Below, in pieces: positions 1 through 64,000 of a stretch of DNA of 64,000 bases. This DNA is from Massariosphaeria phaeospora (taxonomy: Eukaryota > Ascomycota > Dothideomycetes > Pleosporales), in NCBI GenBank assembly GCA_011032825.1, contig JAADJZ010000005.1, positions 1,927,001 to 1,991,000 on the forward strand, in the 5' to 3' direction. Numbering within the stretch: the stretch's first letter is position 1; every line of letters starts with the position of its first letter. The notes below the pieces were generated by a model. The model did no database searches and was not told the DNA's origin. It was given only the letters and a program-made list of their open reading frames with translations. A program made the position numbers and the translations under genes.

Positions 1-1245
1 CTTGTTTGTAAATACGTGCTTTCGGGTTGGGGACATGGGAGGCCGTGTGTGTGTGCGTGCGTGCGTGCATACGTGTACGACATTCACCTCACCTCACCCC
101 CCTTTTCCCTTTCCTTCCCCTTCTCCAACCCCCTTTTTCTTTTTCCTTTCTCTTTTCTCTCTTTTTTCCCTAGGCCCCGAAACAAAGACTGGGTGGTTAT
201 CTGCACAATCTCGATTGGGAGTTAGTTTTCTCTGGACGTTTAGGGCTGGTCGGAGGCTCGGTGGGTGGGTGGGTGGTCTTTTGTGCTTTGTGCTTGCGTG
301 CCTTTGTACTTGCGTTGCTTTGTGGGTTTCGGCATGTTAGGTTTCGGCATGTTGGGGTTTGGTTTTTTGGTTTGGTTTTGTTTCTTGGTCGATCGATCGA
401 AAACTTACATGTGTGTGCCGATTGGGAAGGGATGGCTGTGTCGCGGGGACGGGGAAGGGGGGGGAGATGGAAGCGGGGATGGCGAAGGAAAGGGGGAAGG
501 AATGTATATAGCATGGCGGACTACCTGGGTAATGCGAAAAGAATGGGTGATACGGATATGTTCTGCGTGTTTTTGTGCGTGCGTGTGTATGTGAGTCTGG
601 TGGGAGTCGGTGTGAGTCAGTGGGACGTTGGGAATGGTGAATGGTGGCCTAGGGCATGTGTATGTGCATGTGGATATGGACATGGATGTGGACGGGAAAG
701 TAAATACTAGTTCGGTTTAGTTCTGTTCACATCAGTTCCGTTCAGTTCAGTTCCGAAGCTGCCAAAACACGCGTCGTCGATCCATTCATCCAATTCATCC
801 GCACGCCATACCATGTCAGCTTTTTCTAGGAGGTCTAATTCATATATGGGAGACGAATATGGACTGGCTATGGGGTGGGAATGGATGGGGATGGATGGAG
901 ATGGGATTTGAAGTCAAGTTCAGCCTGAGTACGTTGATGGACGGCGCGATGGTGTCTGGGAAGGAAGCAGGTTGGGTTGAGTTGAGCTGTGCTGAGGAGA
1001 GAGAGACCTGGGGTCAGGGGCTGAAGGGGTATCGGATCGGATGTAGGCTATTCATGGACTTGCACGGGGGGTTCTCATTGTTTGGCAATGACTCGGCTCT
1101 ATGGCTTTTCTGGGCTGCGCTTGATCCGCTTCGGTACCTCTTGCTGTTGCTGGTGTGTTTTTGTGTCGTCTATGTGCATGTGTGTATATGTTATGTATAA
1201 GTAGCAGCTCCCCGGACAACGCTACTCCCCAGCTTTGCCAATCCA
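1..1245. other. Intergenic, low-complexity GT/CT-rich stretch
   Basis: No convincing gene. The first 80 bases are rich in GT/GCGT dinucleotides. They are followed by a pyrimidine tract around 90-175, then G-rich sequence with repeated TGGG and ATGG words. Open frames here are short, overlap on all strands and have biased composition. The stretch may include the flank of a gene outside the window. Confidence 0.5.
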
Positions 1246-2322
1246 CTATTCCCCTCGACTTTCATCCAACCCGCCCTCCATCTCCTGATCTACCCGGTTC
1301 ACCACTCTATCCAACAAACTAACCATCTCATCGCCCACAAACCCCGGTCCGTCCTGCTGCACAAAGTGGCCGCAGCCCACCGCCGTGATGGGGCCAATCG
1401 CCTTGTCGGGATCGGTAATGCGCGTCAGGCCTTCGTTGTACGACTGCCAGACGGGGTTGAGGTACGTGAGGGTCAACGGCATGGGCGTACTGAGCGGAGA
1501 GCGAGATGACTGCTCGGCGAACTCGACCGAGTCGTGGCCAACGACAGTGAGATACGGGCCCTCGCCGCCGTAGCCCTCGAGTCTCGGCGCCGACGCTTCG
1601 GGCAGCAGTTGCGCGAGATTACGTCGGGAGAGTCCCTCTTTGCTGGCTACGTCGGGGTGGAACATGTGCCGGTACCGCTCCCTTGCGTCTCGGACATCGC
1701 GCTCGCTAACTCCTGAGGGCAGGGTATGCGGGTCGAAGCCCGGGGCATCGGGGTTGGGCCACATGGACACGAGATCTGAATTCGCTATGATGGAGTCGAG
1801 GAATAGAAGGCCGGACACGGTATGTGGATATTGGCGTGCAAAGAGCCGCGCTATGGCGCAGCCGATGGAGTTGCCCACGAAGATGAGGCAGGGGAACTTG
1901 GCCGAATTGGACGTATCGGGATGGTCAGTCCAGACTTGGAGGATCAGTTGGTGGAGCGCGTATACGGCGCTCATGGCATCGTGGCCGTGACTGGGCGGCG
2001 GTTCTGCATCGTCTGGGTCGGGGTCTGAGTTTCCCTGGCCGTAGCGGTCGTAGGAGAGCAGGGCTGGATAGGGCAGCCGGCTGGAGATGCGTTTGGTAAA
2101 GAAATCGAGGATAGCCTCGTCCCAGGATGCGCGGGGGAGTAGGAGGCCGTTCAGGAATACGACCAGCGTCTTAGCGAAGGGATTTGGGTGGGTGGCTCTT
2201 GGTTTGGAGGGCGGATAGTACGTGTAATGAATACGAGCTGAGGGTTTCTTCGCTAAAACGATGGTGGATATCTCAGGTGTGGGGAAGGGAGGCAGGTCCA
2301 CTTCTGAAGAGTTGGTCGACAT
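1246..2322 (-). CDS. Alpha/beta hydrolase-fold protein
   Basis: Single-exon protein of about 358 residues. The frame opens at a TTG at 2340, but the first ATG is at 2322 (MSTNSSEVDLPPF), so I start there. An HG-like oxyanion strand (VVFLNGLLLPRASWDE) is followed by a nucleophile elbow, FVGNSIGCAIARLF, with the serine near residue 152. The late GCGHFVQQDGP supplies the expected catalytic histidine near residue 319. The acid residue cannot be assigned from the sequence alone. There is no signal peptide or membrane segment, so the protein is probably cytosolic. Family members hydrolyse esters, lactones or epoxides; the substrate here is unknown. The neighbouring gene at 3116 is transcribed away from it and shares the 0.8 kb between them. 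Confidence 0.85.
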   Translation of the reverse strand: MSTNSSEVDLPPFPTPEISTIVLAKKPSARIHYTYYPPSKPRATHPNPFAKTLVVFLNGLLLPRASWDEAILDFFTKRISSRLPYPALLSYDRYGQGNSDPDPDDAEPPPSHGHDAMSAVYALHQLILQVWTDHPDTSNSAKFPCLIFVGNSIGCAIARLFARQYPHTVSGLLFLDSIIANSDLVSMWPNPDAPGFDPHTLPSGVSERDVRDARERYRHMFHPDVASKEGLSRRNLAQLLPEASAPRLEGYGGEGPYLTVVGHDSVEFAEQSSRSPLSTPMPLTLTYLNPVWQSYNEGLTRITDPDKAIGPITAVGCGHFVQQDGPGFVGDEMVSLLDRVVNRVDQEMEGGLDESRGE

Positions 2323-3115
2323 GTTGGTCGTCAGGTCCAAGAGCCGTCTACAAATGGGAATGAATAAGTTGGGATGTCCCCCACTGCTGCCAATATCGAA
2401 TGTTGGTGTGTATACTGGCTCGTTGGGTCGTAGCCAAAGCGTAGAGATGAACAGTGCGGGCTATTGGCCAAGGCTATGGTTTTCCCGATCTGGAAAGCGG
2501 AGGTCTGATGTCAACGGCAGCCGGCCATAGAGAGAGGGGTATAAAAAGGCCAGGAACGCCCAACCTACTGCTTGCCCATGGGCGCCGATAGACTATCTGC
2601 ATTGATAGGCGTTCCGTTTTACCCCTCCCAGCGGCTTGCCCTGCCGTCCCAGATCGCATCTTGTGATCCTGGCCTGATTCCTGGAGCGCAATCGATCCTT
2701 CGCGGCATCTCCCCAGGTTCGCTCTGTTGAGCTGCTCTTTCTCTGCAAAACGACCAAGACGATAGCAGTAACCAGATTTGGCCGGGACGGAACGATGCTG
2801 CTGCAGGACGAGGCCCCGCGCAAGTTCAGACGATGTCGTGAGCTCGGATGACGCCATTCGCTCTCACCGCCCTGCCCAAATTCTTTGCCGATCGCCGCAG
2901 TCCTCTTGATTTCGGTGGTTAGCTTCACCGTTGCAGTCCAGAGTCCTGCAAAGGCATTGTATCTGACGCCGGGCGATTGTGGTCGCAAAAGACAGCTGTC
3001 ACACTCAAGGTGGAGGCCGTCCGCAGTTTCGGTTTCGGTCTAGCGGGGTTCGGGACGTAGCTGCCTATGACGTTGGCGCGGGTTTGCACCTTCCAATTTT
3101 TCTGCCCATGGAGTC
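2323..3115. promoter_or_regulatory. Divergent intergenic region
   Basis: This is the region between the divergent hydrolase and the hypothetical gene at 3116. A TATA-like GTATAAAAAG lies near 2538-2547 on the plus strand, though it is far (about 570 bp) from the plus-strand start codon. Overlapping frames on the minus strand have no recognisable content. Confidence 0.35.
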
Positions 3116-4228
3116 ATGGACGTGTTGTTTGACAAGCCGAATGGAGGCTATAAGTGCATCCATTGTCACGACTCTCGCCTCACACCAGCATTCCAATCCA
3201 CATTCCAAGATATCAGCAGCGTTAACATCCATCCGGCCATCCAACCATCCGACGTACCCTCGCTTCGAAGCACTATTAGCTTATCCATTGAGACTGGCAC
3301 TGGCTCACATTCGCCCTCGCCAGGACACTCGCGTTGGGGATCAAGAGACAGGGCAACGGTATACGCCTCTGTGCAACAGCCTGGCCTAAGACCCAGCGGA
3401 TCTGCACAGCTGGAACCTTCCACCCATCCTCCGAAGTCTCCAGTTCTTGGGCTCTACAGGTGCCTGCCAATGGCCCAACATGAGCGCCGGGACTCCTACG
3501 TCGACTGTGGCACACAGACAGTGCTCGCTGGACTTACCCGAGACCCCAATGCCCACCCTGCCGCACTGGGCGGAGCTGCCTCGACCTCACCAGCGGATGT
3601 AGAGAAGCCGCAGACGCCCACCGGGAGCACACCAGCTATCACAAAGTCCGACGCAAACGATCCCCAACTATCGCCGACCCTCCTCCAGCGACGCAAAAGT
3701 ACGCAATCGTTTACCTCTCGCCTCCAGATGCCCGACCCCGAATTCGATACCCAAGATCCTCGCTCGCCGCCTCCCACCCAAGGCATACTTTCACCTCTGC
3801 CGCTTGCAAACACACTCCATGCTGGACATACCCCGATAGTTCCGCGGTCTTTGTCTCCGTTGTCTCCGTTAGGGAGGAGAGACGAAGAAGAACCCAGTGG
3901 CTCCGAGACACCGGTACAGGAGAATATACTCCAAGGCGCCCTGGTATTGCCGCCTGCGCCAGGTGATGGGGCAGCAGACCGCATCGACGTAGACGAATTG
4001 AGCGCCAGATTGGAGCAGGTCGCCAAAGAGAATGAACTAGCCGACGAGCGTGAGGAAGCCCCCTTGAGCCCAATGGTCAGCCACAGTACCAGCGACGCCG
4101 TAACGCACAGCCGCAAAGGGTCTACAGAAGGACATAGAAGACCGTCGGCAGACGACGCCGGAGCCGTCGATGGCGTCCTTCTCAAGCAGCCAAAGATGAA
4201 CATGGGTGCGCCATTCGGCAAGGCATAG
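3116..4228 (+). CDS. Hypothetical disordered protein, Ser/Pro-rich
   Basis: Uninterrupted 370-residue frame starting at ATG 3116. The N terminus (MDVLFDKPNGGYKCIHCHD) has a CxxC pair, but no complete zinc site follows. The rest is rich in Ser, Pro, Thr and Ala with many SP/TP dipeptides (SPVLGLY, SPLSPLG), as in phosphorylated scaffold proteins. An acidic, possibly coiled segment (RIDVDELSARLEQVAKEN) lies around residues 285-305. I do not recognise a family. No introns are needed. The frame length and codon-like composition support coding, but an upstream exon could be missing because the start is not backed by homology. Confidence 0.6.
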   Translation: MDVLFDKPNGGYKCIHCHDSRLTPAFQSTFQDISSVNIHPAIQPSDVPSLRSTISLSIETGTGSHSPSPGHSRWGSRDRATVYASVQQPGLRPSGSAQLEPSTHPPKSPVLGLYRCLPMAQHERRDSYVDCGTQTVLAGLTRDPNAHPAALGGAASTSPADVEKPQTPTGSTPAITKSDANDPQLSPTLLQRRKSTQSFTSRLQMPDPEFDTQDPRSPPPTQGILSPLPLANTLHAGHTPIVPRSLSPLSPLGRRDEEEPSGSETPVQENILQGALVLPPAPGDGAADRIDVDELSARLEQVAKENELADEREEAPLSPMVSHSTSDAVTHSRKGSTEGHRRPSADDAGAVDGVLLKQPKMNMGAPFGKA

Positions 4229-5478
4229 AGCGCCAAGCCCAAGCCTTCGTCAAGAGATCAGCAAGGGGAGGGCAGCTCGGACACGAATTAGGACCTTCGG
4301 CCACAACCTGTTAGGTTGTTCGTGGCTTTTAAGTCACGATTGAGCGGAAGGGTGGTCGAAAAGTCGGGAAGATCATTCCACATAACTGTGGTTGTGGCCG
4401 GCCACTAGCCTCCGCAGGCCACTACTCCACGCCTCGTTTAGCATCTGCTCGCCGTTTCTGCACGTGGGTTGTGTGGTGTTCGGTAAAAATGCGCTTTGGG
4501 TCAAAGTGGAAAAGTGGGTTTGATATCTCTTTACGATTGCATATGGCCTGATACCCATGGGTTCCAACGTACTCCCAACCGGGCGGCGGTGTTACTGGCA
4601 GTCGATTGGGGATTCTACATCAGCAGCGACGTGCCTTTAAAAAAGCTCTGTAGGTATTCGTCCTTGATTCGATGGAATATATTTCAGACCCTGGTTGGCC
4701 AATCAGCACCGACTTGATAGATGAATTGCTAGCGATTTCATAAGTGAAGCCTAGGGGCCACCTTGTTTCGGCTACAGCTGTTGCATGTATCGCCAGGGAA
4801 AATCCGGGGTAAGGAGATATTAACTCTCAACTTTCCCCTCACGGTTCCTACCCCTCTTTGGACTCAATTTCTTTTTGTGTTTTCTATTTGGCCCTTTCGG
4901 TTTCGACATCTATCGTATATTGTGCATCTTGGCAGTCGCGACCTCTTCATACTAGTCCTCTCCTTTTTTTTAGTCACACGAAGTTCTCTTCACATGTTGA
5001 GCCATAAAATGCGCCACGGATCGCGCTGCAACGACACTAGCATTCCACCGGCAATGGAAACCAAAGCCCCCCTCCATGGAGTAGTGCGAAAGCTTCATCG
5101 GCCTGTGTTAAAGGTCTAGTTTACTTCATTCCACTTCATTTGAACCATGTGCGTCGCAATGGGTCAACACAGCATGGTGCCAGGGAACCTTATACTCGAT
5201 CTCTGGCTTAGAACACGTCGATGCAATCTATATAGATTTCAGGGTAGGGGATGCTACACCTTGGCACATGCGGAGACTTGAAATCGAAAGGGGCATCGCC
5301 GGCAGATATCAAGCTACGGCACATGCGGAGGGGCACCCCAAGGCTTCTTTCTTATGCGGCACGTACTCAACCCAGTCATGGAAGTCTATATCATGCCCCT
5401 ATCCCCCAGCTCCACCTTCGCCTCAATCAAACACTCAACTTTGCAGCACTCCGCGCACCGCTCGCCCCACCCGCAACC
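4229..5478. other. Intergenic, upstream of GMC gene
   Basis: No gene seen. Close to the GMC start are a TATATAG at 5229-5235 and a 13-bp direct repeat GGCACATGCGGAG at 5263-5275 and 5318-5330. Both are plausible promoter elements. A short pyrimidine-rich leader precedes the ATG at 5479. Confidence 0.45.
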
Positions 5479-7473
5479 ATGGGCCTCCTCACCCTCGCCC
5501 TCGCCCTCCTCGCCAGCACCTCACTCGCCCAAGACACCACAACATACGACTACATCGTCGTAGGCTCCGGCCCCGGCGGCGGCCCCCTCGCCGCCAACCT
5601 CGCGCGCGCCAACCACACGGTACTGCTCCTCGAAGCCGGCGACCTATCCACGCAGGGCAACTCGGGCCAGTACCCGCCGCAGATCACATGGGACTTCTTC
5701 GTCAAGCACTATGCGGACGAGAAGCGCAACATGATGAGCAACCACCTTGTGTGGAAGACGAGCCAGGGAAGGTATTGGGTTGGCGCGGGGAGCAGTACGC
5801 CGCCGGCCGGGAGTGCGTTTTTGGGCACGTATTATCCGCGGGGGAGTAGTGTGGGGGGGTCGAGCATGATTAATGCGCAGTGCACGTGAGTGGAGTGGTT
5901 TTGGCCCTTGGGGGCGTGGAAATGGAGCTGTGTGGAAGTGCGTGAGCGTTGACAGGGGCTGACAGAGTGAATAGGTGGTTGCCGTCCGACAGCGATTGGA
6001 ACTACATCCAGGATCTCACGGGCGATGGCTCTTGGAGGTAAGTTGAATTACTGCTGTAGCCCATTCATCTCTACCATGTAGCCAGCTAATTAGCCTCGCT
6101 GCAGTGCGGGCAACATGCGCACCATTTTCCAGCGCATCGAGAAGAACCACTACCTGCCCAAAGACACCGCCGGCCACGGCTTCTCGGGCTACTTCGAAGT
6201 CAACATGAACAAGCCCACGAGCGTCGGCCAGCCCGTGCTCGGCATCATGCAGGCCATCGCGCAGAACATGTCCAAGCCCACCGACGCGGCACAGATCCAG
6301 ACCATGATGGGCGGCGACGCCAACTACCTCGACCCGACGCGCGACTGGACAAACGGCATCTGGGGCCTGCCCACGCACGCCAAGGCCACGGGCGAGCGCT
6401 ACAGCTCGCGCGACTACGTCCAGGCGACGATTAACGCCAAGTTCCCCCTGACGCTCGGCGTGAACAGTCTGGCGACGAGGGTCCTGTTCGGCAATGGCAC
6501 CGCGTGTGGCGGCCAGCCGCGGGCTACGGGCATCGAGTTTCTGCAGGGCAAGTCGCTGTACAAGGCGGATTCGCGCTATACGGCCGCCAACAAGGGCACG
6601 CTCAAGACAGCGACGGCCCGCAAAGAAGTCATCCTGTCAGGCGGCACCTTCAACACGCCCCAACTGCTCATGCTCTCCGGCATCGGCCCCAAAGCGCACC
6701 TCACCGCGCACAAGATCCGCGTGCTCGTCGACTCGCCCGGCGTGGGCAAGAACATGCAAGACAACCAGGAGATGCCCATCATCGGGCGGGCGACGGGCGC
6801 GTCCTCGGGCGGCTTCTCGCAGCCGTTCCTCATGCGCACGACGCGGCACTCGCCCGACGGCGAGCGCGACATGTTCATCATGCAGGGCCCCGGTTTCGCC
6901 TTCCGCGGCTTCTGGCCGGCCAACCAGACCAACGGCGCGCTGCCGCAGGACGCGCCCGGCACCTACGGCATGTCCATGGTGAAGAACCACCCGCAGAACA
7001 GGGCCGGTTACGTGCAGCTGCGGTCGGCGGACCCGCAGGACACACCCGATATCAACTTCATGCTGTACGAGCAGGGCGCGGCCACCGATATGGGCGCCAT
7101 GAAGGACACGATTGCCTGGGCGCGCAAGATGTACGGCGCGGCCAAGAACGTGTCCGTCGTGCCGGTCGAGCCGCCGTGTCCGCAGGGCCCCGATGCGGAG
7201 GGGTATTGTGGGCAGGCGGATGAGGATTGGATTACGGGGCAGACGTTTGGGCACCATCCGACGAGTACGGCGGCGATTGGCGGCGAGGGGGATGCGATGG
7301 CCGTGTTGGATAGCAGGTTTAGGGTCAGGGGCGTCAGGGGGTTGCGCGTCGTGGATGCGAGTGTGTTTCCGCGCATTCCGGGCATTTTTCCCGTGGTGAG
7401 CACGTTTATGGTGAGTGAGAAGGCGAGTGATGTGGTGAAGGAGGATGCGGAGAAGGATGTTTGTGTGGCGTAG
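5479..7473 (+). CDS. Secreted GMC-family FAD oxidoreductase
   Basis: Three exons, 5479-5885, 5975-6037 and 6105-7473, give 612 residues, normal for the glucose-methanol-choline family. Introns of 89 and 67 nt are in phase and join AQCTWLPSDSDWNY and GSWSAGNM. Residues 1-17 (MGLLTLALALLASTSLA) form a signal peptide, so the enzyme is probably secreted. The Rossmann motif GSGPGGG (29-35) and LLLEAGD bind FAD. GSSMINAQ and the GGTFNTPQLLMLSGIGP signature are present. The active-site histidine lies in FGHHPTSTAAIGG (residues 540-541). The C-terminal VVDASVFPRIPGIFPV has no clear second catalytic His or Asn in the usual GNTNA-type position. Family members oxidise alcohols, sugars or aryl alcohols and give H2O2 or a reduced acceptor; the substrate is not deducible. 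Confidence 0.92.
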
Positions 7474-9258
7474 GTGGGGGTCTAGGTGTGTTAGTGTGTA
7501 CGTACTACCTAGTGCACTGGAAGATATTGAGAGTTGTTAGCTGTGTGGTGTTCTCGGAGCGCACTTTTTGATAGGTGTTATCCTGGCTTTTCTGAGTGTA
7601 TGGTACGCCTGTTTGAAAGTATTCTCCCATTGGGTTATGGAAGGATGATCCACCAGAGGCATTGTTGGAGGATCTTTCATCATACTAGTAGGTCAGCCAT
7701 GGTTCCGTATACAGTAGTTCCCTACGCCGGATGGAGTAGCTAGGATGACAAATTGGTGGCCATAGTCGAGAAGATGTTGATTCTGCTCGGAGATGTTCCA
7801 AAATCCGAGTGTCGATTGGTCTCGAGACGGCATAGGGACTGTCAGTGAACCAAGATGTTGTTTTGCATCAGACGTGCAGAGACGCTGTATTGTGGTCAGA
7901 ACAATGCGTCCAAGCTACTTCGATAAATGTATAAGGTGGTTCGTCTGATTAATAGCGGTGATGAATCTATGCAGATATAATGAAGAACGTTCGTGGTCGA
8001 GACCCAGGCGTCAAGATGAAACAGCGAGCCGTATCCGAGCCGATGCCCGCTCTTCGGATCCGGAGCCGACACGATCAGTCCAGAAGCCGTTGCAAACCAG
8101 ATCTGCGGCCGTTGGCGCGGAGAATAAAGCCAGTCGCAGACCTTTGTACCCCTGAATCGCAACCTGCCATCAGCTTCGTTGGTGCTTGGCGCAGCGCATT
8201 CAGAAGACTCGCGATGCCTATTTTTAAAGATGACACTGCCCGGGTGCAGGCTCGGCCCGAGGGGAGTCTGTGAGGACGAGTCTATCACGGTGAGCCAGTA
8301 ATGTAGCTCAGCCTCGCTACGGAGCAGACGACGAGGTGTCGACGAGGGGCTACGCCTCTTCGCGGTAATAGTGGGAGGAGTGGGGAATTATGAGGGATGA
8401 CTGGGGCGCCGGGCGGTGACTTTGGCGGGTTGAGGAAACACTTGGCGGTAATGCGAGGTTTTGGCGGTTGGCTCGGAAGCCTTCTGCTGGGGAATAGGAC
8501 TGTTGGCAGGAGTGGAGAGGGCGAGGGGAGGTTGCAGTAATTGCAGGACGAAGAGTGCTCCGACTCCGACTTCACAACTCGGAGTGGCTCGGCGGGCGAC
8601 GCATCTATGTACGCGTACGCCAGTCAGCTCGTCAACTGCGGGACGCGCCTTCGACCTCCGCAACAGACGGGCGGCCGCGCATTGGAAGCAGCCACTGCGC
8701 CTGGAGAGGGACCTCACACAAACAAACGTGTGATCGAAGGCGCTGCGTTTGCACGACGTTGGCAGTGTGTTTGTGGACTCCAGCTGGGAGGAAGACGCAG
8801 GAGTTGACTGTTGTTCAATGACAGGCGGCCAAACTACTGGAAGACGCCGCGCGCTGCTTGCCCCAGCTTCTGAGGCAGTGCGTGCGGGCCCTGCGTGGAC
8901 AAGGGTCTCAACCTGCCTCCCCAACACCTCAACTCACCCCCCGCTGCGAATGCGAACAATCCACACACACCTGCAGACACGTTGAAGCCTCCCATCCGCT
9001 CCCGCCGCTGCACTACCACACGTCGCTCGTTCACTCCGCACGCTGTCCTCTCGCCGCCCGAAACGTGAGCCAAGCCCGGAGGCTGAGTTGTGATTCCGAC
9101 CACCCTCGAGCCTTCCCACCGCGGCCTTTCGTATACCCCCGGCGCACGCGCGAACCCAGCGGAAGCAGAGAAAGAGTGCATTCCACACTGGCTGCATGAG
9201 ACTGGACGGTGCGGGCGAGCAGCGTGGAGTCAAGCGCACGTAGACACGTTTGGCCGCC
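7474..9258. other. Intergenic, leader of the flippase gene
   Basis: No supported gene in 1.8 kb. The last 400 bases are pyrimidine-rich in places and look like promoter and 5' UTR of the P4-ATPase. Several overlapping frames of 60-180 codons on both strands are arginine- or serine-rich shadows. Confidence 0.45.
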
Positions 9259-12200
9259 ATGGCCGGTCGGCCTCCAGGTGGACCGCCGTCTCACAGCGCC
9301 AACTTGATCGACTTCGACGAACCGCAGCCGGGCTACCACTCGGGCGCACGGCCGCCAGTCAACGACGATGACCTACTCCACCGATACGACATAAACAGCT
9401 CGGACACGCCGCAGCCGCAGGCACGGCCTTCGGTATCCTACGATGACTTTGTCGGCGGCGGCAGGTCGACGGCAGGCCTTCCGGGAGGGCCTGGCGCGCC
9501 ATTGAATGGGGACCCACCATATCTGTCCGGGGAGAACAGAGCATACTCGCAATATTCACAAACGTCAGACTTGAATAATTACCAGAGATACTCCGACGCC
9601 GACATACCCATCGACGACGACCATTCGGCGCAGGGATACTACGCCGCTGGGGGAGGCTATGACGAGCCGCCGGCGGGGCTACGGCGCGTGAATTCTCAGA
9701 GCCACAAACGGAACAGTATAATGGGTCTTGGTGGTGGCCTGACAGGCCGTGTCAAAAACATGTTCGGGAGAGGGCCGGAATACTCCGAGATGGACCTTCC
9801 ACTGACAGACCACGCGGGCCAACAAAATCAGGCAAACGCCGCCGGATATCCGGACTCTACCAAGGCACCGAAAAAGCGCGGCTCTGGCACCTTCAAGTTT
9901 GGGTTCGGTAGGGGAGCTCCAGATCCGTCAACATTGGGCCCCAGGATCATCCACTTGAACAATCCCCCCGCAAACTCTGCGAACAAATACGTCGACAACC
10001 ACATCTCGACGACAAAATACAACCTCATCACTTTCCTCCCCAAGTTCCTCTACGAGCAGTTTTCCAAATACGCTAACCTTTTCTTCTTATTCACGTCCTG
10101 TCTTCAGCAAATTCCTGGCATTTCTCCGACGAAAAGATATACCACCATTGTTCCCCTCGGTGTTGTCTTGTTTGTGTCAGCCATCAAAGAGTACGTCGAG
10201 GATCATAGGCGGAGACAGTCGGATTCAACCTTGAACAGTTCGCGAGCGCAGGTGCTTAAAGGGTCTGCCTTTGCGGATACTAAGTGGATCAATGTTGCTG
10301 TGGGAGATGTTATTCGCGTCGAGTCCGAACAACCCTTTCCGGCCGACATTGTGCTCCTGGCGTCTTCTGAACCGGAAGGCTTGTGCTACATTGAAACCGC
10401 GAATTTAGACGGTGAGACGAACCTGAAGATCAAACAGGCTATTCCAGAAACTGCCGACCTAGTCAGTCAGGCTGAACTTAGTCGGTTGGGTGGCAAGATC
10501 AGATCTGAGCAGCCTAACAGCAGCCTCTATACGTATGAAGCGACCTTGACTATCGCGGCTGGTGGTGGAGAGAAGGAGCTGCCACTCGCTCCGGACCAGT
10601 TATTACTCCGTGGAGCAACGCTTCGAAATACCCCTTGGATTCATGGCCTCGTAGTATTCACCGGCCACGAAACCAAACTTATGAGGAACGCCACGGCCAC
10701 ACCCATTAAAACAACGGCAGTCGAACGAATGGTGAACAAGCAAATTCTTATGTTGGTCGCTGTTCTGATTGCCCTCAGTATCGTAAGTTCCGTTGGAGAC
10801 ATCATTGTTCGCACGAGAGAGGGCAATAACCTTGCATATCTCTACCTGGAGGGTTTCAATGGCGCAAAGCAGTTCTTCCGTGATCTGATGACGTACTGGG
10901 TTCTCTATTCCAATTTGGTCCCAATCTCCTTGTTCGTCACGATTGAGATCGTGAAATACTGGACAGGTAGCCTTATCGACTCGGATCTGGACATTTATTA
11001 TGAGCCTACCGACACGCCTGCCAATTGTCGTACTTCATCGCTTGTGGAAGAATTGGGTCAAATTGAGTACATATTCTCAGACAAGACAGGCACTTTAACT
11101 CAGAATATGATGGAGTTTAGGCAGTCATCTATTGCTGGAATTCAATATGCAGACGAAGTGCCGGAGGACAGAAGAGCAACCTTTGAGGAGGGAGTTGAGA
11201 TTGGAATTCACGATTTTGCTAGAATGGAGGAAAACCGTAAGACCCACAAGAACAAGGCGATAATTGATCACTTCCTGAGGCTTCTGTCGACCTGCCACAC
11301 TGTCATTCCAGAAAGAGGTGGCGAGAAGGGTGCGATCAAGTACCAGGCAGCTTCGCCCGACGAAGGTGCGCTGGTCGAAGGAGCCGTTTTACTGGGATAC
11401 AAATTCATTGCGCGAAAGCCCCGATCAGTAACCATTCTTGTGGACGGAAAAGAGTTGGAGTTTGAGTTGCTGGCGGTTTGCGAGTTCAACTCTACCAGAA
11501 AAAGAATGTCTACCATCTTCCGCACTCCAGAAGGGAAAATCGTCTGCTATTGCAAGGGAGCAGATACTGTCATTCTCGAGCGACTCTCCAAGAACAACCC
11601 TTATACTGAAATAACCTTGCAGCATCTCGAGGAGTATGCTAGTGAGGGTCTTCGGACTCTCTGCTTGGCTATGCGCGAAATCCCAGAAAATGAATTTCAG
11701 GAGTGGCGCAAAGTCTTCAACACTGCGCAGACGACCGTCAGCGGAAACCGTGCCGATGAGCTCGACAAAGCCGCCGAACTTATCGAACGTGATTTCACTC
11801 TACTCGGCGCAACTGCGATTGAAGACAAACTTCAAGACGGTGTGCCGGACACGATTGCGACTCTGCAGTCCGCCGGCATCAAGGTTTGGGTGTTGACTGG
11901 TGACCGACAAGAGACTGCTATCAACATTGGGATGAGCTGCAAGTTGATTAGTGAAGATATGACCTTACTTATCATCAACGAGCAGAACAAGGAAGACACT
12001 AGAGATAACATACAAAAGAAACTCAACGCAGTCAACAGCCAGGGCGTAGGAGGCGCTGAATCCGATGTCCTTGCTCTAGTTATCGACGGCAAGTCGTTGA
12101 CTTTTGCGCTGGAACGCGATCTCGAGAAGGCGTTCTTGGACCTAGCAGTCAAGTGCAAAGCCGTCATTTGCTGGTTAGTGTCTTTTGCGACACCTAGTTT

Positions 12201-13478
12201 GCATTGTACTAACATTAAAAAGTCGTGTCTCTCCGCTGCAGAAGGCTTTGGTCGTCAAGCTCGTGAAGCGCCACCTCAAAGCTATCCTCCTCGCTATCGG
12301 TGACGGCGCAAACGACGTCTCTATGATCCAAGCCGCCCACGTAGGTGTCGGTATCAGCGGCGTAGAAGGTCTCCAGGCAGCTCGAAGTGCTGATATCGCC
12401 ATCGGCCAGTTTCGATATCTCCGCAAGCTGCTTCTGGTCCACGGCGCATGGAGTTACCAGCGTATCAGCAAGGTGATCCTGTACTCGTTCTACAAGAACA
12501 TCACACTCTTCATGACGCAGTTTTGGTTCTCCTTCCAGAACGAATTCTCTGGCCAGATCATCTTCGAATCGTGGACGCTCACGTTTTACAACGTCTTCTT
12601 CACTGCTATGCCTCCTTTCGTCCTGGGCATCTTCGACCAGTTCGTCAGCGCCCGCCTGCTAGATCGCTATCCCCAACTGTACCGGCTCAGCCAGTCCGGT
12701 GTTTTCTTTCGCATGCACTCGTTCTGGTCCTGGGTCGCCAACGGCTTCTACCACTCCCTCATCCTGTACTTCGCCTCGCAAGTCTTCATCCTCTGGGACT
12801 GGCCCCAGCACGACGGCCGCAACGCCGGCCACTGGGTCTGGGGCACCGCGCTGTACACAGCGGCGCTCGCCACCGTGCTGCTCAAAGCCGCGCTCATCAC
12901 CAACATGTGGACCAAATACACGTTCCTGGCCATCCCCGGCTCCATGGCGGTCTGGTTCATCATCTTCCCCATCTACGCGACCGTCGCGCCCATGGTCAAC
13001 AACACGTCGCCCGAGTACATTGGCGTCGTCCCGCGCCTGTTCCCGGACCCGCGCTTCTACGTCATGGTCTTCGTGCTGCCCATGCTGTGTCTCGTCCGCG
13101 ACTTTGCTTGGAAGTACTACAAGCGCATGTACCGGCCGCAGAGCTACCACCACGTGCAGGAGATCCAGAAATACAATATCCAGGACTACAGGCCTCGGTA
13201 TGTCCATCTCTCTCCCTCTTTTCTGCACCCACCTCTAGTACTGCTCACATATTGCTCACACCTGACACCTGACACCTGCCTAACTAACCACCCCCCCTCC
13301 GCGCAGAATGGAGCAGTTCCAAAAAGCCATCCGCAAAGTCCGCCAGGTGCAGCGCATGCGCAAGCAGCGCGGCTACGCCTTCTCGCAGACGGACGAGTCG
13401 CAGGCGCGCGTCCTGCAGGCCTACGACACCACCAAGGAGCGCGGCCGCTATGGCGAGATGGTTAGCTCGCGGAAGTAG
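9259..13478 (+). CDS. DRS2: P4-type ATPase phospholipid flippase, Drs2 type
   Basis: Exons 9259-12173, 12223-13197 and 13307-13478 give 1353 residues, close to yeast Drs2 (about 1355). The start is the ATG at 9259; a TTG three codons earlier is ignored. The intron at 12174 carries a perfect TACTAAC branch site. The protein flips aminophospholipids to the cytosolic leaflet of trans-Golgi and endosomal membranes. Motifs in order: DGETN (384-388, actuator), PISLF in the fourth membrane segment, phosphorylation site DKTGTLTQN (Asp608), TGDRQET (about 880), GDGANDVSMIQ (998-1008), then hydrophobic segments to the C terminus. The tail contains GYAFS (1319-1323), the motif of the Drs2 autoinhibitory C terminus, which places it with Drs2 rather than Dnf or Neo1. 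The N-terminal 200 residues are disordered and Gly/Pro-rich. Confidence 0.95.
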
Positions 13479-14147
13479 CGGGGCGGGGCGTAGCTGGGCA
13501 GGTGGGGTAGAGAAGGGTAGAGAATGGTAGAGTAGAGAAGATAGGGTAGGGTAGCCTCTTTGTGTGTAATGTTATGTTTGTGTTGTGTTGTTTTATGTGT
13601 GTGTTGGTATTTTATTCTGTTCTATTCTGAGTCTACTCTTACTCTTGGGAACCGTTGGGTTTGGGCGTGGCGTTTTGGGACATGCATGGGGATATCTTTT
13701 TTCTTCTCTTTTTTTTCTTCGATGATGATTGGGGGGGTTTTGTTATTTTGTGCTAGTGCTGCTGAACTGAACTGAACTATGTGAAGAAGGATGTGCATTG
13801 TAAGATTCGCTGCACAAGGGCGAAAGTTCTGGACGCGTTGTGTTATCTATGCATACATATCACAAGTGGCGGCTGGCGTGGCACGCAATTCTTCCCACAG
13901 ATGATTCATTTCATCTTCAGTCGTCTTTTGTCTAGCTGTTTTGTTTCTCATTGCACGCGGCCAAGTCAAGTGAAACCCTAACACCCTTTCGAACGTGGAA
14001 ACACCCTCATCGATTGATTGATTTTGATCTAACTACCCAATTCGATTCAGTTCACTTCTCTCCCGGACCCCATTCTTTCTTCATTATCTCCTGTTTCTCT
14101 CTCGCCTCGCGGCCTAAGGGGGGAAGGGGTTGGGTGTTTCCAGGAAT
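13479..14147. other. Convergent 3' intergenic region
   Basis: This lies between the flippase and the convergent NmrA-like gene. It starts with repeats of GGTAGAG/AGGGTAG (13500-13555), followed by a T-rich and TG-rich stretch. No gene is seen. These G-rich repeats do not match the TTAGGG telomere repeat. Confidence 0.5.
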
Positions 14148-15484
14148 TCAGCCCTGCAGAACTGCACTCCAGTCCTCGCTCCGGATGTACTCCTCCATGC
14201 CCGTAACCTTGACCCCGCCCGCAACATCCAGATCCCATGGATATATGGTCGTCGGGTCGCCGCCGTCGTAGCCGAACTCATCGATGTACTAGACGATGGC
14301 GCAGAAAAGTCAGCAAAAAAAAACCTGCACCATCATTCCATTCCATACGCCAGCTCAGCTCAGCTCCGCTCAGCTCACGCCGGGGAGAAATAAATCGGGG
14401 TCACAGCAACGCACCTGGAACATATCCGCCAGCTCGCGGCCAAAGTACGGCATGGCGTCTTCCAGCACCTTGCGGTCCTGCTGCTCGAAGGTGCAGGTTA
14501 CGCCGTGCACGCGCGACCAGATGGCGCACCACTCGTTCCAGGAAAGTAGGGCGCCGGCGCCCATGAGGTTTTTGCCCGGGGGGACGAGGGTGAGGGCCTG
14601 GGTTAGGGGGCCTGGGGGTGGGTTAGTAAGGCTGTTGGAGTGGGGTTTGAGAGATTGTAGGGATAGGGATAGGGGTAGTGGGGAAAGAAGCGTATGGGAA
14701 GGCAGAGAAGCAGAAAGAGGTGGAAAAGAGCCATGTCCTACCCGTATCGCGATTCACGTCCATCATCGGAAACTTCGCATCCCCACTCATCGGCAACCCC
14801 ACCTTATACACGCCCTCGCCAACCTTCCTTGGCACATTCGCGCCCTGCTTCCAATTACTCGCATACAGCCCAATCTGCAGCAAACTCGTCTTGGCCCACA
14901 AGCCCGCATGCTTACTCTTCAGGTGCTGCACCGCCGCCCACTTGCCGTCGAAATGCAGATTGAACGTAATCTTCCCCTTACTCCACCCCTTGGTGTCGCT
15001 CAGCGTCGACAGCACAAAGCGCTGCAGCGTCGGCAGCGCCGTGGCCGCCGCGTCGACGAGGTTGATGGCTTGCGTGCGCTCGCGCTCCTCGCCGATCTCG
15101 TTGGGCGTGATGCCGCGGGCCTGGGCGGCGGCCAGCGTTTCCGGCGCGCTGAATAGGGTGACGAAGTCGGTGGTGCCGAAGATGGCGGTTGCGCCGGTGA
15201 AGGCAGAGGTTAGGGAGGAGGGGTTGTCGAGGTCGGCGGCGACCATTTCGACGCCGCGCGTGGTCCAGTGCTGGGCGGCGGGTTTGGAGATGTCGCGGGT
15301 TATGCCGCGGATCTTCCAGTCGGGGTGGGTGAGGAAGGTTTCGGCGACGGAGCCGCCCTGTTGTGGAGGTTAGATGTTGTGACCATGGTTGAAGGAGGCT
15401 GTTGGATAATGATAGAAAAGGTTGAGAGGGTTGGTATACCTGGTTCCCCGTGATGCCCACAACGACAATGAGTTTATTCGACAT
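14148..15484 (-). CDS. NmrA-like NAD(P)-binding protein
   Basis: Four exons on the minus strand: 15484-15440, 15357-14742, 14611-14415 and 14288-14148, giving 332 residues. Phases agree throughout (introns of 82, 130 and 126 nt). The first intron splits the dinucleotide-binding glycine motif: VVVGITGNQ joins GGSVAETFL to give GxxGxxG. Features of the NmrA/HSCARG group follow: RGITRD, FGTTDFVTLF, RFVLSTLSD, and a long Rossmann-type core. Members bind NAD(P) and act either as redox sensors (NmrA of nitrogen repression) or as isoflavone-reductase-like enzymes. There is no catalytic YxxxK typical of SDR enzymes where I can see, so a regulatory role is possible. The exact role is unknown. Confidence 0.88.
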
Positions 15485-16316
15485 GTTGATAATGCAGTTT
15501 CTCTTGTGCTTCTGAATAATGTTCCTGAAAGTGCTGCCAGGCTCGTTCTTCTATCTTCTCCATTTTCGTGCTTCTCCTCCACCCTCTTTATACGTCTGCC
15601 CAACCCCTTTATACGTCTGCCCAACCCAACAAGGCACCACGGGCCCGTTTTCCTTAACCCCATATCTCACACCTTGAAACCTTCGTCCGAGTGTAGCGAA
15701 CCCCAAAAAGGCGGGAATCCGCCTCTGAAAGTCTGAGTCTGTCCTTCAACATCTCAAAATCCGCATTATTAAGCCTAACTCCACGAACAACATCCATACG
15801 ACACTAGCCTGAATAGGAAATCGTCGCTAGCGCGCATCCTACATGCACGATTACCAGCGAGACGTAAGAGGCTAAAGCAATGATACAGCGGATTAGACTG
15901 GACCCAGGGTAGGCCATTGGCTGGAAGTTGACTAGGAGTGTCTTGCTGCGTAAGACGAGTCGGTATTCCGATGGTAGGCATTGGTGATTGGTCAGTTCTG
16001 TCTTCATCAGCGAATCGCCGAGACCCCGAGACGGCGAAGGTAAGAAGTTACGAGCGCTCAACTTTCTGGAGCTTTGAAATCAAGTTTGAAGTTGCAGTGA
16101 CTGTTGATCGGCGGAGCTAACCGAAAGGTATCATAAGATTTCGGATAGTAGTAGGAAGGCGGCAGAAACTCTTGAATTCCATAGAGAAAGGATGGGAAGC
16201 ACTAGACTCTTCAAGAATCTAGGACTGGCAGATATAATGCGACGAATAATCAAGAACCCTTTCCAGTTGGCAGGTTGAAGCGGATCGAGGAACATAACGC
16301 AAAAATCGGCCAAGCA
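15485..16316. other. Intergenic region
   Basis: Contains the promoter of the NmrA-like gene (CT-rich, reading on the minus strand) and the 3' flank of the polymerase gene. A 22-bp sequence around CTTTATACGTCTGCCCAACC occurs twice in tandem near 15588-15629. No coding region is supported. Confidence 0.45.
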
Positions 16317-18473
16317 TCAATATGTACACCTCATTTCGGGTGGCACGTACTCCAAGCCTAATCCCTCAAATACTTTTCTCTCTGCCTCTTCTGGGGTACC
16401 AGTAACGCCTTCCGGACCTTCCAGCTGAATCACTTCCCCTGTAGCTCTACTCCGGATACCGCTGCTATCGAATTTCCATTCTTTGGTCTTCTTCGCGTAT
16501 CGCCTCAAGTCTCGTTGGAACGTCGTCCCGCCGCTCCATCCCATGACCGCGCATCCGACGGTGCGCCAAGGTGCAATGATGATATCAACGCGACGGTGTA
16601 TATTTGGATTCTTCGTGTTGGGGTCCCGGGCCAGGTCTTCAGCGCGGGTAGGCCATGAGGGATCTTGCCAGACTACGAGCGCTTTATCGAGCGTGTCGAA
16701 GCCTGCGCCAGAGGCTTTCGTTGTACGGAATGGGAGTGTATGTTGCCCTCGGTGCGTATTGTGGAGACTAAGCGTCAATGTGTGAGTTATCCACTCTGCT
16801 TCTTCTAGAACGTCGACCATGTCCTTGACGAGATTTGCAGTGGCTTCGAGATCTGGATGCGAAACTATCATGTCGGCGTCTCCGGATGCCGTCTTTCCAC
16901 GACGATAGCCGCCGACTACAGTGACTGTGATGCGATTGTCTCTGATACGTACTGCGTGGTCACGGACGACTGATGCGATGTGTTCCACTTCAGGCCTTGG
17001 GATCCCGTCGAGGAATTCCTCATAGTACTTCAATCCGATTTGTTGGACCCGGTCTAGATCGTTCCAACCGAATTCAATAATGTCGTCCAGGTCCGTCCAA
17101 TGATTCTGGTAATAGAAATGTCGAGCTGTTTTGGGGCCAACGCCCCAGATATCATAGAACAAGCGCAAGACTTTCATAGCTTCGTCTTCTTCGTAATTGT
17201 CCACCGCCTGGATTTTACCGGTGTTTTTCCATTCAACGAAAAGCATAGAGGTTTTTTCGTCACAGCCAGGGAGACGCGCGATTTCGCGGGGATGAGTAAG
17301 TCTGTATGGGTATGCTGCAATTGCAGCAATGATTGTAGAATATGCGCGCACGCCGATTTCATCGTCAATCAAGGTCCTAGCTGTCCGAATCTTCTTGAGA
17401 AGCCCAATGAAATCTTCATTGGGCCCATTGCCTGGGGTAAAGCGCTGACAGGAGTACTTTACTCCTTTTATGACCCAGTCTGGTGGTAGAGGTAAGTCAC
17501 TATCCTCGCCTTCGTACTCGCTTGTCGTTTTTTGAAGAAGATGTGCCCTGCTTGATACCAGCTTGCCAGCATCTATTGTGCTAGGGGCAAAAGTTCGGCC
17601 CTCGAAGCGGCGAGACCCGTGTCCAGGCCGTTTCGTATGATAGGTCGATTGTGTAGCCATCCCTGAAATGTCTGACTTTGCGCGTTCCAAGATATCTTTA
17701 GCCGTTTCTGGACGAGTAGCCAAGGTCGTTTGCGATGCTGCCATCTTAGATGATGAGAACGATTCCTTAATCGATCTAGATTTTGGTTTCGTGGATGCTG
17801 GTCGTTCGAGCACCTTGCATTTGTACACAAGGTGATCTCCCAGAGGAAGCAAGCGGTGTGCCGAAACACTTGCATCGAACCAATCTAATTTGATCACCCA
17901 AACAATGTCGGCGCTGGTCTGATTCTCAAAGACTGGGACCAGCACCGCGCTTTTCTGTCTGACTTTGGGAGGCGATGTTACCGAAGTGCCTCGCTTTGAA
18001 GTTGGCAGTTGGTCCACGTCCTCGTCCTCAGTCTCAGAGTCAGCTCCAACTTGTACTTCATCCTCGGTAGTGGAACCTTCATCATCTACCGCTATCGGCT
18101 TCTGTAAAGTTCCCGAAACCTTTGTTCTCTTCGCTGGCGGTGCATCCTGTTTGATTGGACTGTGTCCACGTTTCGCCTCTTGAACCTCTTCAACCTTCAG
18201 TTTACGAGACCTCAGTTCAAACTCGGCTCTTCTCTTAGTCCCCACCCTGCCGATGAACACCTTGGCTTTTGAGACATCGGTCGTGTATGGTGCGCCATAC
18301 CGTCGTAACGTGTTCTCAACCTCACGTGTCTCCTCGTCTTGGAAGTGAGCTGAGAGTAAATAAATCGGGGGGATGCTGCTAAGATCTAGTAACGGTATAG
18401 CCGTAACAGGTCCGTGTTCCGATGATGTTGAAACTGTCGATACTGTGGGAGAAGCGGGGACCTCGTCGTCCAT
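16317..18473 (-). CDS. Family X DNA polymerase, BRCT-containing (Pol4/Pol mu type)
   Basis: Single exon, 718 residues from ATG 18473. The N terminus carries a BRCT-like region split by a charged low-complexity insert: IPPIYLLSAHFQDEE up to about residue 80, and DIVWVIKLDWFDASV near 195-210. The 8-kDa and fingers helices include a helix-hairpin-helix (DIWGVGPKTARHFY) that grips DNA. The palm has GGYRRGKTASGDADMIVSHP with the metal-binding GDAD near residue 531; the third aspartate is in RRVDIIIAP near 628. GWSGGTTFQRDLRRYAK replaces the YF-type steric gate of Pol beta, as in the Pol4/mu group. These enzymes fill gaps in non-homologous end joining and base excision repair in the nucleus. The length exceeds yeast Pol4 (582), mainly through the insert. 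Confidence 0.92.
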   Translation of the reverse strand: MDDEVPASPTVSTVSTSSEHGPVTAIPLLDLSSIPPIYLLSAHFQDEETREVENTLRRYGAPYTTDVSKAKVFIGRVGTKRRAEFELRSRKLKVEEVQEAKRGHSPIKQDAPPAKRTKVSGTLQKPIAVDDEGSTTEDEVQVGADSETEDEDVDQLPTSKRGTSVTSPPKVRQKSAVLVPVFENQTSADIVWVIKLDWFDASVSAHRLLPLGDHLVYKCKVLERPASTKPKSRSIKESFSSSKMAASQTTLATRPETAKDILERAKSDISGMATQSTYHTKRPGHGSRRFEGRTFAPSTIDAGKLVSSRAHLLQKTTSEYEGEDSDLPLPPDWVIKGVKYSCQRFTPGNGPNEDFIGLLKKIRTARTLIDDEIGVRAYSTIIAAIAAYPYRLTHPREIARLPGCDEKTSMLFVEWKNTGKIQAVDNYEEDEAMKVLRLFYDIWGVGPKTARHFYYQNHWTDLDDIIEFGWNDLDRVQQIGLKYYEEFLDGIPRPEVEHIASVVRDHAVRIRDNRITVTVVGGYRRGKTASGDADMIVSHPDLEATANLVKDMVDVLEEAEWITHTLTLSLHNTHRGQHTLPFRTTKASGAGFDTLDKALVVWQDPSWPTRAEDLARDPNTKNPNIHRRVDIIIAPWRTVGCAVMGWSGGTTFQRDLRRYAKKTKEWKFDSSGIRSRATGEVIQLEGPEGVTGTPEEAERKVFEGLGLEYVPPEMRCTY

Positions 18474-19534
18474 TATTTAATTGTGTAACGTAGAGATAAC
18501 CCAAAATCTCGATCAAGCAAGGGTGGAGCTAGGATGCGTCTAAATAGCGACTCCGTTGTCTTCGAGTGTGGTGGTCAAAGGTATATCGGAGAAGCATGGT
18601 ACAGGAAAACACAATACCGTGCACTGGAGGCCCAATGTTTCCAACGTTAAAGGCTGATACGTGAAAGGAACAGATGCAATGGATGCGATGATCACGGTGG
18701 TGATAAGTTGGGGAGGCTGGGAAACGAAGGTAATGAGATCGTCATGCTTGGCGCATTTGCTTTGTTTGGCCGATTGCAACAATTCTCTTAAGGTCCGTGC
18801 AACCTCCCATCTGAGCCTCACAGCAAAACAACGTTCAAGCACAGTCGCCAAGACAGTATATTTTATATACTCTTACTCGAGGTAAGCACAAGCGGTGCGA
18901 CGATACAGCTTCACACCGGTTTGGCGTGTACACGGAGACACAGGGAACTATTTCCTCTTTATCTCGCACCTGCATGGACCAATGGACCAATGGACCAACT
19001 CGGTGCTAGATTCTGATCTTATCGACGCGATAGTCCTCCCTTGCATGCTGCACATCCCTCCCGACCACATCACGCGTTCTAAAAACGCGTTTCCATTGAC
19101 GCGCAAACACAAGCATTCTATGCCTGTCAATGCGCCTTAGAGTTCTAGCCCACGTCTCTTACCATTGCGCGTTTACCCATTGATGAAGAACGTGGAACAT
19201 GTCGCTCCTTGCTGATCTTGCCCATTCTCTGTCTGCTCGTGCCCAAGGGCGCGGGAGCCGGTCGTTCGAGTATAAGGAGGGCTTGGTCGAGGTCAAGGTC
19301 GAAATCGAGATCGAGGCAGCGCCGTTTTTCGTTGCCCCTCATCTTGCTTGAGGAGTTTCTCTCGTTATCTTTACACTTCCTTATGCTGCCCACTCTCTTG
19401 AAGAAAGTTATTCGTTATTCCCAAGATATTGTCAAAGGTCTCAACCTGAGCTACAATCGCCTCCATCCAACACCTTCCTTCGAGCTCGCTGTTATCGATC
19501 CAACACTTCGGCGCCCTACTTGACGGAGGTTCTT
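18474..19534. other. Intergenic region with short tandem repeat
   Basis: Between the divergent polymerase and small secreted protein genes. It contains three tandem copies of the 8-mer TGGACCAA (18975-18998). Frames of 60-104 codons in this stretch are arginine/serine-rich or leucine-rich and look incidental. The last 150 bases are the likely leader of the gene at 19535. Confidence 0.45.
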
Positions 19535-20051
19535 ATGCGTCCTTCAACTTCTCTGGCCGTCATGGCCTTATTCGGAGTGGTGGCTTCAATTCCCATTACA
19601 CCTGCTGCCCCCGAACATCAACTGCTTGTTGAGCAATTCAGATCCCAAGGCCTGAATGAGGTACGTACCGAATCGCTTACCGAGATCAGATAGATCGTTC
19701 TGATACATGCAGCATGATATTGCCGAGCGACTGTCCCTCCCTATTACCAATGCCGAAGCAGACCCTCGTTCATTTTACTCGCACATGAGCTCCAAAGTAC
19801 ACTCTCTGTTCAGCCATCCATTCGAACAGCAAAAGCGGCATTCTCACGAAGATGGAGACATTGCACCAGGCACCCTCGAAATCCCTCAAATGCTACCACG
19901 AGCCGCTGTCGTTGATTCCTCGGTCGATGGTCTCTTTCAGATGATAGGGGCCGTTTTTGGAAGTACTGAGATACAAAGAAAAGAATATGGATATGAAGGC
20001 AAAGAGCTTGAGATACGGCGCCCGGAAGGTTCGATGCACTGGAGTAGTTAG
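19535..20051 (+). CDS. Small secreted protein, cysteine-free
   Basis: Two exons, 19535-19660 and 19713-20051, joined by a 52-nt GTACGT...CAG intron in phase 0, give 154 residues. The N terminus MRPSTSLAVMALFGVVASIP is a clean signal peptide with cleavage expected after about residue 18. The mature part is hydrophilic, rich in His, Glu and Ser (SHMSSKVHSLFSHPFEQQ), and has no cysteine. An amphipathic stretch follows (SSVDGLFQMIGAVFG). I recognise no family. The gene is a candidate secreted protein, perhaps an effector-like or wall-associated one, but no sequence feature proves this. The upstream frame at 19209 is a separate unsupported frame. Confidence 0.65.
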
Positions 20052-20375
20052 GGGACCTTTGAGGATATTGTTTAGTATTTGCTGGTCCCAGGGTTCGTCA
20101 AGGCGCTTATGTCTCCTATCTCTAGTGCAACGCGTTACGGCTTCTCGTGTGGTAGTAGCAGATAGTCAGTAAGCAAAGAGAGGAACAAGATGTAATGCCA
20201 CTCTGTCTGACTAGATGGGCCGAATCACCATACCACGCTGTCCTATTGTCCAAGCACCCGCTAGCCCAATGCGAGAGTAGTACCCAAGATCCAGTATAAC
20301 GCCTTGTCGTCAAGGTGACTTCCCAAAAGCAGTAAAAGGGGAATAGTGAATAGGTCAAGAGATATCGCTGGTATG
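20052..20375. other. Convergent 3' intergenic region
   Basis: Short region between the ends of the small secreted protein gene and ATG3. Nothing recognisable. Confidence 0.5.
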
Positions 20376-21563
20376 TTAAACGCCCATCGTGAAATCGTGC
20401 TCTATACCTGGCGTGACGCTACCATATGTTAGCGTATACTCCCAAGGGATAAGTGTACCACGTACCTGGCCATGAACTTCAGGAAGACAACGAGGTATTG
20501 ATCCACGCGAATGGCCACCTCGTCGTCTCCGCTGCCCTCCTCCAGAACCTCCCACTCATTGTCCTTGGTCTCGTCGCCATCTTTGTGTTTCGCCTGCTCA
20601 GTAAGCTTCAGAAGTTTGGTATCGTCTACGAGTCCTTCCATGCCGCTATCGACCTTGCCCACGTCTTTGCCGGCCTTGAGCTTCACGAGGCGAAGCTTGA
20701 GAGCGGCGTCTGCCCGGTCAAGGAGCACTTTCATGACCGAAGCGTGTTTGCAGGGGTGAACGGACGCCGTCTTGAGCGCGTGATCGAAGAAGGGAAAGTC
20801 CTCGATTGTGACCGTCTTGTCTTTATAGTCGCCGACAATGTCCTCCATCATCTCCTGGGGCTTCAGCGGCACCGATGTGGAGCCGTATCCGGAGAGGTAT
20901 AATCGCGGGGTCCGATAGTGAGCGGAGTAACAGATGTAGAGGGTGTATGTTCTGAGCGGCCTATAAACTTATCAGCAAACCTGGCGCTATGCACGCATTC
21001 TCCACGACAAGAGAAGACAAACAGCGACAACATGGAAAAGCGAGGACATACGCTGACGTGTTTGATCCGTGTGGCTCACGGATGATGGCCTCCTCATCGT
21101 CTTCGTCGTCTTCCATGTCCGGGATCTCGTCGTCTTCCTCGGCGGCTCCCAGGTTGCCGCTCTCGTCCACTGTCCGCACGTCTCGCACTTTGGCTTCCTG
21201 GCTTGCCGCCATGCCGCCTGTCCTCAGCCAACCGTCGTCGTCGGCCTCACCGGCGAAGCCATCGCCCACCAGCGTCTCGTCCTGGCCAGCGTCTCCGGCA
21301 AAGTTGTCGTCGAGGCGGCGGTTGCAGGGCACGCCCCGCGTTACCAGAAACTGCTTTCCCTCGGGGAGATACGACACGCGCTTGGCTGGTGATGAAGCAT
21401 CGGCCCACTGCCACGACGGAAACTTGAAGACCAGGAAGTCGCCAGCAAGCACGAACTCTTCGGGCGTGATCTGACCGGTTTCGCGGAAGGTCGAAGTGTG
21501 GCTGATGGCAGCGGTCCGCTCGCGGAAAGTGTCTATGTAGGATCGAACGAAGTTGTAGGCCAT
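20376..21563 (-). CDS. ATG3: Autophagy-related protein 3 (Atg8 E2-like conjugating enzyme)
   Basis: Three exons on the minus strand, 21563-21052, 20960-20466 and 20418-20376, give 349 residues, as in other fungal Atg3 proteins. The start is the ATG at 21563 ([17 protein letters not shown]); the longer upstream frame is not supported by family length. The N-terminal amphipathic region senses membrane. [18 protein letters not shown] and [19 protein letters not shown] are Atg3 hallmarks. An acidic loop ([17 protein letters not shown]) is the Atg7/Atg12-binding flexible region. The catalytic Cys, about residue 241, lies in [10 protein letters not shown]. The last exon encodes only [18 protein letters not shown] sequence, joined to VFLKFMA. 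Atg3 receives Atg8 from Atg7 and transfers it to phosphatidylethanolamine on the phagophore. Confidence 0.96.
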
Positions 21564-21881
21564 CCTGGGCGGCAGCTGGGCGTGTCTGGAGTTTGGGTTT
21601 GGATATCCAGGTGTTCTTTGTGTCAAGTAGTGTATTGTATTGTTGAGATAGTGATAGAGGAGGGGGAGGGGTCCCAGGCTGCTGCGACTATCACCCGGCC
21701 TCGGCGCCTCAGCCTCCCGGGTGGCGCAGGCGCGCGTGAAAGCCACAGTAACGTCATCCGTGAGTCACGATCACACCGCACACTCACCCGTGGACTGTTC
21801 CTGTGAGACAGCCAGGCGCACATTGCTCGGTGTGACTGCTGCACACCTGTGACTTCTATTGCCACGCATCTCCGAATCACC
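21564..21881. promoter_or_regulatory. Divergent promoter region, ATG3 and the oxygenase pseudogene
   Basis: A 318-bp gap between two divergent starts. It holds the ATG3 leader on the minus strand and a GTGACTxxTxxCACAC-rich stretch near 21760-21850. No clear TATA box. Confidence 0.35.
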
Positions 21882-23143
21882 ATGATCAATAGCGCAATCG
21901 TGCCCATCCTGGACCTGTCCCATGCGAGTCACCCTAATCAGATGGGGGACCTTCTCCGCGATGCTTTGTTCGACGCCGGGTTCTTATACGTCAAAAATCA
22001 CGGGGTCGAAGTTGAGAAGATATCAAACCTTGTTTCGCTTTTTCCAGCCCTTTTCGACCAGCCGCAAGATGCAAAGGCGACCCTGATCAAGATGAGCTCA
22101 GCCCTTCCTTGGGTGTAACGGATTCGCCGAGGAGACCACGCTAGGGAAACAAGATCTGAGAGAGCAGTTCAACTTCGTTACTGAAATTCCAGTAACATAT
22201 AAACCCACGACGGACGCCGTGAGGAAAGATCAAGCATCAGGCTTCAAAGACCATACCACGAGAGATTTCTCGAGGCTGTACTGGCAACTCCGCGGTCTAA
22301 ATCAAGGACCCTCGGAGCATGACGTGCCTGGGTTCCACCATGCACTCACAGAGTCAGGTTGCTTGCTTGTCTATCCTATCTCACATACGGGCTAATGATG
22401 CGCGAAGATATCACGACGCTCGAGTGGTTGTGCTATCGGTTTGTACACCTAGTTGAAGAAGCGCTCGGCATGCCCGAAGGGACATTCTACGCCTTCTTCC
22501 AGCGGCCTACGTCGGGTGAGATCAGTGAGCACAACCAGTACGTGCCTCCGCAGCACCGCATCAAATTCCTGAAATATTCCCCGACTGCGGGTGGCGACGA
22601 GTGTGCTCGAGGCATTGGCGCTCACAAAGACTCCAGTGGTTGGCTTACCTTCCTCTACCAAGTTGGTCAGGAAAAGGGTTTAGAAGTCCTTGACGCAAAC
22701 GGAGAAATGGTGCCTGCTCCTCCCATACAGAACACATTTGTGGTCAACTTTAGCAATGCGTTCGAAGCTGCCACTGGAGGTGCCGTAGAAGCTACAATTC
22801 ATTGAGTTAAGGTTGGTTTTCGTTTTCAATGAACGCTTCAATACTTAATTCGCTAATTTTGGAAGGCTCCTGTATCGACATCGGTTCCGCGGTAATATAT
22901 CCCATTATTCCAAGGACTTCCGCTTGACCTCACCATCTCTGAGATTCAGTGCCACATTCCACTTGTAATCCGCAAACTTCGTCAAGTGCCAGAGGAGCAA
23001 AGTTCCAATAGGAATGTCTCCAATCTCTTGGATGCTCGATGGGATAGTTTGGGCGAGTCACAGTTGCGGAACTGAACAGAAGCCACGAAGACGTCGGTAG
23101 GAAGTGATATGGCGACAAGGTAGCGGAGTACTACCTGAAGTAG
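21882..23143 (+). pseudogene. 2-oxoglutarate/Fe(II)-dependent oxygenase (isopenicillin-N-synthase-like), disrupted
   Basis: The start MINSAIVPILDLSHASH and GFLYVKNHGV match the DIOX_N domain, and GIGAHKDSSGWLTFLYQ and NFSNAFEAATGGAV match the 2OG-Fe(II) oxygenase domain with the His-x-Asp iron site. The frame is broken repeatedly. A +1 shift lies at about 22101-22105 (before FLGCNGFAEETTLGKQD). TGA 22803-22805 sits where the iron-site HR(V) arginine is expected. TAA is at 22893-22895. A second shift is at 23070-23078, and TGA 23105-23107 sits where Trp is expected between GRK and YGDK. Two introns are still recognisable (22358-22407, 22812-22865). Homology runs to TAG 23143. All three stops are one transition from a sense codon. 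I read it as a decayed gene rather than a spliced one, because no intron removes the shifts. Confidence 0.8.
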
Positions 23144-24613
23144 GTAACATCACCGAGCGCTCTTTGTGTGCTGACAGCACTGGCCCTGCGCATCGCATTC
23201 GGGGTCTCATGACACGGTAACCGGTATCTTCGGCATGCCGAGCGAGAATTTGCTCAAACTTTCTATCCTCCTATCCTCAATCTGGTCGACACTGCATCGT
23301 AGGTACACCATTGATTGGCCCAAGTCCCAGAAGTCGAACGTGGCACCTTCGGCATGCTCTGTCTCTAATGCGCCTTACGCCTTGTTTTCCTACGGCTGAA
23401 GCCAAAGAAAGCATACTCCACGTCTTCTGTCATTATATTTGCTTACACCACTAACTCACGGACGAACGTAAACGAGCCATTAGCTCCGATCGGTCGCGCC
23501 CACGGCATCCAGTTGCAGTTGCAGTTGCTCTTGCCCCGTGAGCCATTCACATGTTGTGTAAATGAGCATTTTCCATGCTCTTGAAGGTCCAAACCTTCCT
23601 CGAAGCGCGTCCAGGGGCTGATATCGACGCAACCAACGGTCGATTGGGGTAGGGAAAAAACTTCTCCAGGAAGCGAGAGCCCTCCGACTGTTGACTCTAT
23701 CCTGCCGTCACCCGTGCGATGCCAGAAGTCCTCGACTCGGCTGTAAACTCTACAACCTAGTTGGGTGTGTGCAAGCTTATGCTGGACCTGCAGCAGCCCC
23801 AATTCTCTACCCCAGACAATCATGACAGTTACTGCATCATCCCTGCAGGTGAAGGCTTCAACTACGCACCACGCCTTGACTTCTAGTGAGGGGTTCCGTA
23901 CGACAGCAATAGTCCGGATGCTAAACCTCCTTTACTCTCGTCCTACCCCTTCCCTGTAAATACCCGCTCTTCATCCCTGGCGGTACATCGCGAAGCTCCT
24001 TCACAGAGTGAACATGGATGCAGCGGTTGTTCAACCATCGAAAATGTGCCAGTAAAAAGTACCGTCACAGCGCCTTTCTAGCCACAGGACTTCACGTGGG
24101 AGAAGTAACCTCCCAGAGACGGACAAAGATGCAGCGCATAGCGCGCCTGGAGTCTACTCAAATGCATGAATTGGGGCACACAGTACGCACCAACAGGCAC
24201 TAAAGCTCATCAGAGCTCCACAGCGCCACCGAAGATTTCACTAGTTCCTGTCACGTCGGCTCCAAGTATCCTTCAAATCAGACGTTATCAAACAGGTCCT
24301 ATATCAGACTGACTTCCAAATTAGGAAGACTACAATCTAATCGACTTTAGATATGCTTTCCAGAGCAGCGTCATGTTGTCGGCTTTGCTATTTAAGAGGG
24401 GAGCAGTGTTCACCAGTTTGCTTTCGTCACTTCACTACTCCACCGAACAATCAGATTTCTCAAGGCCTATTCTCAGCCGAGGACAGCTGCGCGGGCACTT
24501 GCATGTTTCCTCTATTCTTCACTTCATATCTCAACCACCACGCATCAGGACTGCCGACTCGTCTCCAGGACACCTCGATCTCCATTCACTGCACCTCCCT
24601 CCCCCGTTGAGAT
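23144..24613. other. Intergenic region
   Basis: No supported gene. Short frames on both strands lack family content. The right end (24400-24613) becomes CT-rich like a fungal leader ahead of the small gene at 24614; a TATTTAAG lies at 24389-24396. Confidence 0.4.
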
Positions 24614-24914
24614 ATGACGGACCCCAATCCCCCAGCCGACCCCTCCCAGCCGCGCTGCGGAGGCCGTAGTCTCCAGAGCCGACCCGTCCCTGCAGATGAG
24701 GTACGTACCCATGCCTCTGCTCCAGCGCCTGAACTCGGTCTAATACAAGCTGTGCCAGCGTAGACCTCACCATTCGGACCCACTCCTACAACTTTTCCCG
24801 GCTGAAACCAACTCGAGCAAGACTACGTCCAAACACACACTTTCTCCAGCTATGACGCGTTGGCTGGACGAGAAACAGCATGAGGAACCGTGGAATCCTG
24901 AGACACGTGTTTAG
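24614..24914 (+). CDS. Possible small spliced gene, 83 residues
   Basis: ATG 24614 opens MTDPNPPADPSQPRCGGRS. After 29 codons a GTACGT donor at 24701 and a CTAATACAAG branch/acceptor (24740-24749) define a 49-nt intron. Exon 24750-24914 then continues in phase to TAG: LCQRRPHHSD ... MTRWLDEKQHEEPWNPETRVY. A CT-rich leader precedes it. The intron looks genuine in length, donor and branch position. I recognise no family; the protein is hydrophilic with no signal peptide or membrane segment. Without homology or transcript data this stays a candidate. Confidence 0.4.
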
Positions 24915-26191
24915 TACCGCTTTCGGTTCCTATCTCTTTTGTGTTTTGCATAGCCCGGGCCGTATCTGAACCCTTTCCAAATCTTGTTGATATCCACTAT
25001 TTCGAGCATGTGTAAATGTCATGGTCGTTCTTCTGCCAGGTCACCGGGAACCTTCCTCTCACTAGAAACTACTCTTCTTCACTACGAGGCATGGGAGCAC
25101 GCTGTTATCTTCCTTCTTCCGGCAATGCCCATTGGGGCTTTTTCACCAACGAGCGGATATCCTCCCTCTTCTCCCTCTTCAAGCAACACCCCCCTTTCCA
25201 CAATACAGGGTTCCCCGTTCTCTGCATCACTCCTGTACCCCAGAAACCCTCGGTTGCGCAAATCGTGTATCCCCATGTCAAATCAAACAATCAAAGCTGC
25301 GAGGCACAAGCGTGCTACGAGGGTCTTCATTCGGCTTTGCTTGCAGCTCGTTCCTGTTGCTGTGCGAGGACGCGTTCAGGGCCATATGTCAATTCCTGAG
25401 CTTCGCTTTGGCGATACGCGCGTCGCTGGTGCGAGCTGCAGGCGACTGTGGGGGAGGGGGTGCTGTTAGGTGTTGGGTTTGGCTACGAGATGGATATGGC
25501 GATGTCTTCACGGTGGTATGGGCATGTGGCTAGTGCACTAGACCATTGCGGTTGGCTCGATTTTATCAGGACCATATAGCTGGTGTACATGAATGGCACT
25601 TTGTGGCTGAGGTCTCCTCCATGGCCCCGGTCTTCTATGCCACTTCGCATATCGCATCACCAAGGTCTCTCTGAAGAGTATCCGCCTGAACATGGTATCT
25701 CCTCTAGCGTCTTCCTATGAATCCTAGCCTACAAAATGGCGCAACGGGGCTTGAGCGAGAGAAAGCATAGGTATGGCACGCGATTAGTAGCATGAAGGGG
25801 TATCGCTCTGGTGTACAGTAAAAGGTTGGCGAGTCGCTAGAAATCTGGGTGGAACATGCAAGTTCGTAACACAGCTCTCGTGAGTGCATTATGGGCTTCA
25901 TCGCAGTGCCGTTAGCGCTAAGTTGATTACTAGATGTTGGGTATATTACCAATGTGTCGAGTACCTTAAATCATTCCAACATTTCGACTCCGTAACACCA
26001 TGCTGATTCTGGTTATGCCCGCCATGAAGCGCCGAGCAACCATCCAGATTCTAGGCCTCTTCCGATTCTTTTGATATCCATTCCTTCACCACCGCACATG
26101 TATTCTGACATCCAAAGTTCGAGTATCGAAGTAGTACCCCAGATGAGCTGGGGAATAACGACCTGATCGTTCCAGGCCGCCCGCACCGCTA
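24915..26191. other. Intergenic region
   Basis: No gene that I can support. Frames of 60-160 codons around 24984-25533 overlap in several registers, have many Cys/Arg/Ser codons and no splice-consistent partner. The right end is the 3' flank of PHF5A. Confidence 0.4.
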
Positions 26192-26565
26192 CTACTGGTT
26201 CCTGAAATTTTTCTTTTGGTAGAACAGATCCGTCCGCGAACTGCCCAGATTTATGATTTTGGGACATCCATCGCGATCCTTCTCGAGCCGAGTGCACTCG
26301 AAACAGTAGAAGGCATCGGAGATCCCCTCGCCGCCACAGACAACGCATTTGTTTTGGTAGTTGCCGAACGAGCATTCGTCGCAGATGCGAGCGGCGGTGG
26401 TAGGCCGAACGTACGAGTCGCAGACAGGGCATTTGCCGTCGCATTTATCGCAGAGACGTCCGATGGAGATACCGGCTTGCTTGCGGCACATGACGAGATC
26501 GCTGTAGCATGGTTAGGTGCGTACGCAAAGGTGGCGTGGGGGACTTACGGATGATGGCGAGACAT
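26192..26565 (-). CDS. RDS3: PHF5A/Rds3, SF3b-complex splicing factor
   Basis: Two exons on the minus strand: a 17-nt first exon (26565-26549, MSRHHP) and 26501-26192, with a 47-nt intron containing CTAACC. The product has 108 residues; human PHF5A has 110. Twelve cysteines (11, 23, 26, 30, 33, 46, 49, 58, 61, 72, 75, 85) form the knotted zinc-finger fold. Family blocks include [33 protein letters not shown], and the near-invariant KDRDGCPKI and [11 protein letters not shown]. The protein is a core subunit of SF3b in the U2 snRNP and shapes the branch-site adenosine pocket with SF3B1/Hsh155. The first exon is too short for frame-based detection; it is supported by the conserved start and the splice sites. 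Confidence 0.97.
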
Positions 26566-26899
26566 TGTAGCGGTTTATGTGGTGGCGCTTGCTTGTCCGG
26601 GAGTATTCGTGGGTGCAGAGAGAGTGTGAGGGAGAGAGAGAGCCGCGAACAGGAAGTAGACAGTGAGTGAACAGGTAGCTTTGTAAAGCTCGTTGGAAGT
26701 TGTGGGAAAGTTCCAAAACGGACTATGCGGGCGGGGATGCCAAGGGATGACTAATGCCTGGCGGCGGCGGCTAGCAAGCTTCGACCACCTAGGCAGCTTC
26801 GACCCATCAACGCGACTGGAGACCCACGCGCTTTTACAATTCTCTCGCGATTGACTGCCACCATACCACCTGGATCGAGTTGAATCAGTGTCATACATC
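26566..26899. promoter_or_regulatory. Shared promoter region, PHF5A and pinin
   Basis: 334 bp between two divergent start codons. The stretch contains a GAGAGAGAGAG-type purine tract near 26625-26643, which reads as a CT-rich leader for the minus-strand gene. No TATA box is evident on either strand, as is usual for housekeeping genes. Confidence 0.5.
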
Positions 26900-27968
26900 A
26901 TGGACGGCCCAATAGCGTCGGCTGTAGTTATCCCAGACGAGATAGACCTGCCACCGCCCGCAGCCTTATCACCCCCGAGCAACAAAAGGCGGCAGTCGAC
27001 CATCTCTGAGCAAGATGCAAAACGTGCGCGACTCAACGGCCATGATGCGAATCTGGACCACCAGATATCGACTGAAGGCGTCAAACCCCCCCCTAAACCC
27101 GCACCAAAGCCTAGAGAGCGAGGCCGAGAGCGAAGATTATTCGGTGCCGCTCTAGGTGCTCTCTCACAGAACTCTGCTACCGCAGCACAGAAACGCCGCT
27201 CCGAAATCGAAAAGAGACAGCAAGCTCAGCGGCAACTCGCAGAGGAAGAGAGCGAACAGAGGAAGTTGGAGCGCAGAGAGTTGCGCACTGCGCAGCGCCA
27301 GAAGGAGCAAAAGAAGTTCGAACGAGACTCTGTATGGTCTTTAGAATCCACGTTCTACAGGGGCTTACAATGACTTAGATGCAAATTCGACATGCCAACC
27401 TTCTGGACATGGCCCACTTTCTCCAGACCGTGTCAGAGCCTCGACTCGTGAGTGACACCGTGGTGTTCAGTGATAACACCAAATTGCCCTAATCGCTGAC
27501 GAGTTTTAGTACTACAAGCCATGGGAAGTCGACCCAGCGGACGAAGAACGTATACGGAACCAGATCGCCGAAGCGAAGGAGACCATCCGACAAGAGCTAG
27601 ACGAGTACGAAGCGTCACATAAGGAGAGCACAGAGCGGGGACGGGAGGTGTCTTCCGAGGTTGCCAAACAGGACGCAGATACGAGTGCCTTGGACGGTAA
27701 GAAATCTAATGCAGACTCGCAGCAGGACCCTACAGCCAATGAGAATACTAATGGCAGTATTACTCCTCCCAAGGACCCGGAATTGAGGGTAGATCATGCA
27801 GTAGGCCTCGCGAATGAGGCGGTGAGCGAGGAACCCACAGTTGCCAACGGACAGAATGGCGACACTACGACTTATGCGGATGCAGCTGACGAGTCTAACA
27901 AGGACCTGCAAATGGACGAGACCGGCGAGGAAGTGGTTGAAGCGGCAGAGGACACGGTTATCTACTGA
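26900..27968 (+). CDS. Pinin/SDK/MemA-domain protein (splicing-associated)
   Basis: Exons 26900-27331, 27379-27447 and 27510-27968, all phase 0 (introns 47 and 62 nt), give 319 residues. The ATG is at 26900; the GTG 12 bases upstream is not used. The conserved pinin core spans residues about 70-190: RRLFGAALGALSQ, a long charged coiled coil (RRSEIEKRQQAQRQLAEEE), then MQIRHANLLDMAHFLQT and YYKPWEVDP joined across introns 1 and 2. Residues before 70 include a basic KRARLNG nuclear-signal-like stretch. The acidic tail after 230 is disordered. Pinin-type proteins associate with the exon-junction and spliceosome machinery in the nucleus. Its head-to-head partner PHF5A is also a splicing factor. 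Confidence 0.93.
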
Positions 27969-29078
27969 AACACGCATAGACTTGCTACGATGTTGTTTGT
28001 GCGCTGCGTATCAGGTCGCTAGTTGGAATTGCGAGTCTGGAGGCATTTCACTATCCCCGTACACGTCTTTTACCCTTTTGGACATGTCTAGGCGCAGTCG
28101 GACTTTGTAAGTTATGGACGTATGTACTGGGCCACCCTGAGTTGGAAGATTCTAAAAAGGCTCCATTATCGGTACTCGACTAGCAGCAGTAACGGCTCGG
28201 ACGATTCCAAGGTTAGATTCCAAGGTTATCTTAGCGACTTGCTCGTTTTCCGGAAGATTAATCTTATCGTATTCTTCTCGAATAAATGGAACATGCACGG
28301 TTATAACATACTATCGGAATACCTGCAATACTGCAGCATCCCGACAAGCCGGATCGCCCTGACTTTCAAGGGCACATGGATGCACTAGGTACCTCTGTTT
28401 TCTACTACCACGCTTCATTACCGTCTGCATGCATGAACGCCGGCAAATAGCACGGTCGCCGACAACGCATCCGCCTTCAGGTCTTGCTGATGCAATGAGA
28501 TGCACCAATCTTGGTACACACTCCGAAAGTCCTTGACGTTTCCGGGACGGCGGAAAACATATACGAAAGCCCCCACGACGAGTGGGATACGTTAAGTGGG
28601 ATAATGAATTATCGCAGCGGTCCAGATGTGTGCCTGGCTATAACAACGGGTTCTATAGCGCGATGACATAGGGGATGTGGCATTTAGCAGAGATTTGGAG
28701 TCGCAAGGTTGACGTGCTGGAGCGACATAGATCAGAATGCCAGGTGGTGCGGGCAGCTCGCCAATTGCCCCCTCATGTCGTGATGGTCTGGAGGCCTGAT
28801 TGCGCTGGCACTTGCCTCGGCTCCGCGGTCACTAGGTGGTACCTACCTAGGTAGGCAGTAGCAGTCTACGGGACGGACACAGGCGGAAGGCACGAGCAGA
28901 TTTCCCCAACATTACTGTTTGACAGTGGTTTCTCCTCGACTCTCCGACTAGTCTCCGCGTTCGCCTCACCTTTGCACGCCCCAATACATCCGCTGAATAG
29001 GTTCGGTGCTGCTTGCACTCTATCTGGATCTTCTTCCTGCTAAATAAACCCGAGATAAGGTAGATTTGGCATTGCGTC
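27969..29078. other. Intergenic region
   Basis: No gene supported. It contains TAGGTGGTACCTACCTAGGTAGG near 28833-28855, an imperfect palindrome of ACCTAGGT words. The right end is the promoter of the epoxide-hydrolase-like gene. Confidence 0.4.
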
Positions 29079-30697
29079 ATGCTGCTTCAACCAATCGCCC
29101 CCGAGTCCGACGACCGCGTCGAGCACAAGACGGCTGTTCTCAACGGTTGCTCCTACCACTATCTGTACGGCGTACCGCCGGGCGGCCAGTTCAAGGCCAC
29201 TGTGTTCTTGGTAGGTCCTTTCAGAATCAACCGACGGATAACCGGCTGCCAAAGCGAAAGCTAACCGCACTGCACCTACGCGCAGATTCATGGCTGGCCG
29301 GATTTAAGCTTAGGATGGAGGTACCAGATCGCCATGCTGTTGGACGAAGGATTCCGGGTAGTCGCCCCAGATCTCATGGGATTTGGGGGCACGGTGAGCT
29401 ACCCCACCCCCCTGCATCATGATATCGCATTTCTTTGATTTCTTGTCTGTCCCTCCATGTCGAAGCCTGTCGAAGCCTGTCGAAGCCTGTCGAAGCCTGT
29501 CCAGGTCACACAACGTATCGTGGGATATGACCAGAGATCATTCCCTAGTTTACGGAAGATACAGGGCTAAGTTTGAAGTATAGGACGCCCCGAAAGTCCC
29601 GCCCAACTCCATCAATCTATACTCCGTAAAGCGGGCTTCAGACGACATTGCGGAACTTGCTAAAATCGTTGGGGCAAGGACTATCATTCTCGGGGGGCAT
29701 GACTGGTAGGCAGATCTTAGCGTTGTCTACTATAGCTTCACCCGCTGACAGGTCGACCAGGGGAGGCTGGGTTGTGTGGCGAGCTGCTCAACGGTAAGGT
29801 CCCATGAAGGTAGGCTAGTCATTGTCAAAGGATGAAGAGTAACAATGCCCAGGTACCCCGAGCTAATCTCGCACGTCTTCTCAGTCTGCACACCTTATTC
29901 CCCTCCTCGCGAGGAGTACCTCTCGACCGAAGATCTAGTAAAAGCGTTGCCGCAATTCGCGTACCAGCTACACCTTGCTTCCGGAGAAGTAGAGAAGAGC
30001 GTCAAAGATGAGCAGTCGATCCGACAGTTTCTACAGGGAATGTATGGCGGCAAGGGGCCGAATGGAGAGGTCGTGTTCGACCCTAACCAAGGGGTTTTTG
30101 TGGAGCACCTTCCCTTGATTGGCGAAGGTGGGCTTTTACATGGAAAGGTAGGTGTCAAGATCTGCGCAGTACATCTTGCGGGGATTTCATCTACTCGCTA
30201 TCCTCTTTCCGGTCTCGGCAAACTGAAAGGCAGCATGAGAGGTTGAAGGAAAACTGACGGTATCATAGGTACTCGACTACTATGTCAAGGAGTATTCTCG
30301 CCACGGTATCCACAGTACTCGTAAGCAAAACCATAGCCGTCGACTGAGGACAACACTAACAGGAGATAGTGAATTGGTATCGTACAGGGAAAGCAAACTG
30401 GGAGGAAGATCTTGCGTGAGTGACTGAATGCAGACGATATCTTGCAGGAAGCATCTGACGTTTGACAGTCTGCTGGACAAGAAGACCATATCGATCCCTA
30501 GTCTCTTCATCGGAGCGACGCACGATTCTGTCCTAAAGCCAGAAATGTCAAAGAACATGCAAGCTTTTATGCCACAGTTGACTAAAAAAGAAGTCCCAGC
30601 CTCACATTGGGCCTTGACACACAAGCCGGAAGAGGTCAACTCTATCATCAAGGCATGGCTTGAGCAGCAGGGTTTCGGGACGAAGAGCTCGCTGTAA
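29079..30697 (+). CDS. Epoxide-hydrolase-like alpha/beta hydrolase
   Basis: Eight exons: 29079-29210, 29286-29393, 29584-29705, 29761-29793, 29853-30147, 30269-30320, 30370-30415, 30469-30697. Phases agree at all seven junctions and give 338 residues, typical for fungal soluble epoxide hydrolases. HGWPDLSLGWR holds the oxyanion-hole HGWP motif. The nucleophile Asp is in ILGGHDWGGWVVW, assembled across the intron at 29706-29760. PDLMGFGGTDAPKVP, and SHWALTHKPEEV with the catalytic His near the C terminus, complete the family pattern. These enzymes open epoxides to diols through an alkyl-enzyme ester; some relatives are haloalkane dehalogenases. There is no signal peptide. Intron 3 (190 nt) is unusually long and contains four exact tandem 10-mers. 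The exon 7/8 acceptor at 30468 is the least certain; an acceptor at 30447 would leave a 32-nt intron. Confidence 0.9.
29461..29500. repeat. Tandem repeat, 4 x CGAAGCCTGT
   Basis: Four exact copies of a 10-bp unit lie inside intron 3 of the epoxide-hydrolase-like gene. They explain part of that intron's excess length. No spacers, so this is a simple tandem repeat and not a CRISPR. Confidence 0.95.
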
Positions 30698-33593
30698 GTT
30701 CCTTTCGAGCAGCCCCAAGTTCCGGCATTCAATTTAAATCAAACCTGTCGAAAATATGGTGGTGAAGTGCTCCACGTAGCTACGTTCTAGTGTTGATAGA
30801 CAATAATGAATGTTCGGTTTGCTCTTTGTGGCTTGAACGGTGCGATATCGGGATTTGGACATGAATCGCAACATGTGCGAATATGCGGGCCATGACAATA
30901 CTCTCGGACATGCAGTGGAGATATGTAGCTGCAGCGTAGCGCCGGCTAGGTACAGACGGCAATTTCCATGTCGGCGCATGGCCAGCAGCAACTTGGTTGG
31001 GAAATACTGTACCTATTAAGATATCGAGTTGGTATCTCCGATGCAGCAGGGCCACGGCGCATTCAAACGCAGGGCCCCAGCACATGGCATAGCAGACTGT
31101 GGCTCGGGCAAGCTAGTCTGTATAGTCAGTCGCTTCTGGATGAAGAGAGTGGATGCCAGGTAGGTATCTTATATTGTTGCTCAGGGCTTGGAGGACGGGG
31201 GGTTGAGGACAGCAAAAGTTCGGGTGAAGGCAGCCAGTGAGAGATGCGAAGCGTACCCTGTGGACTCGTTGGCGGTCGGAAAACAGACTTAGCAGGGCGG
31301 TCTTATCGTCAGGAAGATTGCGGAAGCTGCTCTCCGGAGCTGGTCGTGAGGGGGGAGGGGCATGGAAAGAAGCCAAACAAAGCTATTGCTGGGCTCACCG
31401 CCGCGGCGACGTCAGGTTAAATGTCTGACGTCTGTTCCAAACTGACGCTCAGTTCTGCAGATGGCGCTGCTAGATGCGGCGGGAGACATGGACGAGAGAA
31501 GCGCTGACCGCCTCCTCGAAGCAGACATGGGTGCATAAGGGCCGGCTTCAAGCTGGCAGATAGATGCATGGCGATGTCTGGACTGGCTCTGGCAGCTGGA
31601 GCGAAGGGGTGTTTCCGCCATGCTCGGTCGCTTCCAAGGTTGTCTGGCAGAGCTCGGGGCTTGACGTGGTGATGGCGGCGTACGGTAGGTAGGGGCCCGG
31701 CTGCAATATAAAGCCCCGGAAACGTGCCTTATCAGTTGGCCTGTCGAGCGTTATTCGATTGCATTTCGTGGTCGGGGGGTCTGGTAGTATTGCCCGGGGA
31801 GGCTGGGGTATTGGCAGGTACTAGGGACAGCCTTCGAGTACAGGGTAATCAACGGCGGCGCGGGACCACGACAGTGCTCTGGCGTCTGGAGGGCTACGGA
31901 GTACTCGTACGGGCGAACCTGTGCTGCTCGGCCGTCGTCTAGGAAATCGTTCTCCTAACGAGCATGTGTCGACAGTCGGCGGGGCAATCGGAGAGATGGA
32001 GGCGGGTCGGCAGCACTGTGCACAGTGACAGCTTCTGACAACGCCATGGCGTCTGCTCGCCGGGCACAATGCCGAGGCAGGCCGCCCGGACTGCAGACCG
32101 GCCATGGCTCTGCGATCAACAAGCGGCCGGGGGCCCCAGATGTCCCCTCATCTTGCTAACCTCACCTCGAGTGCCAACGGCGCTGGGCAGATCTACCATC
32201 TACCATCCAGGACGGCGCTGCGTCGGCTCCACGCCCTCTCGACCTCGGGCCGTCAGGCAGGCAGGCAGTCAGGCAGGCCAACCTAAACGGCGGCCACGCT
32301 GCCATCCGCACGCCGCAAAACGCACCTCAACAACAACGACGTCGACGTCCGCCGCGATGCTCTGATAAGCTCGCCCTGCACGGCGGTCGTCCCAGCGCGC
32401 CGGTACAGCGACTACAGATGTCGGCCACCTCCCTCGGTAGCAGTGCCGTGGTGCATGGCCGCGCGCTGGCCGTCCAACGACAACCCCCGTCGGCACTCTG
32501 CAGCAGCACCCGCTAAGGTACACGACACGGATCCGTCGCGCTGCTCTACCGGGCGCGCACTTTCTCTGGAGGCGACCCGCTGCCACATTCTCACCAGCGC
32601 GCCCCTGAGTAAGTCGGCCGCGGCATACGTGGGCATACATGTGGATATTGCGGTCCGGGCCCGCCGCGCCCTCGCAATTCCGGGGCTCTTCTGCAAGATT
32701 GTGAACCCCCTCGAGCCAGTCAGCGCCCGCCGACGCGCTGCCAACTCGCTGGCGGCCACCCGCGGCGTGCCTCTGAGATTGGGCATCTGCTGGGGACGGG
32801 TGGTGCACGAGAAAGCGTGCTGCGAGCGCCGCTCCAACGACGCTCGTCGAGACAGACCAACCCGCATATCAGGCTGAAGCTTTCTGCGCCGCCCAGGAAG
32901 AATGGGTCCATCTGCAGCCACTACTACCGACCACAATGCAGTCCTCGACGACTGCAGCTGGCGACGCGGGCTCTACGGTAAGTACCACATGTCTCTTATC
33001 GCTGTTTCACAGCGCCGCGAGCGGCCTGATAGTCTCTCTCGCCTATTGCTCGACTCCGGCCGTCGACAGACACCACGTTATACAATGCCATGATATCGCC
33101 TCAACAAGGCGCCGCGCGCCACCATTCGCCGCCTTCGCCCGTAGCGGACCTTCACAGCTGCTGATCCGGTAGAAAGTGAGTCGAAGCTCTTAGCCATGCT
33201 GCAGCGCTGGTTCCCAAGTCCCCCGGCCGTATCCACAGCCAGGCCAGGAGATCTAGCCTCATATATCTTCAGCGTAACGGGATAAAGAAAAGACTACGCG
33301 AAGTCCACCCCTTCCCGAGCTCGTCCTGCCTGCACATGCCCATCCATGTACCACTATTGACCCGCCCAGCAAATGACGTGGTAGCTTTGCGACTTTGCTA
33401 TGTGATTTCATTATCTCCTCCGATGCACGACAAAGCGCTGGCCCAGCTTTGCGCCAGACAAGCGTTGATCGAAGGGGTGCTTCCCAACATGTATATCAGC
33501 CTCCACGCCGCTCGTGGGGTGCTCAACTAGCTATCTCTCTACTTCCTTCCTACTCAATCCATTCCGTTGCCCTATCCTCCATACATTCTCGTA
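30698..33593. other. Large intergenic region, GC-rich in its middle
   Basis: 2.9 kb with no gene I can support. The 31.9-32.9 kb part is GC-rich, so long stop-poor frames overlap on both strands (for example 32269-32936). Their products are Arg/Ala-rich and lack motifs. A GGCAGGCAGGCAGTCAGGCA run lies near 32256-32276. The last 250 bases look like the CT-rich leader of the dehydrogenase gene. Confidence 0.4.
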
Positions 33594-34979
33594 ATGGCTC
33601 CCTCAGCGTTAGCAGATATCTACCCGATCCCGGCACGGCACTACACTAAAGCTGCCACCATTCAAGCAGCTGTCTTGCATGGGCCAAGAGATTTGCGATT
33701 GGTATGCTTTTCCTGTTCCGTTTACGACATCCCACACTGCCCACCTTCGTGGGGGATTCTATGTGTAGGCCATTGAAGCTAACCGTTCAATTAGGAAACT
33801 CGAACCATTTCCGATCCCGCGTCCAATGAACTCCAGATTGCCATCAAGGCTACTGGTGTCTGCGGCAGCGATGTCTCGTACTACAATAAATTCCGCAACG
33901 GCGATCTGCAGGCCGTCCAGCCACTCGCTCTAGGCCACGAGTCTGCAGGCGTTGTGGTAGCCATTGGCGACGCCGTCTCTGGTTACCAGGTTGGCGACCG
34001 GGTTGCATTGGAGGTCGGTGTGCCGTGTGACAACTGTCGGTCATGTCAGCGAGGTCGCTATAACCTTTGCCCTGGGATGAGGTTCCGAAGTAGCGCCAAG
34101 TCTGTGCCTCACTTCCAGGGCACGCTCCAGGAGCGTATCAACCACCCCGCAAAGTGGTGCCACAAGTATGTCTTGCATGAACGCTCGAAAAAGCAACCAC
34201 GGCTGACAACCTTATCTTGAAGGATCCCGTCGCACGTCTCGCTAGAGTCCGCTGCACTTCTCGAGCCGCTCTCCGTCGCAATCCATGCAACTCGGAGAGC
34301 TGGGATTGAGCAGGGTGACACGGCCATCGTATTCGGTGCTGGCACTGTGGGCCTGCTGACTGCCGCCATGGCAAAGATGTCCGGCGCCACAACCGTCGTG
34401 ATCGCCGATATCGACAGTGGCCGGGTCAACTATGCGCTGTCGAACGGCTTTGCACACAAAGGGTACATTGTCACGCCAAGGAGACATTTGACCGACACTG
34501 CGGATAAGCTCGCCGTCGCAAAGGACGTCTCTGCCGATATCATGCAAATTGCCTCCTTGAACGATCCCGACTTCGAAGGCGCCGACGTGACTTTCGACTG
34601 CACTGGCAAGGAGATCTGCATGCAGGTAGGCCTATACGTGAGTACCTAGAGCTCAAGCAACTTGAACAGAATACTGACAAGGAAATAGGCAACAAGACCT
34701 GGAGGGAAACTGATCATGGTTGGTATGGGCACGCCAATACAGACACTACCAATGTCGGCCTCGCACCTCAAAGAGGTTGACATTATTGGCATTTTCCGCT
34801 ACGCCAATACATACCCCATCGGCATCAAGATCATCTCTTCCGGCGTCCTCCCAAACCTCGACAACATGGTCACGCACCGCTTCAAAGGCCTTGCCGCCGC
34901 GAAAGAAGCCTTCGAAGTCGCCGGCAAAACCATCGACAAAGAAGGCAAGCTGGTGCTCAAGGTTCTCGTCGAGACCTAA
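33594..34979 (+). CDS. Zinc-dependent sorbitol/xylitol-type dehydrogenase
   Basis: Exons 33594-33701, 33795-34165, 34223-34637 and 34689-34979 give 394 residues; phases agree (introns 93, 57 and 51 nt). This is a medium-chain dehydrogenase. The GroES-like domain has the catalytic-zinc ligands in TGVCGSDVSYY and LGHESAGVV; residues of the structural-zinc lobe are in CDNCRSCQRGRYNLC. CPGMRFRSSAKSVPHFQGT is typical of fungal polyol dehydrogenases. The Rossmann domain has VFGAGTVGLLTAAMAKMSGA for NAD(P), and VIADIDSGR, whose Asp after the second strand favours NAD. The probable reaction is oxidation of a polyol (sorbitol, xylitol or L-arabinitol) to the ketose in the cytosol. Which polyol cannot be decided from this sequence. 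Confidence 0.92.
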
Positions 34980-35769
34980 GCAAGACTCGTGCTTCTTTCC
35001 GCCGTCCACGCAAAATGCTTTGTGCAGCGTTTTTTCTCTCTCGTTTTTTCTCCTACTCCCGTTAATGACGACTTAGAAGAAAGAAGATTTAGATAGCACC
35101 GGGTTTTAGGCAAAGTCTACCTAGCCGGTCACGTTCTGGCGTCTGGACGTTGGTGAATTTCGGTTTTTATGTTTTCTTCGGTAAGGGTTTGTAGTTTGCG
35201 GGGGGGTTGGATGGAGAGATACCAAATCGAAACTAGGTCGGTTATTGTTTTGCGGGTTCTTTGCTGGAGGGTTGTTTGGTTCGTTGAGAGTCGCGGGGGC
35301 GGACAGAGGTACCGCTTAGAGGAATGATGGCTGGGTGAGAGAGGTATGAACTCGTAGAGTAATACAGATAACGATTGATACTACCTACTCGTCTGGGCCT
35401 CCAGGTGTGGCTTCAGCAGTGACCGACGATGACGGTCCCGCGAGAGTCGTGAGTATGTCGGGGAGTTCTTGACTAGATTGTGAACTGCGGAGACGGACCA
35501 GAGTGGATGAAGCGATCTAAGCGAACCAAACTGATGAGGTTGGTGATGTCTTTGATTACACCGACCGATCCTGGTCGCACGTGAGCGGAAGAACTTTTGA
35601 CCGAACCCCCGCCGCATCACAGCTCGGCGGTGCCAAGCTACGACTGCCTAATTCACCAGGTGCGACTACTATCTCACCACAATATCAAGCTCCCAATTGA
35701 CCCTCTCCGACACTCTATCGCCTACTAGACACCATCACCACCATCACTGCGCTGAATCGACACACAAGC
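34980..35769. other. Intergenic region
   Basis: Contains the dehydrogenase 3' flank (T-rich, 35020-35060) and the CSN6 promoter. A run of (CAC/CAT)-type trinucleotides (CACCATCACCACCATCAC) lies at 35730-35747 in the leader. No gene seen. Confidence 0.45.
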
Positions 35770-37209
35770 ATGGCGGACGCCTCGACAAATCCGCTGCTAT
35801 CAACCGCCCGCGCCTCCGACACGAGCCCCACCGTACAGCTCCATCCGCTCGTTTTACTCACGATATCGGATTGCATCACGAGACACACGCTGCGGCAACA
35901 GAAAGGCCCTATTGCTGGAGCTATATTAGGACAGCAGAATGGACAGGATATCACTATGGAGGTCGCATTCCAGGCCAAGTTGAAAGAGAACGAGGCGGGG
36001 GAGGTGGTGCTGGACGATGTGTGGTTTACAGAGCGGTTGGAAGACTGTAAGCTCCTACAATCTCACTTCTACCCGCTTGGAAACGTCGAAGAAATGTGTG
36101 CATGAGTGCTAACATCTGCGTAGTCAAAGACGTACACAAACAACCCCAACTCGACATCGTCGGCTGGTTCACCCTCGGTCCCGCCTCCGGCCCCGAGTCG
36201 CACATCCTCCCCATACACTCCCGCATATCAGACGTCTACACCGAATCGCCGATCCTGTTCCTCTTCCACCCGGCAGAGGCCCTCTCTGAAGCTACCTCGG
36301 CTGGCAAGCTGCCCCTCACACTGTACGAGTCCGTGTACGAGACATCGACGGGCGGTCCCAACGACAAGGCTATGGACATCGATGGCGCGGTCCATTCCAA
36401 GGCGCTGAAGTTCAGGGAGCTGGTGTACTCTGTCGAGACGGGCGAGGCGGAGATGATTGGCGTCGACTTTGTTGCGCGGGGCGGTGGCAATGCTACGGCT
36501 GTGGATGGGTCGGCGGCCGCGCCATCGAAGGGTAATGCTGCCGCGGCAGAGGAGGACAAGGGCAGGAAAACGAGGGGCAAGCAGAAGGAGAAGGCGAAGG
36601 ACGAGTCCATCGACGACTCGGCCGCGTTGACGGCGGAAGACGAAGAGCGTGAGTCCAGCACCATTCTGCATCTGCAACAACTACTAACACCCCGCAGTGC
36701 TCTCGACCCTCACCGCAAAAATAAACGCCATCCGCATGCTCAGCCGCCGCATCGCCCTCCTACGCAGCTACCTCTCCACCCTCCCCCCCTCGTACCTCTC
36801 CGACGCCTCTCTCCCGCTCTCCTCCTCGACGCCACCCCCCACGACGCACGCCGCCCTCCCGCTCAACCACTCCATCCTGCGCAGCATCTCCGCGACGCTC
36901 GCGCGCATCAACGTGCTCGCGCCCCCCGACGCCGCGTCCTTCGCCCTCGAGTCGGAGCAGGAGTCGTCGGACGTGCAGCTCGTGAACCTGCTGTCTGCCA
37001 TCACGAACTCGGTGTCTGCGGCTAAGGACCTCGGGCGCAAGAACTACGTGGTGGAGAATGCGAAGCATCAGAAGAGTAGGACGATGGGCGTGGGTATGTT
37101 TGGTGGGGGTGGTGGTGGTGGTGGGCATGATGGTATGGGTGGTGGCGGGGGGTTCGAGGGCGTGGGGGGAGGGGGTGGAGGACGCGGGTATGCGAGTGGG
37201 TGGGCGTGA
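35770..37209 (+). CDS. CSN6: COP9 signalosome subunit 6 (MPN-minus domain)
   Basis: Exons 35770-36046, 36124-36648 and 36698-37209, phases 1 and 1, give 437 residues. The MPN domain covers roughly residues 20-185: VQLHPLVLLTISDC, PIAGAILGQQNG, DIVGWFTLG, VYTESPILFLFHP. The JAMM metal site (HxHx10D) is absent, as expected for CSN6, which is a structural partner of the CSN5 deneddylase. The C-terminal helical region (LLSTLTAKINAIRML and the stretch ending LLSAITNSVSAAKDL) bundles with other subunits. Two oddities: a charged Ala/Lys-rich insert around residues 235-290, and a glycine-rich tail encoded partly by GGT repeats. The family is usually about 320-400 residues, so these account for the extra length. 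Rpn8 is the nearest alternative, but the VYTESP block favours CSN6. Confidence 0.9.
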
Positions 37210-38598
37210 GGGGCGCGTTTCGCGCCTGGAGGGGAATCATCCTGGAGGTACGACTCGCAGTGCGTTTTTCCAGTGCATTGACTCTAGTTACGTATCCATG
37301 GACGGAAACTGGCCGGAAGTGCTGGAACGGGGCTCGCAAAACCTATAAAGGGCTACCTACTACTTACTACTGTCTGCGCGGTGGGCGAACTGAAAGCGCG
37401 GTCGGTCGGCACATAGCGAGCGGCCTTGCTTGCATCGAATCGAACCGAATAGGATACATTAGCATAGGATAGGGAGCGGCTCGAGTGCGAGTACGTGTCT
37501 GTCTGTCTGTTCCGAGGTCTAAGCTGGACGTGGTATGGCATGGCGTAGCATGATGGATAGATAGATAGGTAGGTAGGGATATGATATGATATATCTACTA
37601 TTGTACCTACGTATCTATACATGCACCACAGAAACGAGTGACCAGCAGCAAAGACACACAAGTAGGTATACGCTTCGATCTTCCATGGCGAGCACCAGAC
37701 GAGTCTATTCACTGCGTCCCCTCCCTCTTTTGTTTTATGTGCAGATGCAAGTAGATCTAGATCTGGATCTGCGATCTGAATCTAAACGAGTCGTACATGG
37801 GAAGCAAAAACCCATGAAAAGAAAGAAATCGTGGATGTGAATTTGAGTTTGAGTTTGGGATCTGAAGCGGAGGCTGAAGCTGAAGCCGAGCTGGCCGTCC
37901 TCCACCCTCCACAAAAGCGCGGAGAAACATGCGCCTCGCATACGTTCCAGTATATCTATCTATCCATGAAGAAAGTGAAAGGAAAAGTTGCCATGTGCCT
38001 CCCTCCATGCGTCCACATTGCAGATTTGATCTGTTCTGATACTGAAGATGACACCGAAAAGAAGTTCATGCCATATTGACCCAACCCTAGCAAAACCCAA
38101 CCCAACCCAACTTGGCAGCTTGAGATTGGAAAGACTGGTAGCAAAAGCAAAAGCAAAAGCAGATGGAATTCAGGCCATTGCATGCCAACCAGTCCTGACC
38201 AGACAGATCGGACTAGACCAGATGAGATCAAAAATAGAGAGATTGCAAAGCTCTTTCCTCGCCCGTCAGATATACTGACTGCCACCATGCTCCCGTCTCC
38301 CCTTTTCTTTTCGCAAAACATAGCTTTTAGACTCGTTGCTCCGTTCTCTCACTCCGCTGCGCCGCCAAAAGCAGCATGGATTCGAAGCAAAGCCAGGCAT
38401 CCATAGGTGTTCGAGGCGTCGAAATGATTGTTTTCGTCGTCCGTCGGAGTGTTTTCCAGGATTTCCACTTCTCCCAGCAATTCCAAGTTCAAAAGACTTT
38501 GCCAAACGCTGCCGATCCACCAATTCCCACACGCCCAGAAGAAAAGATGAGGAAAAGAGTATAGTCTAACAAAAGAAAAATGAAGGAAAGGCTAGACT
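37210..38598. other. Intergenic region with several simple repeats
   Basis: No supported gene. It contains GATA/GGTA microsatellite-like runs (37551-37580), ATATGAT repeats, interleaved (AGATCT)-like words at 37750-37780, GAAGC(T/C) repeats at 37866-37890 and a (GCAAAA) run at 38140-38160. A frame at 37831 reads Ser/Glu/Ala repeats that come directly from these repeats. Confidence 0.45.
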
Positions 38599-40068
38599 CT
38601 AGTTGCCTTTACGCAGATTAATCGGCGCGGCCTCGTCGTCCAAGCTCTTTCTAACCATCGAGTCCTTCTCGGCAGTCTTGCTCTTTCCAGCCGTCGTGCC
38701 CTTCTCGGCCGTCTTGCTCTGTTCAACCGCCTCCTTCTCGACGACATCCGTAGACTGTCCAACCGAAGCGAAGAACTCCGCAAACGGAGCGTAATTAGCC
38801 TTTCCAAACACCAAGGCCTTTCTCTTGCCCTTCCTCGCCTCTGACACGCCAACGCCTTGCTGCGGCCCCAACTTCATCATAGGCGGCTCCTTAACAACGC
38901 GCCCGATCCTCGACGCCTGCTCCTTGATCTCGCCGCGAGCGACGCGCAGCCAGTTGGTGCAGTACCGCTGCCGGTCCGAGTCCTTGTACTCTTGTATTTG
39001 CGCCCGGTTCTCGTCCCAGGTTGACAGTCTGCGCGTGCGCGTGCGGATGGGGAGCGTTAGTGTCCATTCGGAGGGGCCATCGATCCAGATCTGAGAAGCG
39101 CAGTGGAATGAATTTGGGCTGGGAGCTGTGGCAGTAATGTTCAATTGCTGTGATGCTAGATCCAAGGGTGAGGGTGTGGGCAACGGCGCCTGGCCAGGTT
39201 CAGCGTTGATGATTTCCCAGAAGTGTTTTACCGTTTCGGCGATGGCGGCGCTGTGGTCGTCGTCTGTTGGGGGTAAAAGACCATCCATGCCGAATACAGC
39301 GGATGTCGGCGTGCCTTGCCAGTCTGGACCCCAAGCTGTCAGGAATGAAGCGTCTTGACCATCTCCGTCGTTGGTGCAGTCATCGGTGGAATGGGCAGCC
39401 CGACCATCGCTCTCAGCGTCCCAACCCCAGCCGCTGGATCCAAGTACGAAACCGCCGTCTGAAGATCCAGAAGACGCCAATTCCTCAGGGGAGAGGTGCT
39501 CAGCAAGCCAACTCATATCGCCATCGTCTAGCGGATGTGCGTAGTTTGTGTCAATGGGGTGTAGCGGATCCGTGCTCCGAACGTAGTCTTCGTCTCCGTC
39601 ATCATGATCTTCCTTGAGTGGTTCTTTGATGACAATGTCTTCTGGATAGACCTCTTGACTCAGGGGTGACTTCTGAACGACCCTTGCCCCGGCAGGTACC
39701 CTCTCGATCGCTTTTCTGGAGTTGGATGGGTAAAACCTATGGCTACCCCAGCAGGTGGTGGCATCATGCGTGTTCTGCAATTGCTCAATCAGTCGTGAGA
39801 CTTCCTTGACGCCGGGCTGCCTGGTCTTTACCAAATCTTCGCGGAAATCATTGCCCCTTTTGATCTTTGCAAGATATTGGTCCTCCGACCTAGCCTGCTG
39901 ACATGCTCCACAGTCGATGGGCAGAGCAATGGTGATGTAGGGTTCAGGGTTGCATGCAGATCGGACCTCAACGAAACGCCGCTCTTTGTGAAAGGTTCCC
40001 CGGCAGCGTGAGATTGGCAACTTGAACTGATGCCAGCAGGCGAATTGATATTTGGCGATTTTGCACAT
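38599..40068 (-). CDS. Hypothetical protein with Cys/His-rich N terminus
   Basis: Single exon, 489 residues from ATG 40068. The N terminus (MCKIAKYQFACWHQFKLPISRC) and a later CGACQQAR place Cys and His residues in a pattern that could bind metal, within a region of about 70 residues. The middle is acidic and Ser/Asp-rich (DDHDDGDEDY). A more ordered stretch near 330-375 has WIDGPSEWTLTLPIRTRTRRLSTWDENRAQIQEY and RYCTNWLRVARGEIKEQA. The C-terminal tail has two SKTAEK repeats and is basic. I recognise no characterised family. The long frame and stretches of ordered sequence make it very likely coding. Confidence 0.75.
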   Translation of the reverse strand: MCKIAKYQFACWHQFKLPISRCRGTFHKERRFVEVRSACNPEPYITIALPIDCGACQQARSEDQYLAKIKRGNDFREDLVKTRQPGVKEVSRLIEQLQNTHDATTCWGSHRFYPSNSRKAIERVPAGARVVQKSPLSQEVYPEDIVIKEPLKEDHDDGDEDYVRSTDPLHPIDTNYAHPLDDGDMSWLAEHLSPEELASSGSSDGGFVLGSSGWGWDAESDGRAAHSTDDCTNDGDGQDASFLTAWGPDWQGTPTSAVFGMDGLLPPTDDDHSAAIAETVKHFWEIINAEPGQAPLPTPSPLDLASQQLNITATAPSPNSFHCASQIWIDGPSEWTLTLPIRTRTRRLSTWDENRAQIQEYKDSDRQRYCTNWLRVARGEIKEQASRIGRVVKEPPMMKLGPQQGVGVSEARKGKRKALVFGKANYAPFAEFFASVGQSTDVVEKEAVEQSKTAEKGTTAGKSKTAEKDSMVRKSLDDEAAPINLRKGN

Positions 40069-41797
40069 GGTGGTGTTGGTAGTTTTTAGGACGAATAGAT
40101 CGGATCCTTTCGTATATGGGTGAGTTGTACTACTGGCGAGTGCCGTTTGGTCTGTATGGTAGCCGGCAGCGCTGTTGCGGACTCGTGGAACGATACTACC
40201 GAGAAAGCCTGCTGTATCCTTGTAAGCAGCGAACCACGAGGTAGCGGGGGATCGGAAGTCATCTTGTGTTGTCTACGCATTGTGTAGCAGGAAAATGCGT
40301 GTGAGGTGCTGCTCGAGCGAGCCATTAGATAGGACTACAATACTGACCGGATAACTTGGACCCAACGTCGAAAACGCTTAATCTGGACGCGCGCAGCTCT
40401 TCTTACACGACGCGGCTGCAGCAGGTTGAGTCAGGCTTCAATGGGAGCGACGAGTGGCTGGCAGGCCACTCGCGCGGGGGCCGGAGTCGTCTACACGCCT
40501 TTAAGTAGAGTCGAGATAAGCCGCGGACGGAGGAGAGAGCGCAAATCGAGGCAGCGCGTCGCCGGTTGAGGAGAGGGTTTGTGGGTTGAGGTTTGTCGCG
40601 AGAGAGAGCGCGTACGAAAGTTGCCCCGCCAGCAGTCGACGAACAGTCCGGCGGGAAAGCTCTGGCGGATTTTGCCACCGTGACCTTATTTCCCGCGCCT
40701 GCAGTGAAGACGGGGGAGTGAAAGCGTCGAGGTTGATGTGAAACGAGATGTACAACCAAACAGCGCGTTAGTGGCCCAATGGCGGTATGCCCCAGAAGGA
40801 AAAGCATCTTCACAACTGTGACGTGAAAGCAGTGAAAGCAGCGAGTAATGAGAGCGAAGAAGAGAACTGTGTTCAAGAGAAGACATCCATCAGGTGCGCG
40901 TTACGTCATCAGAGGATGAACCGATATGGCGAAACGAGGAAGGAAAGAGCGACCAGGTCTGCCGTAAGCCGCCAGCAAGCACCGTAGAACCGTATCATAG
41001 CCATCCAGATCCCCCAAATCCTGCAAAGGTGAGCCTGAACGCTCTTCATGCATAATGCGTGAGAGAACGAGCACCCACACATGCCACTGATCGCCTTCTC
41101 CGTTCCAATCCGCTGGTACGATGCCAGGTCACCGCCGATTGCGTTCCCCTCTTCATTCTGTAGCAATTAGCCCAAAGCTTAGAGTTGCAACACTGTTCTG
41201 CTCACCGACTACCTGTGACTCCATGGATACTATATTCGGGTCAAATTAGAGCGCTCTGCAGTATCGTTCCTGTACTAAGAGGTGAATTTCCAGAGTCAGA
41301 GACGATAGACGGATGCTAGCGAAAGGAAGTCTCATCTAAAGGAGTTATCCTAATGCTCTCGACAGTATAAGGGATCCTAGCACCCACACTAGAGAGTTCA
41401 TATTACCTTTGCCAAACCCCATTGTATCCACCCTACCGGACGATGTCTGCAACAGAGCTACTGTGACGAAAGCCAACTGATATCTATCGACAGCGAAGCC
41501 CGTATCGTATCGTATCGTATCGGCGAAGGTGGTAGTAGACAAATAACACATACTCGAATTGATAGACGTATCTGCAACACTGCTATTTCGGCCATGTCTG
41601 CACTGTACAAAAGGAAAACAAAATGACTGAAGAGACAACAATAGCGAGCCGGCGGCTGGAAGAATATACACAATTACCAGACCTGCTGTATGAACAGAGA
41701 ACAGTCATATCACATCTCGTCTCGTCGCGCATTAAGCATTACCAGTCGTAACGGCGCAAGTTGCCTTGAACGCGTCAACCACAACCGCCGGGAAGCC
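40069..41797. other. Intergenic region
   Basis: No gene supported. Four tandem CGTAT units lie at 41501-41520. Frames on the minus strand at 40403-40886 and 41345-41671 lack family content and splice partners. Confidence 0.45.
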
Positions 41798-43671
41798 TCA
41801 ATATCGGACAACAGGAGGCAGCGCCGACTCGTCTTGGACCATGATGCCGCCCTTGACACCCTGCTTCTCAATCTTCTGCATCCAATCCCCATCCTTCTTT
41901 TCCTTCCGCAGCATCCACCCACTGAACACTTTCTTCAGCCGGGATTTCTGATTTACCTTGGGCGTAGGCCCGACTTCCACCGAATTTGGGAACGCAGCAC
42001 GCTGACTACTCGGCAGATCTGTGCTGATCTTCCGCGAGAAATTGGGTGGGACCTCAAGACGGCCCTCGCCGTTCTTCATACTCGGCGAGCGTGAGAGAGA
42101 CGGCTTGCCTTGATCGGGCTCCTGGTTGTTGATTCGGAGCGCGAGCTGGCCGTCGAGGTTCCTTGTGGAGGACATGGACGACATCATCTCGTCGAAATCC
42201 ATAGACGCTTCCTTTTTCGGCGCCGGTCGCTGCAGCTGCGTTTGGCTCCGCGATGCGGTCCGAGCCACCTGGGCGGGAGCTTGAGCGTAGCCCGGGTTCG
42301 TGTATCGCATCGCTAGCGTGTCGGAGCCACTCCGTCGGTGATGCCGACGGACTGCTGCTGCATATGTCTGTTGTTGCTGATCCTGTGGCCGCATAAGACT
42401 GGCGATGTGGGCGTTCTGTATCTGTGATTTTCTGTTGTCCTGAGGCTTCGGTTGCTGAGGGGGCTCAGGCTGCTTCCACGAGTCAAGACTCGGCAACGGC
42501 GGCAGATCTCGGTTTAAGTTGACCGAGTTTTTACCACTCTGGTCTTGATTCTCCATCCGACCCTTGGACGTCGTGGGCCTGCTACTCGTCCTTGAGCTGA
42601 ATTTGCGCTGCAACCCCCAGCTCCGCCACCCGTGCGAAGAGGGAGTGCGCTTCAACTCTTTGGGCGCTGAGGTGGTACTGTTTGCGGTGCGTATGGAGTC
42701 GCGGGATTGAGACCTGCTCAAACCCGCTGATGCTGGGAAGATGTAGTCTTTGAGGTCAGATCTAATGCTCCTGGCGCGGCTGGGGGGACGAGCTAGAGCG
42801 TGCGGTTCAAACTGGGGCTGGGAAGCCATCAGCTGCCGTCTCTTCTCCACCTCGTGGCGCATCCACTCGGCCGCCTCGGCATCTGCGACGGCTGCAACAC
42901 TTTCGAACTGGTGGGAGGCCCTCTTTGAACTCCGGAACGAGGTGAAGGCGGCTGTAGTGGCTGCAGTGGAGCCGTTGTTCAGATGTGCATCGGTTGAGCC
43001 AGTGAGTGGCGTCGCGAGGCTCTTGCCATCATCAGAGTCCAACTCGGAACGCATCGTCGCTGACCGTGGTACGTCGGATGAAGCGGCCTTCATGGTTCTC
43101 CGTGCTTCTTGGTCTCTGTCTGCAACCGGCGCCGGTTCGGCTCGGCGTCGGCCAGTGTTCGCCCGCGTGGGAAGATCAGGATGGCTCTTGACCGCGGCAT
43201 CTGGGTTGCGACTCGACGTCTTTGCATCGCGGGCACTCGGCATGTAGACGGGCGCTCCCGTGGGCTTGCGGACTCTGACCTGAGTGGCCGCCGACTTGTC
43301 GCTGCGTTGCTCTCGTCGCCTGTCCAATCCCTGGAAGTCCAGCTTCGGGTCTTTGTCGGCCAGCTCGTGGTCCGACGGCTTGAAGTTCTGCAGGATGACG
43401 GCACATGCTGCGCGTAACTCCTGTTCCGTCTTGGGCGAGAGGGGGCGGCGGCTGATGTAGGGCGAGTTGAGCGACAGCAGGCTGTGGTCGGAGTAGCTTC
43501 GATTGTGGTGCGCGTGTGAGTGCGAGGGTGTCGGCTCTGGCGTCTGCTTTGCGTGGGAGTCTTTTGCAGGCACTTTCTGAACGGGGGGTCAGCTACAGAG
43601 GACCAGAGAGGGCATGCGGGGACGCAAGCACTTACCACGGGCGCGAGATTGAACGAGAACTTCCTCTTCAT
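41798..43671 (-). CDS. Hypothetical basic, Ser/Arg-rich protein
   Basis: Two exons: 43671-43636 (MKRKFSFNLAPV) and 43576-41798, separated by a 59-nt GTAAGT...TTCAG intron in phase 0; 604 residues. Most of the protein is disordered, with Ser, Arg, Gln and Pro runs (SRSQSRDSIRTANSTT, QPEPPQQPKPQDN). Two parts look constrained: an N-terminal segment (LSPKTEQELRAACAVILQNFKPSDHELA) and the C terminus (KSRLKKVFSGWMLRKEKKDGDWMQKIEKQ), a basic helix that could contact membrane or nucleic acid. No known domain. The first exon is short but well formed: MKRKFSF start, good donor and acceptor. Confidence 0.7.
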
Positions 43672-45997
43672 GATGGGCGGTGTGCTGGGTGCGGTGCGGT
43701 GCGGTGCGGTGCTGCGCGTGTGTGCAAGGCGAGAAGGGCGAGACGCGGGTCTCTTTGGGGGTGGTACAAGTACAGCAGGACGGTCGAGGGCGGCGCGGCC
43801 GAGAGTCAACCTTGGAAGTGGAGCCGGCAGGTGGTAGTCAGCGTGGGATGCAGTCAGTTGGGTTGGCCGTCAATAGCACATGTCGGTGCTGGTGCTGGTG
43901 CTGGTGGTGGTGTTGGACTGCGGTCTGGCTCGTCGGCAGCGCTGGGCGAGACGGTGGCTGGCTGGGTATGTACTGTGTAGCAGGTCAGAGGAGGGCGCGA
44001 CAGGAGCAAGAAATAGCAGACCAGACCAGCAAGCTGGCTCTCCTGGACCTGCACGCTGCCAGGACGACCTGATGGCTGCAGCTGGCATCCGTTTCAGAGG
44101 CCTGTTCCAGTCCCAGTGGCTGTTCCTGTTCGGCGCCGGCTATCCTGGTCGCCTCTAGGCTCTAGGTGCCCCCCCGGTGCGCGGCGAGCAGCCAATCGGG
44201 CCGCGCACGGCAGCAGCGAACCGCAACGCCGCCAGGACCAGAGTCGCGCCGGCCACGGTGATTGCTCTCTCGCCATCGCGACACAATCTGGCTCTCCGCA
44301 CATGCTCGACCCTCACAGCTAGCCATCAGCAGCAAGCGGCCGCCTGGCGACCTGCGCAGCCTGCGAACCTGCTGGCTGACCATGCCGCTGGCCGGCTCGC
44401 ACCACCATGGAGATTGCCTCTCGCGAGCGCCGGCGAATCGCCCGCAGCACCTCAAACCGCACCCTCGAGTCGGCAGCCTCCAGTTCGCGTCCAGCATCCC
44501 GATTCCCCACAGTGCACACGATGCACCTGAAGCGCGCCCCAGCCAACCGCAAACCTGCAGCAAACACCTGCACGCTTGCTCTCTTCCGACCCGTCTTCAG
44601 ACAAACGGAGCAGCCTCTTTTGCTAGCGCCGCTGGACGTACGAGAGCAACCTCGACTCTGCCTGGTGGAATGCGCCTGGCCGTTGACAACTCTCCTGCAG
44701 CCTGCCTTACTGTAAACAGTGCTTGTGTCGACTAGGCAAATAGCTCGTCGACTGCTGACCGCTACTGCATCGTCGATGGTAGAGGAGGCGTGAGCACCAG
44801 ATCGGATCCCTCTCGAATGTTTCCACGGCCAAACGGAGCTCCTCGTGTGCTAGTGCTCTTCGTTCGCATTACGAACGGGTATGCAGTGTTCTACGCGAAA
44901 TACGTGCGTGTGAAACACTGTACGAACCGTTGTCGCTTCATGCTCATTTACTCGTCTATCGTCGACATGCGTCTTTCAAACATCGTTTCAATCTACATCC
45001 TTACTCCCTGTCTACAGCAAAGTCGAAATATCGCTGATCTCATCTGGATAAACTACTGTACCATTTCCTGGACCGTGGTCGGCTGTGATATTACCCGCGT
45101 CTCAGCATCCGTTGTAGTCTAATGGGCACCGCCGCACGCAGTCTTGGTATCTTCACTACGGGCGGAAACAAGCCACATCCTATGCTACGGGTGGCTTCAA
45201 CAACTCTGCCAACCTCCGCTGATGCCGTGTCACCGTAAGACACGAGCTAGATCCTATCGCGACCCCCGACTAAAATTATGCATGCGATTGAAGCGAGCAA
45301 CAACCTTCCGGACGCGGACTCTGCACAGGTCGATCAATGTCTCAGAGCATGTACATATAAGCACGAACACGGCCAACATACACGATGAGTGTCTACTTTT
45401 GGAGCAGAAGTGTGTGCAGGTGTGTGCTTCGTCGCACTGCAGAGACCGCGAGAAGCTCAGAGCACTCCTGATCCGGAGATTGAGGCGAGGCTCAGCACGG
45501 AGACTACTACTACACCATTCTTAGTCTACCTGATCTATAAGTATCGTAGGCCAGAATGTTCTGCAGTGGATATCCAGGAGCTATGGAAGCTCTAGGAACG
45601 GGTATGTTTCAGTGGAACGGCAACAGCAGGCAACATGGCGTGCGTGGTACAATCCTTCAATGACCTCCATGCACTCTTACCACGTCTCCATCACTAGGTT
45701 ATCACATGCTACTGATTATAAATGCTGCAGTTACTTCTATCATCCAGATGCTCGCCACCTGAAGACATATCACGTGGAAAATCAACTTCACGATATCAGA
45801 TGAAACAGCCAACAAGTAGAAAACGCTTGAGCCCCACGCTCATACCAAGGCCCACAATCACACACCAATGGCTCCCAACGCGTCAACCCCCTCCCACACT
45901 GCTCAAAATTCACCCCGGGGTACTTCAGTCCCCCAGACTTTATTCACTCATTCATACAAACCGCCTTGAGAGCCATCAAACACGCCTGTAGCCCACC
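43672..45997. other. Intergenic region
   Basis: 2.3 kb without a supported gene. GGTGCGGTGCGGTGCGGTGC repeats lie at 43687-43713 and (GGTGCT)n at 43885-43912. GC-rich sequence at 44000-44600 makes several overlapping long frames of Ala/Arg/Pro-rich composition that I take as spurious. Confidence 0.4.
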
Positions 45998-46954
45998 ATG
46001 AAGTCCCCCAAGCCCCGGGCCTGGGAAACCATCGCCAGACAAAGCGTCGCCGACCCACCCTTCCCGAAGACCGTCATGCTCGAGATGGTCGTCATGGCCA
46101 TGCTGTTCTCGATACACCTCCTCGAGCATCACCCACGTCATCCAGCAACCCGCCCCCGGAAACCTCCTGCAGACGCCGTTCCCGACTCTCCCACTGCCCC
46201 CAAACCGACCGGTCCACCTAAACCCCACGGAAATCGTCGAGAACACCGCACTCCTCCCCCAGCTTTCTATCCGCCGCCGCATCCACCGCCACCGCCACCG
46301 CAGACCCCAGTTCCCAACGCGAACATCTACCCACCGGCAAGGGCCCCGACATCCTACCACGCTCACCCCGTACCCGCGCAGCACCCCGCGCACGCGCACG
46401 CCCAGGGCCCGACTCCCAAGCACAGCGTCCAGGAACGCAGGTTGACCGCTTCGCAGATGCGCAATGCATGGACGCGGATGCGAGCTGTGACCGTCGTGCC
46501 GGGCTTCGCCGCGCTGTACAAGCCGCCGACGGCGAAGGCGAAGGCGAAGGCGAAGAACGTCCGGTTCGGCAGCGTCGACGTGTTCGAGTACGAGCGCGAG
46601 GAGCCGTGGGTGCCGGAGTGGCAGCGCGAACTTGCGGCTGAGAATGCTGAAGAGGGGGCTGCGGAGGGGGGGCGGAATAGACTGCGGAGAAGAATTGCTG
46701 TGGCGGGAGAGGAGCGGAGCGGGCTGTTGTGGAGCTCTTCTATTGCGGAAAGGACTTTGCCGAGAGCTACGAAGCTTTCAAACCGGGGTGCATTTGCTCG
46801 CGCCAGTGTCTGGTGGTGGGGAAAGGAGTTCTTGCATATATACATGCATACATGCATATACATATGCATATACATATGGCCTGTGGTGTCTTCCACGGGC
46901 ACACGACGACGACGAGCTCACGAAGCAGCATTTTACGACTCACGAAAGAAATGA
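45998..46954 (+). CDS. Hypothetical proline-rich protein
   Basis: 318-residue single frame from ATG 45998. The N terminus (MKSPKPRAWETIARQSVADPPFPKTVMLEMVVMAMLFSIHLLE) may include one membrane-like helix at about 27-43. Residues 50-145 are proline/histidine-rich (PPPHPPPPPPQTPVP). A more conserved-looking block follows: ERRLTASQMRNAWTRMRAVTVVPGFAALYKPP, then NVRFGSVDVFEYEREEPWVPEW. The last 45 residues (HIYMHTCIYICIYIW...) are translated from a CATATA microsatellite and look unlike a natural C terminus. The real gene may therefore end elsewhere or contain an intron I could not place. Function unknown. Confidence 0.5.
   Translation: MKSPKPRAWETIARQSVADPPFPKTVMLEMVVMAMLFSIHLLEHHPRHPATRPRKPPADAVPDSPTAPKPTGPPKPHGNRREHRTPPPAFYPPPHPPPPPPQTPVPNANIYPPARAPTSYHAHPVPAQHPAHAHAQGPTPKHSVQERRLTASQMRNAWTRMRAVTVVPGFAALYKPPTAKAKAKAKNVRFGSVDVFEYEREEPWVPEWQRELAAENAEEGAAEGGRNRLRRRIAVAGEERSGLLWSSSIAERTLPRATKLSNRGAFARASVWWWGKEFLHIYMHTCIYICIYIWPVVSSTGTRRRRAHEAAFYDSRKK
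46833..46877. repeat. CATATA/CATGCATA microsatellite
   Basis: Alternating purine-pyrimidine run of CATATA and CATGCATA words at the 3' end of the proline-rich frame. Confidence 0.85.
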
Positions 46955-47842
46955 AAGCATAGGTAGACAGGAACCAACTAAATGTATGTGTGTCGATACA
47001 ATACATCGATCGATAGATTTGTTCAGGGACTTTGCCCCTCCAAGTGACTGACTGTGAACACGCACATGCACGACACCGGTCTGTTGATGTTGCCGCTGAG
47101 TTCGACCTCACACCCACGCACACGTACATTTATGCTCCTTGTCCTGTGTTGTGCTCCAAAACGTTGGATTTGCCTACACTAGCCAACGCCACTTCCTACC
47201 TCCCACTGCCCACCTCCTATCCTACCTCCTAATTCGCACCTCCCCCAGCCCACTACACGCAACTCAAATCAACACAACGCAACTCAACTCCCATGATCCC
47301 TGTCCTTGCCTACGATGCCGCGCTCAAGCAATCGTTAGCCCTAATACGTGGCACATGCGCGGTCGACTCACTGGCACCTACTCCGCCCCTGTCGGTATTC
47401 GGTGCTACTGACTTGACTTAAAATAAAGAAAGCGTAACGTACATAGCAGAGATGACACGACGATAGCGGATAGGGAGGGACTGGAGTGAAGTGTAGAGTG
47501 GAGTGGATAGGTTAGGTATGTAGGTAGAGGGGTGGCTAAGAGCCAGGGGAACAGGATTGATAAGCTAGGACGCAGCATCCCGTCTCGCAGTGTGTCTAGC
47601 ATATGATATGAGCGGGGGTGAAGTAAGGTTACGAAACAGGATATTTGTTTGATCTCGTGGTTTGGCTTACTGTACTGGGGACGAGCATGCTGTGCTGTGC
47701 TTGTGAGCGAGCATGTGTATGCCGTCCGTCGCTCGAAGCAAGAAAAAAACACACCCAGCCTTTAACGCCCTTTCGTAAAGGCGGCTCCGATCCAATTCCA
47801 AATCCCAAAATACCGAAGCTTCCCCCCACCCAAGCACCGCAC
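46955..47842. other. Convergent 3' intergenic region
   Basis: Between the proline-rich frame and the convergent DUF3445 gene. It contains degenerate GTAGG/TAGGT runs near 47500-47530. No gene seen. Confidence 0.5.
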
Positions 47843-49441
47843 CTAAAAGCCCTGCTCGCTTCGCCACTTCTCCTCCCACCCCGGAAACCACGGGCTCTCC
47901 TCTAGCGTCCTCGGCTCCCAATCCTCCGGCACAACCCCCTCCTCCACCTGCTCCCTCGCAAACCGCCGCAGCGCGGGCTTAACCACGTGCTCCACATGCC
48001 ACGTATTCTTGTACTCCATCAAGCTGCGCTTCCCCTCGTCCAGCACCTTGAGGATGAGCGCGGGCACGTAGGGCTCGTGGCGGAAGTGCTGCACGGGCGT
48101 GAACAGGGCTTTGAAGTTGAAGACGACGGCGCCGGATAGCGGCAGCCGGCGCAGCGTCTGCCAGTCGACGCGCAGGTTGCAGCGCGGGAGCGTGAGGTCC
48201 GCGTTCTGCACTTCGCGGAGTTTTTCGTGTGGGTCGCCGGGGGGCATGTATAGCGGCTGGTCGACTTCGAGGCCCCAGGAGCCGCGCTGGATGGGTTTGT
48301 CCGTGGGCTTCTTGGCGAAGTATCTGGAGGCGCGGCATGTCAGTCGATGCTCCAATGGTGGTGTTAGTGGTGAGATGTGGGGAAACCTACCTGTCCATGG
48401 AGAACTGCATCTTCTCCTTGTAGTCTGGGATAGGGGCGTGGATCTCGTGGAGCTGGAGGCCGATCTTGGAAGCTACGTTCCAGCCGAGCGCGCTGCAGAT
48501 GATGCCTGCGCGGAACTGGTAGATTCCATCCGTGGGGTCGCGAAGCATGATGGCGAAGTCCTCGGGGACGTTGTTGAGAAGTACGTGTAGCGGGTGTGTG
48601 TTCTTGAGGTCGGACTCGTTGTGCAGGACGCTGTTGTAGAACACTGCCTTCTCCGTGTCGAGACGGAAGTAGTGCGGGTACCGCGCGCATAGAAACTGCA
48701 ATGCCATCTCCATCAGCTCTTTGCATGCCAACTCCGAGCCGGGCAGAGATTGTAGGACGCCCTCGCCGTTCTTTTGAAACAGTTCCTGGCGTTGCTTGAT
48801 ACGCTGTTCGTATGTGCTCTCGATTTCAAGCCACCAGTCGGGCTCCAGTTTAGTCAGTGCTGCAAGCAACTTTAGCGATTTTGCCTTTCGGATTGTCAAT
48901 GCTACCTACACATGGTTTGGTGATAGTTCCATCGGAATGGGCGGTATGGCCTTGCAATTGCTTTCTTGATGTCGAACTCATGGTATGGACGGGGGAGGGG
49001 CACACCGCTGAGGGTGGCGTAGTCCGGAAAGTCCCCAAGGGCCTTGATCTCATCGGTCGAGAACTCACAGGGAGTAAACATGGGGGTCTTCACATCCAGA
49101 TACGATGTGGTCAAGGGTAGACATTCCCGGGAATGTGGCGGCGAGGCAACCAGTGCATCTCGAGACTTGCCCAACTTCGCCGCTAGGTCGCTCTGAATCG
49201 CAGCGAGGGTGAATCGTCGAGAGGGGGGAAATGTGTCTGCATAGTTTGGAGTGGTAGGCGTGCTCGCTGACTGCTTCTTGCCAGGCGATAGAGACCTAGG
49301 CGGTGTATTGGAGCCTGACGCCCGTCGACGCCGGAGGTGAAGTCGGTTTAGTAGGACATTCCGCCTCTCTCGTTTAGAGAGAAATAAGAAAGTAGAACTG
49401 GCAAAGAAGACTGCACCGAGGAGGAGAAGTAGGAAGTTCAT
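47843..49441 (-). CDS. Membrane-anchored DUF3445 protein (haem-dependent oxidative N-demethylase-like)
   Basis: Exons on the minus strand: 49441-48910, 48859-48391, 48323-47843; phases 1 and 2 agree and give 493 residues. Residues 1-22 (MNFLLLLLGAVFFASSTFLFL) form a membrane anchor followed by a basic stretch (RRRR), so the body probably faces the cytosol. The DUF3445 domain covers about 140-480: FRWNYHQTMSLTKLEPDWWLEI (joined across intron 1), GIYQFRAGIICSALGWNVASKIG, and CNLRVDWQTLRRLPLSGAVVF. The family resembles the haem-binding alpha subunit of bacterial dimethylamine-type oxidative demethylases; fungal members are uncharacterised. The catalytic role and substrate are inferred from the family only. 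Confidence 0.87.
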
Positions 49442-51124
49442 TCTCGAGACGACCAGGGCACAATGAACTCGTAGTGGACAGAGGTAGGGGATATAAGTGT
49501 CTGGCAATTATAAATGTGTGAGGCGTTGGCCTAGATTCGAAGGGTCGCACAGCAGTAGGTGAGAGTGGGTAGCGAGATGGCTGGAGCGGAAGGCCACCTC
49601 ACTTGCCGACGACGATCGGAGGTCTTTATGAGGATGCTTGGAGCTCTAAGCGTGATTGCGTGTGAGGAAGTGACGACGCGGCCTTATCAAGCAGGGCGAA
49701 GCGGGGTGGGTGAAGGAGGTAGATAGCGACAACGACTACCACCATAGGGCAAACAAGCACCATTTGGCGAGACAGTTGGCGAAGGCCATACCAAGCCCAC
49801 CATCTCCAGAACGTACGGGGTCCTCGCGGCATTCACAGCCCGCGTGGAGGGGTTATCAGGCCCCAGGCGGAGCATCTGCAGAAGACGATCACCCTCCAAC
49901 CGCTTCAGGCCTAGCGGCGTCCTGCTGTCCGAAGTGGGTAAGGAAGTCCAGTACGCTCCGCCCATCTTGCAATTCAGTCGACTGCGCGTATATGCTCGAT
50001 GATGAACTCGACATTGGACCAGGCGCGTATCGCGGTCGGTCTAGCTGCTACCCCGCGGCCAGTTCTGCGCGTCGTTGACGGCCGTCGACTTCCGATTGCC
50101 TCATTAGGGCCAAAACTCCCGTTGACCGCCTGCCGCAGCGGTGGCGTCCTGAGCATGAAGCACTCGGGATGCAGCCGCTGGGCTAGAAGAGTGCGGACGA
50201 CCCGATACGAGGAACGGCTACGCAGGAGAGAGCGCCACAGCTGCATTCTCTCTCGCCTCCGGCCTCCGAGTGGTTCCGCTTGAGACCGTAGACGAAGATC
50301 GTGACCGCCGAAGTGCCGCGGAATGGCGTGATTGCCGGACACCTCTGGCAGAGACCCTCGTCGCCATGGGGCGCGTTATGTACGTGCAGGAGTTGGCTGC
50401 GTGGGCGTTGTCGCAAAAGGGCAGCGAGATCCACGGCTGCGTGAAAGTTGGACGGCGAAGCGTGTGTTTGATTTCAATGCTCCTGGTACAGTGGACGTCT
50501 AGCCAGATTTTATAGCAAAGGAGGTGTGATGGAGCACAACAGCTGCCGCATCATGTCAGAACGAAGAAAGAAACTCTGTCCTCGGTTGCGCTAGGCCGCA
50601 TCGAGACGAGATATCGGACTCTCGCCCGAGCGGAAACTCTGATTCGACTTCAACTCTTTCTGCAGCCTCCACACTGCATATGATACATACGGCGCAAATG
50701 ACCCTCTCGTACCAGTACCGACAGCTCTCTCGCCCAGCGGCAAAAAACTGCAAAAACATACAACAGCGGGTATTCGCCAACGGTCACCCATTTGGCTACT
50801 ACCCCGCCGGTTTGAGGCTTCATTAGCGGAGATCGAACGGGATCCAATGCTTTCCTCAACCTGTGGTCGTATGTGGAAGAGGTTGAAAATCGATTGTCTT
50901 ATATCGGTCGAGAAACTTGGGAGACGTTTCGGATTCCCTCCGCGTGGAGGAAGCGTCACACAACAACACCCGTATACGGTATATTACCGTGTGCGAGGAT
51001 ACAAGACACAAATCAAGCATCAGGGCTCTTTTATTACGTTTCGTTACTGCGCTTCTCGACCTCTTCTCCGTCCATGTACACTTGCAAGACCTCCGCAAAC
51101 TCCATATGAGATATTTGGGAATCC
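49442..51124. other. Intergenic region left of the repeat array
   Basis: No gene supported. Frames at 49710-50515 overlap in several registers with Arg/Ser/Cys-rich products. The sequence grades into the tandem array, whose first recognisable T-run begins at 51125. Confidence 0.4.
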
Positions 51125-54100
51125 TTTTTAGTAACAGATCCAGGAGGTTCACACTTTGTGAAAAGACGCAGAGACGCAGACGAGGGGCTTATATACTCGA
51201 ATGACCATCAATGAACGGCTTCGCACGCATAACCGGACAACGAGATGCTGAGACGCATATTCATCGTGTTACGTGGGATCCAGTTTTTCACTCCAACGAT
51301 GTAGCGCCATTGTCGAGCCTGCAGCATGTTTTAGCTCCTGGACGACTCCCAGTATCAGCTGCCATGGATACTTCCCAGAACCAACATGGCTGGACGACAT
51401 AGACGTTTTTCGAGCGCCAGCATCGTATCCCCGTGTAAATTTCTATGGACAAGCCCGATTTGCGAGGGGAGAAGACATGCAAGTACGTGAAGGTCCTATA
51501 CGACTAGGAATCTAAGCAAATCTGCTGGTCTTTCTACGTTTCGAATTTCTCGAGCTGACGCTTTCGATCAAGGCTTCGAGAAACATACAATTCTGCCAGT
51601 GCAGATTTTGGAAGGCAAGCCGCCCACGTGTTTTAGAGCAAGAGAATAGGAAAGGCACAGGAAAGAGGTACTTATGTACTCGGAAACTGCGCCGACACGA
51701 AGCAGCATAAACCCAGATGGTATTTTCCTCGCCTCGATAACTTTCGAACCCACCTCTGGGCACCTAGAATGCAGACCATCGAGTACAGCTGTGCGCCTCC
51801 CCTGGGACCAATCCACATGGATCATGCTGAGCACCCATTTACTCTGGTAATGAACCTCACCAGACAGTCACTATGTGTGTACAAGTTGGACAACCGCTCA
51901 GACATCCTTGGAGGTTGTGGCCTTTTTTAGTACGATCAAATTCGAGGTAAGTATTGTGAATGGGCGATTCTGACAGTGAAATAGGGAGCTTATATACCCG
52001 ATCCTCTAAGCGAAAGTTTGGCCACGTCTTTAAAGTACAGTAAATTTCGGGAGACATGAGGATACGACGAATCAATCTTAGCTTCAGACGTTCCTTGAAG
52101 TTAAAGGCGTCCTTGTCCTACACCACTCATCCCCCGCGAGGCTATGACAACGTTTCCTCAAAACATCGTATCGCGAGCTCGCAGTCGGTTGGGGTCCTAA
52201 AAGCCACGATACCACCAATCCCTAAATGAAGCTAATGCAGTGTTTTTAGAAGCGTAGCCAACGAGAACCCCTTCTCTGAGTGAAGAAGGCCACGCAGAAG
52301 CGCAAGGAAATATATATTCTCGAGTCGGCGACGAAAGACGGGACTTTCTACTCCGATTCGCAGACTGGCTCTACCACTACTCACGATATCCAGCATCGGT
52401 CTGGCAAAGCGCTGATACTCACCAACGGAGATTCCGCTCTTCCGCGCACATTATATCCCGTCCCCTGTCTTTTCGACGACGTGCTCTGCCGCCCTTTTCC
52501 ACTACAGAATTTGTTCAACTTTTATAACCACAATATACTGGGGTTTTGTTCCCTTGCTCAAGCGCCATAGTGAGTGAGCTTTTGCATTTTTAGATAGGCC
52601 ACAAGGCAGGTAGAGTGAGGTGTAGAGAAGATCTGGAAAGAGAGAAGGAAGGGGTCTTTATACTGTAGGGAGAAGCGTGTACTTTTGAGATGTGAATACT
52701 TATGAGGGGAAACAAGGTGAGTAGGTTGCGGATCGCATGATGTTGCTCACCACTATCATCTAGCTATTTTTCCCTACCAACTCAGCACCATAAGGTATTT
52801 ACATGTCAGTTTTTGAAACAATCTATCTCTATGATCAGTAATGACACTATCACAGAATCGCATCACAAGGTCCAGTATCTAAATTCATGACCTCCGAAGC
52901 ATGACGAGAACCTGCCAATCTCCGGAAAGTCATCAGGTATTGTGTCATCACTTTTTAGTCCCTAGATTGGAACTGATGCTCTGTAAGTGAGAAAACACCA
53001 AAGACAGGCGATAGAGGGCTTATCTACCTATACGCACCTGAAAAAACCAGACCGTATAGTCGGTCTCTCCATCGTTACTCCGACTCCGGCTCACAGACTC
53101 ACTAGACGGTTGCTGACAATGTGATGCTGCTCATCACTATTGGAATAAACCTACGGCCTTTGGGCACATGGGATCGCTATTGTACCATTTATAAACTTCG
53201 CTCGGTCGCTTCCACATTCGAGTCCGTATCCATGATTTCAATAGTCCTCGGACTGCACCGCTCGTGCTGTAGGAAAGAAAAGAGGAGTAGAGAATGGGGT
53301 TTATATACCCGTGCAAGGCGCATGTCTGGTGACAGCTTCAGGTTCCCTTCCTTCGAGCAGACATGGTGCTGATGTTGGTGGACACCCCATCGAACATGGT
53401 GATGCTCATCACCATGCTCTGACCCTACGATATCGTCCACGGCCGCTGCCAGCAACATTCGAGATCTTCAATGCTGCTGCAAGTCTTGATCCGGGTATGC
53501 TCCGAATACATCCAAAAGGGTCAATATTCTGTAATGTAACCCTCCACCGCTCTGGACCTTTTGTGTACTTCAATAACGGAGCACCGCACGCACCATGGGG
53601 TGATCGTCATATCGATTTTAATAACGATTCCTAGCTCTTGTGAGAAGGGAAACGAGAAGAGGAGGGGCTTAAATACCCGCGACTTAGAGAACTGGTGCTA
53701 ACCGAAGCCGGAATACATGAGCCTTATTCCCGACACCAGGCATACTTCAGGAGGCGTCGGATTCGATTCTCCAAACCGCCGCACACGTCTTCAATATCTT
53801 CCCAACACAGCATCACGTTACACCAATTGCTTCTTTCGAGATTCCACGTACTGCTCCACCACCCACACCATTTTCTTGTGTCCTGTTGGTTTTATTTGCG
53901 CCACATAACTTTTGTGTAGACTAAGAAAGAAGGAGAACGAGAAGGAGGAGACTTATACTAACTCGAGTATCAAGCCTAGGATTCAAAACACCAGGACGCA
54001 TACACATGTATGTGTCCAAAACATCCAAAACCCTCCACAATCTCATGTTCTGGATCAGACGCACCTCTCTCCGCCACAGCCAGCATACCCGAGAACCGTC

Positions 54101-57100
54101 ATTCTTTTACGCGACACATCTTCGCCCGACTATTGACGACGGTTGTTCTAGTTTTAGTTGCGCGGTATTCCGCTGCTGTGTGCGGAGTCAAGAAGGGAAG
54201 ACAGATAGAGGAAAAGAAGGGGCTTATATACGCCCGGGAGCTAACTTCTCGAGATTAGACGAAGAGTACGGCAGCAGACTGCTGATAAACGATTGTCCCC
54301 AAGAGATCGACATCCGAGTACTCCATTCGTTGATGCACAAGATCTTTTGTAGGCTACAGCACCGCTCGCACCGTCAAAGGTCCCCCATTCCCAATTTTTT
54401 CTATTTTTATCCACCTCTCGTGTGTGGAAGTAAAGACAAAGAGAGAGAGAAGAGAGTGGGACTTATATACCCACCGGCTCAGCTACAGCCCAACACCTTC
54501 ATTACACCACGCCCTGGACGTACACTCCATGAATCTAAAGACCGCGGCAACAACCGCTAATGCACATCACCACCACCGTCCGCAGTACCCTATCATCAAC
54601 CCCAAACACAGCAGTTCCTCCTATACTCCTATTCCACACCTCATCTCTCCATACAACATGAGAGGTGGCAGTTTTCGCACTTCCGCGCACTCTCTCCGCG
54701 CCCGTACCATGAAACCGGATGGTTAGTTTTTTAGACACCCATGGTCCAAAGGCGCGAAGATTACTAGACACATTACACCCTTCGCAGAAGTTTTGTAGAG
54801 GAGAAAGGAAAGGAAGGAGAGAAGAGAGGGGCTTATATACCTACGGACCTGCCCGTAAACTGACCTTTGAGACGAACATCCCGTGAAAGAGAAGGACGGT
54901 GGCGATGTGCTCCGGAGATAGTGGTGGAGGTGAGCACTGTCATTACTATCGGTCCCCCGGAAATGCACTACATATTTCCTTCCGCACCTTACTCGCTGGG
55001 CGTTATTTATTGCTTCGAATGCTCCGCACGCGACTTCTCACTCCATCGAGGTGCTGGTGATATTTTTTTTCTTCCAGACACCCATGTCACTTCAGCCTGA
55101 GTGTTTTTAGACTCGCACGCTTACGACGATGCCGTGTAAAGAAAGAAGAGGTAGAGGAGAGAAGGGAGGCGCTTATATACCCACCGACCCGCCCGCAAAT
55201 CGAATTTGAAGGTAAAAGTCCGTGAGAAAGAAACGCGGCCGTAGCGTGCTCCGGTGAAGATGCGGATCATCACTATCCCTCCTGCAGACACGTACAAACC
55301 TCCCTATACGCACTTCCGGCTAAATTGCCCGCCAGGACTTGTACTACTCACACCTCGGACCTTACACCTCGCATGTCGCACCTCTCCACGCAGCTTCTCA
55401 GATCATGAACTGCTTGACTTTTGATTTTCTTCCAGACATCCATGGACTACGACGAGAGCCATTTTTAGACTCGCACACTTACGACGATGCCGTGTAAAGA
55501 AAGGGAGCAAAGAAGAGAGAAGAGAAGGGCTTATATACCCGCAGACCCCGTCCTTCAACCACTTAGGCACTGTTAATGTATCCTCAGAACCACATGCTGG
55601 TGTGCACCATCACCATCACCGCCCTAACCCTAGAAACACACGGCCACGCTTCTCCATTCGCACCACTCAAGCCGAATTTTACTCGCACGCGCTACTTTTT
55701 AACTTCTTAATCCGAACTTCTCACACATTTTGTTGGCTAGTATTTGATTTTAGAACCATACACCTCGCCCGTGTTTTGTGAAGAAAGAAAGGCAACGGAG
55801 CAAAGAGAATAGGGGCTTATATACTCGTGGAACCGCCGCGAAAGTGGATCTCTTTGAAAGTTTATCGAAACTCCGCACGCCTTACAGTGTTAATGAGTTC
55901 TGCACATGGTTGGTAAAGATGCTCATCCTCACCAGCATATCTTCTCCCACTTCCACTTCCACACTCCAACAAGCCGTTGCTCCAGAATTTCACTCCACAC
56001 CACACGCACGCGTCGTCTCACAACATTTTCTTTTTTTCTGGATGGTTTTTAGAGTCCATACACCTCGCTGGTGTCCTGTGAAGAAAGAAAGAAGAGGGAG
56101 CAGAGACAAGAAGGGAGGGCTTATATACCCACAGTCTACTCACAAGCTAACTAATACCTGCAATACTGTCAACCTGCAACGCTCCATCAAGGTGCTTTTC
56201 AGAGATCTTGTTCTATACCTAACAGGCACGCGCCGTCTTACACCATAGGGTGAGCGATTTCCATTTTTAGACACGCATAGCATAGACCATGATCATATTT
56301 TAGACCCCACACACCCGCTGGTGTTCTGTAAATAAATAAAGAAGAGGAAGGAAAGGGGAAGATGAGGGGGCTTATATACCTGCAAACTCCCGGAAACCTG
56401 ATGCTCGCCATCACCACTAAAATCACCACTTTCTTCCTCTTGCCCTTTACCCCTTTACCCCCGCACTATTCCCCAAGAACAGTCGCATCCCCACCACGTC
56501 ATCGCAGTATTGGTATTGGCATTTAAAGCACACGCACCGCCCCACACCATACCCATATTGACAGCTCCCTTTTGGACACCCATGTAGAAGAGGTGTAGGC
56601 TTTTAGACTCCACACACCCGCTGGTGTTGTGTAAAGGAAGGAAAAAGGAAGGAAAGGAGAAGAGTGAAAAGGGGGCTTATATACCCGTAAGCTCCTCTCT
56701 AAACATACCCCTACGGTGTGCGCCGAGTACGAGAAATGATGCTCATCATCATCACTACCACCTCCCTTTCACCCCACACAAGCATTCCCGCACGCTCCTG
56801 CTCATCCACTACATACGCCCACGACAGTCTTGCTCGAAATTTCACACGCAACACGAAGTCACTCACCATGGAAGCCAATGATCGAGGTTTTTAGACACTC
56901 ATAGGATTGACACAGGTCTCAATTTAGACCCCGCAGGCCATTGCTGCTGTGAAGAGAGAAGGAGAGAGAAGAGAAGAAGGGGGCTTATATACCTCATAGA
57001 CAGTTCTCTGCACTGTCCGTCAAGGGAACCTTAATAATGCTCACCACCATCGCTTCCCTTTACTATTCCGCCAAACATGCTTACACATCCCTACCCTTTT

Positions 57101-57885
57101 TTAACTAACTCCCACACACTTCTCACCCCATAGCCACACAGTCCAATCTTTTCCAGACACCCATAGCGCACTCCCAATCGTATTTCAGACCCCGCACACC
57201 GTTGGTGCTCTGTAAAGAAAGAGAAGAAAAGAGGAAGGAGAGAAGAAGAGAGGGCTTATATACGTGCGCGAAGGCAAAGGCAAGAAAGCAGCAGATGTAA
57301 TAGTGTAAACATCTATTAATCTGTAGAGGTAGAGATACTTACTATTACTACTACTACTACTACTAACCACCATCACCACTCTTCCCTCTACCAATCCCCG
57401 CCATCACTACCTTTCTCTCTACCAACCCGCAAACACATCCGCACGCACCCACACACCCACACACCCACACTCCATCAGTGTAATCTCCAATATTTTTCAA
57501 ACACCCATAGCACAGCCCAAGCCGAATTTTAGACCCTGCACACCCTTAGTGTTCTCTGTGAAGAAAGAAGGAAAGAGAGGAAGAAGGAAGGAAGGGGGGG
57601 CTTATATACCTCCGTCTACAGAGACGGGGAAGTAGCAGACGGGACAGCAGTGAAGAGAAGATACTCACCATCAACCCCTGCCGCACACCCGCCCCTCATC
57701 ACTCCACAGCCCCATACCCCGCACGCCTAACGTTACTCTTTTCCCTTTCTTTTCCAAATCCGCACAAGCGCGCCACCCATAGAATGATGCTCGCCTGATT
57801 TTTAAAGCACCCACTTCCACTCTACCCCTCCCTATACCAACAAGAAAAAGAAAAGAGAAGAGGGGTTTTAAACATATACCCTCGC
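51125..57885 (+). repeat. Array of about 22 diverged tandem units with a CTTATATACC core
   Basis: All units share one orientation. The core (consensus GGGGCTTATATACC) starts near 51188, 51671, 51989, 52311, 52655, 53019, 53300, 53668, 53952, 54223, 54462, 54832, 55172, 55530, 55816, 56120, 56371, 56676, 56984, 57255, 57601 and 57871; spacing is 239-483 bp. Order within a unit: TTTTTAGACACCCATAG-like block; about 30 nt; TTTTAGACyCC; a 3-6 bp hairpin; TGTRAAGAAAGAAAG grading into a 30-45 nt purine tract; the core; about 45-70 nt; GATGCTCATCATCAC-like block; variable sequence. Units from 54832 to 57601 are best preserved. Those at 51671, 52311, 52655 and 57871 are degenerate. Frames through the array read the core in different phases, so conservation is at the nucleotide level. 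No transposon ends, reverse transcriptase or tRNA signature were seen. Function unknown. Confidence 0.9.
57336..57365. repeat. ACT trinucleotide run
   Basis: Six to seven near-perfect ACT units inside the array unit that follows core 57255. It replaces part of the CATCATCAC block found in other units. Confidence 0.85.
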
Positions 57886-58279
57886 CGGTAGTAGCCAAGG
57901 ACTATTCTAGACTGAACTGAACTGAACTGAACTCGACTGGACGTAACTTTGATAATAAATTCCGTGTTCTGCAATGCTTTTCGCGACTCCAAGAGATATT
58001 TTAGACATGTGCTGAGATGGTGGTCGACCACACCAGCCAACCCGATAGAAATAAAAATACAAAGCAAAACGGGGTATGCACAGTCAGTCAACCAGCGCCC
58101 CTTCACACCCAACCTTACCAAACAAACACGCGCATAGCCAAAAAAAAACCCCACCACCCACACATCACCAAAGACAGCAAACAAAGACAAGACAACACCA
58201 CATATCAAAACACATAGTAAAATTTCCCCAGCAACGGGCCCGACTACACTTCCTTCATTCCATCCATTCCATCCATCCC
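57886..58279. other. Intergenic region between the array and the sterol-transfer gene
   Basis: Contains five GAACT words in tandem (57914-57936, CTGAACTGAACTGAACTGAA), an A/C-rich stretch (58135-58200) and CCATTCCATCCATTCCATCC at 58257-58276, next to the 3' end of the minus-strand gene. No gene. Confidence 0.55.
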
Positions 58280-61200
58280 TCAGGTCTGTTCCTCGCGCGG
58301 ACTCTTCGTGCCCGTCACGCCACGCTGCCTGCCGACCGCCATCTTCAGCGCCACGAGCTTCTCCTCCGTGACCTTAATCGCCTCGTCCATCTGGCGCTTT
58401 TTAATATCCTCATTGACAATACGGTCCTGCATCTCGTAGGCCTGGCGCATGCCGGCGCCGACACCGACAGCCGAGTGCACGCGGTCGAGCGCGACGCGCT
58501 CCTCGATCCACTTCCACAGTTCGCTTTCCTCGGTGCGCCAGATCTCCTCGTATGCGACTTGTCGCGCCGCGGGAGAGCCGTGGCTGTGGCTGTGCGAGAG
58601 GCCGCCGGCGGTGGGTGGTGCGCTGCGGAAGAACCAGCTGTAGATTAGGAGCGCGATGAGGAGGCCCATGACGGTTTGGGTGGTGACGATCAGCTCTAGG
58701 ATGTCTGCCACAGGGCCCAGGAGGCTCCGGATGGGGTCGAATAAGCCCCAGTTACTCTGTTTGGCTTGGTTCGCGGATTGTAGCGAGTGCGTTGTGGTGG
58801 CTGCGGTAGGATCGTCGGTGACGGGCACTTTCGACCGCTTCTTAGACCTCGCCCCCTTCCCTGGTACTTTTGCGGGGCCTACTTTGGCAGCAACGGCGGT
58901 CCGCAGCGACGCGGAGAGGGCGGTAGCGTAAGACATCTGGCCATCACTGGCGCCTTTTTCGATAGGCCCTAGATGTTGTTAGCTATCAGGCATTGTACAG
59001 CAGCCCACAAGGTATCGCATACCTCTCAGCCAGCTCTTCCCGCTCCACTCGACAATGAAAGTCATGATGAGTCTGGTACTGTTATTGGGTCCCCACATCA
59101 TGCAATACCTCGTCTTCGTAACGAAGATGTTCCCACTGGGCACGTCAGGGGTTTGTGTGTTGCACAACACTGTAACGGCCCTTTCTAGGTCAAACTGTTC
59201 CAGGCTCATCGAGATGTTGCATTTTGTCTGCCTGGGTCCGATACTACCAGGCAATGGCTTGATGTAAGAGTAGGTGAAGGTCTTGCTGTCTTCGCCAAGA
59301 CCCTTTTTATCGTCCTCCAATACGAGTTCTGTCGACTTCTGGTCTTCGAGAAGCCATTTGCGCATGAATATGCCCGACGCAGGACCAAACATCATAGAGT
59401 ATATCTTGCCAAGAGGTGCAGGAATGGTGGTATCGATGAGAAATTTCTCGAAATGCTGATCATTATCGCCGCACTCCGTAGGGGCATGGGTCGCTGGGCC
59501 GGGAAAGTCCTGAGCCGCGGCAGCCGCAGCAGTGGCGGCAGCCTCCATGCCATCAGTGGCTTTATTGGGTCCACTGACAGCTTGTGCTATAGTGGCACTC
59601 GCCTTCCGGATTTCGGCCGTCGTGGATCCTCGTTCGCTGCCCGCTATACTTCCTTCAGCTGTTTCCGTGAAACTTTCCATACCATCTTCTTCCTCAGCAT
59701 CTTCGTCGTAGACCTCGTCGTCCGAATCCTGAATAGTGCCATCGTCGCTACCAACCGATTCAGCTTTCTCGGTCTTGTCGCCGGTGCCGGCCGCGCCATC
59801 GAGAGCCACACCATTCAGCGAGGACTTGAGATTTGGATGTGAGATCTTCCAGATGCCGATGATCAGGTCATATGTAGAATCGCGAGAAAGAAAGGAAGCG
59901 AAAACATTGCGGGCGTGGAGAGTCTGGATGACGATCGCGTTAGGGAACACAACAGCAGTGGATTTCTTCTCCACCGTTACCACCTCATCAAAGCTTACGA
60001 CGAGATTCGTCACCCAACCTAGGATGTTGCTTGAAAAGCACAAGTGTCCCTCAGACACGTACAAACGACCCTGAAGTAAAATCTCCTTTTGGAGTGCAGC
60101 GCTGTAGTCCTCGATGAGATAGTCGTCTTCAGGGACACTCTTGAAGAGGCTGTGGAAATCTCTGTTTCGCTTCGGCGATGCTACTGCAAAACCCGTTCCA
60201 TTCAGGCGTTGTCCATTCAGCGCTGCACTGGGTGCTAGTGTCGTCGTACTGGCTCCTATGACAGCAGCGATTGTATTCCCGGTGGTCGCAGAGCTGCCCC
60301 TATGCCGTCTTCTCCGACCACCGCTTATACGACTCCGAATGCTTCCTTGCCGCTGGACTGATGCCGCTGTCGCAGGAGAATCTGTGACCTCGGACTGTCG
60401 CGGTGGTGTTGCAGCTCCGCCTGAAGCGTTAGTCAGGGCGCGTGAACGCTCGTCTCCCGAGCCTGCAGGCTTCTCCGATGCATAAGCAGCGGATACCGCC
60501 TGTGCGGCCGCAACGTCCTCGGCTTTCGCCGACACCTCGTCCGCTCGCATCGGCAAGGCCACTGTTGAGCTTTTAGGGCTGGGGTCTGTGTCTGCTATTC
60601 CAAGGTGCGCCAAGCTCAGATCTCCCGATCCGAGAGTCTCGACGGCAGGTCTTCGCTTCTCCGCCCCGGTTGTCTCAGTAGGTCCGTGACCGTCCTCTGG
60701 CCCAATGACTTCTTCACCACCGGCGTCCCCTGATTGCTTGAGTTCGGCGTTCTGCTGCTGGTTACCGGTTTTGTTCTTATTAATTGGCGTGTTGTTAGCG
60801 ATAGTAGTGCTTAAAGTGTTAGCAGCGTTTTGCGCTGCAGAAAATACAGATGAGAAAAATCCGCTAGGAGACTGGGGCACGTCGGTACCTCCTGGTGTCT
60901 TTACTTCTTCGAGGGTTGGTGTTAAAGGTGCTGACATGGAATTGGATAGTCTACTAGGGGGATTCGTGGCTGAGCGCGCTCGTCGGTGCGATATCATGTT
61001 ACCAGAAGGTGAGACGACAACATGAGGATTTGGGGGCGGAGCGTTCTGTTTGGCACCAGTTTTGGCACTCGCAGTGGATTCCGTGGGAAGGGGTGGAGGT
61101 TTCGCATCCGTGGGCGTGGGAGGTGTCACCAAGGTCGTCGGAGCGTCGTCCGAGTTGGGTGGAGTGGACGGGATTTGCGTTAGAATCCTCTTCGGCGCAC

Positions 61201-62384
61201 TCGAAGGGAGTACGGGAGTCGATTGAGTCTCTGCGCCGTCATGGATTTGTGTGCCCGAACCCTCCAGCACCCTAGGTCCGGCCCGTTTGCCGCCAAAAAG
61301 CGCACCCAACGCAGCTCCGCCAGCGGGCCTACCACTGTCCGTATCTTTCGCTTGAGTAGCCCTCCGGATGGGGGCGAACGCCTCCTTCAGCTTGCCCACT
61401 GACGATGTACCTCGCTGACTGCTTTCGGCCCCGGCGTTGGCTGTGGTGGAGTGCGGAGCGGGCGCTTCCCCGGCGGATGTAGCGGAATCGACGAGCGTCG
61501 TGTCCGAGGGAGAGTCGACCGTCTCGGAGGCAATCAGGGGCGAGGAGAGGGTGAGAAAGGCGGCGTGTGAGTGATGCGGCGAGATGCCTGGACGCACTGG
61601 AGCAGAGCTGTGACCGGTTAGCGGTGACGCGCAAGCCGAGTGCGTAGCACCGGGCGTCGGGTCATGGACAAAGAAAGAGTCCGGAATAAATAATAATGCA
61701 GCGGTATCACAAAAAATAGGAGATGGCAATGGGAGCGAGTGTGCACAGGTCCGCCATGTATGCGGCCGTGGTGCGCGGTGGGGGAGCTGGGGGGGGAAGC
61801 TGGCCAGAACGGCGTCGTGGTCCGCAGTGCGTCAGAGCTTCTCTTCGCCGTGCACTGGAACCCCGCCGGTCCACTGCAGCGTCGGCGCAGACGGGTTGGA
61901 AGAACCACGGCCGAGAGACTGAGAGGACTTACTTTTCTGCATCCGAGTCCTCAGTCAGAAGACTGCTGGCAACGCTCTTGGCCAGCCCAATCGACTCTTC
62001 GCTCTGGAACTGCGAGTCCTGGAACAGCGGCGGCCTGTCTGGCAGAGGAGGGATGCTTTCGGTCGAGTCGGCCTGCGATAGGTCGTCCTGGACCGATTTC
62101 CTCCGTCTACGGCCCTTGAACAGCTTCGAGATACGGCGCCGGTGCGACGTCTCGCCCTGGTCGTCCTCGGAGTCGCGACGCCGGAACTTATCCAGCGCCC
62201 CGTCGCCAGACGACTGCAAATCGCTCGCTGCGTCGCCGCGACTGCCTCCGCTGGCAAGTGAGACTGCCGACGAGCTGAAGCCGCCCCTGGAGCCCTTGCG
62301 CGTCCCGGGGGCCGCCAGGGAGTTCTCTCTGCTGGACTGCCCGACCGAGGGCGTGACGCTGCGTGCGCGCTCCGAGGCTGCCAT
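58280..62384 (-). CDS. GRAM-VASt sterol-transfer protein (LAM/Ysp2 type)
   Basis: Three exons: 62384-61933, 61607-59023, 58968-58280; phases 2 and 1 agree, 1241 residues. Intron 1 is long (325 nt) but ends in a canonical CTAAC...TCACAG. Intron 2 (54 nt) joins EWSGKSWLRG to PIEKGASDGQ. The first 600 residues are disordered and Ser/Pro-rich. The GRAM/PH-like domain, about 630-745, has FHSLFKSVPEDDYLIEDYS, GRLYVSEGHLCFSSNILGW and FASFLSRDSTYDLI. The VASt sterol-binding domain, about 865-1015, has FEKFLIDTTIPAPLGKIYSMM and YCMMWGPNNSTRLIMTF. One membrane helix near 1100-1125 (TVMGLLIALLIYSWFF) is followed by a C-terminal coiled segment. LAM proteins sit at ER contact sites and move ergosterol between ER and plasma membrane or vacuole. 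Confidence 0.93.
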
Positions 62385-62928
62385 GCTTGCGTTGTAACTG
62401 CGCGGTGTAGGCGCTCAGCGAGGGGGTCGGCCGGTCTTCTTCGTGAACGGGAATGTATTATTAGACGCTCATGGCGATGCTGCGGGCAGCTAGGGTGGGT
62501 GACTGTGGGGACCGCGATGATGTCGATGTCCGGGGGATTGATTACGTCGCGCTCGAGGCGGGAGCGCAAGTATAGCTGGGTAAGGCGAATGCAGAGGGAA
62601 ACATGCTATGAGAAACGAAAGTCAAGCTAGGATGGAGGCCTGGAGGGAGTCGAGACAAGAACAGGTAGAGGCAGAGGTGGAGTGCTCAGCCACGGACTGG
62701 ACTGGATGCCTCAGTGTCTGTCCCGCTGGTGACGCAGGCGCAGGTGATGGCTGCAGGGGGCCAATCACGCGCCTGCCCGGCCGACAAGCGAGGGCCCCGG
62801 TGAATCCGGCAGGGCTCGAAGTGGCTGTCCACCGCCGAACTGCCCTTCACCGCACATCTCACATTGCACCCCTACACCTACGCCTCCGCCTGTCCTCGCC
62901 ATGACTGCACACCTCTCGCCGCGCCACC
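62385..62928. promoter_or_regulatory. Divergent promoter region
   Basis: 544 bp between the starts of the sterol-transfer gene and the plus-strand gene at 62929. The right edge is CT/CA-rich, like a fungal leader. No TATA box is obvious. Confidence 0.45.
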
Positions 62929-64000
62929 ATGGAATCTGCACACCTCACCAAGGCCCACGAGCACGTCCGCAACGCTGCGACGGCCACGTTCGGGAACAGC
63001 ATCGCGACTGCGGGCACAGAGCATGAGCTTGCTGCCTCCGCCTTCCACGACGCCGCCGAAGATACCCACAACGCGGAGGTAGGCAGCTCTTGCTTTGTTG
63101 ACTCCAGCCGTGTTCCTAATACATGTATAGGCCCTCCGCATACTGTCGCTCCTCGAAGGCCACCACCACCGGCTCGCAACGCTGATCAAAGAACCGCCGC
63201 GCAAGAAAGCGAAGGAGCGAGTCACCACCTCAGAAGACCCAGAGGCAGCCACCACGTCGCCTCCGCCAAAAGGCTCAGCATCCCGCACGGCATCCCCCTC
63301 CACCACGTCGCCGACACGCGCGCCTTCCCGCCGCCGACTGCCCCAGTCATCCATAGCCAGCAACCTCGCCGAGAAGCGGGGCATACCGGGCGCACGCCGA
63401 AGCACCCCCTCGAACGCACCGGTATCCGTGACCAACGCGCTCGCAGGTCGCAATGAGACGCCCTCTACGCCGGTTCGGGATCTTCTTGAACGGCAGTCGC
63501 GACAGGCAGAAGCCAGTAAACGGAACGACTCCTCCGCCAGAGATGAGGCCCCTGCTCGCCAGGAAGTCACTTCTCCCTCAGACGAGGGCTTCCGACGGTT
63601 TTACTCTGCCTTTGGCGGTGTTATATCCGCCATTTCCGCGCCTCTAGCTTTCACCTCCCTTCCGCTAAATCCTATTTCCCCTACCTCAGCTGCAGACGCC
63701 CCGCCCTCGCCCACCAAAGAGAAGGGCAACAAATCGACGACGCAATCACCGGAAGCACCGCGCACCGTAAGATCTAGCATACCCGACCTGGCATCCCTGA
63801 TCAGCAAGCCCGCTCTGCGCGCACTCCAAGAAGACGGTTCTGCCCCGCTCGGCCCCTTCGCCAACAACGAGTCCTTCTACTTCGTGCCCACGAGCGGCGG
63901 CACCACGTCCTACGCCTCGATCCTCCAAGCCCAAAACGCGCAGCACCACGCTGCGCAGAACCCACACCTGCACTCCATCAACGAAGGGGAAATCGAGAAC
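62929..64000 (+). CDS. Protein with possible N-terminal MIT-like helices, partial
   Basis: Exon 1 is 62929-63078 (MESAHLTKAHEHVRNAATATF...). A 52-nt intron follows, and exon 2 from 63131 stays open to the window end, so at least 340 residues are present and the 3' end is missing. Residues 1-75 look like a three-helix MIT-type module: alternating A..H...A positions, AASAFHDAAEDTHNAEALRILSLLEGHHHRLATLI. Then comes a basic nuclear-signal-like PPRKKAKER, a long Ser/Pro/Ala disordered stretch, and conserved-looking short segments: GFRRFYSAFGGVISAISAPLAF, SSIPDLASLISKPAL and ESFYFVPTSGGTTSYASIL. An Atg38-like autophagy subunit also has an N-terminal MIT domain; that is one possibility, not a firm call. 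Confidence 0.7.

Follow-up and report, generated by a model that had tools for sequence, protein, structure and literature searches.

The window—the whole 64-kb stretch of DNA analysed here—contains a tandem array of short units on its minus strand, which are read as putative tandem Pol II initiation modules that would fire short non-coding RNAs; as judged from sequence, this reading has about an even chance of being right. The units carry ordered elements at defined spacing, point in one direction, and are spread through the genome. They hold no ORFs beyond control length, mostly lie downstream of gene-sized ORFs of the same direction, and decay along a gradient away from these ORFs.

The array of the window

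The core of the unit consists of 14 bases (GGGGCTTATATACC on the plus strand) and has 20 matches in the window at up to three mismatches—3.1 being expected by chance—a number reached in 0 of 100 shuffles. Seventeen of the 20 matches are located at 51184–57610, all of them on the plus strand. The sequence-only profile R1, built from 64 aligned modules of which four come from the window (modules 4, 7, 9, and 18), finds 20 modules at E ≤ 1. All are on the minus strand between 51101 and 57611, the weakest having an E-value of 2.4e-4 (64-kb window), and the remaining 57 kb of the window contain zero R1 matches at E ≤ 1. The tandem array reported by the initial annotation is real and, within the window, confined to this region (Table 1). 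The modules follow one another at a spacing of 239–483 bp with a single exception of 655; this gap contains no clear core, the best candidate having 4 mismatches of 12. With the degenerate core at the gene-proximal end, the unit count is 20–21. The earlier figure of about 22 units comes near to this count, and the spacing given with it holds apart from the 655 gap.

Within the array, TRF lists only one CACACACC stretch (57442–57470). A young satellite, the units of which would be alike over their whole length, was rejected: The TRF list has no such array, and alignments between arrays give 33% identity over the 58 nt of spacer that precede the core. Core positions 6–12 are 94–100% conserved in 182 units, though this is partly a selection effect because the units were collected via the core. 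The initial description of short ordered blocks kept amid diverged spacers agrees with these observations. The RIP indices are 0.93 and 1.06 for the array versus 0.73 and 1.16 for the first 50 kb of the window; the values of the array may reflect mild RIP or simply AT-richness.

Table 1. Positions of the array, its modules, and associated features in the window
Feature	Position	Strand	Remark
Whole array	51099..57885	(-), likely functional strand	Gene-proximal end 57885, distal end 51099
Upstream neighbour gene, GRAM + VASt type	58280..61831	(-)	PF16016, PF02893 in 950-aa ORF; 3′ end faces array
Degenerate gene-proximal core	57862-57881	(-)	Read directly; 3 mismatches of 12 at 57862-57873; not found by R1
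Module 1	57525..57611	(-)	TATA core, CT tract, initiator, hairpin, CTAAAA, N18, ATGG; R1 38.0 bits, E 5.9e-11
Module 2	57187..57265	(-)	R1 35.8 bits
Module 3	56900..56994	(-)	R1 41.3 bits
Module 4	56579..56686	(-)	R1 51.3 bits; training-set member
Module 5	56276..56381	(-)	R1 47.1 bits
Module 6	56031..56130	(-)	R1 45.5 bits
Module 7	55724..55826	(-)	R1 44.2 bits; training-set member
Module 8	55439..55540	(-)	R1 43.4 bits
Module 9	55081..55182	(-)	R1 46.9 bits; training-set member
Module 10	54765..54842	(-)	R1 36.2 bits
Module 11	54398..54472	(-)	R1 30.0 bits
Module 12	54141..54233	(-)	R1 34.7 bits
Module 13 (decayed)	53867..53957	(-)	R1 17.9 bits
Module 14 (decayed)	53591..53678	(-)	R1 16.8 bits
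Module 15 (partial match)	53266..53310	(-)	R1 23.3 bits
Module 16	52930..53029	(-)	R1 22.1 bits
Module 17	52563..52654	(-)	R1 30.7 bits
Module 18	51901..51999	(-)	R1 30.4 bits; training-set member
Module 19 (decayed)	51583..51681	(-)	R1 18.2 bits
Module 20, distal end	51101..51198	(-)	R1 25.5 bits
Rigid element (TCT)AAAA-N-ATGG of module 4	56580..56604	(-)	
M1 of module 4	56738..56756	(-)	17 of 19 positions; motif from EM over 182 units
Further M1 copies	57660-57678, 56400-56418, 55918-55936, 55599-55617	(-)	14-17 of 19
Further M1 copies, continued	55259-55277, 54559-54577, 53401-53419, 53123-53141	(-)	14-17 of 19

Spread through the genome

The array of the window, which corresponds to C45:1927001–1991000, is one among many in this genome of 42.08 Mb in 51 contigs, which belongs to the Pleosporales. 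A unit profile and a genome-wide search, as proposed in the initial annotation, yielded many further arrays in this genome, mostly just downstream of gene-sized ORFs. The core has 202 genome-wide matches at up to one mismatch versus 8 with the reversed control. The composite TATATAAGCCC-N36–66-CTAAAA occurs 99 times as an exact match, one core in C51 being counted twice, versus 0 for the reversed pattern. Merged within 10 kb, the 99 matches form 43 places on 17 contigs; 21 of the 43 hold at least two matches, and at 17 of these 21 all matches are on one strand. The profile search over 331 kb—the window and 28 stretches chosen for holding the core—at thresholds of E ≤ 1 in the window and E ≤ 0.01 elsewhere resulted in 279 modules, namely the 20 of the window plus 45 and 214. 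The 45 come from nine stretches unused in profile building, of which seven have at least one module; R1 finds no modules in L013 and L036, both outside the training set. The rows reach up to approximately two dozen units, and they occupy approximately 20 or more places in the genome. Among the open-access papers listed, none was recognised as describing such arrays, which is not proof of absence from print.

The window encodes a DNA polymerase IV-type protein (P0002) with 70% identity to a protein of Trematosphaeria pertusa (Pleosporales), and the other names recognised among the 120 listed matches are also Pleosporales. An IMG/VR scan gave five matches, which were judged by estimate to be due to chance.

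Anatomy of the module

Read on the minus strand, the module consists of a RTGRTGRTGAGCATC-type site, approximately 50 nt, GGTATATAAGCCCC, a CT tract, TACA or CACA, a short hairpin, TCTAAAA, 17–20 nt, and ATGG. The core GGGGCTTATATACC is on the opposite strand the TATA-type GGTATATAAGCCCC, and the array probably functions in the reverse of the direction in which it had originally been read. The upstream site M1 has the consensus GGTGGTGATGATGAGCATC and was called in 161–163 of 182 units by EM at widths of 18–24. It starts approximately 70 nt before the core, leaving a gap of approximately 50 nt. In the window, M1 matches at 14–17 of 19 positions in 9 of 20 modules and at 10–13 of 19 in the remaining 11; at least 14 of 19 is reached in 0.65% of random 200-nt pieces. 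At the same threshold, M1 lies ahead of 7 of the 22 modules that come first on the gene side and of 103 of the 208 that follow (random 140-nt pieces, 0.3%). Since it lies ahead of some first modules, M1 is, where present, taken as part of the promoter and not of the preceding transcript.

The CT tract after TATATAAG has a length of approximately 30 nt and a C+T content of 77–85%. A YACA with its A at +36 to +55 from the core start is present in 121 of 182 modules versus 25 of 182 at +60 to +79. It peaks at +40 to +51, mostly 40–50 nt after TATA, and 61 of the 182 modules have no YACA within the expected stretch. Of the 182 modules, all preselected for [C/A]TAAA at +50 to +97, 175 have a W[C/A]TAAAA that starts between +60 and +83. 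From the start of [C/A]TAAA, the ATG begins 24–26 nt downstream in 133, 21–27 nt in 159, and 21–29 nt in 160 of the 182 modules, the control distances of 34–36 nt and 14–16 nt occurring in 4 and 10. After the ATG, the strand is G/T-rich; the GC skew changes sign at the ATG, from C-rich before it to G-rich after it, and remains positive to about +150.

At A. nidulans start sites mapped by 5′-end sequencing, 21% of the "tight" sites have a putative TATA 30–45 nt upstream; a pyrimidine-rich stretch spans −50 to +25, and CA is located at the start itself (PMC4046813). The modules feature the TATA, the pyrimidine tract, and the Y-A start motif of a TATA-type fungal core promoter as described in PMC4046813. 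This layout, together with the hairpin tied to the start and with M1, leads to the reading of the unit as a Pol II initiation module. A cluster of promoters had been among the initial candidates. New relative to the initial annotation are the TATA box, which the core represents when read from the opposite strand, and the ordered promoter-leader module formed by the unit.

Hairpin between initiator and CTAAAA

An early window-based scan of folding yielded no more than a diffuse signal, which was sharpened by anchoring. The native halves of the hairpin between initiator and CTAAAA are more stable than arm-swapped chimeras by −0.80 ± 0.21 kcal/mol (p = 0.0013, n = 182), and a swap of arms within the same array yields −0.76 ± 0.21 (p = 0.002, n = 167). 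The hairpin gain at the best split, several splits having been tried, amounts to −1.04 ± 0.24 (p = 5e-4, n = 160). At first elements, the gain is −1.02 ± 0.24 (p = 0.002, n = 161) but +0.14 ± 0.15 at later AAAA-ATG pairs (n = 248), which ties the hairpin to the start site; none of the control windows has a significant folding gain. The difference between the gene strand and the opposite strand is not significant (p = 0.19 and 0.45; antisense −0.87 ± 0.21), so that an RNA hairpin and a DNA palindrome are both possible.

M1, a GATG..CATC block, was tried as a second hairpin and rejected: Its arms form 4.626 observed versus 4.625 shuffled pairs, and because they lack covariation, M1 is regarded as a sequence motif. 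For the structured RNA once considered for the array, support is weak, in that one 5′-proximal hairpin shows modest covariation, whereas the palindrome-like M1 block shows none. Tandem genes for small structured RNAs were rejected on these grounds, the one hairpin being short and weakly covarying, and on the lack of an Rfam family where scanned.

The rigid AAAA–ATG pair

The minus strand of the window carries 29 distinct AAAA-N17–20-ATG[GT] elements from 51102 to 57803. Counts of AAAA-N-ATG[GT] on the array strand, in which long A runs enter more than once, are 117, 226, 214, and 78 at N = 17, 18, 19, and 20, with all remaining N in the range 5–44 giving 12–38. The opposite strand has 18, 25, 21, and 14 at N = 17–20 versus 3–13 at others. 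Genome-wide, TCTAAAA-N17–20-ATGG is found 165 times versus 60 times for the reversed control. The gaps between successive pairs peak at 45–49 nt (25) and 50–54 nt (16), and in one stretch (L019), long runs of AAAA-N-ATG pairs are located behind few promoters. The AAAA-N17–20-ATG pair is not known as a promoter part. Its rigid spacing resembles that of protein-bound DNA more than that of flexible RNA, which counts against the reading as Pol II modules.

CTAAAA-N18-ATGG, repeated at approximately 45–55 bp, could instead be a putative protein site of a DNA platform—a barrier, insulator, or organiser downstream of genes—which the promoter part merely serves. Such a platform would account for the sharp excess at N = 17–20 on the array strand, the two gap peaks, and the long runs in L019. 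It is nevertheless quite unlikely, given that in most arrays the first pair occupies a fixed place behind the promoter-like module (160 of 182) and that the pair was not recognised as a known binding motif.

Coding capacity and known RNAs

The conserved ATG lies approximately 50 nt past the presumed start site. ORFs beginning with it have a median length of 18.5 aa versus 17 and 17 aa in shifted frames (n = 100), and its context is not start-codon-like, with A at −3 in 21% of 160. An array of peptide or protein-coding genes was rejected because its frames do not stay open further than controls, and the absence of a conserved protein noted at the outset stands. Rfam has zero families at gathering score in the array of the window and 10 of the 28 stretches, and the earlier statement that no family matches holds at this scope. 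A sub-threshold match to sR35 snoRNA scores 16.5 bits versus the required 60 (E 1.6). The window and the 28 stretches contain no tRNA. The conserved ATG downstream of the presumed start would fit units that are relics of genes, either protein-coding or of a known small-RNA family, or that form an ordinary satellite; the frame lengths, the −3 position, the negative tRNA and Rfam scans, and an AAAA-ATG spacing that shifts by single nucleotides make this highly improbable.

Introns, spliced-leader exons, U6-like genes, an Sm site plus stem-loop, Helitron ends, and hammerhead retrozymes were rejected, the logos having no match to the respective consensus. Linkage to 5S was rejected as well: A 5S gene is located at 50755–50874, and just 1 of 21 genomic 5S genes lies within 10 kb of an array place, as judged by eye. 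No 3′-end signal for a short RNA was identified.

Neighbouring genes and polarity

The straight translation of the gene neighbouring the array of the window has one stop between two ORFs, perhaps an intron. For 22 arrays with at least four cores, the neighbour was taken as the longest ORF that reaches 200 aa and lies within 3.5 kb, which is not proof of a gene. On the M1 side, this ORF has the direction of the array in 15 of 22 cases and the opposite direction in 3, with 4 arrays lacking such an ORF; the corresponding numbers for the far side are 5, 8, and 9. One ORF of L026 is counted twice, on the proximal side of one array and on the distal side of a second. Concerning the three opposed cases, a Pirin ORF in array direction adjoins the array in L027, a DUF6570 ORF is found in L014, and the flank in L009 is just 1.1 kb. 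Pfam families were assigned to 12 of 20 flanking ORFs scanned and to none of the other 8: VASt/GRAM, PXA nexin, Lon, MatE, two Fungal_trans, RTC4, SDR, an eIF-5A-like protein, Pirin, DUF7223, and DUF6570.

The location of most arrays 3′ of gene-sized ORFs, in the same direction, would also suit tandem RNA 3′-end or terminator signals of the upstream gene, with UAUAUA as efficiency element, CUAAAA as positioning element, cleavage at the YA of YATG, and a GU-rich downstream part. Poly(A) signals are laid out as an efficiency element, an A-rich positioning element, cleavage at YA, and a GU-rich downstream part, and the order and spacing of the elements are similar to this. However, the first clean core is 219–1021 nt beyond the ORF end used (15 loci), and the usual fungal 3′ UTR is often shorter than these distances. 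Nor do poly(A) signals feature a CT tract, a YACA peak, a 19-nt site such as M1, or a near-fixed distance to ATGG, and terminator signals are considered very unlikely.

Core mismatches become more numerous with distance from the gene-proximal end (Spearman 0.20, p = 0.001 over all units and 0.28, p = 4e-5 when the end units are left out), the per-array rho being positive in 16 of 21 arrays and negative in 5. In the window, the 12 gene-proximal modules have R1 scores of 30–51 bits versus 17–31 bits for the 8 distal ones, three and one of which, respectively, are training members. Adjacent units are more alike than units from different arrays.

The decay gradient is equally compatible with repeats multiplying near gene ends for their own sake. 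A self-amplifying tandem repeat might need a working promoter for its own duplication, with transcription or replication conflict at the 3′ ends of genes; this is unlikely. On this view, the core would be kept since only live promoters get copied, without use to the host. The mismatch gradient from gene-proximal to distal, the likeness of neighbouring units, and flanking ORFs from unrelated families are as expected for such a repeat. Against it, no transposon gene of its own, terminal repeats, or target-site duplication were recognised by reading alone—the L014 flank having its DUF6570 ORF—and M1 and the rigid AAAA-N18-ATG have no obvious copying role.

Proposed mechanism

In the preferred reading as Pol II initiation modules, each unit would be a self-contained module, arranged head to tail with the next and composed of the M1 upstream site (RTGRTGRTGRTGAGCATC type), the TATA box TATATAAG, the CT-rich tract, and the Y-A-C-A initiator. 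The leader would be able to fold a short cap-proximal hairpin, followed by the rigid, often recurring CTAAAA-N18-ATGG. Transcribed by Pol II, the short non-coding RNAs would leave the 3′ end of the neighbour gene in the same direction as the gene. New units would arise on the gene side of the arrays, the opposite end being the one that decays, and selection presumably sees the RNA or the act of transcription. Besides the rigid pair, several observations weigh against this reading: M1 is located ahead of just 7 of 22 first modules, 61 of 182 modules lack the YACA, TATA and YACA are slightly further apart than in A. nidulans, the hairpin shows no significant preference for the gene strand, and a 3′-end signal for a short RNA was not identified.

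The arrays may constitute a new class of eukaryotic element: dispersed rows of Pol II modules that grow and decay just behind unrelated genes, each module yielding a short non-coding RNA that bears a cap-proximal hairpin, and carrying a rigid two-part CTAAAA-N18-ATGG site for a putative factor. This classification is tentative, the balance leaning somewhat against it. If the modules are transcribed, hundreds of strong-looking promoters would be spent on RNA without recognisable coding, mostly behind genes, and the growth-and-decay gradient would allow for dating of the process. The arrays would then provide a natural system for promoter multiplication, the upkeep of non-coding initiation, and the reader of a directional 25-bp site—with the rigid downstream pair as the best handle on this putative protein reader. 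The module profile can be used for annotating related genomes, in which arrays may pass as unannotated intergenic DNA.

Comparison with known systems

The nearest known architecture appears to be that of repeated rDNA spacer promoters, from which the arrays would differ in polymerase and place. The spacer promoters of rDNA are Pol I promoters. Their repeats likewise line up copies of a core promoter head to tail within non-coding spacer, as described for Drosophila (PMC1215480). They copy the rRNA promoter within the rDNA, whereas the arrays described here are putatively of Pol II type and scattered over tens of places with unrelated genes as neighbours. A location in rDNA spacers was rejected: The protein families in 12 of 20 flanking ORFs include no ribosomal RNA neighbour, and the 5S genes, with 1 of 21 near an array place, show no such association.

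Tandem arrays of small-RNA genes (snRNA, spliced-leader, 5S) have their own promoter per unit and possibly a 5′ hairpin, and both features may be shared by the modules. Unlike in these arrays, the downstream sequence is not conserved here, with no fixed RNA and no Rfam match where scanned. Interspersed satellites and minisatellites are likewise tandem, locally more alike, and variable in copy number; in contrast to these, the spacers have diverged to background while the short blocks are ordered and near-identical.

The TATA-type Pol II core promoters of Pezizomycotina, represented by A. nidulans (PMC4046813), have TATA, pyrimidine tract, and Y-A start in common with the modules. The TATA–YACA distance is slightly longer here than the 30–45 nt given there for A. 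nidulans. Compared with these promoters, the modules form arrays with no recognisable gene behind each and feature, in addition, M1 and CTAAAA-N18-ATGG.

Base composition and surroundings of the window array

The array of promoter-like modules (window 51125–57885) carries, on the + strand, more C than G and more A than T, with the skew peaking at 54–58 kb. Its GC content is below that of the flanks, and its RIP indices are shifted (0.93 and 1.06 vs 0.73 and 1.16 in the window's first 50 kb). A 5S rRNA gene lies next to it (table), one of 21 dispersed in the genome; compared by eye, none of the others is within 10 kb of any array listed.

Features adjoining arrays
Feature	Location	Strand	Remarks
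5S rRNA gene	window 50755–50874	-	79.6 bits; adjoins the array's distal end
DUF6570 ORF	L014:6035–7825	+	adjoins the array, opposite direction to it

Core-bearing stretches outside the window

The DUF6570 ORF is possibly a mobile element. In L019:4500–6700 (-), a run of subunits of tens of nucleotides each, with few promoters in front, features AAAA-N18-ATG in many subunits and recurring strings such as GGCTGTTTGGACTGCGAAAA; this run is a second level of tandem repetition. Similar subunits in L011:1600–3300 (-) are centred on TTGGACT..GCAGTGAG, placed between the ATG and the following AAAA. At L013:4984, one TATATAAGCCCC stands alone approximately 117 nt upstream of the ATG opening a 76-aa ORF; the module profile does not match there, and the site may be an ordinary gene promoter sharing the arrays' TATA box.

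Runs of opposite direction converge in L028:3059–5762 (approximately 110 bases core to core) and point apart in L029:4560–7687 (approximately 640 bases between them). A single array unit in L021 contains a near-palindromic insert (8213–8556), a MITE-like foldback.
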